41,711 nt of DNA from NCBI GenBank assembly GCA_028877145.1, contig JAGWOX010000005.1, forward strand, positions 1-41,711. Direction: 5' to 3'. How positions within the stretch are numbered: position 1 is the first letter of the stretch; every line of letters starts with the position of its first letter. Below are positions 1-41,711 of the stretch, in pieces. The notes under the pieces were generated by a model. It did not search any database and was not told the origin of the DNA. It was given only the letters and a program-made list of their open reading frames with translations. This stretch comes from Acidobacteriota bacterium (GTDB lineage Bacteria > Acidobacteriota > Terriglobia > Acidiferrales > UBA7541). Position numbers and translations under genes: made by a program.

Positions 1-1533
1 GTTGGCGTAAGCAGCGATGAGCACGCCGATCACGCCGGGGCTGCGCTTGGAGATAACCAGCGCCCTCTCGAGCACGGGAATCGCATCTCCAGGTCGATTC
101 TGGGCGACACGCACGAATCCGATGTACCAAAGGGCGGCCGCGTCGTTCGGTCGCACGGCCAGCACGCCGCGCAGTTCGTGGACGGCTTCGTCATAGCGGC
201 GAGACTGAAACAGCATCCATCCGATATCTGCTCCGTAAACCGTGAGCGGGTCGAGTTCGCGGCCGCGATTGGCCCAATCCAAAGCTTCGTCCGTACGTCC
301 CTGGCAGAGCAGCCACCAAGCGAGTCCGCCATAGGCATTAGCTTCGTTTGGATTCAATTGGAGAGCGCGCTTGTATTCAGCCTCGGCTTCGGCCCAATGC
401 CACTCTCGCACATGCAAATCTCCGAGTACGACGTGCGCTTCGGCGAGGTCAGGATCGATCTCTAGTGCTTTCTGGACTGCGCTCATTTCCTTCCGGCGAG
501 CCTCCTGCGGCGAGACGCCGATAAAAACCGTTCCGAGGTCGGCGTACGAATCTGCCAGGCCCATGTAGGCTGGTGCGAACGTCGGATCTCTTTTTACCGC
601 TTCTTCGAAATAACCGATGCTTTTCTCGATGCCGGCTTGTGTGTACGTATTGCCGTTCAGGTTGTACCAGCCTTTCAGATAGTCCTCATACACCTCAGGC
701 GAGACGGCGCGCGCGGCGGCAAGTCTCTTTTGCTCTTCTCCGGTCACTGTGACTTTCACCTTTTCCGCTATCGACTGCGCCAGATCGCTTTCGAGGCCGA
801 GCACATTCTGAAAATCACGATCGTAGGTAGCCGACCACAAATGGTCGTCGGTCGCGCCACGAATCAGCTGGGCGGTGACGCGAATCCGGTTGCCCTCACG
901 CATCACCGAGCCTTCGACAATGGCATCCACGCCCAATGCCTGGGCAATCTGAGGCGCCGATTGTTTTGGATCCCTGAACCGCATCACCGACGTGCGGGAG
1001 ATGACGCGCAAATTGTGGATTTGGGAGAGCCGTCCGGTGAGTGCTTCCGTCATTCCATCGGCAAGATATTGCTGCGTCGGGTCACCCGAAAGGTTCGTCA
1101 AGGGCAGCACCGCCAGCGCCCGGATCTGCGGCCGGGCCGCGTGGCCTGGCCGGCTTCGGAACATGACGTAGGCGACCGCAACCAGGGCGAGTACAACCAT
1201 TCCGGCCAGAATGAGCCAGCTATCCGCCCGCGGTCTCCACTTTCGGGCGGAGTCGGCTGCCGCCACAACGGGCGTTTCCTCGTGGGACTCTTGCTGCTCC
1301 TCTTCCGAACGCAGCCTGCGGTCTCGAAGCCAGGCATCAATTTCGGCGGTTAACGCGTAGACGGACCCACCCTTGTCGTGCAGGTGCCGATGAACGGGCA
1401 TTCCCTCCCGTTTCTCCCACCGCTGCACGGTGGTCACGTCCCGCTTGAGGTATGCCGCGATTGCCTTCCACGAATCCAGCCGGTCATCAGGCGGTTTCAC
1501 CGCTGACGGCTTGCCTGGGGGTGCCTCGCCCAT
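1..1533 (-). CDS. HTH-TolB-like-TPR membrane regulator (3' end outside window)
   Basis: The frame is open for 511 codons from an ATG at 1533 to the window edge, so the C-terminus is missing. AGGAGG lies at 1539-1544, five bases before the ATG. Residues 18-70 form a DNA-binding-type helix-turn-helix (DSWKAIAAYLKRDVTTVQRW). A single membrane helix follows at about 106-125. Residues 138-250 resemble the TolB N-terminal/FlgO-like module (LAVLPLTNLSGD, FADG-like YLADGMTEAL). From about 285 onward there are tetratricopeptide repeats (for example ALEIDPDLAEAHVVLGDLH). This architecture is common in Acidobacteriota and is thought to couple an envelope or protein-binding sensor to a cytoplasmic HTH. 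The target is unknown. The same TolB-like/TPR sensor half occurs behind the kinase at 2600-5614. Family call is secure; function is inferred. Confidence 0.85.
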   Translation of the reverse strand, partial: MGEAPPGKPSAVKPPDDRLDSWKAIAAYLKRDVTTVQRWEKREGMPVHRHLHDKGGSVYALTAEIDAWLRDRRLRSEEEQQESHEETPVVAAADSARKWRPRADSWLILAGMVVLALVAVAYVMFRSRPGHAARPQIRALAVLPLTNLSGDPTQQYLADGMTEALTGRLSQIHNLRVISRTSVMRFRDPKQSAPQIAQALGVDAIVEGSVMREGNRIRVTAQLIRGATDDHLWSATYDRDFQNVLGLESDLAQSIAEKVKVTVTGEEQKRLAAARAVSPEVYEDYLKGWYNLNGNTYTQAGIEKSIGYFEEAVKRDPTFAPAYMGLADSYADLGTVFIGVSPQEARRKEMSAVQKALEIDPDLAEAHVVLGDLHVREWHWAEAEAEYKRALQLNPNEANAYGGLAWWLLCQGRTDEALDWANRGRELDPLTVYGADIGWMLFQSRRYDEAVHELRGVLAVRPNDAAALWYIGFVRVAQNRPGDAIPVLERALVISKRSPGVIGVLIAAYAN

Positions 1534-1817
1534 CGCGCCCTCCTGGTCGGTCCGCAGATGTCGCAGGCTTTCGGGTTCCCCGATTCTACCCCCCTCGGCC
1601 CTCATGGCAAAGGACGGTATTCCGAGGCATGGCCGCCATGCCGCACATTGCCGTTTGCGCTTAATCGCCAACCTGGGAGAAGGTGTTCGGCGACACAGGG
1701 GGAACTCGCCGAAAGAATTCTTGGGCTGCGAATCGCAAGGGCAGGCCCGGGGGCCCTTGGCGCCTGGAGGTCTTCGGTGAAAAGATCGATCTAAGTCTCG
1801 AAAGGGGAGGAACTTAC

Positions 1818-2384
1818 ATGAATCGGAAACACATCGCGTGGGGACTGCGAATCATCGGGGTCGTGGCTCTGGCCGTGAGTTTGGGCGCACTGGCGCAAAG
1901 TCCGTCGCCGGTGCACCTTTCAGGGCTGATTAATGACTATACGCTGGAGCACGATCCCAACACTGGGAATGTGGTTGGCCCGTGGGAGATTCGGGGCGAG
2001 TGGAGCATGACGATGCAGGGAGCTTCCGGCACAGCCAATTTTTCGGCGTATGTGACGATGGAGCATTCCGATTATTGGACGGAGAACTTCGGAAACCTGG
2101 ACAGCTCGTCAAGCCGGAATCCCCACACCCACCACATCACGATGGTTGGTGGCGTCGTAGCGCCGATAACCAATGGGTTCAGCGTGACTGGGCCGATAAG
2201 CGTAACTGGCAACGGGAACGCGGCCTTTCCCGGCTCTACTCTGGAAGTCGACATCACCGGCGGAGACACGGTCGCCCAATCGAACATCGTGTTGAAGTTC
2301 ATGGGCGGCGCGGCTGGCCATTTCGGATCGCAACCGGTCCACGGTGTGGTTGCTTTCAATGGCACGCCCGCCGGCACTCAGTAG
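1818..2384 (+). CDS. Secreted protein of unknown function
   Basis: The ATG at 1818 is chosen because GGGGAGG lies at 1804-1810 and the N-terminus is a typical signal peptide: basic start MNRKH, hydrophobic core about residues 8-24, and an AQS-type cleavage region near residue 27. The mature part of about 160 residues is rich in Gly, Thr, Ser and Asn with alternating hydrophobics, as in an exported beta-sandwich. No cysteine, catalytic motif or known family was recognised. The gene is divergent from the HTH-TolB-TPR gene across 284 bases (1534-1817), which must hold both promoters; no clear consensus was seen there. It converges on the kinase gene downstream. Coding status is supported by the signal peptide and ribosome site. 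Confidence 0.7.
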   Translation: MNRKHIAWGLRIIGVVALAVSLGALAQSPSPVHLSGLINDYTLEHDPNTGNVVGPWEIRGEWSMTMQGASGTANFSAYVTMEHSDYWTENFGNLDSSSSRNPHTHHITMVGGVVAPITNGFSVTGPISVTGNGNAAFPGSTLEVDITGGDTVAQSNIVLKFMGGAAGHFGSQPVHGVVAFNGTPAGTQ

Positions 2385-2444
2385 ACTGGGCATCCCGCAC
2401 TGCGGCCGCTACGGAATAGGGCGGCGTGGGAGGACGCATATCCA

Positions 2445-2461
2445 GCGCCCATGGTGGGCGC
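2445..2461. terminator. Stem-loop between convergent genes, possible terminator
   Basis: Perfect 7-bp stem GCGCCCA/TGGGCGC with a three-base loop, in the 215-base gap between the secreted-protein gene (+) and the kinase gene (-). A second weaker hairpin (ATGGCG/CGCCAT) lies at 2466-2482. Neither strand has a T-run after the stem, so intrinsic termination is only a guess from the position. Confidence 0.25.
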
Positions 2462-2599
2462 CGCTATGGCGGTGCTCGCCATCGGGCGTCCGGTTTTATG
2501 CGATGCCGATCGCGGCCTGCTGTGGCGTCAATTCCAGTAACTCTGCTCGGTCCGGGAGCGCGCACAGCGGTGTGCGGAAAACCCCACGGAGCAAATCAG

Positions 2600-5500
2600 C
2601 TATTGCAGTTTTGCGTATTCCGATTGGGCTTGCTTTAGGATGGGGAGATCCGGATCGGCGTCTTTCCAGCCCGCGAGGAAATTCTGGTAGGCAGTGAGTG
2701 CGGCGGCCTTATCGCCGGAAGCTGCCTGAGCTCGCGCCAATTGCAATTCTGCCAAGGGGTATTCCACAGAGGGGAGGAAAGCGCCCCGATGGTCCAGCAC
2801 CGATTGGAAATCGGCGGCCGCTTGCTTTCCCTCACCGGCGGCGAGGTGGGCCAGACCGGAGAAGTACAGGTATGAGGCACCACCGGAAGACACAGGGGAG
2901 GAGGATGCCAACTGATACGGCTCGGCGGGCTCAAGGTCGCTAAGCGACTTACGCGGGTCGTGCCGTTGCAAGGAGACGATGGCGCGGCCGACAGGCAGGG
3001 CGAGGCCATTGAGCAGGGTGTCTTCCGGAGCAAGCTTGGTCATTCGGTCGAAGACTTTTTCAGCCGCGCTGGGATCGCCGGCAAGCGCCAGAGCGTAGGC
3101 GGCAGAGGCGCCGGCGTCGTTGGGGCTGAGAGCGATGGCTTTGGTGGCGTCCGCACGGGCAAGGCTGAGTTCGCCCAGAAGAGCTTCTTCGTAGGATAAG
3201 TTGGCCAGAAGTGCCGCAGCGGGGCCTTTGACCGCAGTCTGGGGCTGCGTGGCGAGCGCGGAAGCCACAATGCGGTCGAAAATCTTGCGTGCCTGGGCGA
3301 GCTTCCCTCCAAAAAGGGCCGTCCCCGCCTGCAGGACAAGCCCAACTCTTCCCGCGCTCCGAATCGCCTGCATTTCTGTATTCATCGCGGCCTGATCCCC
3401 CATGGCGAACGCGACAATATAAAGGTTACGGTGGAGATCGACATTGTTGGGCGATGTGGCCAAGCCCTGCTGAAGCAGCGCCTTGGCCTCCGGATACCGT
3501 CCCATTTCCACGTAGACGCCGGCGAGATCTGACAGGGCGATCAGGCCGTTCGGATCGAGCCGAAGAGCGCCTTGAAGCTCCGGCATGGCCTTTTCCGGCT
3601 GGCCCAGAGTGTCATAGAGCGAGCCGAGGTCAACCCATGGGACCGTATCGGTGGGGTAGGTCTGCTTCCAAAGCTGGAACACCTGGACCGCCTTGAGCAA
3701 GTCGAGAGTCACGTACATGTGGTAATGAGAGCTGATGTAAAGCCGTTCGTGTTCGGTGACGCGATTGCGAAGGGCGTACGCCTTTTGCATGACCTCCTGG
3801 ACCTGCGACTGACCTCTGTGCATGTCACTGTAGACGGTGCTGAGCGTCGCATAGGCCATGGCAAAATTTGGATCGAGGGAAATGGCCTGCTGCAGCAATG
3901 GCACGCAAGCTTCATAGTTGGCCCGATTCAGATCCTGGACAGCCAGGGAGTAGGCCTTGAGCGCTTCGAGAGAATTTGTGGTGGCATGCTCGATGGGCGT
4001 ATTGAATTTTTTGATGGACGCGCTTGATTCGCCGAGCTTGGCCCGCATGCTGGCGGCGAGCGTGCCCAAGGCGGGCAAGACCTGGTCTTTGCCGGTGGCG
4101 TCCGCCTCGACGCGTGCCAGTGACGAGCCGGAAGCGCAATCAATGGCGTCGAGGGTGAGGGCGTATTGATTGCCAATGGCGGCAATCGTTCCGTCGATCG
4201 CGACCTGGCTGCCGTCGCGCTGGCAGATACCGCGCGCCAGGTCGGGCGTGAGGCGGGCATCGGGCGGCTGTTCCATCAGGCGCAACGTTTGCCGCATCGC
4301 GGCGTCGGAAACGATGTGGAAATGGGGCGATTCGGCCAGCTTGGCCGCCAGCGCTTCCCGCAGCGAGCCGTCGAAAACCGAATCGCCGGTTGTGTTCGTG
4401 AACTCAGCGAGAACAACGGAATCTTCCGAGGTCAAAACCGGAGCGCGATGCAGGTAGAACCAGGCACCGCCGCCAATGGCTGCGAGGATGGCGACGATGA
4501 CCGCGGCCGCCCAAATGGGAAAGCCACGATGCGGTGGCGCGGCGGGCACCGGAGCGGCTGGCGTCAAGGCGGAAGGGGAGGGCACACCGGCGGACGGAGT
4601 GAGCGTGCCGCTGCCAGCCGCGGGAACGGGCGTGGACGGCGTAGGCTGGGCAAAGGGCGTGGTTGAGGTCGCCGGCTCGAGGCCGACCGGCTGCGTCACG
4701 GAGATGGCGTGGCGGGTGGATTCGGTATCGCGCTTCAGCCGCGCCAGATCAGCCCGCATCTCGGCTGCCGACTGAGAACGCAGCCGACGATCCTTTTCGA
4801 GCGCCTTTGAGATGATCCGCTCGAGTTCGGCAGGCACATCGAGATTGAGCCGGACCGGAGCGATCGGCGCGCCGTGCAGGATCGCCTCGAAAATCGCGGC
4901 CTGCGTATCCCCGCGGAAGGGCAGGACGCCGGTCGCCATTTCATAAAGGACCGCGCCAAAGGAGAAGAGATCGGTGCGGGCGTCGAGCGCCTCGCCGCGA
5001 GCCTGCTCGGGCGACATGTAAGCGACCGTGCCGACGGCGGTGCCGGGGCTCGTGAGCTGCTCTTCGGCCACGGTGGGCCCCGCATCGTCGCGCGTCATCG
5101 TTGCCCCGGCCATCCCGCCGGTCGCTTGCGCCTGCTTCGCCAGGCCGAAATCGAGAATCTTCGCGTGCCCCTGCGTGGTGACGAAAATATTGGCCGGCTT
5201 GATGTCGCGGTGAACGATTCCCTTGGCGTGTGCCGCTTCGAGCCCTTCGGCGATCTCGACGCCCAGTTCAAGCAGCAAATCGAGCGGGAGAGGCTTGCCG
5301 CCGATGCGATGCCTGAGCGTCTGGCCTTCCAGCAGCTCCATCGCGATAAATGGCCGTCCCTCGTATTCGTCGATGTCGTAAATCGTGCAGATGTTCGGGT
5401 GATTGAGGGAACTGGCTGCACGTGCCTCGCGCCGGAAACGTTCAAGCGCTGCCGCCCCACTCGCCACGCTCTCGGGCAGGAACTTCAGCGCGACGAAGCG

Positions 5501-5614
5501 CTCGAGTTTCGTGTCCTCGGCTTTGTACACCACCCCCATACCGCCCCCGCCAAGCCGCTCCGCAACGCGGTAGTGCGAGACGGTCTTGCCAACGAGTGAG
5601 GAGGGTTCAGCCAC
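2600..5614 (-). CDS. Membrane Ser/Thr protein kinase with TolB-like and TPR sensor domain
   Basis: A 1004-residue Hanks-type kinase of the PknB-like class. Residues 15-295 carry the whole kinase domain: glycine loop [14 protein letters not shown] (21-34), ATP-binding Lys44 in VALKFL, catalytic loop HRDIKPAN (Asp137), metal-binding DFG (Asp155), and [10 protein letters not shown] (195-204). A Pro/Ala/Ser/Thr-rich linker (300-363) leads to one membrane helix (366-388). The outer part starts with a TolB-N-like segment ([12 protein letters not shown]) and then several TPR repeats, giving an inner-membrane sensor kinase with a periplasmic protein-binding half. The start is a GTG at 5614 with no strong ribosome site; no better start lies before the glycine loop. 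It is probably transcribed alone. Ligand and substrates cannot be read from sequence. Confidence 0.93.
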
Positions 5615-5788
5615 GTCGCAGGCATCTTATGGCGGGTCCAAGGGCAAGTCAACGAACGACATCCTCTCCTGGCGATTACCCAAGCCGTTCCACCGTGGGC
5701 GCGACTCGGCTCGCTGTTCCCCCCGCGCACCCGGGTGTAGCGGCGACCCGATGGGTCGCCCGGCCCATGCACGCCGTGGCACGCAAAC

Positions 5789-6335
5789 TCAGGTCCGCGC
5801 CATCACGTAGCGGAATTTGCTCAGCATGCGGTATCCGCCGGACGCGGTCTTGAAAGGCTCCAGCACATTCGTCACGGCATCTCTCAAGGCTTGCTCACCA
5901 CCGCCATGACGACGAAGGAATCTTTCCTGGACACCCGGCGTGCCTCGCTCAACGCGTTCACCGGATTGGCGCATACTGGAACGAGTTGAAACCGCTGACC
6001 ACGTGGAAGCTGTCGCCGGCATAGGGCAGCGATTCCATATCACCCGTGCGAAAGTCGCCATGGGGTATCCGGCTTTTCGCCATGGCGATCATTTTCGGCG
6101 TGGCGTCGAATCCAGTGACGCCGGCTCCGCGCTCGGCGGCCATCTGGCAAAACCCGCCAGCGCCGCAGCCAACGCCAAGCAAACTCGTCCCCTTTCCAAT
6201 CCCGGTCTTGGCCAGCACTTCCTTGTACAAAGGAGGCACAGTCCATCCCTGCACCGCGGCCCAGTCGGCAACTCGCCCGCCCCACATCTCCCGTTCCATC
6301 GGGGCCGAGCCGCCCTCGCCAGTTCCTGTTTGCAT
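5789..6335 (-). pseudogene. Decayed SAM-dependent methyltransferase
   Basis: The ATG at 6335 has AGAGGTG just upstream (complement of 6341-6347), so the 5' end looks intact. The first 120 residues are a class I methyltransferase core: motif I LLGVGCGAGGFCQMAAERGAGVTGFDATPKMI in altered form, then MESLPYAGDSFHVV and FNSFQYA. The frame is then lost: stop near 5958 in frame 1, while the expected continuation NPVNALSEARRVSRKDSFVV sits one base out of phase and itself stops after SKP. A C-terminal family-like end (VLEPFKTASGGYRMLSKFRYVMA) follows at once in another frame, ending at 5789. Compared with relatives of about 270 residues, roughly 100 residues are missing. This is at least one frameshift plus an internal deletion. 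It lies at the left edge of the accessory island. Confidence 0.8.
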
Positions 6336-6662
6336 GTAGGCACCTCTAGTAAGAAGTTGCGCCATTCCACGCCCGGTTCCAGTCCGCCCAGCAATACCGT
6401 TTCGCGTAGCGCACCGTCCTAGAGGTCGCGGATTTAGCCATCCGCCGTCAGCATTTTCGGGCAAAACCCCCAAAGCGGATTCCTAGTCCCGAGGGACCGA
6501 GGCAGGCTTTCTCTCGCTGAACGCTGATTCCAGTCTCCCTCCCAACTACGCCATTCTCCGCGGACTTGAAGTCAGGCAACCATCCACGGAATCCTTGGCC
6601 GTCCCGGGCGTCTTCGGCGTTGTCTTAAATCGGTCCATCAAGTACCATTCCGAGAATCGAGG
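6336..6662. other. Gene-free gap upstream of the restriction-modification operon
   Basis: About 327 bases lie between the methyltransferase pseudogene and vsr. No convincing open frame, RNA gene or insertion-sequence end was seen. It holds the candidate vsr promoter (6620-6648) and one CCGCGG at 6558-6563, the sequence that an Eco29kI-type enzyme would be expected to recognise. Confidence 0.5.
6620..6648 (+). promoter_or_regulatory. Candidate promoter of vsr-methylase-endonuclease operon
   Basis: TTGTCT (6620-6625), a 17-base spacer and TACCAT (6643-6648) match a sigma70 promoter at three to four positions per box. Transcription would begin near 6655, a few bases before the vsr ATG at 6663. 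Confidence 0.4.
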
Positions 6663-7100
6663 ATGAGAAAAAGGCGCAAGGGGCGGACGGACACCCTAAC
6701 CCGGCGCGAGCGCAGTGAACGGATGGCGCTCATTCGAAGCAGGGACACGAAGCCCGAATTGCTTGTACGCCGAATCGCCAAGAGTTGCGGCTACAAATTC
6801 AGGTTGAACGTCGCCAGCCTCCCCGGGAAGCCAGACCTGGTCTTTCTGCGGCACAGAAAGGTCATCTTCGTGCATGGTTGTTTCTGGCATCGTCATCCCG
6901 GGTGCGCCCTGGCTCGACTTCCGAAGTCGAAGCTTGAGTTCTGGCTCCCCAAACTGACGGGCAATCGCCGGCGCGACCTTCGCGACCTACGCAGGCTGCG
7001 CAGAGCGGGCTGGCACGTGAAGGTGATCTGGGAATGCCAAACGAAAGATACGCGCTGTCTCGAGAGCTCGATCAGAAAATTTCTGAGGCCCAGCCGATGA
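6663..7100 (+). CDS. vsr: Very short patch repair (Vsr) mismatch endonuclease
   Basis: Vsr nicks DNA next to the T of a T:G mismatch arising by deamination of 5-methylcytosine, so it limits C-to-T mutation at sites methylated by its partner methylase. The 145-residue product has the family length. Visible family residues are Glu32 (TKPELLVR), Asp58 in LPGKPDLVF, His71 in FVHGCFWHRH, the Cys73/Cys81 region, and the C-terminal WHVKVIWEC motif. GAGG lies immediately before the ATG; a second in-frame ATG at 6723 (MALIRSRDTKPE) would still keep the conserved core. The gene overlaps the methylase by four bases (ATGA at 7097-7100), so the two are probably translationally coupled. Function is certain by family; the precise mismatch context should follow the partner methylase and is inferred. 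Confidence 0.95.
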   Translation: MRKRRKGRTDTLTRRERSERMALIRSRDTKPELLVRRIAKSCGYKFRLNVASLPGKPDLVFLRHRKVIFVHGCFWHRHPGCALARLPKSKLEFWLPKLTGNRRRDLRDLRRLRRAGWHVKVIWECQTKDTRCLESSIRKFLRPSR

Positions 7101-8284
7101 GGAGCCTCGAACTATTCACTGGGGCGGGGGGACTCGCCCTCGGCGTGGCACAAGCAGGATTCTCCCATCTCGCTGTCGTTGAAAGGGATGAAGACGCCTG
7201 CGCCACTCTATTTGAGAACAGCCGCCGAGGAGTTGAGGGGACTGGGCATTGGCCGATACACCAGCAGGACATCCAAGAATTTGACTATAGCGCGATACCA
7301 GAGGGCATAGAGTTAATCGCCGCTGGCGTCCCCTGCCAGCCATTCTCCATCGGCGGCAAACACAAAGGTCACCTAGATGAGAGAAACCTATTCCCACAGA
7401 CCATCGAGGTCATCCGGCGCATCAAGCCGCTCGCGGTCCTAATCGAAAACGTCCGAGGGCTGCTCCGCCCTTCATTCTCTAAATATTTTGGCTACATCGA
7501 ACTGATGCTCACTTACCCTGAAATATGCCGCAAGGGGGCCGAGCCATGGATTGATCACCTCGGGAGACTCGAGCGGTATCATACGAGGGGAAAGCGAGAC
7601 GGCCTCTATTATCGCGTAGTCCACCGCCCCCTCAATGCGGCCGATTATGGAGTGCCGCAAAGGAGGGAGCGCCTCTTCATGGTCGCGCTGCGGTCAGACC
7701 TCGGCATTGAGTGGTCCTTTCCCCCGCCGACTCACTCGCCGGATTCGCTCCTCTGGGAACAGTACTGCTCACAGGAATACTGGCAAAGGCACAGTGTTCC
7801 CAGGAAGCGTGTCCCCCCGGCGCGCCCAGACGTGGTCGAGCGTATCCAGAAGCTGAAAGATCGCCTAATCCCACCCGCGCTCGCTCCCTGGAAGACCGTG
7901 CGTGACGCGATCTCGGATCTCCCGATGGCCCGGAAGCGCCGCTCGGTTGACGAGCCCGGTCTAACACACTTCTCGATCAACGGAGCTCGAAGCTACGTGG
8001 GCCACACGGGCAGCCCACTCGACGAACCCGCTAAGACCCTAAAGGCAGGGGTGCACGGTGTACCCGGCGGCGAAAATATGTTAGCCTTGCCCGGCGGCGG
8101 CGTTAGGTACTTCACGATACGCGAGAGCGCCCGCCTCCAAACGTTTCCCGATTCGTTTGTGTTTCCAAATTCGTGGACGGAGAGCATGCGGCAGATTGGC
8201 AACGCGGTCCCGGTCGAACTGGCCGCGATAATCGCGAAGCGCCTAAAAGAGACCCTATCGCGAAAGGCGTCCGTCCCATCATGA
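7097..8284 (+). CDS. C5-cytosine DNA methyltransferase
   Basis: Transfers a methyl group from SAM to cytosine C5 and protects the host from the adjacent endonuclease. Ordered motifs are clear: motif I LFTGAGGLALG (6-16), motif IV GVPCQPFS with catalytic Cys80, motif VI ENV (117-119), motif VIII QRRER (188-192), and the C-terminal GNAVPVE motif X. The target recognition domain lies between about 200 and 330. The start is taken as the ATG at 7097 because it overlaps the vsr stop in ATGA and places motif I five residues from the N-terminus, as in relatives; an upstream in-frame ATG at 7034 lies inside vsr. The endonuclease gene begins four bases after the stop. Because the endonuclease resembles Eco29kI, CCGCGG is the predicted target, but the recognition sequence cannot be read directly. 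Confidence 0.95.
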   Translation: MRSLELFTGAGGLALGVAQAGFSHLAVVERDEDACATLFENSRRGVEGTGHWPIHQQDIQEFDYSAIPEGIELIAAGVPCQPFSIGGKHKGHLDERNLFPQTIEVIRRIKPLAVLIENVRGLLRPSFSKYFGYIELMLTYPEICRKGAEPWIDHLGRLERYHTRGKRDGLYYRVVHRPLNAADYGVPQRRERLFMVALRSDLGIEWSFPPPTHSPDSLLWEQYCSQEYWQRHSVPRKRVPPARPDVVERIQKLKDRLIPPALAPWKTVRDAISDLPMARKRRSVDEPGLTHFSINGARSYVGHTGSPLDEPAKTLKAGVHGVPGGENMLALPGGGVRYFTIRESARLQTFPDSFVFPNSWTESMRQIGNAVPVELAAIIAKRLKETLSRKASVPS

Positions 8285-8288
8285 GCTA

Positions 8289-8948
8289 ATGGCAGATGCT
8301 CCCTTCAACCCGCTCGACAAACTAAACTTGGCTGAGAGCCTCGCAGAAGCGATGCTGAAACAGCCGGTCACTTCGCTTCCCCCTGAGAACAGGTTCGACG
8401 GCGCGGGAATATATGCAATTTACTACCAGGGTGACTTCGAGGCCTACAGGCGTATCGCGGAAAAGAACACCGGAGACAATCCGAGTGCGCCAATATACGT
8501 GGGGAAGGCAGTGCCGCCCGGGGCAAGAAAAGGCGGTTTCGGACTCGGTGCGGAACCTCGAAACGCTCTCTTCAAAAGGCTGAAGGAGCACGCTCGGTCC
8601 ATACAGGAAACTGGTAATCTGCAGCCTGAGGACTTCCGCTGTCGGTACTTAGTGTGTGACGACATTTGGATACCGCTAGGCGAAGCCCTGCTAATAGAGA
8701 AGTTCAAGCCGGTCTGGAACGTCCTCATAGAAGGTTTTGGAATTCACACACCAGGTGGTGGCAGGAAAAAGCAGGTTAGGTCGAAATGGGACACCCTCCA
8801 CCCCGGGCGCAAACTGGCAAGGGACCTCCCTACCAACCCAATGAGCAGGAGCAAAATACTCTCTCTACTCTCGGACTTCCTCGCGGGCAAGAAAGTTCCC
8901 ACTCTATCGGCAAGACAAGCTGTTCTGGAGCAGGAGGGGGAACAGTAG
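8289..8948 (+). CDS. Eco29kI-like GIY-YIG type II restriction endonuclease
   Basis: The 219-residue protein has the GIY-YIG nuclease layout of the Eco29kI family, whose prototype cuts CCGCGG. Visible catalytic-type residues are Tyr42 in GAGIYAIYY, Tyr70 in PIYVGKA, Arg97 and His101 in KRLKEHARSI, Glu132 in IPLGEALLI, and Asn144 in PVWN. Their spacing parallels that known for Eco29kI (Tyr49, Tyr76, Arg104, His108, Glu142, Asn154). The C-terminal part keeps the family-like GFGIHTPGGGR and WDTLHPGR segments. It follows the methylase by four bases and closes the operon. Toxicity without the methylase is expected. Some codons (ATA, CTA) are more frequent than in neighbouring housekeeping genes, consistent with transfer. 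Confidence 0.9.
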   Translation: MADAPFNPLDKLNLAESLAEAMLKQPVTSLPPENRFDGAGIYAIYYQGDFEAYRRIAEKNTGDNPSAPIYVGKAVPPGARKGGFGLGAEPRNALFKRLKEHARSIQETGNLQPEDFRCRYLVCDDIWIPLGEALLIEKFKPVWNVLIEGFGIHTPGGGRKKQVRSKWDTLHPGRKLARDLPTNPMSRSKILSLLSDFLAGKKVPTLSARQAVLEQEGEQ

Positions 8949-8983
8949 GGGTTTCCGGCCTCGCGGCACCTTGCCCGAAAGCC

Positions 8984-9012
8984 TACAGCCCACCCCTACT
9001 CAGCGGGCTGTA
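8984..9012. terminator. Stem-loop at convergent ends of the two island operons
   Basis: An 8-bp perfect stem (TACAGCCC/GGGCTGTA) with a 13-base loop spans the last codons of the DUF262 gene, 36 bases past the endonuclease stop. It could terminate transcription from both sides. No T-run follows, so the call is positional. Confidence 0.3.
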
Positions 9013-10120
9013 ATATCGCCGCGTCGTACTTAACGCCGAAATGCTTACCCAAGTACCGCAGGAGGATGCCGAGCCGAATGCGGATCGCGTAGGCATCGTT
9101 GGGCGTCTGGGAATGCTTGTCGAACTCAAGAAATTGCGCATCGACCTGTTTGCTAGACTCGCCCATGGCCTCGACTAGCTCGCGGTTCTTCTCCCGGTCC
9201 CGCTCGAATTTCGAAAGCATCTCCCGACGGACATGGCCCACCCGCTTTAATCTGACCTGCCTGAACAGGTGGAAATAGACCGTAATCATACCGACCTGCC
9301 GCAGCAAGCTATCCGAGATTCCGAAAACAGAATTCATCAACACGAGAGTTTCCTCGACGCTGCCCACAAGCGCGGAGACTGCTGATGCGGAGGCCCTTTT
9401 ATCCCCCTCCTTTCGCCACCTTCGGAAGTCTTTTACGAATCCGTCCAAATACGCCTTCTTTGTGTTAGGGATCGCGTTGGAAAACTCGATGTAGAGAAAT
9501 TTTGCAGCAAGATCGCGATGTCTGTACCGAGAGTCAGGAAAAGGGACATGCTTGGAAAAGAATGTATGCGCCGAAACCCGGCGAATCGCTGCGGGCATCG
9601 GACCCCCCAGGGCGCCTCTCTTTTCCGGAGCGTTAAGCGGTACAGCCTCGTTAAGCCGGGAGAACATGTCCTCTATCAATTCGATGTCATTTGTTCTGAT
9701 CGTGACAATGTCAATAGGGGTCGCATCGAACCTCGCCTTGATGTGAGGATACCTCTTGGCCAGAGTTGGGTAGTCTAGGCCCCCTGCCTTCACGCTATCA
9801 TCCCGGAGATACCTAAAATCCTCCGCCAGAGGTAGGTTCCCATCAATGAACTCCCAAATCGTTTCCAGCCTCTGTCTCCCATCGACGATCGCGTAGCGGT
9901 ACCTCTTCCCATCCTCTTGATTGTATGGAACAAACTCATGGAAATAGAGCTTCGGCACGTCGAAGCCGTTCAGAAGAGAGTCAATAAGCAGCTGCCGTTT
10001 CTCCCTAGTCCAGATGCCACTTATCCGCTGATACTCCGGGTTGAGCTTGATCTCCCCGCGCTCAGAGTAGACGACCAGCAGGGAGCTCTGCGGGTACTTC
10101 CCAAGGCTGAATTCATCCAT
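8996..10120 (-). CDS. DUF262 (ParB/Srx-like) family protein
   Basis: This 374-residue protein begins with a DUF262 domain: NPEYQR (27-32), TREKRQLLIDSLLNGFDVPKLYF (38-60, shown in part), then the DGRQR motif (80-84; DGQQR in most relatives) and FSRLNEAVPLNAPEKR. In GmrS and SspE, related domains bind or hydrolyse nucleotides and drive restriction of modified or unmodified phage DNA. Here no DUF1524 HNH nuclease follows; the C-terminal 200 residues are helical and basic with no recognised nuclease motif. The ATG at 10120 overlaps the FRG gene by eight bases and has AGGAGG inside the 3' end of that gene, so coupled translation is very likely. Probable role is defence, with the FRG protein as partner. 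Domain call is firm; activity is inferred. Confidence 0.85.
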   Translation of the reverse strand: MDEFSLGKYPQSSLLVVYSERGEIKLNPEYQRISGIWTREKRQLLIDSLLNGFDVPKLYFHEFVPYNQEDGKRYRYAIVDGRQRLETIWEFIDGNLPLAEDFRYLRDDSVKAGGLDYPTLAKRYPHIKARFDATPIDIVTIRTNDIELIEDMFSRLNEAVPLNAPEKRGALGGPMPAAIRRVSAHTFFSKHVPFPDSRYRHRDLAAKFLYIEFSNAIPNTKKAYLDGFVKDFRRWRKEGDKRASASAVSALVGSVEETLVLMNSVFGISDSLLRQVGMITVYFHLFRQVRLKRVGHVRREMLSKFERDREKNRELVEAMGESSKQVDAQFLEFDKHSQTPNDAYAIRIRLGILLRYLGKHFGVKYDAAILQPAE

Positions 10121-10907
10121 CGTAGCGCCTCCTCGCTAGGCTCGCCGCGTTGTCGAGCTCCGGAAACACGGTCAGCGAGTCGACCCCCAGTCCTTCTAGT
10201 TGCCGGCGTATTCGTGCCTTCGAGGAAGAGGGAATTATATACCGACCGACATGAGCACCACGGCCAATGCTCTCAATGGGAGTTTGGTCCCTGTGCGTCA
10301 CGGTAAAAACGCTGTACTGGGCCTGCATCCGCTTCGAGTGACGGATCGCAATTCCAGCAGCGGGGAGCAGTCGGCTAGTGAGCTCTGAAGCGAGCTTCGC
10401 TGGCAAATAGTTCTGAAGGTACTCATCGTCATCCTCAAAGATGGGCAGCCCCCGTGCATCGGCCTGCTTAATGCCCGCCTCCTCGTTCAGTCTCCTCGGC
10501 AACAACACCCACAGGGCCCCGTCCTTTTCGTCGTTCCTAGTCACTCCATCCAGCGAATGAACGGCGAAGTAGAGTCCGATCAGAGGGCTCTCGGTCCAAT
10601 CGAGGAGCCTGGTAGGCACCTTGTGATGGCGGGCCAAGAACAGCCACTCCCACTGGGATTGCGGCCGCTGATCCAAGAACTGCACGGCGTTCTGTTTGAA
10701 GACGTTGAGGAGGCCCCGCTCATGCTCCAACCTAAATGGTGGCCTGGCAAGAGTCGGGATAAGCTTGTACCTCACGCTGGTGAGCCCCCTATACCAGACC
10801 GGGCCTTTCCTAGCTCGCTCCCGCGGAGAATCGAGCAGGCTAAGGAGGTCCGTGACGCCCCTAATTCGTTGTTCGTCGAAGAGCATAGTTAGCGCGACAG
10901 CGTCCAA
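10113..10907 (-). CDS. FRG-domain protein
   Basis: The product of about 264 residues carries the FRG domain named after its conserved Phe/Tyr-Arg-Gly: VWYRG at 37-41, then EWLFLARHHKVPTRLLDW (87-104) and SPLIGLYFAV, the usual H..PTRLLDWT signature. The domain is widespread in mobile and defence-associated genes but has no settled biochemical function that I can state. The start could be TTG at 10907 or ATG at 10886; neither has a clear ribosome site, and a stop lies 16 codons upstream of the TTG. A promoter at 10932-10961 points into the gene. It is the first gene of a two-gene operon with DUF262, whose ribosome site is embedded in its 3' end. The arrangement suggests that both act as one system. 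Confidence 0.85.
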   Translation of the reverse strand: MDAVALTMLFDEQRIRGVTDLLSLLDSPRERARKGPVWYRGLTSVRYKLIPTLARPPFRLEHERGLLNVFKQNAVQFLDQRPQSQWEWLFLARHHKVPTRLLDWTESPLIGLYFAVHSLDGVTRNDEKDGALWVLLPRRLNEEAGIKQADARGLPIFEDDDEYLQNYLPAKLASELTSRLLPAAGIAIRHSKRMQAQYSVFTVTHRDQTPIESIGRGAHVGRYIIPSSSKARIRRQLEGLGVDSLTVFPELDNAASLARRRYDG

Positions 10908-10931
10908 GCGGGACCGAAAGACTAGAACGGG

Positions 10932-10961
10932 ATTGTAACAAAGCGAAAAAGTGACTTACAA
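10932..10961 (-). promoter_or_regulatory. Promoter of FRG-DUF262 operon
   Basis: On the minus strand, TTGTAA (complement of 10956-10961), an 18-base spacer, then TACAAT (complement of 10932-10937). Both boxes match the sigma70 consensus at four or more positions and transcription would begin near 10925, giving a leader of about 18 bases to the TTG or 39 to the ATG. Confidence 0.55.
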
Positions 10962-11214
10962 CGCAGGAATCCTGAAAGCGTAGACACCAACCCCCCGAAC
11001 CAGACTGGGCCCAGGAGAGCCACCCCTACCGGGCATCGATGGCAACGCCGCGCGGCGAAGGTCCTGGGACGTCGCGCGGCGTAGATCGGTCCAAGGGCCA
11101 ATCAATTTTCCGTGGGCTGATTGCCAGAGATTTCCGCTATTTGGCGGTGGGCAACACTTCGGCTCCGATCGTCGTCCAGCATTTGACACAACCTTGTTGC
11201 TCGGCTAGGTTTCT
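10962..11214. other. Gap at right edge of island, with GC-rich inverted/direct repeat
   Basis: No gene is seen here. GCCGCGCG (11047-11054) and CGCGCGGC (11073-11080) form an inverted repeat around an 18-base spacer; in direct orientation CGyCGCGCGGCG also repeats at 11046-11057 and 11070-11081. TTGACA at 11183-11188 followed after 17 bases by TAGGTT could be a weak promoter for the methyltransferase at 11215, but it would give an almost leaderless transcript. Confidence 0.4.
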
Positions 11215-11835
11215 ATGCCCATGCCCACGCTACAGGAGCAGTTCGGCCAGATCGACATCTACCTTTTCGACCAGCTTTTGAAAGGGCGCATCTTGCCGGG
11301 AATGCGGATATTGGACGCGGGATGCGGGTCCGGTCGAAACCTCGTCTACTTTCTGCGGGAAGGCTACGAAGTTTACGCCGCGGACGCTGACGTGCAGGCT
11401 GTGGATAGCGTTCGCTCGTTCGCCCGGAAGTTTGCGCCCGCGCTTCCCGCCTCGAATTTTCGAGTCGAAGCCGTCGAAAAAATGTCTTTCGACGATGCCT
11501 GCGCCGATGCGGTCATCAGCAACACTGTTCTCCATCTCGCTCGCGACGACGCGCAGTTCGAATCCATGCTGCGGGGATCCTGGCGCGTTCTCAAGCCGGG
11601 CGGGCTCTTCTTCTGCCGCGTCGCATCATTGATCGGCATGGAGAACCAGTTCAAACAGATCCAGGGACGCCGCTTCCTGGCGCCCGATGGCGCGGAGCGG
11701 TATTTGGTTGACGCAGAAATGCTCGCCTCGCTCACCGAACGGTTAGGGGGCGAAATGCTCGACCCGATCAAGACCACGGTTGTCCAAAATCAACGCTCGA
11801 TGACCACATGGGTGCTGCGGAAGAAACTGCCGTGA
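11215..11835 (+). CDS. Class I SAM-dependent methyltransferase (TehB/UbiE-like)
   Basis: A 206-residue single-domain Rossmann methyltransferase. The SAM-binding motif I is ILDAGCGSGRNL (about 32-43), followed by the acidic end of strand 2 (VYAADAD), motif VKEM-type region VEAVEKMSFDD, and the post-II region ADAVISNTVLHLA, then SWRVLKPGGLFFCRV. No substrate-binding insert is present, so the acceptor is unknown. The start may be ATG 11215 or ATG 11221; both sit close to a poor TTGACA/TAGGTT promoter and no clear ribosome site is seen. It stands alone between the defence island and a gene-free stretch. Confidence 0.85.
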   Translation: MPMPTLQEQFGQIDIYLFDQLLKGRILPGMRILDAGCGSGRNLVYFLREGYEVYAADADVQAVDSVRSFARKFAPALPASNFRVEAVEKMSFDDACADAVISNTVLHLARDDAQFESMLRGSWRVLKPGGLFFCRVASLIGMENQFKQIQGRRFLAPDGAERYLVDAEMLASLTERLGGEMLDPIKTTVVQNQRSMTTWVLRKKLP

Positions 11836-12285
11836 GAAGCAGAGTGCAGTCGTCTTGGAATGGGATTCGAAGCGCGCCCGGCCACAAACCGGCGCTCTAG
11901 GCAATCAACCGCTCCCACGCCGCAAGCACACCGCCATGTCCACGTAGACCCAGGTATTGTCGAGCTCCGGCCGTCCCCGCTAAAATCGCCCTGCGAGGAG
12001 TGCCGTCCACAAAGCGAATTTCCCGGCCCAGCCGCCCAATTTTGCATTTCCAAGAAACTCGTTAAGCGTATCGATTTCAAAATTGCACTCGATTGAAAAC
12101 ACACGACTTCCACGCCGAAGAAATCGCACGCGTATCGATTCTTCAAAAGCACTTCGCCGGCTCCGAGTCCACGCATGGGGCGTCGGAAAGAAAGCCCCGG
12201 GAGGTGCTAATCTTTAAATTCAGCAGGGAGGGACACAACCTACTTGGGCGGGTTGACAACGAATTAGAGAGGCGTTTTTCCGGTT
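11836..12285. other. 450-base gap with no supported gene
   Basis: Open frames on either strand here (for example 11790-12176 on the minus strand) show no recognisable domain, no good ribosome site and no codon bias, so none is called. TTGACA at 12252-12257 lies 28 bases before the MscS gene but lacks a matching -10 box. Confidence 0.4.
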
Positions 12286-14313
12286 ATGAGACTGATTCGC
12301 TCAACCACTCGATCCCGTCGTGGAAGCTTCAACAGAGGGCCCGGCATCAGAACAGGCCAGGGCAAGTGGCTCCCGCTGGGTCTCGCTCTGGCGATCCTGG
12401 GTTTCGGCGCGGTTTTATTTTCACAGGCGCCAGCTTCTCAGGCGCCGGCCAGCCCCGGCCCTGACGCTTCGCAAGTGATCCAATTCCTGAACCAGACGAT
12501 TGGCTGGTATCGGCAGTTTCCCGTCCTGGAACGTGTTGCGACTGAGCCCACCGACTGGATGGCCGTCTACAACAACCGTCAAACCGCAAACCAGATTGTT
12601 CAGCTCGCCTTCGATTTTGCGCGCGCGCGGGCCGATTCGATTGCCAAGGAGGCCGGCACGAACCCGGCCCAGAATCCAGGCGCAGGTTCCACGCAATATC
12701 AGGCGCTTCGCCAATGGCAAACGAAAATCGACCAGCAGATCAAGGACACGCAGGCGGAGCGAGATGCGGACGTGCAGAAAGTGGCGAATGCGACGGGCAA
12801 ACGCCGCCAGCAGCTTCAGGCGGAAGTCTCGGAATTGCAGGGCGAACTCGCGCTCGCGCAGGCGCGCAGGGACGCTCTCCGCAGCATGGTCGAATTCACC
12901 AGCGGAGCCGCCACCGGCGGCTTGGGCGCGACGGGGTTACGGGCGCAAGTCGAAGCGCTGGCCAGTTCCGTTCCGGGGGCATTGCCGAATCCGGCAGGCG
13001 CTTCCCGTTCCACCGCGTCCGCCCCGAATGTCCAAACGGACCTTTTGACCGCCGCGGCCGCGAACAGACCTGAAACCACATCGGGCATCTGGGGCTTGAT
13101 CGAGCGGTTTTTTGCGCTTTCCGACAAGATTCATACGCTCGATTCCGCGATCGCGCAGACCGACGCGCTGGCCTCGGCTTCGGCGCAATTGCGCGCACCC
13201 ATGGTGGCCCGGCTGAGGAGCCTCTCCCAGCAGGGCGACGATCTGGCGAAGCAGGCGGATGCGGCGGATGCGGCCACGCTGGAGCAGGAAAAGAAACAAC
13301 TGGATTCCCTCGCCACGCAGTTCAAGCAGATGACCGCGACGTTGATTCCTCTCAGCAAGGAAAACGTGCTGCTCACCGCGTACTCGCGAAACATCGCGAG
13401 CTGGCGTGACGCGGTGCGGGCCGAATACCGGACCACGCTCAAAAGCCTTCTCGCGCGGGGGGCCTTCCTCGTCGTCGTAATCGCGATGGTGGTCGCCGCG
13501 GCGGAATTGTGGCGCCGGGGCATTTACCGCTACGTCCGCGATCCGCGCCGGCGCTATCAGTTCCTTCTGCTGCGGAAGTTTGCGATGTGGATCACGATCA
13601 TCGGGATTATCGCGCTCGCGTTCGCCAGCAGGCTCGGCTCGGTGCTCACCTTCGCCGGCCTCCTGACCGCCGGCGTGGCGCTCGCCCTGCAAAATGTGAT
13701 CCTTTCCGTCGTCGGCTATTTTTTCCTCATCGGGAAATTCGGCGTCAAAGTGGGAGACCGAGTGCAGATCGGCGAAGTGCGAGGAGAGATCGTGGATATC
13801 GGGTTGGTGCGCCTGCACCTGATGGAATTGCGCGGCGCCGGCGCCGATATTCCTACCGGCCGCGTCGTCGCTTACTCAAACTCCATCGTATTCCAGCCGG
13901 CCGGCCTCTTCAAGCAGATTCCGGGCACCAATTTCGTCTGGCACGAGGTGACGCTCACGCTGTCGCCCGAAACCGATTACGGCAGCGCCAAGAAAAGATT
14001 GCTCGAAGCGGTCGACGCGGTCCTGGCCGACTACCGTGAGGAGATGGAACGGCAGGGACGGCGTCTCGAAACGTTCGGCGCCGCGCCGGCAAATAGCTTG
14101 CGCCCGAGAAGCCAATTGCGCTTTACGCCCGCCGGTCTCGACGTCAGCATCCGGTTTCCGGTCGACTTGCGCCTCGCGGCTGATATCGACGAGAAAGTCA
14201 CCCGGGAGCTGCTGAACGCCCTGGCCCGCGAGCCGGAATTGAAGCTCGCCCCTCCCCCCGCGCAAGGCATCCGGTTACGAACCGATCTCTCGAGCGCCGG
14301 ATTTACCGGCTAG
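12286..14313 (+). CDS. MscS-family mechanosensitive channel with coiled-coil N-domain
   Basis: A 675-residue inner-membrane protein. An N-terminal hydrophobic segment (about 28-46) acts as signal or anchor; an alanine/glutamine-rich region follows with coiled coils near 143-203 and 310-349, probably periplasmic. Membrane helices lie near 392-408 and 431-447, then the pore helix (LTFAGLLTAGVALALQNV, about 451-468) leads into the MscS beta-domain (GDRVQIGEVRGEIVDIGLV). The cytosolic alpha/beta end runs to 675. Such channels release solutes on osmotic downshock; the large extra N-domain resembles that of MscK/YbdG-like long forms and may tune gating. The ATG at 12286 has only a distant GAGAGG. 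It converges on hicA, with a long inverted repeat between the two. Confidence 0.88.
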   Translation: MRLIRSTTRSRRGSFNRGPGIRTGQGKWLPLGLALAILGFGAVLFSQAPASQAPASPGPDASQVIQFLNQTIGWYRQFPVLERVATEPTDWMAVYNNRQTANQIVQLAFDFARARADSIAKEAGTNPAQNPGAGSTQYQALRQWQTKIDQQIKDTQAERDADVQKVANATGKRRQQLQAEVSELQGELALAQARRDALRSMVEFTSGAATGGLGATGLRAQVEALASSVPGALPNPAGASRSTASAPNVQTDLLTAAAANRPETTSGIWGLIERFFALSDKIHTLDSAIAQTDALASASAQLRAPMVARLRSLSQQGDDLAKQADAADAATLEQEKKQLDSLATQFKQMTATLIPLSKENVLLTAYSRNIASWRDAVRAEYRTTLKSLLARGAFLVVVIAMVVAAAELWRRGIYRYVRDPRRRYQFLLLRKFAMWITIIGIIALAFASRLGSVLTFAGLLTAGVALALQNVILSVVGYFFLIGKFGVKVGDRVQIGEVRGEIVDIGLVRLHLMELRGAGADIPTGRVVAYSNSIVFQPAGLFKQIPGTNFVWHEVTLTLSPETDYGSAKKRLLEAVDAVLADYREEMERQGRRLETFGAAPANSLRPRSQLRFTPAGLDVSIRFPVDLRLAADIDEKVTRELLNALAREPELKLAPPPAQGIRLRTDLSSAGFTG

Positions 14314-14351
14314 CCCTTGTTCTGCAAAACATCGTATGCGAGACCAATGGT

Positions 14352-14417
14352 CCGACGACCTATTCCTATGGATGTACGCAAGGCTGGAGCAGAGGGTGGG
14401 CCTTCATAGGTCGTCGG
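14352..14417. repeat. 12-bp inverted repeat across the hicA 3' end
   Basis: CCGACGACCTAT at 14352-14363 and its exact reverse complement at 14406-14417 are separated by 42 bases. The right arm is the last codons of hicA (complement), so the left arm copies the gene's end in inverted orientation. The pair could form a long stem that ends both mscS and hicA transcripts, or be a recombination trace. Confidence 0.6.
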
Positions 14418-14616
14418 GGCGCAGTCCCGTATGCTTCGCAATTCGGGCCAACATTCTCGGGCCAATTTCCACTGCGTCGTGAAACGCCCAAACGTACTCA
14501 CCCTGGACAGGGTGAATGAGAATCAGGTGAGACCCTTTTCGGGATTTGACTACGTAGCCTTTTCGGAGAAGCGCTCGAAAGACCTTTGCGGCCTTGGTGC
14601 TCGGCCAGTCGCTCAA
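14404..14616 (-). CDS. hicA: HicA-family mRNA interferase toxin
   Basis: A 70-residue protein with the double-stranded-RNA-binding-like fold of HicA. It has the N-terminal helix (TKAAKVFRALLRKGY), the strand with the catalytic histidine in RKGSHLIL (His30), and the final helix around RMLARIAKHTGL. HicA toxins cut mRNA and are held inactive by HicB. The ATG at 14616 overlaps the hicB stop by four bases. Antitoxin-first gene order occurs in many HicAB-like loci. All expected residues are present, so the toxin is probably active. Confidence 0.88.
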   Translation of the reverse strand: MSDWPSTKAAKVFRALLRKGYVVKSRKGSHLILIHPVQGEYVWAFHDAVEIGPRMLARIAKHTGLRPDDL

Positions 14617-14822
14617 GACTTGGAGGGAACAGCTACGGTGAGTGTGCTTGCGGGTTCCTTCTGCTCTTCGATCCGGTCGGCGAGAACGCGGAGTGCAAGA
14701 GCTTCGGCCGTGGCTATGGCTTCTTCCTCACTGCTGCCATAAGCCATCACCCCAGGCAACTCCGGAACCTCGGCGATCCAACGCCCGTCCGCCTCGCGCT
14801 CCGTTTCGATTCTGTAAACCAT
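14613..14822 (-). CDS. hicB: HicB-like antitoxin
   Basis: A 69-residue protein with the partial RNase H-like HicB fold: YRIETEREADGRWIAEVPEL at the start, then PGVMAYGSSEEEAIATAEAL. It has no C-terminal DNA-binding HTH or ribbon-helix-helix, so it is the short antitoxin type and autorepression is not obvious. It precedes and overlaps hicA. AGGA lies about seven bases before the ATG, and a promoter candidate lies so close (14829-14857) that the transcript may be almost leaderless. Confidence 0.87.
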   Translation of the reverse strand: MVYRIETEREADGRWIAEVPELPGVMAYGSSEEEAIATAEALALRVLADRIEEQKEPASTLTVAVPSKS

Positions 14823-14828
14823 GGGAAC

Positions 14829-14857
14829 ATCCTATCACACCGGCCGAGGAACAATAA
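14829..14857 (-). promoter_or_regulatory. Candidate hicBA promoter
   Basis: On the minus strand, TTATTG (complement of 14852-14857), 17 bases, then TAGGAT (complement of 14829-14834). The start point would fall at or just before the hicB ATG at 14822. Confidence 0.4.
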
Positions 14858-14861
14858 TTCG

Positions 14862-14892
14862 TCCTTGCTCGTTGAGGCACGGAGAGCAAGGA
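14862..14892 (-). terminator. Stem-loop after htpX
   Basis: A perfect 9-bp stem (TCCTTGCTC/GAGCAAGGA) with a 13-base loop, 41 bases past the htpX stop and just upstream of the hicBA promoter. On the minus strand it is followed by ACGAATTATTGTT, moderately T-rich. It probably separates htpX from hicBA; it could also serve as an operator. Confidence 0.5.
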
Positions 14893-14932
14893 TTTACCTT
14901 CATAATTCCTGCCAGCCACGGAGCCGCCCGCT

Positions 14933-15787
14933 TTATCGCAGGATGGTCATGTTTTGCAGGGTTTCGATGCGCTTCTCGAGGGGCGGGTGGGTGCTGAAGA
15001 GATTCGCCATGGTGCGGCGCGCCGAAAGCGGCGCCACGATGAACAATGACGACGTGGTGGGCGAAACGTTCATCGGGATGCGCGAATTGTAGGCCTCGAG
15101 TTTCTTGAGCGCGCTGATCAGGCCGTAGGGATGGCCGACCATTTTCGCTCCGGAAGCGTCTGCCTGATATTCGCGCTGGCGCGAGATGCCGAGTTGCAGG
15201 AGCAGCGCGGCGAGCGGAGCCACAATCAGCATCAGCAACGCGACGAAGATGTTGCCCATGCCTTCGTCGTCGCGGCCGCCAAAGCCGCCGAACAGCATCG
15301 CCCAGCGACCCATGCTGGCGATCCAGGTGATGGCGCCCGCGATCGTCGCGGCGATCGAGGAAGTGAGAATGTCGTAGTTCTTCACGTGCGACAGTTCGTG
15401 CGCGATCACGCCTTCCATCTCGTCGTCGTTCATGATTTGAAGCAGGCCCTGCGTGACGGCCACCGAAGCGTGATGCGGATTGCGGCCCGTGGCGAAAGCA
15501 TTCGGCGCAGCCGATGGGATCATGTACAGGCTCGGCATCGGGATGTTCGCCTTGCCGCACAGCCGCCCCATCACTTCATACAGGCGAGGGGCTTCCTCCC
15601 GGGTCACCGGCTGCGCGCCGCTGGTTTTCAGGGCGATTTTGTCGGAATAGAAATAGGCGATGCCGTTCATCACGACGGCGGCGCCGAGGGCGAGCGTCAT
15701 GCCAAAGCGGCCGCCGAAAGCGCCGCCGATGAGCAGCAATACCACAGTCATCAGAGTAAGAAGAAATGCGGTACGAAATGTTCTCAT
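14933..15787 (-). CDS. htpX: HtpX-type membrane zinc metalloprotease
   Basis: HtpX is an M48 family inner-membrane protease that degrades misfolded membrane proteins. The 284-residue product has two N-terminal membrane helices (about 7-25 and 27-48), the zinc motif HELSH in GVIAHELSHVKNYD, two further hydrophobic segments, and the third-ligand glutamate in QREYQADASGAKM. The C-terminal THPPLEKRI motif is typical. The ATG at 15787 is preferred over an upstream in-frame codon at 15823 because GGGAAG sits seven bases upstream and MRTFRTAFLL is a normal HtpX start. It lies downstream of hsp20-clpB on the same strand, 192 bases after clpB, with a 28-bp palindrome between, so co-expression is possible but perhaps partial. 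Confidence 0.93.
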   Translation of the reverse strand: MRTFRTAFLLTLMTVVLLLIGGAFGGRFGMTLALGAAVVMNGIAYFYSDKIALKTSGAQPVTREEAPRLYEVMGRLCGKANIPMPSLYMIPSAAPNAFATGRNPHHASVAVTQGLLQIMNDDEMEGVIAHELSHVKNYDILTSSIAATIAGAITWIASMGRWAMLFGGFGGRDDEGMGNIFVALLMLIVAPLAALLLQLGISRQREYQADASGAKMVGHPYGLISALKKLEAYNSRIPMNVSPTTSSLFIVAPLSARRTMANLFSTHPPLEKRIETLQNMTILR

Positions 15788-15924
15788 GGTCTTCCCTTTT
15801 ACCGCGATAAATCCCCGATCCATCCAAGTCTAGGTGGCCCGTGGTGCAGGGTCAAATCATTCGCTTTTGTCTAATCGAACAGGCCTTGCCTCTTCTTCGA
15901 TGCGAATCGGGGCGGCAACGGCTG

Positions 15925-15952
15925 GTAGGGGCACGTTGCAACGTGCCCCTAC
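15925..15952. repeat. 28-bp perfect palindrome between clpB and htpX (REP-like)
   Basis: GTAGGGGCACGTTG is followed directly by its exact reverse complement, with no loop. It lies 28 bases past the clpB stop on the clpB-htpX transcript and could slow or end transcription or protect RNA ends. Ending in CTAC, it resembles other palindromes in the window (31515-31538, 38060-38077). Confidence 0.75.
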
Positions 15953-15979
15953 AACAAAGCCCTGCATCCCTGCCCCGGC

Positions 15980-18595
15980 TCAAGCGGCCGTTTTCTTTTC
16001 CGCTTCGGCGCGCTCGAATTTCATCTCGCCCGACTTCTTGTCGAGGCTGACGCGCACTTGGTCGCCGGGCAAAACATGCCCTTCGAGCACCTCCATCGCC
16101 AGCGGGTCGAGGACGAGACGCTGGATCGCACGCCGCAGTGGCCGGGCACCGAAGGCTGGATCGTAGCCTTCCTGAACCAGGCGCTCGCGCGCCGCAGGTT
16201 CGAGTTCGAGGGTGATGTCGCGTTCTTCGAGGCGCTTGGCGAGCCGCTCGAGCTGCAAATCGATGATCTGGTCGAGCTGATCGCGCCCGAGCGGGTTGAA
16301 CAGGACGATGTCGTCGATCCGGTTCAGGAACTCGGGCCGGAACGTCGCGCGCAGCGCCTCGGTAGCCAGTTCGCGGGCCTTTTCGGGATCGCGGACGGCC
16401 CATTCGCTGAGCGCCGTCGAGCCCACGTTGCTCGTCATGATGAGGACGGTGTGGCGGAAATTTACCACGCGGCCCTTGCCGTCTGTCAGCCGGCCGTCCT
16501 CGAGAATTTGGAGCAGGATGTTGAAGACGTCCGGATGCGCCTTTTCGATTTCGTCGAACAGAATCACCGAATACGGCCGGCGGCGCACCTGCTCGGTGAG
16601 CTGGCCGCCCTCTTCGTAGCCGACGTAGCCGGGAGGCGCGCCGATCAGGCGCGCGACCGAGTGCTTCTCCATGTATTCGGACATGTCGAAGCGGATCATG
16701 GCGCGCTCGTCGTCGAACAGGAATTCGGCGAGAGCACGAGCGAGTTCCGTTTTACCGACGCCGGTCGGCCCCAAAAAGATGAACGAGCCGATCGGGCGCT
16801 GTGGATCGGAGAGACCCGCGCGGCTGCGGCGCAGGGCGCTCGAAACGCGAGCGAGCGCGTCATCCTGTCCTACCACGCGATGGCGCAGACGCTCTTCCAT
16901 GTGCACGAGTTTTTCGACTTCGCCTTCGAGCAGGCGCCCGGTGGGAATTCCGGTCCACTTGCTGACGACGCGGGCGATGTCTTCCTCGTCCACTTCTTCC
17001 TTGAGCATGCGCCGGTCTTTTTGCAGTTCCGCCAGATGTTCCTGCGCCTTTTGCAAATCGCGCTCGGCCTGGGCGAGCTTGCCGTAGCGAATTTCGGCTA
17101 CGCGGGAAAGTTCGCCCGCTCGCTCGTAGCGTTGCTCTTCGGCCTTGAGCTGCTCGATCTGTTCCTTCAAGCGGCGCAAATCGCCGACGGCCTTTTTTTC
17201 CGTCTCCCAGTGCGCTTTCAAGGCGCTCGAATGCTCGCGCAACTCAGCGAGCTGCGCGTCGATCTGCGTGAGCCGCTCGCGGGAATGCGGATCGGATTCC
17301 TTCAGCAGGGCTTGGCGCTCGATTTCGAGCTGCATGACGCGGCGCTCGATCTCGTCGATTTCGACGGGCATCGAGTCGATGGCCATGCGGAGGCCGGCAG
17401 CGGCTTCGTCGACGAGGTCAACGGCCTTGTCGGGCAGGAAGCGGTCGGCGATATAGCGCTGGGAAAGCGTGGCGGCGGCGACGAGAGCCGCGTCCTTGAT
17501 GCGCACGCCGTGATGGACTTCGTAACGCTCCTGGAGGCCGCGGAGAATAGCGATGGTGTCCTCGAGCGAAGGCTCGGCGACGAGCACGGGCTGGAAACGG
17601 CGCTCGAGCGCGGCGTCCTTCTCGATGTACTTGCGATATTCGTTGAGCGTGGTGGCACCGATCGCGCGCAGTTCGCCGCGAGCGAGAGCCGGTTTCAGCA
17701 TGTTGGAGGCGTCGATCGCGCCTTCGGCAGCGCCGGCACCGACGAGCGTGTGCAGCTCGTCGATGAAAAGAATCAGGCGGCCTTCGGACTCGGTGATTTC
17801 CTTGAGGACGGCCTTCAGCCGGTCCTCGAATTCGCCGCGGTATTTCGTTCCGGCCACCAGCGCGGCCAGATCGAGTTGCACGATTTCCTTGGGCTTGAGA
17901 ATTTCAGGCACGTCGCCCGCGACGATGCGCTGGGCGAGACCTTCGACGATGGCCGTCTTGCCGACGCCAGGTTCGCCGATGAGCACGGGATTGTTCTTGG
18001 TGCGGCGAGCGAGAATCTGCATCACGCGGCGAATCTCTTCGTCGCGGCCGATCACGGGGTCGAGTTTTCCACGCCGGGCCTGATCGGTGAGATTGCGCCC
18101 GTATTGTTCGAGGGCGCGGAAAGTGCTTTCCGGCGTCTGGCTGGTGACGCGATGGCTGCCGCGCACAGAGGCCAGGGCCTGCAGGACGGCTTCGCGCGTG
18201 GCGCCGAGGCGCTTGAGGATCTGGCCGGCGGGGTCGCGATCCTTTCCCGCGATGGCGAGCAGCATGTGCTCGGTGGAAACGAATTCGTCCTTGAAACCCG
18301 CGGCTTCGTCAAAGGAACGCTTCAACACGTCGTCGGTTGCCGGGCCGAGGTATTGCTGCGTGATGCCGGTGACCTTGGGCAGATTGTCGAGTTGTTGAGA
18401 GACCTGCGAGGCGACAGCCTCGGGCCTGACGCCGAGCTTGGCCAGCACCGGCGGCACGACGCCTTCCTCCTGCGCGAGCAGGGCGGCGAGCAGATGCAAC
18501 GGCTCGATCTGCTGATGATGGCGTTCGGCGGCGAGTTCCTGCGCGCGGCTGAGCGCTTCCTGGGCCTTGACGGTCAATTTGTCCATGCGAAGCAT
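15980..18595 (-). CDS. clpB: ATP-dependent disaggregase ClpB
   Basis: ClpB is a hexameric AAA+ chaperone that, with DnaK, threads and refolds aggregated proteins. The 871-residue length is normal. An N-terminal Clp-N double repeat (1-150) precedes AAA-1 with Walker A GEPGVGKT (207-214) and Walker [14 protein letters not shown]. The coiled-coil middle domain (about 410-540) is present, which separates ClpB from ClpA/ClpC. AAA-2 has GPTGVGKTE and [14 protein letters not shown], and the C-terminal D2-small domain follows. The ATG at 18595 is chosen because AGAGGA lies nine bases upstream; ATG 18586 is the alternative. It lies 104 bases after hsp20 on the same strand, with a strong hairpin between them. 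A long open frame on the opposite strand is an artefact of GC-rich codons. Confidence 0.97.
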
Positions 18596-18633
18596 CGGCG
18601 ATCCTCTTTCGGAAAACTTCTTCTAGAAAATTT

Positions 18634-18660
18634 GGCCGGGCCAGCGTTGCCGGCCCGGCC
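18634..18660 (-). terminator. Hairpin in the hsp20-clpB intergenic region
   Basis: An 8-bp stem GGCCGGGC/GCCCGGCC with an 11-base loop, followed on the minus strand by AAATTTTC. It sits between the hsp20 stop and the clpB ribosome site. It could act as a partial terminator that gives more hsp20 than clpB message, or as an RNA stability element. Confidence 0.4.
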
Positions 18661-18699
18661 GGTCCGCTCTCGTGTTATGCGTTCTTCCCGCCTTGTGGC

Positions 18700-19161
18700 T
18701 CACTTTCCGACGTTGACGGAGACCTTGATCTGTTTCGGCTTGGCCTCCTCGCGTTTCGGCAGACGGACCGTCAACACGCCCTTTTCGTAATTCGCCTGGA
18801 TTTGCTCGGTGTTGAGGGTATGGGGCAGCGAGAAGCTGCGCGTGAACGTGCCGTAAGCGCGCTCGACTCGCAGGTAGTTCTCCTCACTCACTTTTTTTTC
18901 GAATTTCCGCTCGCCACGAATGGTGAGCATGTTGTTTTCAACACGAATATCGAGATCCTTCTCGTTGACTCCGGGCAGGTCGGCTTCGAGGACGAGCGCA
19001 TCCGGGGTCTCGTGGATATCGACCTCGGGAGCCCAGGCGGTCAGCGAAGACTCGCCGGCGCGGCGCAGGTAGTTGTCCTCAAAGAAGCGGTTGACGTGTT
19101 GCTGGACCCGGGAGAGTTCCCGGAAGGGATCCCAACGAGAGAGGGTAGGTGTGGTGCTCAT
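18700..19161 (-). CDS. Small heat-shock protein (Hsp20/alpha-crystallin)
   Basis: A 153-residue ATP-independent holdase that binds unfolding proteins and passes them to DnaK/ClpB. The N-terminal segment has WDPFREL, the alpha-crystallin domain (about 43-138) has VDIHETPDALVLEADLPGV and the GVLTVRLPK strand (127-135), and a short C-terminal tail follows. GGAGG lies about eight bases before the ATG at 19161. A near-consensus promoter with an embedded inverted repeat lies at 19192-19221. It is the first gene of a likely hsp20-clpB(-htpX) stress operon. No CIRCE or HAIR consensus was found, so the regulator is unknown. Confidence 0.95.
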   Translation of the reverse strand: MSTTPTLSRWDPFRELSRVQQHVNRFFEDNYLRRAGESSLTAWAPEVDIHETPDALVLEADLPGVNEKDLDIRVENNMLTIRGERKFEKKVSEENYLRVERAYGTFTRSFSLPHTLNTEQIQANYEKGVLTVRLPKREEAKPKQIKVSVNVGK

Positions 19162-19191
19162 GGGCGAACCTCCAAGAAGTTAGTTCGCATT

Positions 19192-19221
19192 CAGTATAAA
19201 ACATGAGCATACTGATGTCAA
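19192..19221 (-). promoter_or_regulatory. Promoter and possible operator of hsp20-clpB
   Basis: On the minus strand, a perfect TTGACA (complement of 19216-19221), exactly 17 bases, then TATACT (complement of 19193-19198). An inverted repeat CAGTAT-N11-ATACTG (19192-19214) covers the -10 box and most of the spacer, a suitable place for a repressor. Start point near 19186, about 25 bases before the hsp20 ATG. It begins only 25 bases beyond the rlmI-like stop codon. Confidence 0.7.
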
Positions 19222-19245
19222 CTATTGTGTGCCGGCTGTGAATAT

Positions 19246-20409
19246 CTATATTACACTGATAATAAAGCACTTTAAGTAATACGTTTCCGGCATTGTCAGC
19301 ACGACCGGGTGATCCGATGCCTGCATTCTGCGCTCGACAACTGCAACATGGCGCCGGGCGTCCAGCGCCGCTTCCGCAATAATCTGGGAAAAGAGGGACT
19401 CGGAAATATGGTGCGAGCAGGAGCAGGTGATCAAGAAGCCCTCGGGCCGGAGCAGGCGCAGGCTGCGGAGGTTGATTTCCTTGTAGCCCCGGCAGGCGGC
19501 GGAGATGTTGCGCTTGTTTTTGGCGAAGGCCGGGGGATCGAGGACGATCGTATCGAAGCGCCGGCCGCTCTCGTCGTATTGACGGAGCAGGTCGAACGTA
19601 TTGGCTTCACGCAGGGTTACGTTCTTGGCGGCGTTCAGGTCGACATTGCGTTGAGCGCCGGCCAGGGCGCTGGCCGAGAGGTCGACGGCTTCGACGCTTT
19701 CGGCGCGAGGGGCAACGGTGACGGCGAAGGACCCGGTTCCGGCGAAGCAGTCGAGCACTTCGCCGCGAGCATAGCGAGCGGCGGCGTGGCGATTCTGGCG
19801 CTGGTCGAGGAATCCGCCGGTCTTCTGGCCATGATGCAGGTCGTAGGAGAGGCGCAAGCCACGGTCGCAAGCGATCACTTCGGCCGGCACATCGCCATAA
19901 AGAAGGGATACTTTTTGATCGAGGCCTTCGAGTTGGCGTACCTTCGGGTCGTTGCGTTCGAGGATGCCCTTGGGCGCGAACTGCTCGACGAGGATTTCGA
20001 CGAACTCCTCTTTGCGGCGCTCGGTGGCCTGGCTGAGCGTCTGGATAACGATATAGTCGTCGTAGCGGTCGATGACGAGGGAGGGGATCTGGTCGGATTC
20101 GGCGTAGAAGAGACGGTAGGCGCGGCTGTCCTCAATCATGGGCTTGCGCAGGCGCGCGGCCCGGGCGATGCGCTCGGCGAGGAACGCGCGGTCGACCTGG
20201 ACATCTTCCCGGGTGACCACACGCACGCAGATTTCCGAGCGATCGCTGAAGAAGGCGCGGCCGAAGAAGCGACCGCGCTCATCGAGAACGCGGGCGACCT
20301 CGCCGCCTTCGGCAGTGGAGCTGCGGATATCGCTCCGATAGACCCACAAATGGCCGGAAAGAAGACGTCCGGCTCCGTGTTGATTGATAACAACTTCTGG
20401 CTCTGGCAC
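19246..20409 (-). CDS. rlmI: RlmI-like 23S rRNA (cytosine-C5) methyltransferase
   Basis: A 387-residue protein with an N-terminal PUA-type RNA-binding domain (about 1-75, GAGRLLSGHLWVYRSDI), an EEHEE-like middle region (YAESDQIPSLVIDRYDD) and a SAM methyltransferase domain with motif I LDCFAGTGSFAV, motif IV VLDPPAFAKNK and motif VI TCSCSHH. RlmI methylates C1962 of 23S rRNA in E. coli; close homologues across bacteria share this layout. The start is a GTG at 20409 with GGAGG nine bases upstream. The gene is divergent from queA. The family is certain; the exact rRNA position is transferred from the family. Confidence 0.9.
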   Translation of the reverse strand: MPEPEVVINQHGAGRLLSGHLWVYRSDIRSSTAEGGEVARVLDERGRFFGRAFFSDRSEICVRVVTREDVQVDRAFLAERIARAARLRKPMIEDSRAYRLFYAESDQIPSLVIDRYDDYIVIQTLSQATERRKEEFVEILVEQFAPKGILERNDPKVRQLEGLDQKVSLLYGDVPAEVIACDRGLRLSYDLHHGQKTGGFLDQRQNRHAAARYARGEVLDCFAGTGSFAVTVAPRAESVEAVDLSASALAGAQRNVDLNAAKNVTLREANTFDLLRQYDESGRRFDTIVLDPPAFAKNKRNISAACRGYKEINLRSLRLLRPEGFLITCSCSHHISESLFSQIIAEAALDARRHVAVVERRMQASDHPVVLTMPETYYLKCFIISVI

Positions 20410-20557
20410 CGGACGCCTCCGAGAACCAATGTGTATGGTTCGGTAGAATGACAGAGGTTATGGGTGTCGTTGAAAGCTCCTGTACCAAGCAGCCTTACTT
20501 CCCTCATAGCACATCCGGGACGCCCGTGCCAGTACCAGCAGAGTAACGGGGTGGAAT

Positions 20558-21667
20558 TTGAAGCTGAGTGATTTCGATTACGCGCTGCCGGCCGAGCGCA
20601 TCGCCGACGCGCCGCTCGTCGAGCGCGACGCTTCGCGCATGCTCGTGGTCGATCGGTGCGCCGGGACGTGGGAAGACGCGGTATTCCGCGAACTGCCGGA
20701 GCGGCTGCGTGGGAACGAACTGATCGTGGTGAACAACACGCGTGTGATTCCTGCCCGGTTGTTCGGCCGCCGCGCGGGCGTACACGCCGAGGCTCCGGGC
20801 CGCCAAGGCCGGCGCGGATTCCTCGAGGCAACGATCGAAGTGCTGCTCGTGAAGCGGCTCGGGCCGGATCGCTGGGAGGCGCTCGTGCGCCCGGGGCGCA
20901 AAATTCGCACGGGCGAGCGGATTTTCTTCGGAGAGGGTTTGGAAGCCGAGGTCGTGGGGAGGGGCGATTACGGTTTGCGCGAGGTGCGGCTGACTTCGGA
21001 GGGCAACCTCGAGGAGGCGATCGAGCGCGTAGGTCACGTTCCGCTGCCGCCCTACATACACCGGACGGACCGGCCCAGCGACCGCGAGCGCTATCAGACG
21101 ATTTTCGCGCGCACCGGCACGGCGGCAGCGGCGCCGACCGCGGGGCTGCACTTCACGCCGAAGCTGGTCGAGCGGCTTCGTGAGCGGGGCGTCGAACTGG
21201 CGGAATTGACGCTAGAGGTAGGTCTGGGGACATTCCAGCCGATCCACACGGAGCAGGTGGAGGAGCACCAGATTCACCGCGAGCCGTACGAAATCCCGCA
21301 AGCGACGGCGGATGCCATCGCGCGGGCGCGGCGCGAAGGCCGGCCCGTGCTGGCGATCGGCACAACGGTGGTGCGGGCGCTCGAAGACGCCGCGCTGAAA
21401 TTCGAGCGCGCGCACGGCGCGGTTGCGGCGGATGGTTCCGGCGAGGTCCTCGCGCCCGGGCGCGCCGAAGCCGACATTTATATTTATCCGGGCCATCGTT
21501 TCCGCGTGGTCGACGAGTTGCTCACGAACTTTCATTTGCCGCGGTCGAGCCTGCTGGTGATGGTGTCGGCGTTTGCCGGCAGGGAATTGCTGCTGCAGGC
21601 GTACGGGCACGCGATTCGGGAGGGGTATCGCTTTTACAGCTACGGGGATTGCATGTGGATTCGTTGA
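20558..21667 (+). CDS. queA: tRNA preQ1(34) S-adenosylmethionine ribosyltransferase-isomerase
   Basis: QueA transfers and rearranges the ribosyl group of SAM onto 7-aminomethyl-7-deazaguanine in tRNA, giving epoxyqueuosine. The 369-residue product has family motifs in order: LIVVNNTRVIPARLFG, GTAAAAPTAGLHFTP, GLGTFQPI, HREPYEIP, NFHLPRSSLLVMVSAFAG, and a YGDCMWI end. The start is TTG at 20558, read as MKLSDFDYALP, with GGGGTGG 4-10 bases upstream; no ATG fits the conserved N-terminus. It leads a plus-strand run of four genes, but the next gene has its own good promoter overlapping the queA stop. Confidence 0.96.
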   Translation: MKLSDFDYALPAERIADAPLVERDASRMLVVDRCAGTWEDAVFRELPERLRGNELIVVNNTRVIPARLFGRRAGVHAEAPGRQGRRGFLEATIEVLLVKRLGPDRWEALVRPGRKIRTGERIFFGEGLEAEVVGRGDYGLREVRLTSEGNLEEAIERVGHVPLPPYIHRTDRPSDRERYQTIFARTGTAAAAPTAGLHFTPKLVERLRERGVELAELTLEVGLGTFQPIHTEQVEEHQIHREPYEIPQATADAIARARREGRPVLAIGTTVVRALEDAALKFERAHGAVAADGSGEVLAPGRAEADIYIYPGHRFRVVDELLTNFHLPRSSLLVMVSAFAGRELLLQAYGHAIREGYRFYSYGDCMWIR

Positions 21668-21691
21668 GGTTCGGCCCGCATTGCATATAAT
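21664..21691 (+). promoter_or_regulatory. Promoter of the metallophosphoesterase gene
   Basis: TTGAGG (21664-21669, overlapping the queA stop), 16 bases, then a perfect TATAAT (21686-21691). The start point would be near 21698, about 18 bases before the ATG at 21716. Confidence 0.55.
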
Positions 21692-21715
21692 GGGCGCACG
21701 CAATGGAGACGCTTG

Positions 21716-22462
21716 ATGCCGCGATACCTGTTGCTGAGTGACATTCACGCGAACCTGACCGCGCTCGACGCGGTGCTGGCCGCCGCCAAGGGACGCTGGG
21801 ACACCGCCGTGTGTCTGGGCGACGTGGTCGGTTATGGACCCGATCCGAACGAAGTGGTCGACCGAATCGTGGCCATGGGCGTGCGGACGATCCGAGGCAA
21901 TCACGACAAGGCGGGCTCGGGGGTCGAAGACAGCGAGGATTTCAACCCGATCGCGCGCGCCGCGGTCGAATGGACGCAACATCAGCTCCGCCCGGAAAAT
22001 CTGACCTGGCTGCGCGAACTCCCGGCCGGACCGCTCCTCGAGGATGGGCTGGCCTTCGTGCACGGGGCGCTTGGCGACGAGGATGAGTACGTTTTCACCA
22101 TCGAAGGCGCGGCGCGCAGTTTGCGCGAAGCGACGCTGCCGCTCACCTTTTTCGGCCATACGCACGTGCAGGGCGGATTCATGATGCGTAACGGCCGCGT
22201 GGAAGGCTTCCGGCCGTCGATCGCGCCGGGCCTGGGATTTGTCCCGATGGAACTCGACCCCGACGCGCGTTATCTGATCAATCCCGGCTCGATCGGCCAG
22301 CCGCGCGACGGCGATCCGCGCGCCGCGTTCGTTCTGGCCGACCCGGACCGCCAGCACATCGAATTCTGGCGCGTGCCGTACGACATCGAAGCGGTGCAGA
22401 AGCGCATGGAAGAGGCCGGTCTGCCCGAGCCGCTCGTCCTGCGCCTGGCCTTCGGACGCTGA
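21716..22462 (+). CDS. Calcineurin-like metallophosphoesterase
   Basis: A 248-residue single-domain dimetal phosphoesterase. All core motifs are present: SDIHANLTAL (8-17), GDVVGYGPDP, GNHDKA, VHGA and GHTH with metal ligands Asp, His, Asp, Asn, His, His and His. The length and GDVVGYGPDPNEVV sequence match the YfcE/MJ0936-like phosphodiesterase group found alone in many bacteria. The substrate is not known; small phosphodiesters or Ap4A-type nucleotides are used by relatives. ATG 21716 with GGAGA ten bases upstream is preferred to the TTG three bases before. The following gene starts seven bases after the stop. Confidence 0.9.
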   Translation: MPRYLLLSDIHANLTALDAVLAAAKGRWDTAVCLGDVVGYGPDPNEVVDRIVAMGVRTIRGNHDKAGSGVEDSEDFNPIARAAVEWTQHQLRPENLTWLRELPAGPLLEDGLAFVHGALGDEDEYVFTIEGAARSLREATLPLTFFGHTHVQGGFMMRNGRVEGFRPSIAPGLGFVPMELDPDARYLINPGSIGQPRDGDPRAAFVLADPDRQHIEFWRVPYDIEAVQKRMEEAGLPEPLVLRLAFGR

Positions 22463-22469
22463 GGTCGCC

Positions 22470-22955
22470 ATGGTGAATTTCAAAATCGAATCCGAAGAGA
22501 AGCATCGTTCGCTATGGCCTTTCCTGCTGATCGGCGTGGTGGTGGTTGCGGTGCTGGTGGTGGTGTTCGGCTGGGTGGAGCGTCCGGGACCTCCCGGGCC
22601 GGCGGCAAAGCCCTTGCCGTTTGGCGCGGCCGAGCAGGCGTATGCGGGGAAAGTGAAATTCGAGAACCTGAAGATGAGCCGGTTCGCGAATTTCCTCAAT
22701 CAGGAAGTCACCTATATCGACGGCGACATCGTCAATCAGGGGGATCGTTCGATCGCCGCTCTCGCGGTGACCGTGGAATTTCGCAACATCGAGAACAAGG
22801 TGGTGATGCGGCAGACGCAGCGTCCGCTCAGCGAGCAGGCCGCGCCGATCGCTCCCGGCGAACGCCGTTCGTTTCGCCTGGCGTTCGAGCAGATTCCCGA
22901 TGACTGGAACATGCAATATCCGAAAATCCAGGTGACCGGTCTCGTGCTGCGCTGA
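22470..22955 (+). CDS. Membrane-anchored beta-sandwich protein (DUF2393/FxLYD-like)
   Basis: A 161-residue protein with a cytoplasmic start (MVNFKIESEEKHRSLW), one membrane helix (about 16-35), a Gly/Pro-rich linker, and an exported domain with the pattern of a short beta-sandwich: YIDGDIVNQGDRSIAALAVTVEF and PGERRSFRLAFEQIP. This matches the DUF2393/FxLYD style of domain seen in Acidobacteriota, although the assignment is by pattern only. It lies between the phosphoesterase and the 501-residue gene with gaps of 7 and 18 bases, so all three are probably co-transcribed. Function unknown. Confidence 0.75.
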   Translation: MVNFKIESEEKHRSLWPFLLIGVVVVAVLVVVFGWVERPGPPGPAAKPLPFGAAEQAYAGKVKFENLKMSRFANFLNQEVTYIDGDIVNQGDRSIAALAVTVEFRNIENKVVMRQTQRPLSEQAAPIAPGERRSFRLAFEQIPDDWNMQYPKIQVTGLVLR

Positions 22956-22973
22956 GCGGGGCGGAATTCGCCG

Positions 22974-24479
22974 GTGGATCCCACAAGCCAACTCCAACAA
23001 GCGCTCGAAGGGCTGATCAACGGCCAGCCGATCGAGATTCGCGAAGACGGCCGGCGCGTAGCGGGACTCGACGACGCTCGTTACGAGGTGCGTCCGGGTC
23101 CGAGACCGCTGCTGCATCTCTGGTCGGGCGACCGGACGCTGGTGCGGCGCGTGACGCGTGTGGTCGAGGCGAGTGGCGACTCGGTTCGTCTGGAAGTCGA
23201 GCGATTCGGCAAGAACCGGCCGGGACGGCTGGAGATCGTGCGGCGGGAACGCGCCCGGCGCCGCGCGCGTCTCGATCGCGAGGAGTTTGCCGAGCGCTTC
23301 GGCCATTTGCTCGAGCAACAGTTCCCGGACGAAAAGCTGCAAAGCCTGACCACGGCTCCCGACCCCGAGCATTCGCTTTCCGGCAACTACGCCCGCGGCT
23401 GGTTGCGCGCGGGGCAACAGGGATGGGCCGTGCTCGGGGCGTCGCCAGCCGAGACGGGGGCGACCATCGACGGGTCGCTGACGTTCGGATTGATCTGGCT
23501 CGATTGGCTTCGAGGCCGCGGTTCGGGGCCGGTGATCGCGGGGTTGCGGTTGATCCTCCCGGCGGGATCGAGCCGATTGGTCGCGCACCGGCTGGCGGCG
23601 CTTGCGCCCGACGTCACTGTGGAACTTTACGAATGGAATGCGGACGAGCCGCTGGCCCGCCGAATCGATCCGGCTGACGCTGGCAACATCTCCACCTGGC
23701 TCACACCGCGCCGGCAAAGCGAGTTGCTGCTCGATCAGGTCCAGGAGGCAAGTGCGCGAATTCGATCGCTGGCGCCTGCGGCGATCGACGCCGCGGTGGT
23801 ACCCGGGACGCGGCAGGTGGCCTGGCGCTTTCACGGGCTGGAATTCGCCCGGTGGTCGCGCGGCAAGATACGCCTGGAACTGGATTCCATGAGGACCGAG
23901 CTCACCGAAAAAAATTGGGATGTGCTCGAGCAGTTCGTGGCCTCGCTTGCCGCGCAACGGCGGCCGGACGGCAATCCGCGAGATTCTCTGTTTCGGGCGG
24001 CCCGCGAACGATGGCTCGAGACGATCGTGCTGGGCGAACCGACGCGCATCGACGCCCGGCTCGATCCCGCGCTGATCTATTCGCAGGTGCCGGCGTTTTC
24101 GTCGAGCGATCGTGGGGTGCTCGATTTGCTGGGGGTGAACGGCGAGGGACGGCTGGCGGTGATCGAACTGAAAGCCGACGAGAACGTGCAACTGGTTTTT
24201 CAGGCGGTGGATTACTGGCTGCGCGTGCGGTGGCATCACCGGCAGGGAGATTTCGAGCGCTACGGCTATTTCCCGGGGAAAACGCTGCATCCGGGCGATC
24301 CGTTGCTCTACATCGTCGCGCCCGGACTGCGCTTTCATTCGCTGACGCGAACGCTGCTACGCTACCTGTCTCCGGAAATCCCCGTGTGCCGCGTGGGCCT
24401 CAACGAGGATTGGCGGCGCGGGCTGCGCGTGATCGAGCGCGAGTGGCGCCCAGCGCGCTCGACAACGGGAAAGCTCTAG
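22974..24479 (+). CDS. Unknown 501-residue protein with PD-(D/E)XK-like C-terminus
   Basis: GTG start at 22974, 18 bases after the previous gene and in the same operon. Residues 1-90 are polar with strand-like pattern, 90-260 contain a charged helical region (RRERARRRARLDREEF) and a domain with GLRLILPAG and VELYEW, and 340-480 carry RWLETIVL, then GVLDLLGVNGEGRLAVIELKAD with Asp384, Glu398 and Lys400. D-x13-ExK after a Glu-bearing helix is the signature of PD-(D/E)XK nucleases and their inactive relatives. No signal peptide or membrane helix is seen, so it is cytoplasmic. I do not recognise the full-length family. A DNA-processing role is possible but unproved. Confidence 0.7.
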   Translation: MDPTSQLQQALEGLINGQPIEIREDGRRVAGLDDARYEVRPGPRPLLHLWSGDRTLVRRVTRVVEASGDSVRLEVERFGKNRPGRLEIVRRERARRRARLDREEFAERFGHLLEQQFPDEKLQSLTTAPDPEHSLSGNYARGWLRAGQQGWAVLGASPAETGATIDGSLTFGLIWLDWLRGRGSGPVIAGLRLILPAGSSRLVAHRLAALAPDVTVELYEWNADEPLARRIDPADAGNISTWLTPRRQSELLLDQVQEASARIRSLAPAAIDAAVVPGTRQVAWRFHGLEFARWSRGKIRLELDSMRTELTEKNWDVLEQFVASLAAQRRPDGNPRDSLFRAARERWLETIVLGEPTRIDARLDPALIYSQVPAFSSSDRGVLDLLGVNGEGRLAVIELKADENVQLVFQAVDYWLRVRWHHRQGDFERYGYFPGKTLHPGDPLLYIVAPGLRFHSLTRTLLRYLSPEIPVCRVGLNEDWRRGLRVIEREWRPARSTTGKL

Positions 24480-24531
24480 AGTGCCCTCCCGCCGGAGCGG
24501 AAGCTTCCCGAAAACCTGTCCTGTAAATGGC

Positions 24532-24582
24532 TCTGAAAATAATTAAGGGAAGCAGCCTGGGTGGGACCAAAGACTGCTTCCC
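24532..24582 (-). terminator. Probable terminator for the comF-HNH operon
   Basis: A 9-bp perfect stem GGGAAGCAG/CTGCTTCCC (24547-24555 with 24574-24582), followed on the minus strand by TTAATTATTTTC. It lies about 196 bases past the HNH stop, between convergent genes. The remaining bases of 24480-24777 hold no supported gene. Confidence 0.55.
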
Positions 24583-24777
24583 GGGGTGTGTCCTAGAGGT
24601 GCCTTCTGCAGGATAGGATGGCGACACCCCGGCGGAGGTTGCATGTTTTCTTTACGAGTAAAAAAAATCTCCAAAGATTGTGAGGCAGGCGGAGCAGTCA
24701 CGCGATGCCGGGTTTGGAGAGTAACGGGGCGCAGGGTATAGCGGCGCGGGGCGGGGGATTTGCGTAGCCGGTAACTA

Positions 24778-25407
24778 TCAGTAAAACAGGTATTTACGCC
24801 ACTTCTCTTCCTGATTGGCCATGAGACGCATCAGCTGGCGCGAGGTGTGGAGGGTAAAGGGGCGGGGCTTGCGGACCAGGCGGAGGCCGGCTTCTTCCGG
24901 GGTACGGTCGCCCTTGCGATTATTGCAGCGGTAGCAGCAGGCAACCAGATTTTCCCAACTGGAGCGGCCGCCCCGCGAGCGAGGGAGAACGTGGTCGAGA
25001 GTAAGTTCGGCAGCGGGAAATTTGTGGCCGCAGAACTGGCAGGTGTAGCGGTCGCGCAGCAGGATGTTTTTTCGGGAAAGCGCGCGGGTCTGCTGGGGAA
25101 TATGGCGGTAGCTGAGCAAGCGGATGACCGATGGCGCCGACATGGTCCGCGAGGAGGAATGGATTTCCGCGGTGTTGATTTCCTCGGCCTGGGCCACTCC
25201 CTTGAACATCAGGACCAGCGCGCGGCGGACGCGGGTGACGTGCACCGGCTCGTAGGTGGCGTTCAGCACCAGCACGGGCAACTGCATTACCGGGTGATGG
25301 CGGTATTCGACCTGGGCGGTGGGAGCGTGTGCAGGAGGCGTAGGCTCAGCCACGCGGAAGGGATACAGCCTTCCTCGAAGCTGATGCGGTTCACTTGCCA
25401 TCGTCAT
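24778..25407 (-). CDS. HNH endonuclease family protein
   Basis: A 209-residue protein with a C-terminal HNH zinc-finger nuclease domain: RDRYTCQFCGHKFP (first Cys pair), LTLDHVLPRSRGG (the His-containing metal motif) and NLVACCYRCNNRKGD (Asn, second Cys pair and the final N). The N-terminal half has the conserved LPVLVLNATYEPVHVTRVRRA segment of a widespread chromosomal HNH family that is usually not part of a restriction system. The ATG at 25407 has a weak ribosome site; ATG 25401 is an alternative. It starts 60 bases after comF on the same strand. Cellular role unknown; general DNA repair is a guess. Confidence 0.88.
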   Translation of the reverse strand: MTMASEPHQLRGRLYPFRVAEPTPPAHAPTAQVEYRHHPVMQLPVLVLNATYEPVHVTRVRRALVLMFKGVAQAEEINTAEIHSSSRTMSAPSVIRLLSYRHIPQQTRALSRKNILLRDRYTCQFCGHKFPAAELTLDHVLPRSRGGRSSWENLVACCYRCNNRKGDRTPEEAGLRLVRKPRPFTLHTSRQLMRLMANQEEKWRKYLFY

Positions 25408-25466
25408 TGCCCGCTTTGCCTGGGCTGTCAGCAGCCTCCCGTATACAGAATGACGCTTCGGGCCGC

Positions 25467-26267
25467 TCAGAGGGTTGTCCCCGGAACGACAGGCAGCCAG
25501 CGTGGGAGCACCCGGGCGACCGTAACGGCAAAGACGGCCGCGGCGCCGGCCGAGCGAAGGGCGCGGGCACAGGCGTCGAGCGTCGCCCCACTGGTTAGAA
25601 CATCATCTACCAGTAATATGCACGACCTGTCAACTCGGGCGGAGGCAGGTGCTTCAAACGCCCCGCGAACCGTCTCCCAACGCTCGCGCCGGCTCAATTT
25701 CAATTTTGGCGGGCGGGGATGCAGACGCCTGAGGAGATCGGTGGAAACGGGGCGGTTCAAGCGCCTGGCGAGGGGGCGGGCGATGAGTTCGGCCTGGTTA
25801 TAGCCGCGCTCGCGCGATCGGGTGCGATCAAGCGGGACCGGAACGATCCAATCGACTTCGCCGAGCTTCGGTTCGGCGCGAACGACTTCTTCGAGGCGGG
25901 CGGCGAACCAGGCGGCCAGCGGGGCGGCGGGCTCGTATTTCAGCAGGGTCAGCAGGCGCACCATTTTCTCGTCGTAATAAGCAAAACTGCGCGCGAGATC
26001 GAAACGATAGATGCGGCGCAGGCAGCCGTGGCAGACCAGCGCAGCCGCAGCGGCCATAACCGGCGGGAAGGGGCGGCCGCAGGCACCGCACACGGGAGGC
26101 GCGATGCGTCGCAGCGAATCGAGACATGCAGCGCAAACGGGCACGCGGCTGGCGGTTGTGAGCGGCTCCCGGCAGACGCGGCAGGGCGCCGGAAAGAGAA
26201 CGGAAGCGACGGCGTCGAAGGCGCCGAGAATCGGTTTCCAATGGAGCCGGCTCAGCCCGTTTTTCAC
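25467..26267 (-). CDS. comF: ComF-family phosphoribosyltransferase-like protein
   Basis: ComF proteins couple a zinc-ribbon to a type I phosphoribosyltransferase fold and are needed for DNA uptake in naturally competent bacteria. The 266-residue product has paired CxxC motifs (CRVCREP, CAACL, CGACGRPF, CHGC), the GYNQAELIARPLA segment (about 153-165) and the PRPP loop ILLVDDVLTSGATL. The start is GTG at 26267 with no clear ribosome site. Followed by the HNH gene after 60 bases. A role in competence is inferred from family; no other competence gene is in view. Confidence 0.92.
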   Translation of the reverse strand: MKNGLSRLHWKPILGAFDAVASVLFPAPCRVCREPLTTASRVPVCAACLDSLRRIAPPVCGACGRPFPPVMAAAAALVCHGCLRRIYRFDLARSFAYYDEKMVRLLTLLKYEPAAPLAAWFAARLEEVVRAEPKLGEVDWIVPVPLDRTRSRERGYNQAELIARPLARRLNRPVSTDLLRRLHPRPPKLKLSRRERWETVRGAFEAPASARVDRSCILLVDDVLTSGATLDACARALRSAGAAAVFAVTVARVLPRWLPVVPGTTL

Positions 26268-26350
26268 GGTCGAGAGCTTAGCGCCAAGACATAGCGGAAA
26301 GAAAGACAGGAATCAGGAGGAGTGAGTAAAGCCGTTGACGCGTAGTCGAA

Positions 26351-26713
26351 TCAGGCCTGGCCCTGTTCGAACTTTTCCTGGCAATTGCGGCAATGACGCG
26401 CCCACGGCACGGCCTCGAGCCGCTTCTGCTGGATTTCCTCGTGGCAAAGCAGGCATTCGCCGAAGGTGTCCTGCTGAATCCGGCGAAGCGCTTCGTCGAC
26501 CAACTGGAGCATGAGCCGGTCGCTGTTGGTCTGGCCGAACAGGAACTCCTTGGTGTAGGAGTTGGCGGCCTTATCGGCCAGGTCGACGGTCGGATCATCG
26601 TCGGCCGTGCGCCCTTCCTGCTCGGTGCGCGCGATCGTGCGCACGAGCTCCTCGCGCCGGGACTGCAGTTTTTTCTTGAATTGATCCATCCGTTTTTTAT
26701 CCATACCGCCCAT
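26351..26713 (-). CDS. DksA/TraR-type C4 zinc-finger protein
   Basis: A 120-residue protein with an N-terminal coiled coil (MDQFKKKLQSRREELVRTI) containing DDDPTVDLADKAAN, and a C-terminal four-cysteine finger CLLC-x17-CRNC. DksA-like proteins bind the RNA polymerase secondary channel and modify initiation, often with ppGpp. The DDDPTVDLAD loop is like the acidic coiled-coil tip of DksA. The start at ATG 26713 follows GCGGGGAC; ATG 26704 and an upstream TTG at 26740 are alternatives. It stands 83 bases upstream of comF on the same strand. Confidence 0.88.
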   Translation of the reverse strand: MGGMDKKRMDQFKKKLQSRREELVRTIARTEQEGRTADDDPTVDLADKAANSYTKEFLFGQTNSDRLMLQLVDEALRRIQQDTFGECLLCHEEIQQKRLEAVPWARHCRNCQEKFEQGQA

Positions 26714-26855
26714 GTCCCCGCGCCCTGAAAGGGTCCCCAATCGAAATGCGTCATTTTAGAGACGCCAGCCGAGTCCTGTCAATCGAGTCGGCCCGCTGCA
26801 GGTTCCTGCGCGGCGATAGTTGGTGATCCGGGCCCTCCGACCGATTTCCGGCTCG

Positions 26856-27500
26856 TCAGCGGTCCGAATTCCGCAGCCAATCCTGCCGTTTCGAGCGGTA
26901 AAGGACGTGGCGGCGGAGCGGATTTCCTTCCGGCAGATTCGGATGGTCGAAGTCATCGGCGGGGTTGTGCTGAAGTCCGATTTCTTCCATTACGCGGCGC
27001 GAGCGGGCATTCGCGACAGCGGTGAAGGAGAAGATCTCGTCGAGGGCGAGCGTCGCGAAACCGTGGCGCAACACTTCCCGCGCACCCTCGGTGGCTAAGC
27101 CGAGTCCCCAATGCTCCGCCGCAAGCATCCAGCCGATTTCCACGCAGGGAGTGAAGGGCGCGGGAAAGGCCGCAAGGAGCAGCCCCATGCGGCCGATGCA
27201 TCCGGGAAGGTCGCGGCGCTCGACGGCCCACATGCCGAGGCCGTGTTCATCAAAATGGCGCTCGAAGCGCTCGATCTGCCGGTCGCTCTCCTCGCGGGAA
27301 AGCGGGGCGGGGAAGAATTCCATCACGCGAGGATCGGCGTTGATGCGGGCGAGCGGCTCACGATCTTCCGGGCGCCAGCGGCGCAGCAGCAGACGCGCAG
27401 TCGTCAGTTCGATCACATCCGTGAGCGTACCGTCGGCACGCAGGATTGGCAAAAAGCCCTCGGCTTCACCGATGCCGGGGGGTTCGGTCCGCGTGCGCAT
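26856..27500 (-). CDS. GNAT N-acetyltransferase (RimJ/RimL type)
   Basis: An Acetyltransf_3-type GNAT of about 214 residues. It starts with the typical ELTTARLLLRRWRPEDREPL segment, followed by GMWAVERRDLPGCIGRMGLL and the acetyl-CoA loop EHWGLGLATEGAREVLRHGF, then NARSRRVMEEIGL. Relatives acetylate ribosomal protein N-termini, aminoglycosides or small amines; the substrate cannot be read here. The ATG at 27500 adds a 28-residue extension; a GTG at 27416 just before the conserved start is equally possible. No strong ribosome site at either. Confidence 0.87.
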   Translation of the reverse strand: MRTRTEPPGIGEAEGFLPILRADGTLTDVIELTTARLLLRRWRPEDREPLARINADPRVMEFFPAPLSREESDRQIERFERHFDEHGLGMWAVERRDLPGCIGRMGLLLAAFPAPFTPCVEIGWMLAAEHWGLGLATEGAREVLRHGFATLALDEIFSFTAVANARSRRVMEEIGLQHNPADDFDHPNLPEGNPLRRHVLYRSKRQDWLRNSDR

Positions 27501-27590
27501 TCAGGTTCAGACCCGAACATGCGGCAGATCCGTCATGCGCAGCGCGCATTTGGCAGCGAGGGGGAATGTGGTACATTACATTTTCTATCC

Positions 27591-28484
27591 ATGGTCTATT
27601 CTCTTTCCTTTGTTCTGTGGTTGTTGGGATCAGCGTGCCTTGCGGGCTTCTTCGGGGCCCTGTTGGGAGTGGGCGGCGGCATCTTCATCGTTCCGGTGAT
27701 GGTGCTGATGTTCCACTTGCCGATCAAAATCGCCGTGGCGGCAAGCATCGTTTCGGTGATCGCCACCTCCAACGCGGGCGGCTCATCATACGTGGACCAG
27801 CGCATCACGAATCTGCGGCTGGGGATGTTTCTGGAAATATCCACGACGATCGGAGCGCTCTCCGGCAGCGTGCTGGCTCTCTATCTGCGCGAGTGGACGA
27901 TGATGCTCATCTTCGCCGCGCTTCTCCTCTACATGGGCCTGACTGCTTTCCTGCAACGAAAGTTGGATGACCGCCGTATCGCCGCCGGCGACTACGCCAA
28001 CGTGAAGCCAGACCGCATCTCGGCGTTTCTCGGCCTAGCGGGCAGCTATCACGACGAGGCGGCCGGGCGGACGGTGAGCTACGTGGTGACGGGCGCGCCA
28101 TTCGGCAGCGGCATCTGCTATCTGGCGGGGATGGCTTCGGGGCTGCTGGGCGTCGGCGGCGGCGTGCTGAAGGTTTCGGCGATGAACGCCCATATGAACG
28201 TGCCGATGAAGGCCGCGATCGGCACCAGCAAACTGATGATCGGCGTGACAGCCGCGGTGAGTTCGATTCTTTTCTTCATGGCCGGGCTGATCCACTTTTA
28301 CGTGGTGGCGCCGGTGGCACTGGGGACCACGATCGGGGCCACGGCGGGAACGATGATCATGAACCGGCTGCACAGCGTGTGGCTGAAATGGCTGCTCGCC
28401 GTGCTGATGTTCTACCTTGCCTACGGCATGCTGGCGAGCGCACTCGGGATGCACTTTCACATTCATCTGCCGACGCTCGGCTGA
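27591..28484 (+). CDS. TauE/SafE-family sulfite/anion exporter
   Basis: A 297-residue polytopic inner-membrane protein with two repeats, each starting with the family-type glycine motif: FFGALLGVGGGIFIVPVMVL (about 19-38) and ASGLLGVGGGVLKVSAMN (about 181-198). Eight or so hydrophobic segments are visible. TauE/SafE proteins move sulfite, sulfoacetate, taurine or related anions. The ATG at 27591 begins the first membrane helix; the longer frame upstream lies opposite the GNAT gene and is not coding. TTGGCA (27550) and TACATT (27572) could be its promoter. The DUF1634 gene that follows 71 bases later is a common partner. Confidence 0.88.
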   Translation: MVYSLSFVLWLLGSACLAGFFGALLGVGGGIFIVPVMVLMFHLPIKIAVAASIVSVIATSNAGGSSYVDQRITNLRLGMFLEISTTIGALSGSVLALYLREWTMMLIFAALLLYMGLTAFLQRKLDDRRIAAGDYANVKPDRISAFLGLAGSYHDEAAGRTVSYVVTGAPFGSGICYLAGMASGLLGVGGGVLKVSAMNAHMNVPMKAAIGTSKLMIGVTAAVSSILFFMAGLIHFYVVAPVALGTTIGATAGTMIMNRLHSVWLKWLLAVLMFYLAYGMLASALGMHFHIHLPTLG

Positions 28485-28555
28485 GCCGGCCCGGAAGGGG
28501 ACAGGGTCCGGAAGCAACGTGTTTCAGACGAATGAAGCGCGCGAAGTGAGAATTC

Positions 28556-28951
28556 ATGACTGAGAATCGCAAGGAAACGGAAATCGGGAACGGCGAAAAC
28601 ATTTACGCGGATGTGTATCGCGTGCTGCTCGCGGGCATGGTGGTGAGCACACTCTTGTTCGCCGCGGGCGTCATCCTGGCGCTGCTGCACCCCAGCTACG
28701 TTCCACTTTCGGCCGGGTGGATCCAGCAGCATTACCACTGGAACGTTTTCTGGCGCGATCTCGCGACGGGCGATCCAGGCACCCTGATGATGCTGGCGAC
28801 TATACTGCTGATCCTGACGCCGGTATCGCGCGTACTGGTTTCCATCTACGTTTTCTACGTCGATCACGATCGCAAATATGTGCTTGTAACCGGCGTTGTT
28901 TTCCTGGTCATGGTTTTGACCGTGATCTTGTCCCGCCTCGGACTGAAATAA
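28556..28951 (+). CDS. DUF1634 small membrane protein
   Basis: A 131-residue protein with three clear membrane helices (about 23-43, 77-97, 107-127). The pattern YADVYRVLLAGMVVSTLLF at the start and SRVLVSIYVFYVDHDRKYV before the last helix match DUF1634. This family is nearly always found next to a TauE/SafE transporter, as here, and is thought to be an accessory subunit, though no activity has been shown to my knowledge. ATG 28556 opens the frame. Confidence 0.85.
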   Translation: MTENRKETEIGNGENIYADVYRVLLAGMVVSTLLFAAGVILALLHPSYVPLSAGWIQQHYHWNVFWRDLATGDPGTLMMLATILLILTPVSRVLVSIYVFYVDHDRKYVLVTGVVFLVMVLTVILSRLGLK

Positions 28952-29113
28952 GTTCACGACAAGAAATCCTTGCCTGAGAAAGCGCCGGTTTCGCGGTCCC
29001 GCGGCTGTCGGGACACTGCGAAGGCGGGAGCAATCCGCGCTTGCATCTGGCGCCGATACCTGTTTTCGGGCACTATCTCAACACTGCTGTGAGGCATGCG
29101 TGGGGGGATCACG

Positions 29114-30361
29114 ATGTCGCTGATCGAGACGCTGCTCATCCTGTTGATCCTTTCCCGGACGCTTGGGGAAATCGCGGAGCGGTATGGCCAGCCGGCGATG
29201 GTAGGCGAAATCGCGGCGGGGCTGCTGGTCGGTCCATCGGTTCTGAATCTGGTGCACTACAGCCCAGAGATCAGAGCGATCGCCGATCTTGGCGTGCTCC
29301 TGCTGGTCTTTCTGGCGGGAATGGATATGGACCTTGACGCGCTGTGGCAGTCCTTCCGCGGGCGCAGCTCGTGGGTGAGCGCCGCGGGCTTCGCGGTGCC
29401 GCTGGTCATGGGGATCGCCCTGGGGCTGATCTTCGGGATGGACCGGACGCGAGCGATCTTCGTGGGATTGTGCATCGCGATCACCGCACTGCCTGTGAGC
29501 GTGCGGATTCTGATGGACATGGGGAAACTGCACTCCGAGATTGGGCAGAAGATCGTCTCGGCGGCGGTGGCGAACGATGTGGCGTCGCTGCTAGCTCTGG
29601 GCGTGATCCTGGACGTCAATGGTGGAGGAGGGACCGCGCGCAGCCTATTCGAATCACTCGGTCTTGCGCTGGCCAAGGCGATCATTTTCATGGCCGCAGT
29701 CCTGGTCGCGTCGCGCCTCATCCGCCGTTACACACCCAAGCAACTTCTACGCTCTCCGCACCCGTTGGACAGGCTGGTGGCCAAATTGAAGGGAAAGGAG
29801 TCGATGTTCGCGATCGTTTTTCTTTTCGTGATCGCCTTCGCGAGCTTTTCCGAATTCCTGGGATTGGATTTCATCGTCGGCGCTTTCTTCGGCTCGATGC
29901 TGCTGACTTATACGGTTCTGGGACGGGCCAATTTCAAGGAGGTGCAGAAGACGGCCTCCAACGTGACGATGGGGTTCCTCGGCCCCATCTTTTTCGCCGC
30001 GATCGGTTTGGAATTCGACGCTTCGAGTCTGCGGGATTGGAAACTGGTCGTCGCCATCCTGGTGGTCGCGTTCGCGGGGAAGATCCTGGGCGGCTATCTC
30101 GGCGGCCGTCTCGCCGGGCTCTCCGGGCGGGAAAGCTGGACGCTGGGGATCGGCCTGAATGGACGAGGGATCATGGAGCTGGTCATTGCCAACATCGCAT
30201 TGGCGGATGGATTCATTGGGCACCAACTTTTCACGATCCTGGTCTTGATGGCAGTGGTGACGACTCTTGCCACCCCGCTGTTGCTCAAACGGGCGTACAC
30301 CCGGCTGGTCGCTGCTCTGCCGAGCCTCGGAATCGACGCGGCTTCGGACACGGCAAAATAG
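29114..30361 (+). CDS. CPA2-type cation/proton antiporter
   Basis: A 415-residue protein with about twelve membrane helices. It shows the family hallmarks: RYGQPAMVGEIAAGLLVGPS near residue 24, AVANDVASLLALGV with the ND-type ion-binding Asp about residue 156-158, and GLNGRGIMELVIANIALADG near 350. No cytosolic TrkA-N/KTN domain follows, so it is the short NapA/KefB-like form. Likely exchanges Na+ or K+ for protons across the inner membrane. ATG 29114 is chosen over 29096 because GGGGGG lies eight bases before it and the first helix then starts properly. It ends 12 bases from the convergent hydrolase gene. Confidence 0.9.
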   Translation: MSLIETLLILLILSRTLGEIAERYGQPAMVGEIAAGLLVGPSVLNLVHYSPEIRAIADLGVLLLVFLAGMDMDLDALWQSFRGRSSWVSAAGFAVPLVMGIALGLIFGMDRTRAIFVGLCIAITALPVSVRILMDMGKLHSEIGQKIVSAAVANDVASLLALGVILDVNGGGGTARSLFESLGLALAKAIIFMAAVLVASRLIRRYTPKQLLRSPHPLDRLVAKLKGKESMFAIVFLFVIAFASFSEFLGLDFIVGAFFGSMLLTYTVLGRANFKEVQKTASNVTMGFLGPIFFAAIGLEFDASSLRDWKLVVAILVVAFAGKILGGYLGGRLAGLSGRESWTLGIGLNGRGIMELVIANIALADGFIGHQLFTILVLMAVVTTLATPLLLKRAYTRLVAALPSLGIDAASDTAK

Positions 30362-30372
30362 TGAACCGCGGA

Positions 30373-31317
30373 TTAATCCACCTTGCCGCCCGGGAGGCGC
30401 TTCTTGCCCTGTAGTTCGGCGGCGGTGAGAAGGATATTCGGCTTCAGGAAAAATTTGAAGAATCCCCAGGAGCCGTATTCCCGCTGAAATTCCGGTTGGA
30501 GCGCGGCAACGAGCGCGTCACCGGATTTCCCCTCTTTCAGGCCGGCGGCGACGTGTTCGCGCAGGAAGAGGAGGTAAGCGCGAAACGCCTCGAGATCCTT
30601 CAAATGGCCGACCTCGCCGTGGCCGGGGACGAACGTCGCCGCGGGATATTTCGCGGCCAGTGCGTTCAGTGTTTCGATCCACGGCTTGGTGGAAGCGTCA
30701 ATCACGTTCGGCAGATGCGCGTCCCAGAACAGGTCGCCGGTGAAGACGACGTTGGCGTCTGGCACGACGACGATGGAATCCGATCCGGTATGCCCGGGCA
30801 TTTGGCGGACGATGATCTGGCGATTGCCGAGATAGATGTCGATGCCGTTGTTGTAGGTGACGCCTGGCAGCGCGATCGCATCGACCCGCGCGCGGTCGGC
30901 CGCGGTGGGATGGGGGCCGAAGAATTTCAGGTTTTCCGTGTGCGCCCAGGCGCGGACATTTTCATTGGCAAGAATGAGGGCACCGGCTTCGGCGAAGACG
31001 CCGTTGCCGGTCATGTGGTCCAGGTGATAGTGCGTGTTCACCAGATAGTGGATGGGCAGGCTGGTCTTCTGGCGAATTTCGGCGAGCAGTTCGCGCGCGG
31101 CATCCACGTTCTGAAACGAATCGATCACCGCGACGCCGTTGTCGCCGATCACGAATCCGGCGTTCGCGCCCGCCTTGCTGCCATTCGGAGAGATGGCCGC
31201 CCAGACGCCTTTGCCGACTTCGTGGAGCGCGAAGAGCGGCGGCTTCTCGGCCGCGGGAAGCAGGGAAGCAAATACGAGAGCGATCAAGCTGACGAGGAGA
31301 AAAGTCCGGCTGCGCAT
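30373..31317 (-). CDS. Exported metallo-beta-lactamase-fold hydrolase
   Basis: A 314-residue protein. The N-terminus is a signal peptide (RSRTFLLVSLIALVFASLL, cleavage near AAE). The fold's metal motifs are present: NTHYHLDHMTG (HxHxDH), QMPGHTGSDS, VVFTGDLFWD and PGHGEVG. This is the general hydrolase group that includes SoxH-like and quinoprotein-relay proteins; similarity to true beta-lactamases is only at fold level. The ATG at 31317 is preferred because it starts the signal peptide; the frame extends to 31389 without support. A GTG or strong ribosome site was not seen. Substrate unknown; periplasmic location is inferred. Confidence 0.88.
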   Translation of the reverse strand: MRSRTFLLVSLIALVFASLLPAAEKPPLFALHEVGKGVWAAISPNGSKAGANAGFVIGDNGVAVIDSFQNVDAARELLAEIRQKTSLPIHYLVNTHYHLDHMTGNGVFAEAGALILANENVRAWAHTENLKFFGPHPTAADRARVDAIALPGVTYNNGIDIYLGNRQIIVRQMPGHTGSDSIVVVPDANVVFTGDLFWDAHLPNVIDASTKPWIETLNALAAKYPAATFVPGHGEVGHLKDLEAFRAYLLFLREHVAAGLKEGKSGDALVAALQPEFQREYGSWGFFKFFLKPNILLTAAELQGKKRLPGGKVD

Positions 31318-31401
31318 GGCGGCGATGCTACCACCGGCGGGGCGTCCGCAAAAGTGTTTGGTTTCAGCCACGATGAACGTCACGGCCAAGAGCCTTCAGG
31401 A

Positions 31402-31436
31402 GTGCCGGCAGGGAACCGCCGGTGGGACGCCGGCGC
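31402..31436. repeat. CG-rich REP-like element between hydrolase and LuxR-type genes
   Basis: The stretch carries GCCGGC twice and the imperfect hairpin CGCCGGTGGGACGCCGGCG followed by CTACAG. The trailing GCGCTACA matches that at 38075-38082, suggesting one interspersed family. Confidence 0.45.
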
Positions 31437-31514
31437 TACAGGAAGATGCTTGTGGAATGTCGGAGAACCTGACCGGCCGGGAAATCGCCTGCACTTGAGC
31501 CTGGCTCGGAAAGG

Positions 31515-31538
31515 AGCACAGTCAGGAATGCCTGTGCT
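31515..31538. repeat. REP-like stem-loop (AGCACAG/CTGTGCT)
   Basis: A perfect 7-bp stem with a 10-base loop, followed by AC to read GTGCTAC, 10 bases past the stop of the LuxR-type gene. Same style as the other CTAC-ended palindromes in the window; it could also end the LuxR-type transcript. Confidence 0.55.
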
Positions 31539-31547
31539 ACTGGAGGG

Positions 31548-32336
31548 TCAAAGGCCCGCGGCAGCGGCGCGAGTGGCGGCGTGGCGGCAGCGCTCCACCA
31601 TCGCCATGCGGTTCGCCGCGCCGGCTTTGCGCAGCATGCGGCGCAGGTGATTTTTCACCGTTTGTTCGCAAACGTGCAGTTCGGCGGCGATCTGCTTGTT
31701 CGTCCAACCGCGCGCGACGAGCGGGAGCAACTCGCATTCGCGGCGGGAAAGGCCGAACGGGTTCGAGTCCATGGGGCCATGGATGATGGCATTGCGGCTA
31801 GCAATCGAGCGAAACAAGGCCGGCAAAAGTTGCCGGGGACAAGCGACTTCGCCGCGCGCTACCGCTTCCACTGCGGCAAGGACCTCTTCGGTTGATGCAT
31901 CCTCCTGGACGTAACCGACAACGCCGCTCGCAACGGCGGTAAGAAACACGGAGGGATCTTGAGGCATTCCTATGAGAACGATGCGGAGGCGTGGGCAGTT
32001 GGAGCGGAGCGGTTCAATTTGGGCCACGAACTGTTCCGAAGTGGAAAGCTTCGAGAGGAAGAACAGGCCCATGGCATCCCCGGCTTCCGCCATCTTCACC
32101 GTGAAATGGCTGTCCGCGGCCGCGCCGATGCCGAGCAGGGTGAAAGCGGGCTGAGCAGCGATCAATTCGCACAGAAGATCTCGCAATAGGCGGTTTTCCG
32201 CGACGACGAAGACTCCACGTTTTGGGACGGCATACGACTCGTCCGGCGGCGTGGGCACGGCTGCGAAATGCGAATTTTGTGGGATATTGAGCGTAATTTC
32301 GGCGGGCGCCCCGCTATCCTCGATCTGAATCTCCAA
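31548..32336 (-). CDS. LuxR-family regulator with degenerate receiver domain
   Basis: A 262-residue response-regulator-like protein. Residues 40-160 follow the receiver fold (KRGVFVVAENRLLRDLLCEL to GYVQEDASTEEVLAAV), but the phosphoacceptor Asp expected around residues 91-95 is absent (LFFLS), the acidic pair is reduced to AEN and the conserved Lys is Gln144. The C-terminal LuxR helix-turn-helix is intact: LSRRECELLPLVARGWTNKQ and CEQTVKNHLRRML (about 196-235). It is therefore probably controlled by something other than phosphorylation. The start is TTG at 32336, read as MEIQIED, with AGGGAG eight bases upstream. Divergent from the CpsB-type gene; no histidine kinase is adjacent. Confidence 0.88.
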   Translation of the reverse strand: MEIQIEDSGAPAEITLNIPQNSHFAAVPTPPDESYAVPKRGVFVVAENRLLRDLLCELIAAQPAFTLLGIGAAADSHFTVKMAEAGDAMGLFFLSKLSTSEQFVAQIEPLRSNCPRLRIVLIGMPQDPSVFLTAVASGVVGYVQEDASTEEVLAAVEAVARGEVACPRQLLPALFRSIASRNAIIHGPMDSNPFGLSRRECELLPLVARGWTNKQIAAELHVCEQTVKNHLRRMLRKAGAANRMAMVERCRHAATRAAAAGL

Positions 32337-32615
32337 GGGGATCTCCCTACTTAAATAAAATTCCCGGCGGCGTGGTGTCCGCGCCAGGCCGCCGGGCCGT
32401 GTTGCGTTTCACCGGCCCTGTTTGGTCGCTGCGGGCTTCCGCCCAGAGACCGGTGCAATTTGGAGGGTGTCTTGTTCTGATTGTGAGGAGCCCTGTTCCA
32501 TGAACTCACACAATCGCGATGGTCCCTTGCAAACGGCGTTCCAAAGCCCATGGTTGACAGAGGAACACGGGGAATTGGGTTTGTTCGGGTGGGTGCGTTA
32601 TGCTCCGGTGTGACG

Positions 32616-33395
32616 ATGATCGACATTCATTTTCATTTGCTGTACGGGCTCGACGACGGACCGGATACGCTCGAACTGACGCTGGAGATGGCGGACGCCG
32701 CGGCCGCCGACGGCACGACGCACATCGTCGCAACGCCGCACGCCAGCGCACAGTACCCGTTCGTGCCGGAACTGGTGAGAGAGCGGCTGGCCGAAGTGCG
32801 CGCCCGGGTGGGCAACAAAGTGAAGATCGCGAGCGGGTGCGACTTTCATCTGAGTTTCGAGAATTTGCAGGACGTCGAGCGGCGGCCGCAAATTTACACG
32901 ATCGACGGAAAGAGTTATCTGCTCGTGGAATTCGCCGACTTCTCGATTCCCCCGACGATCGACGACAGCTTCCACAGCCTGCAACTCGCCGGCATCACGC
33001 CGATCATCACCCATCCCGAGCGCAACCGGATCTTGCGCCGTCACACCGATTGGCTGGACAAATGGGCCAGCCGCGGTTGCGCGATCCAGGTGACGGCCGG
33101 GTCGCTGTTCGGGCGGTTCGGGCCGAACGCTCAGCAGATCGCCGAGCAATGGCTGGCAACAGATCGCATTCACGTGCTGGCAAGCGACGCGCACAACGTC
33201 ACCAGCCGCCCGCCGGGTTTGGGAGAAGCCTACAAACGCGTAGTCGAGCTGCGCGGAGAGGAAGTTGCGCGTGCGCTGTGCATCGAGAATCCTCTTGCGG
33301 CGCTCGAAGGACGCCCGATGCCTTGGACGCCCGAGCCGAGCGGTTTGATCGAATCGGGGCCGGAGCGGCGGCGGAAGCGTTTCTGGTTTTTCTAG
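32616..33395 (+). CDS. CpsB/YwqE-type PHP protein tyrosine phosphatase
   Basis: A 259-residue PHP-fold metal-dependent phosphatase. The motifs are IDIHFHLLYGLDDGP (His5, His7, Asp13-14), ATPH, GCDFHLS, ITHPERNRIL and LASDAHN, which supply the metal ligands. CpsB/YwqE proteins remove phosphate from tyrosine kinases that control capsule or exopolysaccharide synthesis. No tyrosine kinase or polysaccharide gene is adjacent here, so its target lies elsewhere. ATG 32616 is used because the frame's upstream part (from 32550) has no ribosome site and the family begins at this residue; a GTG at 32610 is possible. No strong ribosome site seen. Confidence 0.88.
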   Translation: MIDIHFHLLYGLDDGPDTLELTLEMADAAAADGTTHIVATPHASAQYPFVPELVRERLAEVRARVGNKVKIASGCDFHLSFENLQDVERRPQIYTIDGKSYLLVEFADFSIPPTIDDSFHSLQLAGITPIITHPERNRILRRHTDWLDKWASRGCAIQVTAGSLFGRFGPNAQQIAEQWLATDRIHVLASDAHNVTSRPPGLGEAYKRVVELRGEEVARALCIENPLAALEGRPMPWTPEPSGLIESGPERRRKRFWFF

Positions 33396-33551
33396 GCTAC
33401 ATTTCTCACAGTCATTGGGATCGTTGGTGCGTACCGTGCGAACCGGGCACTGGGTGCCGTTGGGAATCCTGTCCTCACTCGGAGTAGCGCAGCCACACCT
33501 GGCCGTGGGTTTTGCTTCTCGGGGTAGCCAAACGTTCTGCAACGTGCGGTT

Positions 33552-35411
33552 TCAGTCGAGGAGTTCGAGGACTTCTTCGTAGCGTTTGAAGGGCGGGATC
33601 AGGTAGGCGCCGGCGAAATCTTTTCTGGCCCATTCCAGGGCGCGGCGGGCTATGGCGAAGCCGGCATCGCGAGCGCCGTTTCCCGCGGCTTCGAGTTCCT
33701 TCAAGACTGCATCGGGGATCACGATTCCGGGGACTTCGTTATTCAGGCGGACGGCCTGGCGGTGGCTGGCTAGGGGCCAGATGCCCACGATCACGGGCAC
33801 GGGCGGCGGGCCGCCGAAGCGGTCGAGGAAGCTGTGCCACTGATCGGCTTCGAAGAGCGGCTGCGTCATGGCGAAATGGGCACCGGCTTCGATCTTGGCA
33901 CGGAAGCGGCGGATTTCTTCGTCCAAATCATCCGAAACGGGATTCAGCGCCACGCCGATGGTGAAATTCGTGCGGCCGCCGAGTTCCTTGCCAGCCCAGT
34001 CGGTGCCTTGATTGAGGCGCGAGAGAACCTGCACCAAGCCGATGGAATCGATTTCGTAGACGCCGCTCGTTTCCGGATGGTCGCCGAGCGATGGCGGATC
34101 GCCGGTGATGGCTAGGATGTTGCGGACGCCGGAGACGGTCCAGGCGCCGAGCAGGGCGGCCTGGAGGCCGATGATGTTCATGTCGCGCGTGGTGAGGTGG
34201 GGAATCGTCTCGACGCCGCGGGCTTCGAGCGCGCCGGCGACGAGCAACGCGTCCATGCCGACGCGGGCGAGCGTGCCGCTGTTGATGTCGATGGCGTCGA
34301 CCTTGCCATTTTCGACGAGGCGGCCGATCTGCTCGAAGATGCGATCGAGCGAGGTGCCCTTGGGCGGATCGATTTCGACCGAGGTGGCGAAGCGGCCTTC
34401 GCGCAAGCTGCGCCAGAGGCGGCTTTCCGGTTCGCGGGCCAGGGCGGGCGCCACGCGGGCGGCGGTGTTGCTTTCCGTCCGCGCCGAGAGCGATTCCTCG
34501 ACGGCAACACGGACGGCGGGGTGGGCGTCGAGTTCGCGAATCGCCTGGGCCATGGCCTGCACATGCTCAGGCGTGGTGCCGCAGCAGCCGCCGAGAATGC
34601 GAACGCCTAAAGCGGCGGCCTGGCGGGCGAACTGCGCGAAATATTCGGGCGAGGATTTCGGATAGACGACGCGATCGCCAACGCGTTTGGGGAAGCCGGC
34701 GTTGGGCATGACGGAGATGGGCAATCCGTTCGCGGCGGCGGCGAGATCGCGCGCGATCGGGAGAATGCTCTGCGGGCCGATGGTGCAGTTGGCGCCGATG
34801 GCCTGCACGTCGAGCGCGGCCAGACGCTTCGCGGCTTCGTCCGGATGCGCGCCGTCGAAAGCCGTTCCTTCCTCGGAGTAGGTGAGCTGGGCGATGACCG
34901 GCAAGCGGCTGAAGGAACGGATGGCCGCGACGGCGGCGATGAGGTCTTCCATGTCGGAAAAAGTTTCGAGCAGAAAAAGGTCGACGCCGCGTTCCTCGAG
35001 GGCAGCGGCCTGTTCGCGGAACACCTCGAACACTTCGGACTGTTCCAGCCGGCGCACCTGGCGCGCGGCGCCGAGCGGGCCGATCGAGCCGGCGATCAGA
35101 ACGTCGCCGGAGGCGGCTTCGCGCGCCTCGCGGGCGATCTTAACGGCGCGATGGTTGAATTCGACGACGCGATCGGCGAGGCCGAGCGGGGCGAGCTTCA
35201 GGCGATTGGCGCCGAAGCTGTTGGTTTCGATCAGGCGGGCGCCGGCGTCGAGATAGGATTTATGGACACGGAATACCGCCTCGGCTTCGGTCGCGTTCAC
35301 TTCCTCGAAGCAGCGCTGTGGGCCAACCAACTCGTAGAGCATGGAGCCCATGGCGCCGTCGGCGAGCAGGAGGCCGGAGGCGAGGCGTCGCTGGAAATCT
35401 TCGATTTTCAT
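33552..35411 (-). CDS. Bifunctional homocysteine S-methyltransferase / methylene-THF reductase
   Basis: A 619-residue fusion, like B. subtilis YitJ. The N-terminal half (about 1-300) is a homocysteine methyltransferase of the betaine/S-methylmethionine type: LLLADGAMGSMLYELVG, ETNSFGANRLKL, and zinc-binding Cys in GANCTIGPQS (about 207) and GGCCGTTPEH (about 274-275). The C-terminal half (about 330-619) is a MetF-type barrel: FATSVEIDPPKG, HLTTRDMNIIG, ITGDPPSLGDHP and FAMTQPLFEAD. It would make methyl-THF and pass methyl groups to homocysteine in methionine synthesis. The ATG at 35411 (MKIEDFQRRL) gives the family length; the frame runs on to 35564 without support. It is divergent from the S41 peptidase gene. 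Confidence 0.93.
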   Translation of the reverse strand: MKIEDFQRRLASGLLLADGAMGSMLYELVGPQRCFEEVNATEAEAVFRVHKSYLDAGARLIETNSFGANRLKLAPLGLADRVVEFNHRAVKIAREAREAASGDVLIAGSIGPLGAARQVRRLEQSEVFEVFREQAAALEERGVDLFLLETFSDMEDLIAAVAAIRSFSRLPVIAQLTYSEEGTAFDGAHPDEAAKRLAALDVQAIGANCTIGPQSILPIARDLAAAANGLPISVMPNAGFPKRVGDRVVYPKSSPEYFAQFARQAAALGVRILGGCCGTTPEHVQAMAQAIRELDAHPAVRVAVEESLSARTESNTAARVAPALAREPESRLWRSLREGRFATSVEIDPPKGTSLDRIFEQIGRLVENGKVDAIDINSGTLARVGMDALLVAGALEARGVETIPHLTTRDMNIIGLQAALLGAWTVSGVRNILAITGDPPSLGDHPETSGVYEIDSIGLVQVLSRLNQGTDWAGKELGGRTNFTIGVALNPVSDDLDEEIRRFRAKIEAGAHFAMTQPLFEADQWHSFLDRFGGPPPVPVIVGIWPLASHRQAVRLNNEVPGIVIPDAVLKELEAAGNGARDAGFAIARRALEWARKDFAGAYLIPPFKRYEEVLELLD

Positions 35412-35584
35412 GGCACGGTTCGAGTGTTGAAACGGGCAGTATAACATTGGCGCCCGCCCGCGTTGCGTGAAGGGGACGTGTTCGTTTCGAGCAAGCCTAT
35501 TGGCCGGGAAGGGGTTAGCATCCCGGCGGGATGGCGCGGCATCCAATTTGCCGACGAAGCTCAACTGGCCGAGTGAGGTGTCAA

Positions 35585-36778
35585 ATGCGTCTTTCCCTTT
35601 TGCTGCTGCTCGCGACGCTCTTTTCCACCCCGCCGCATCCGGCCATCGCTCTGATGGAAACGAATCCCGCCAGTACGGTTCGCAACGCGGTTTCCATCAT
35701 CGACCAGAAATACCTTCACGCGGCGTCGAATCCCGCCTGGAAGCAGGCGAAACAGGCGCTGCTTACAGGCCGCTACCAGAACACGACGGATGCGTACCGG
35801 GCGCTCGGCGAACAACTGGAGCGGGTGCACGATCCGGGGCTGTACCTGGTGAACAGCGAGGAATTCCGCGCCCGCGAGGACGAACTCGAGGCCAAGCACG
35901 TCGGCACGGGCCTGGCGTCATTCGCGATCGACCGCGATCCTTCGACGGGCTATGCGCTTGTGGTGACGGCTCTCGACGATTCGCCGGCGGCGCGAGCGGG
36001 AATACGGCCGCGCGACGTGATCGTCTCGATCGACGGCGTATCCACGCGCGCGATGAGCCACGGACAGATTCTCGACGCCTTCGGCGTGCAGGCGGCGAAG
36101 GTGAAACTCGAGATCCAACGCGGCCGGCGGACGCAGCGCGTGGTGCTCGATCCCTCGCCGCAACCGCTTGACGCGGTGCAATCCTACCGCCGGAAGATCC
36201 ACGACAAGATGATCGGCTACATCCGGGTGCTCTTGTTCACGCCGGATGCGGGACTAGAAGTGCAGAGCGCGGTGGTCGAGCTGGAGCGCAAGGGCGTCGA
36301 CGGTTACGTGCTGGACCTCAGGAACAATCCGGGCGGATCGCTTTCGTCGGCGGAAAGCGCGGCGCGGGCGTTCACGGCCGGCGTGCTAGGGACCGAGGTG
36401 ACGGGGAACGGGCGGCCGGAACGGCTGCTGACGCGCGGCGCGCCGCTCACCGGCAAGCCGGTGATCGTACTCATCAATGGCGGCACGGCGAGCGCCGCGG
36501 AACTGCTGGCCGGCGCGCTGCGCGATCTACACCGGGCGGTGCTGGTCGGTTCGCCGTCGTTCGGGCGCGGGCGCACGCAAGCCTACATTCCGCTTTCGGA
36601 CGGATACGGCGTGTTCGTTCCGAATGGAGAACTCCTTACGCCCAATGGCCGAGCGCTGAAGCCAGACGGCATCCTGCCCGATTTGAAAGTGGCGGGAGAT
36701 TTCCTGCCGGCAAAGCGCATCGCCACGAGCCACGACGCGCAATTCCAGCGAGCCATCGCCCTTCTGCAACATTCCTGA
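35585..36778 (+). CDS. Exported S41 peptidase-like protein with Arg at the Lys site
   Basis: A 397-residue C-terminal-processing-peptidase relative. It begins with a signal peptide (RLSLLLLLATLFS), has a PDZ domain (about 107-190: GTGLASFAIDRD, SPAARAGIRPRDVIVSIDG), and the tail-specific protease core: YVLDLRNNPGGSLSSAESAA (241-260) and INGGTASAAELLAGAL with nucleophile Ser303. The general-base Lys normally found in SFGKGxVQ is Arg328 (SFGRGRTQ; codon CGC). Lys is required in characterised CtpA enzymes, so activity is doubtful unless Arg or another residue substitutes. Periplasmic. ATG 35585 begins the signal peptide; ribosome site GTGAGG ten bases upstream is moderate. Probably monocistronic. 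Confidence 0.9.
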   Translation: MRLSLLLLLATLFSTPPHPAIALMETNPASTVRNAVSIIDQKYLHAASNPAWKQAKQALLTGRYQNTTDAYRALGEQLERVHDPGLYLVNSEEFRAREDELEAKHVGTGLASFAIDRDPSTGYALVVTALDDSPAARAGIRPRDVIVSIDGVSTRAMSHGQILDAFGVQAAKVKLEIQRGRRTQRVVLDPSPQPLDAVQSYRRKIHDKMIGYIRVLLFTPDAGLEVQSAVVELERKGVDGYVLDLRNNPGGSLSSAESAARAFTAGVLGTEVTGNGRPERLLTRGAPLTGKPVIVLINGGTASAAELLAGALRDLHRAVLVGSPSFGRGRTQAYIPLSDGYGVFVPNGELLTPNGRALKPDGILPDLKVAGDFLPAKRIATSHDAQFQRAIALLQHS

Positions 36779-37003
36779 GCGGGCGCGAACAGACGAGGAC
36801 GAAAGTGTCCTTTCGAACTCGGGTGCCTCGCGAACCCGTGCCGCCCCGGAGCCGTGAACGCCCGGCGCGGCGATTGGCCCTTAACCTTCTGAGCGCCACG
36901 GCTTCAACGGACAGGATAGTTGAGGAGCAACCGGGTATGCTTCGGGGTAGGATGGAACGCGTGGTGGGAGGGCCACCACGGGGTCAAGGTTCCGGAGGAA
37001 GCG

Positions 37004-37789
37004 ATGGCGGGCGAATCGCCCGAGAGCGGGAAAAAGTGGGATGCCGCGCTCTACGACGCAAAACATTCGTTCGTGTGGGAGCGCGGCGCCGATCTTCTGG
37101 AACTGCTTGCGCCGCAGGAGGGCGAGCGGATTCTCGATCTCGGCTGCGGCACCGGGCATCTGACGGCCAAAATCGCCGAGTCGGGCGCGCACGTGGTGGG
37201 GGTGGACAGTTCGCCGGAAATGATCGCCGAGGCGAAGCGCAACTACCCCGAACTGGAATTCATCGTTGCGGACGCGCGCGAATTCCGGTTCGAAAAGCCG
37301 TTCGACGCGGTGTTTTCGAACGCGATGCTGCACTGGATTCTGGAGCCGGAACGCGTGGTGCAGTCCGTGAGCGAAGCGCTCGTAAGCGGCGGGCGGTTTG
37401 TGGCGGAGATGGGCGGGCAGGGGAACGTGGAGCGGCTGGTGAGCGGGCTGCGACGCGCGCGGACGGCAATCGGTGTCCCGGTCGAGGCGGAATACAATCC
37501 CTGGTACTTTCCGACGATCGGTGAATACGCCTCGCTGCTCGAAACGCAAGGCCTCGAGGTGACGTTTGCCTTGTTGTTCGAGCGGCCGACGCCGCTCGAG
37601 GACGACGAGGCTGGGCTGCGGAACTGGATCCGGATGTTCGGAGCTTCGTTTCTGGCGGGGATATCACCGGATAAGCAGGAAGAGCTGATCTTCATTGCCG
37701 AGCAGCAATTGCGCAAAGAGCTGTTCCGCGAAGGGAAATGGCACGCGGATTACCGGCGGCTGCGAATCGTGGCTCGGCGAACCGATTGA
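37004..37789 (+). CDS. Trans-aconitate-2-methyltransferase-like enzyme
   Basis: A 261-residue class I SAM methyltransferase. It has motif I ILDLGCGTGHLTAKI, VVGVDSSPEMI after strand 2, VADAREFRFEKPFDAVFSNA and the W of LHWILEPERVV that is typical of Tam-like and MenG-like enzymes. The C-terminal helical lid (WYFPTIGEYASLLETQGLEV) is also of this type. Substrate is likely a small carboxylic acid or lipid-quinone intermediate but is not determined. The ATG at 37004 is preferred over 36920 because GGAGGAA lies five bases upstream. Confidence 0.9.
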   Translation: MAGESPESGKKWDAALYDAKHSFVWERGADLLELLAPQEGERILDLGCGTGHLTAKIAESGAHVVGVDSSPEMIAEAKRNYPELEFIVADAREFRFEKPFDAVFSNAMLHWILEPERVVQSVSEALVSGGRFVAEMGGQGNVERLVSGLRRARTAIGVPVEAEYNPWYFPTIGEYASLLETQGLEVTFALLFERPTPLEDDEAGLRNWIRMFGASFLAGISPDKQEELIFIAEQQLRKELFREGKWHADYRRLRIVARRTD

Positions 37790-37832
37790 CCGGAGCAAAG
37801 TTTCAGCGGTTACCCCCCACGAAAAGATGGCG

Positions 37833-37846
37833 GGCGGACGTCCGCC
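37833..37846. repeat. 14-bp perfect palindrome
   Basis: GGCGGACGTCCGCC, 44 bases past the stop of the trans-aconitate-methyltransferase-like gene. REP-like in size and composition; followed by AGCACTC rather than CTAC. Confidence 0.55.
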
Positions 37847-38059
37847 AGCACTCTTGCGTTTGTCGTCTGGAAAATCTGGCGAAGGCCTTCGTCCCTGCTG
37901 CCGCCTCGCTCTCCCGACCTGGCGGGCTAACGAAGTAACGCGCGGTACTCCCCATTTAGCCCGAATATCTCACAAGGAATTGGGTCCAAGCGCAGAAGAG
38001 TTTGTGTGGCGGCGGGCACAGCGCGCGATATGCCTGCCTGTCCCTTTGCGCGACAATGT

Positions 38060-38077
38060 GCCGCCTTGAAAGGCGGC
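38060..38077. repeat. REP-like hairpin followed by GCTACAC
   Basis: An 8-bp stem GCCGCCTT/AAGGCGGC with a two-base loop, then GCTACAC. The GCTACA tail is shared with the element at 31402-31436 and the CTAC ending with those at 15925 and 31515. Confidence 0.6.
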
Positions 38078-38128
38078 GCTACACAAGCTCCGAGCGGAGG
38101 CAGAATGAGCCGAATCGCTCGTGGGCAG

Positions 38129-38674
38129 TTAGTTCTCGAGATGGTTGACGGTTTCCTCAGCGATGATGGTCGCGTTGATCCTCATGCCCCTGCGCAAGTC
38201 GAAAACGCCTAGATTGGCGCCATCGACCCTGATCCTGGCCCAACCGGGGATTCTGTATTTCTTCAGCTGGCCATTGGCCTCGGAAAAGATCACTTGTTCC
38301 CCGTTGGTGTGCCAGACGGTGGCGTTCTCGATGTGAACCGTGTTCACCGTTGTTGGCTGGGAGACGGTCGTGACGGTTTCCGCGACCACCATTTCCGGCT
38401 TGAGTTCGTGGACCGAGAGCAGGTTTCCGTTCATGTGGAAGCGAAAGCTTTCGGGAATTTCCAGCGCCTGCAGGGTTCCGCTGGACCGGCGGACGACGAG
38501 GTGATTGCTCTCAACGAGGACGACCAGGCCGTGCGCCATATGGATCTGAGCCTGGTACGTGTGGCGCGAATCCTTCGCCTTTGCCACCTCCGCATTGGCG
38601 GGGATGAGGCAGACTGCGACGGCCGAAACCGCTAAAGCGAAGAGGCGAGGCCAACACACGCAGTTACGATTCAT
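38129..38674 (-). CDS. Secreted paralogue of the LPKTA surface protein, no anchor
   Basis: A 181-residue protein with a signal peptide (RLFALAVSAVAVCLIPANA, cleavage near NAE). The mature part aligns along its length with the protein at 39115-39903: both have NHLVVRRS, FRFHM, LSVHEL, TVW, YRIP and VFDLRR blocks in the same order. It lacks the Pro/Glu/Gln-rich stalk, the LPxTA motif and the C-terminal membrane helix, so it should be released or held by partners. GGAGGAAAC lies just before the ATG at 38674, a strong ribosome site. It has its own 440-base upstream region. Function unknown; duplicates probably arose by tandem duplication. Confidence 0.82.
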   Translation of the reverse strand: MNRNCVCWPRLFALAVSAVAVCLIPANAEVAKAKDSRHTYQAQIHMAHGLVVLVESNHLVVRRSSGTLQALEIPESFRFHMNGNLLSVHELKPEMVVAETVTTVSQPTTVNTVHIENATVWHTNGEQVIFSEANGQLKKYRIPGWARIRVDGANLGVFDLRRGMRINATIIAEETVNHLEN

Positions 38675-39114
38675 CTCGTTTCCTCCATAAAGGGCATTGC
38701 GTTGCGATGGAACGGTTGCCGAACGCGACTTCGAGATACGTCATCACGCGGCGTTTCGACGAGGTAGCTTATCGGCGAGAGCAATGCTTTCTTCCCAAAC
38801 GATGACAAGCAGAACGCAGGCTCTTGTTTGAGGGAGGGTAAAAACGCCGGAGGAGACCGTCGGGCGGTTCGACTTCCTGCTCTTTGAGACCGCCTAGCAT
38901 ACCAGAGCCGGGGCCGGGGTCATAATGATTGCAAGACTCATGTCGGGGATGAAGGGGAGAATTTCGAATTGGCGGATAGATTGGCAGGCCCGACGCCTGA
39001 TGTGACACGTGGAAGAAGGCCCGCGTTCGGCCGAGGCCAGGGAGCATACGGCAGCGGGTTCGAAGGATCGCCGGAGGGGGAGGTGTCCTCCGAACCCGGT
39101 GCCGGTTAATCCGC
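38675..39114. other. 440-base gap between the two paralogues
   Basis: No gene seen. It must hold the promoter of the 38129-38674 gene. A folded element at 39056-39097, with GGGTTC pairing GAACCC and GGAGG pairing CCTCC around a bulge, lies 18 bases past the stop of the LPKTA gene on the minus strand and may be its terminator, although no T-run follows. Confidence 0.45.
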
Positions 39115-39903
39115 TCAGAAGAATTTCCTGAGCATTCTCAATCCGAGCGACGCGGCCAGGGAGAAGAATCCCAGAAGCCCGATCCAGGGCAGGGGGCTCG
39201 CGGTCTTGGGAAGCTCCCTAGCGGCGGGTTGTGTGGCGGGAGCTTCTTCAACTGGCTGAGCCTGCTCTGCTGGCTGCTCGACCGGCGTCTGTTCGGCTAC
39301 CTTCGGCCTGGTGGGCTGGACGGGGTGCCTTACGGTCGCCCTGGTTTCGTGCTCGACCATCCGGACTGGCTCTTCCGTGATGATCGTCGCAGTCACCACC
39401 ATGTCCCTGCGCAGGTCAAAAACCGACTGTTCAGTGCCGCCGACATCGACTTTGGCCCAGCTGGGGATTCTGTATTCATTCAGTTTGTTGTTCTTGTCCC
39501 GAATGACGACGTTCTCCCCGTGTGTGCGCCACACGGTTCCGTGGTCGATCACCACTGTTTTCACGATGATTGGCTTGGTGGTGCTCGTGACGGTTTCGGT
39601 GACGATCATCCCGGGTTGGAGCTCGTGAACCGAGAGAGCTCTTCCGTCCATGTGGAAGCGGAAGTCTTCGGGGATGACGAGCGCTTCTTCGACTCCGTTG
39701 GATCTGCGGACGACCAAGTGGTTGCCTTCGACGGCGAGGACGGTGCTATGGTGCATGGTGACATGGACCTCGTGCGGTCCGGCGGGGATGTGTTCAACGG
39801 TTTTCTTCTGCTGCGCCTGGGCGTTGCCGGCGAAAAGGCACGCGGCGGCGGCGAACGCCAGGAACCCGAGGAACCGACTCCAATGCTTGTAGGTTCGATT
39901 CAT
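39115..39903 (-). CDS. LPKTA-anchored surface protein, sortase substrate
   Basis: A 262-residue protein with signal peptide (1-30, ending GNAQA), a beta-rich domain (about 45-180) paralogous to the protein at 38129-38674, a Pro/Glu/Gln stalk (about 190-228) and a sorting signal: LPKTA at 231-235, hydrophobic helix about 239-256, and a basic tail RMLRKFF. This is the standard cell-wall sorting signal with Ala in place of Gly. It starts at ATG 39903, overlapping the sortase gene by four bases, so enzyme and substrate are translated together. Sortase would cut between Thr and Ala and join the protein to an acceptor, unknown in a diderm. What the exported domain binds is unknown. Confidence 0.87.
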   Translation of the reverse strand: MNRTYKHWSRFLGFLAFAAAACLFAGNAQAQQKKTVEHIPAGPHEVHVTMHHSTVLAVEGNHLVVRRSNGVEEALVIPEDFRFHMDGRALSVHELQPGMIVTETVTSTTKPIIVKTVVIDHGTVWRTHGENVVIRDKNNKLNEYRIPSWAKVDVGGTEQSVFDLRRDMVVTATIITEEPVRMVEHETRATVRHPVQPTRPKVAEQTPVEQPAEQAQPVEEAPATQPAARELPKTASPLPWIGLLGFFSLAASLGLRMLRKFF

Positions 39904-40643
39904 TTTCGTACTTCTCCTTGAACAGCGCCCGAGTTCAAAAGGTCGGATCGCTGGTTGTGTTTTCGCGCCTCGTTATCAAGCGAGGCTTCGACGACATATC
40001 GTTTCGGCGCGCTGCCGATGTAGTAGAACGGATAACAAGTGACCAGGGTGAGGGCCGGGGCGCCGCGCGGGGCGAGCACGGAGACGTCTTTCGGACTGAC
40101 GATCTCGATCTTGTCGATGATGTAGCGCAGAGTCCCTTCGCGCCGTTCGAGCACGATCACGTCACCGCGAGACACGTTCCGCAGACCGCGGAAGAATCCA
40201 TCGCGATGGCCGGCGATGCCGACATTTCCAGGAGAGCCGGGAGCCGCCGTGCCGGCGATGCGGCCTACGCCACGGTTCAGGATCAACTCGCCGGTGCCCT
40301 CAAAGACAGGAACGGCCAGATGGATCTTCGGAATTTTCAGCACGGCGATCGGAGGGGGGAACTCGCGGGCGAGACTCTCGCTATAGGCGCGAAGGCGCCC
40401 GGGCGACCAAAGCGAGAGATCGGCTTTGGCGGTGGAAGGAACGGCGAGTGCGGCATGGCCCGGCGAGGACTTCGGCTGCTGCCACGGTGCGGCTGGCGGC
40501 TTCGCGGTTGCGGTTTCGATTTGCTCGATTGCGGCTCGGGAGCCGAGGTAGCCTGCCACGCGCGCGGTAACGTAGAAAGCGGTGAGTCCAATCCCCGCTG
40601 TCAGCGTGGCGATTTCCAGAAGGCGCAGAATTTTCGAGCGCAC
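39900..40643 (-). CDS. Sortase, class D-type cysteine transpeptidase
   Basis: A 247-residue membrane transpeptidase. One N-terminal membrane helix (about 11-31), a low-complexity linker, then the sortase barrel from about 97: VLKIPKIHLAVPV, NVGIAGHRDGFF with catalytic His146, TLVTCYPF with Cys203, and GSAPKRYVV with Arg215. The TLVTCYPF/IGSAPKRY context fits class D and the sortases of Gram-negative bacteria. GTG start at 40643 with AAGGGG about ten bases upstream. Its stop overlaps the start of the LPKTA substrate (ATGA), a one-enzyme one-substrate operon. The periplasmic side is expected for the catalytic domain. Confidence 0.92.
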   Translation of the reverse strand: MRSKILRLLEIATLTAGIGLTAFYVTARVAGYLGSRAAIEQIETATAKPPAAPWQQPKSSPGHAALAVPSTAKADLSLWSPGRLRAYSESLAREFPPPIAVLKIPKIHLAVPVFEGTGELILNRGVGRIAGTAAPGSPGNVGIAGHRDGFFRGLRNVSRGDVIVLERREGTLRYIIDKIEIVSPKDVSVLAPRGAPALTLVTCYPFYYIGSAPKRYVVEASLDNEARKHNQRSDLLNSGAVQGEVRK

Positions 40644-40926
40644 CGGCTTTGCCCCTTGAACGATTGCGGACAGGATCTATTGGGGGCCGAGTATTGGGGG
40701 CACACGCCCATTGGGCGTTTGGTTGCGGTGCGCCTCTTTGAGTACTTGCCAACCATGTAGCACGCAGGAAGCCAAACCAACGGCCAGGCGTTGCTTCTAA
40801 CTTCTTTGCGATCAGTGTAAAACGGCGGATGGTGTCTGGGATCTTGCGGATTTGCGCGTGGGCATGGGGTATTTCACGCGTGGAGTTGGGTACGCGAACC
40901 TGGAGGAAGGCCCGGGGCTTGAGAGG

Positions 40927-41711
40927 TCACCGGACCTGTTCGACCAAGTCGGCGATCGTACTCATGAGGTCGTATTTCGTAAGGATTTCCCACTGGCCAT
41001 CGCCCATGTCAACGAAGACGGCAGGGCCTTCGTGGCTGAGCAGATAGGTGAGCTTGTCGACGCTGGCGTTGTGAGGAACGACCGGCAAGGGCTGGCCCAT
41101 GGCTTCACGGATGATGAGTTTGCGGAGGTCCTTGCCCTGCAGGGCCATGTTGAGGATCTGGTCCTCGTGGATGGTGCCGATGAGCGAATCATCCTCGAAA
41201 ACGGGGAGCTGGCTGATGTCGTGGGTCTGCATGGTGTGGAGGGCGTGGAAGACGGTCTGGTAGGGGCGGGCGATGATGAGCTCCGGATGGCGGCCGAAGC
41301 GGCGCTTGGCGCGAAGGACGTCGTCGACCGAGAGCGCGACTTCGGATTCGGCGTAGTTGTGATCGCGCATCCATTCGTCGTTGTAGATTTTGCTCAGGTA
41401 GCGCATCCCGTTGTCGGGCAGGAAGGCGACGACGAAAGCGTCCGGGCCGAGCTTTTCGGCGACGCGGATCGCACCGAGCACGCAACCGCCGCCGGAACCG
41501 CCGGTGAAGATGCCTTCCTCTTTTGCCAGGCGACGCGCCCAGATGAAGCACTCCTGATCGGTGACCTGGAGGATGTCGTCAAGGATTTTCAGATCCATCG
41601 TCTTCGGAAAGAAATCTTCGCCGATGCCTTCGACGACGTACGTGAGAGCCTTCCCAACCTTGCCGGTCTTGAAATACTCGTAATACAGCGAACCGATGGG
41701 GTCGACGCCGA
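40927..41711 (-). CDS. Cystathionine beta-synthase with C-terminal CBS pair (5' end outside window)
   Basis: The frame is open to the right edge, so the N-terminus with the PLP lysine is missing. The visible 261 residues begin with DPIGSLYYEYF and VEGIGEDFFPK, the characteristic end region of CBS-type PLP enzymes, followed by GIFTGGSGGGCVLGA (phosphate-binding loop) and FLPDNGMRYLSKIYNDEWM. The C-terminus is two CBS motifs (PYQTVFHALHTMQTHDISQL and VDKLTYLLSHEGPAVF), the regulatory module of fungal and animal-type enzymes and many bacterial ones. The enzyme condenses serine and homocysteine in transsulfuration, or acts as an O-acetylserine sulfhydrylase-like variant. Stop at 40927; a 283-base gap separates it from the sortase. 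Confidence 0.92.
   Translation of the reverse strand, partial: GVDPIGSLYYEYFKTGKVGKALTYVVEGIGEDFFPKTMDLKILDDILQVTDQECFIWARRLAKEEGIFTGGSGGGCVLGAIRVAEKLGPDAFVVAFLPDNGMRYLSKIYNDEWMRDHNYAESEVALSVDDVLRAKRRFGRHPELIIARPYQTVFHALHTMQTHDISQLPVFEDDSLIGTIHEDQILNMALQGKDLRKLIIREAMGQPLPVVPHNASVDKLTYLLSHEGPAVFVDMGDGQWEILTKYDLMSTIADLVEQVR

Follow-up and report, generated by a model that had tools for sequence, protein, structure and literature searches.

The FRG-domain gene and the DUF262 gene that lie side by side in the window (the whole analysed stretch of 41,711 nt) belong to one module, a conclusion supported by their invariant pairing, gene order, coupling and co-inheritance, and in this respect the sequence-only reading, which had already taken them for one system, proved right. 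Judging from sequence families and structure models, we estimate with a probability of about 0.6 that FRG–DUF262 is a two-protein anti-phage module, in which DUF262 would serve as the sensor and a protein of ADP-ribosyltransferase (ART) fold as the effector of an abortive response, and of which a subset would be coupled to C5 methylation. Since the two genes travel jointly over about 13 bacterial phyla and some prophages and often stand beside cytosine-methylating restriction-modification (RM) genes, the pair is probably an unnamed anti-phage system. What is new here is the tie of the pair to C5-cytosine methyltransferases.

The pair and the adjoining RM operon are arranged in the window as follows, with open reading frames called mechanically.

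6663..7100, plus strand: Vsr T:G mismatch endonuclease (Pfam Vsr 2e-26, NCBIfam TIGR00632 4e-37)
7034..8284, plus strand: C5-cytosine DNA methyltransferase (Pfam DNA_methylase 4e-57), a recurrent neighbour of FRG–DUF262 pairs
8289..8948, plus strand: Eco29kI-type GIY-YIG restriction endonuclease (Pfam RE_Eco29kI E=2e-62), tail to tail with the pair
8996..10120, minus strand: DUF262 (GmrSD_N) gene, 374 aa (Pfam GmrSD_N E=8e-15), predicted NTP-dependent sensor without HNH domain
10113..10120, minus strand: overlap of the FRG and DUF262 genes, 8 bp, from the mechanical ORF calls
10128..10133, minus strand: AGGAGG ribosome-binding site of DUF262, within the FRG gene and 7 nt 5' of the DUF262 ATG
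10113..10907, minus strand: FRG-domain gene, 264 aa, TTG start (Pfam FRG E=1e-22), predicted ADP-ribosyltransferase-fold effector
10932..10961, minus strand: promoter-like TTGTAA-18-TACAAT, 5' of FRG, not above chance

Both the overlap of eight bases and the second ribosome site inside the first gene had been described from the letters alone, and both are found as described. The shared promoter proposed at the same time is present as a sequence, but a scan with a consensus of this type gave 1 match against 1.2 expected per shuffled region, so it does not rise above chance. The commonest FRG/DUF262 junction is a 4-bp overlap (51 of about 90 measured), and the 8-bp overlap is therefore particular to the window copy. 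The start of FRG is uncertain, because the relatives are split: their first residue aligns with window residue 1 (TTG) in 32 of 81 and with residue 8 (ATG) in 22 of 81. The tail-to-tail RM operon was also recognised correctly in the earlier reading; it runs Vsr–C5 methyltransferase–Eco29kI-type endonuclease on the plus strand and ends 47 bp from the DUF262 gene, and no terminator was found in this 47-bp gap. The methyltransferase and its cognate restriction endonuclease (REase) lie together at 7034-8948, which makes a type II RM system (Eco29kI), and the FRG–DUF262 pair is outside the defining gene set of that system. The G+C content is 55.8% in the pair and 58.1% in the RM genes, compared with 62-63% in the surroundings, a difference that one would expect of genes that were acquired. 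The host genome contains a single FRG gene, the window copy.

An alignment made of DUF262 proteins only served as the query against 84,980 species genomes, and the best 80 loci were kept. In 79 of them, the gene immediately 5' of DUF262 and co-directional with it turned out to be FRG, and in the 80th (L058) an IS66 copy leaves only the FRG tail, so that pairing, including the destroyed one, reaches 80 of 80; these loci are the nearest to a query derived from the pair, and the figure thus describes this DUF262 group, not DUF262 as a whole. In L058 (L058:1-364) the IS66 transposase fragment has replaced nearly all of FRG and the DUF262 frame is intact, which means that Franzmannia pantelleriensis tolerates DUF262 by itself. 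Other searches that started from DUF262 only gave the same arrangement: FRG stands just upstream in the closest relative within the phylum (L003, from 297 genomes), in a viral contig (L014) and in a Hymenobacter plasmid (L015). For DUF262 relatives outside the pair group, including ten further matches in the phylum, no adjoining FRG was found. The pairwise distance matrices of the FRG and DUF262 proteins correlate with r=0.91, while the best of 2000 permutations reached 0.21.

The loci range from Pseudomonadota to Armatimonadota, with one record labelled Candidatus ainarchaeum, and pairs were also found on virus-like or prophage-like contigs, amid terminase, portal, repressor and integrase genes. 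When viral contigs were scanned with a single FRG protein no relative appeared, and the alignment query did find relatives. Within the phylum, a full-length DUF262 of the window type occurs in 2 of the 297 genomes; the pair is not common. A DUF262 gene annotated as 'DefenseFinder protein' was also seen in Alicyclobacillus phage MMB025 (L018:3953-5023), where it follows an 812-aa gene without Pfam match.

To describe the surroundings of the pairs, neighbouring genes were clustered without any prior family, and the C5-cytosine methyltransferase ranked first, followed by Vsr and an Eco29kI-like endonuclease. Profile matches near the pairs (92 loci) number 27 for C5 methyltransferase, 16 for Vsr and 16 for Eco29kI-like enzymes. 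A whole-genome search of 49 pair genomes gave about 74 distinct C5 methyltransferase genes, 19 of which lie within 10 kb of a pair against 0.31 expected, an enrichment of about 60-fold; the loci counted span roughly 20 kb, up to 10 kb per side, and some are ended by contig ends. The binomial probability is 1e-28, although the true figure is weaker because the genomes are related. The enrichment is selective for C5 over type I methyltransferases: HsdM is found in only 1 of 49 pair loci although 39 of the 49 pair genomes match the HsdM family. Besides, in 13 of the 15 genomes with an Eco29kI-type enzyme this enzyme sits in the pair locus, whereas 6 of the 297 phylum genomes have an enzyme of this type at all.

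The neighbouring REase varies between loci, from Eco29kI to EcoRII (L079), NgoFVII (L084) and NotI (L077), and the constant partner is therefore the C5 methyltransferase. We also considered that the pair might be tied solely to Eco29kI RM, and rejected this, because the REases differ and other Eco29kI loci lack the pair. Some loci contain further proteins of possible restriction function. For instance, a protein of 178-179 aa without Pfam or PADLOC match adjoins C5 methyltransferase/Vsr genes in L102:1617-2153 and L021:15296-15835 and may be an unrecognised restriction enzyme; a 366-aa protein without Pfam match lies between C5 methyltransferase and Vsr in L064:7611-8711, with weak PADLOC matches to TmtA and PDC-S36, and is possibly a restriction enzyme too. 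Around the pair in both L039 and L094, there are two different GIY-YIG genes of Eco29kI-like type, no more than a few kb apart.

In some loci the genes are joined closely. L024, L029 and L031 each have one co-directional run Vsr–methyltransferase–Eco29kI–FRG–DUF262, and two prophage-like contigs carry methyltransferase–FRG–DUF262–Vsr with gaps of 2, 2 and 94 bp (L111) and methyltransferase–FRG–DUF262 (L113), with no REase recognised in either by Pfam and PADLOC. On the DUF262 tree, the C5 methyltransferase neighbour state needs at least 10 changes; a supported clade of 11 is always accompanied by a C5 methyltransferase, and a clade of 36 is mostly without it. About two thirds of the pairs have no C5 methyltransferase in reach, which, together with the large clade mostly without it, indicates that methylation sensing is not general.

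The same methyltransferase family accompanies DUF262 in other contexts. C5 methyltransferase and Vsr were both found within 10 kb in 2 of 10 DUF262 loci lacking FRG, and the idea that the methyltransferase linkage is unique to FRG pairs is weakened by these loci. In L174:9544-12430, a DUF262 gene, a HEPN (MAE_28990) gene and a C5 methyltransferase gene stand in a row, one junction being a 2-bp gap and the other a 4-bp overlap, and Vsr is nearby. In L017:4965-6867, from Sinorhizobium plasmids, a ThsA-related SIR2 gene begins 1 bp downstream of DUF262. The loci with other effectors and those without FRG point to DUF262, rather than FRG, as the companion of 5-methylcytosine.

To examine general defence islands, we took 36 loci that lack C5 RM and compared their four nearest genes, by PADLOC, with random regions of pair genomes. 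A few real defence matches (MTase_II, HEC-01A, SoFic, PDC-S26) were obtained, only slightly above the control, whose matches were mainly apparent housekeeping cross-hits, and there was no strong difference between control and pair loci. The argument that the pair sits beside defence genes, made earlier from the single location, thus holds for C5-cytosine RM, which is strongly enriched, and does not extend further, as about two thirds of pairs lack it and have little other defence nearby. Likewise, the genome search for neighbouring pairs that had been suggested gave complete pairing among the best relatives, with frequent defence neighbours only as the C5 RM subset.

These results bear on the strongest of the alternatives, in which the module is real and its proximity to C5 RM reflects passive sharing of defence islands. 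This is compatible with the anti-phage module minus its methylation part, and we hold it to be quite possible, if somewhat doubtful. Many pairs stand alone, the orientation relative to the methyltransferase varies, and in Acidobacteriota the other Eco29kI loci examined are without the pair, all of which would fit passive sharing. It fits less well with an enrichment of this size and selectivity, with the co-directional runs of L024, L029, L031 and L111, and with a neighbour state that changes repeatedly on the tree.

For the DUF262 protein, the best PADLOC match is Menshen NsnA (1e-27), followed by PD-T4-2_A (9e-10), and judged by such profiles the window protein resembles Menshen NsnA more than GmrSD. 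The structure model (pLDDT 94.5) matches residues 1-424 of BrxU with Z 8.4 but an rmsd of 16 A, and SspE with Z 8.2 and 3.8 A over 146 residues; ParB CTPases and DndI are matched as well. The motif [ILV][IV]DG[KR]QR, which includes the DG[KR]QR pocket, is kept in DUF262 relatives. Neither the DUF262 nor the FRG protein has a DUF1524/HNH match in Pfam at E<0.1. DUF262 is hence predicted from the model to have the BrxU/SspE/ParB NTPase fold minus the HNH domain.

The FRG domain scores 81.2 bits against a Pfam cut-off of 25, and PADLOC PDC-S15 matches the window protein with 8e-47, while PDC-S15 models match 82 of 82 FRG members of the pairs. In the AF2 model (82 sequences, pLDDT 93), the leading solved-structure matches are ADP-ribosyltransferases and Tpt1-type enzymes, such as Rhs TreTu (3.4 A over 105 residues) and cholera A1 (3.2 A over 119); the best Z is 5.9 and all lie below 8, which gives a fold assignment and no proof of activity. 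On this basis, FRG is predicted to adopt the ADP-ribosyltransferase fold. R40 of the WYRG motif falls at the R-S-E-class arginine, as read from the aligned range starts, and fits the first Arg of the ART triad (R-S-E or H-Y-E), the second and third residues of which were not placed on the model. Q197, invariant in pairs, is near the expected position of the ART glutamate; since the catalytic glutamate itself was not placed, the activity could be lost or different. R40, G41, R55, H94, D103, W104 and F114 are invariant in both paired and unpaired FRGs. PDB sequence searches with FRG and with DUF262 gave nothing useful, and a BFVD fold search was uninformative. The FRG protein had earlier been described as having no known activity, and this statement needs to be qualified in view of the literature, the fold model and PDC-S15: Frg is described as an ADP-ribosyltransferase-superfamily domain and potential antiviral effector, possibly a NADase (PMC9503650, which credits the proposal to Burroughs & Aravind 2020, J Bacteriol).

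By analogy with their families, DUF262 is predicted to bind NTP as well as DNA or some other phage cue, and FRG to use NAD+; we further infer the defence role, the complex of the two proteins and the sensing of modification. DUF262, made of a ParB/Srx-fold domain and a BrxU/SspE/DndI-like helical part without a nuclease domain, would be an NTP-binding sensor, whose recognition of the cue would release or activate FRG. The activated FRG would then consume NAD+ or ADP-ribosylate a target, and the infected cell would be halted, so that where DUF262 systems usually have an HNH nuclease, this one would have an NAD-dependent effector in trans. It would in this way belong with PD-T4-2 and Menshen among the systems that combine a sensor with exchangeable effectors. 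In the methyltransferase-linked subset, which includes the window, the module probably reads the DNA methylation state or acts after restriction fails; the mark may set a threshold, or the module may back up a defeated endonuclease. Pairs that stand alone would respond to a cue other than C5 methylation.

A bolder form is methylation-gated immunity, in which the C5 methyltransferase marks self and DUF262 reads the mark and fires an FRG, HEPN or SIR2 effector that replaces the REase. We regard it as tentative and rather unlikely; the pure forms of this class would be L111 and L113 (methyltransferase–FRG–DUF262) and L174 (DUF262–HEPN–methyltransferase). If it were true, it would be RM logic with a cell-stopping output.

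ART folds are common among toxins, and the pair might accordingly be a toxin–antitoxin or addiction system, in which DUF262 restrains an FRG toxin and the pair mainly stabilises the mobile element or RM locus that carries it, with any phage effect secondary. Two overlapping genes with FRG first in a fixed order, and the location of pairs on a plasmid as well as on prophage-like contigs, would agree with this. We nevertheless consider it unlikely, because DUF262 keeps an NTPase-type pocket and resembles sensors or restriction subunits more than antitoxins, it pairs with other effectors too (SIR2 in L017, HEPN in L174), and the preference for C5 methyltransferase neighbours is left unexplained. 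Restriction of a type IV-like kind, with DUF262 as a ParB/Srx-fold nuclease that cuts or nicks modified DNA and FRG as a mere regulator, is suggested by the nearest solved structures (the restriction proteins BrxU, SspE and DndI) and by a family named after a restriction enzyme, but is improbable, as the DUF1524/HNH nuclease of those enzymes is absent, the model match stops at BrxU residue 424 and FRG has invariant residues of the kind that an enzyme should have.

The anti-phage module, if confirmed, would give a role to DUF262 without nuclease and a function to FRG proteins. It also suggests that abortive infection, besides DNA cutting, can be gated by DNA-methylation marks, and the two genes offer a definite target for phage assays.

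Compared with known systems, the exact pair still does not correspond to a characterised one, as had been noted: no published name for it was found in the open-access PMC literature, where there was also no paper linking the FRG domain with DUF262, PD-T4-2 with FRG, or Menshen with NsnA. PADLOC PDC-S15 and the Frg-clade ADP-ribosyltransferases (PMC9503650) share the FRG domain with the pair, but PDC-S15 is a single-gene defence candidate that does not include the constant DUF262 partner. The SIR2 and DUF262 genes of L017 are alike in joining DUF262 with the gene of an NAD-using effector, and differ in that SIR2 replaces FRG and the gene order is reversed. The absence of DUF1524 was rightly observed in the sequence-only reading and is not unusual as had been thought, since PD-T4-2, Menshen and Dazbog all have DUF262 without DUF1524 (PMC10952713). 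PD-T4-2 resembles the pair in combining such a DUF262 with a separate effector (PMC10952713), and 79 of the 82 DUF262 proteins from pairs are hit by its PD-T4-2_A model; however, the partner there is a HEPN protein and here it is FRG. L174 is a methyltransferase-linked relative of PD-T4-2. Menshen NsnA gives the best PADLOC match, and its model hits every one of the 82 DUF262 proteins from pairs (E as low as 1e-36), whereas the Menshen partner is an OLD-type nuclease, in whose place FRG stands here, and no other Menshen model of PADLOC matches the FRG partner gene. GmrSD, BrxU, SspE and DndI have in common with the pair the DUF262 fold and the DGxQR pocket, but the DUF1524/HNH domain is missing here and the effector, predicted to be of ART fold, would act in trans, so that the small NTPase sensor known alongside nucleases from GmrSD, SspE and BrxU would here be tied to an NAD-dependent effector fold.
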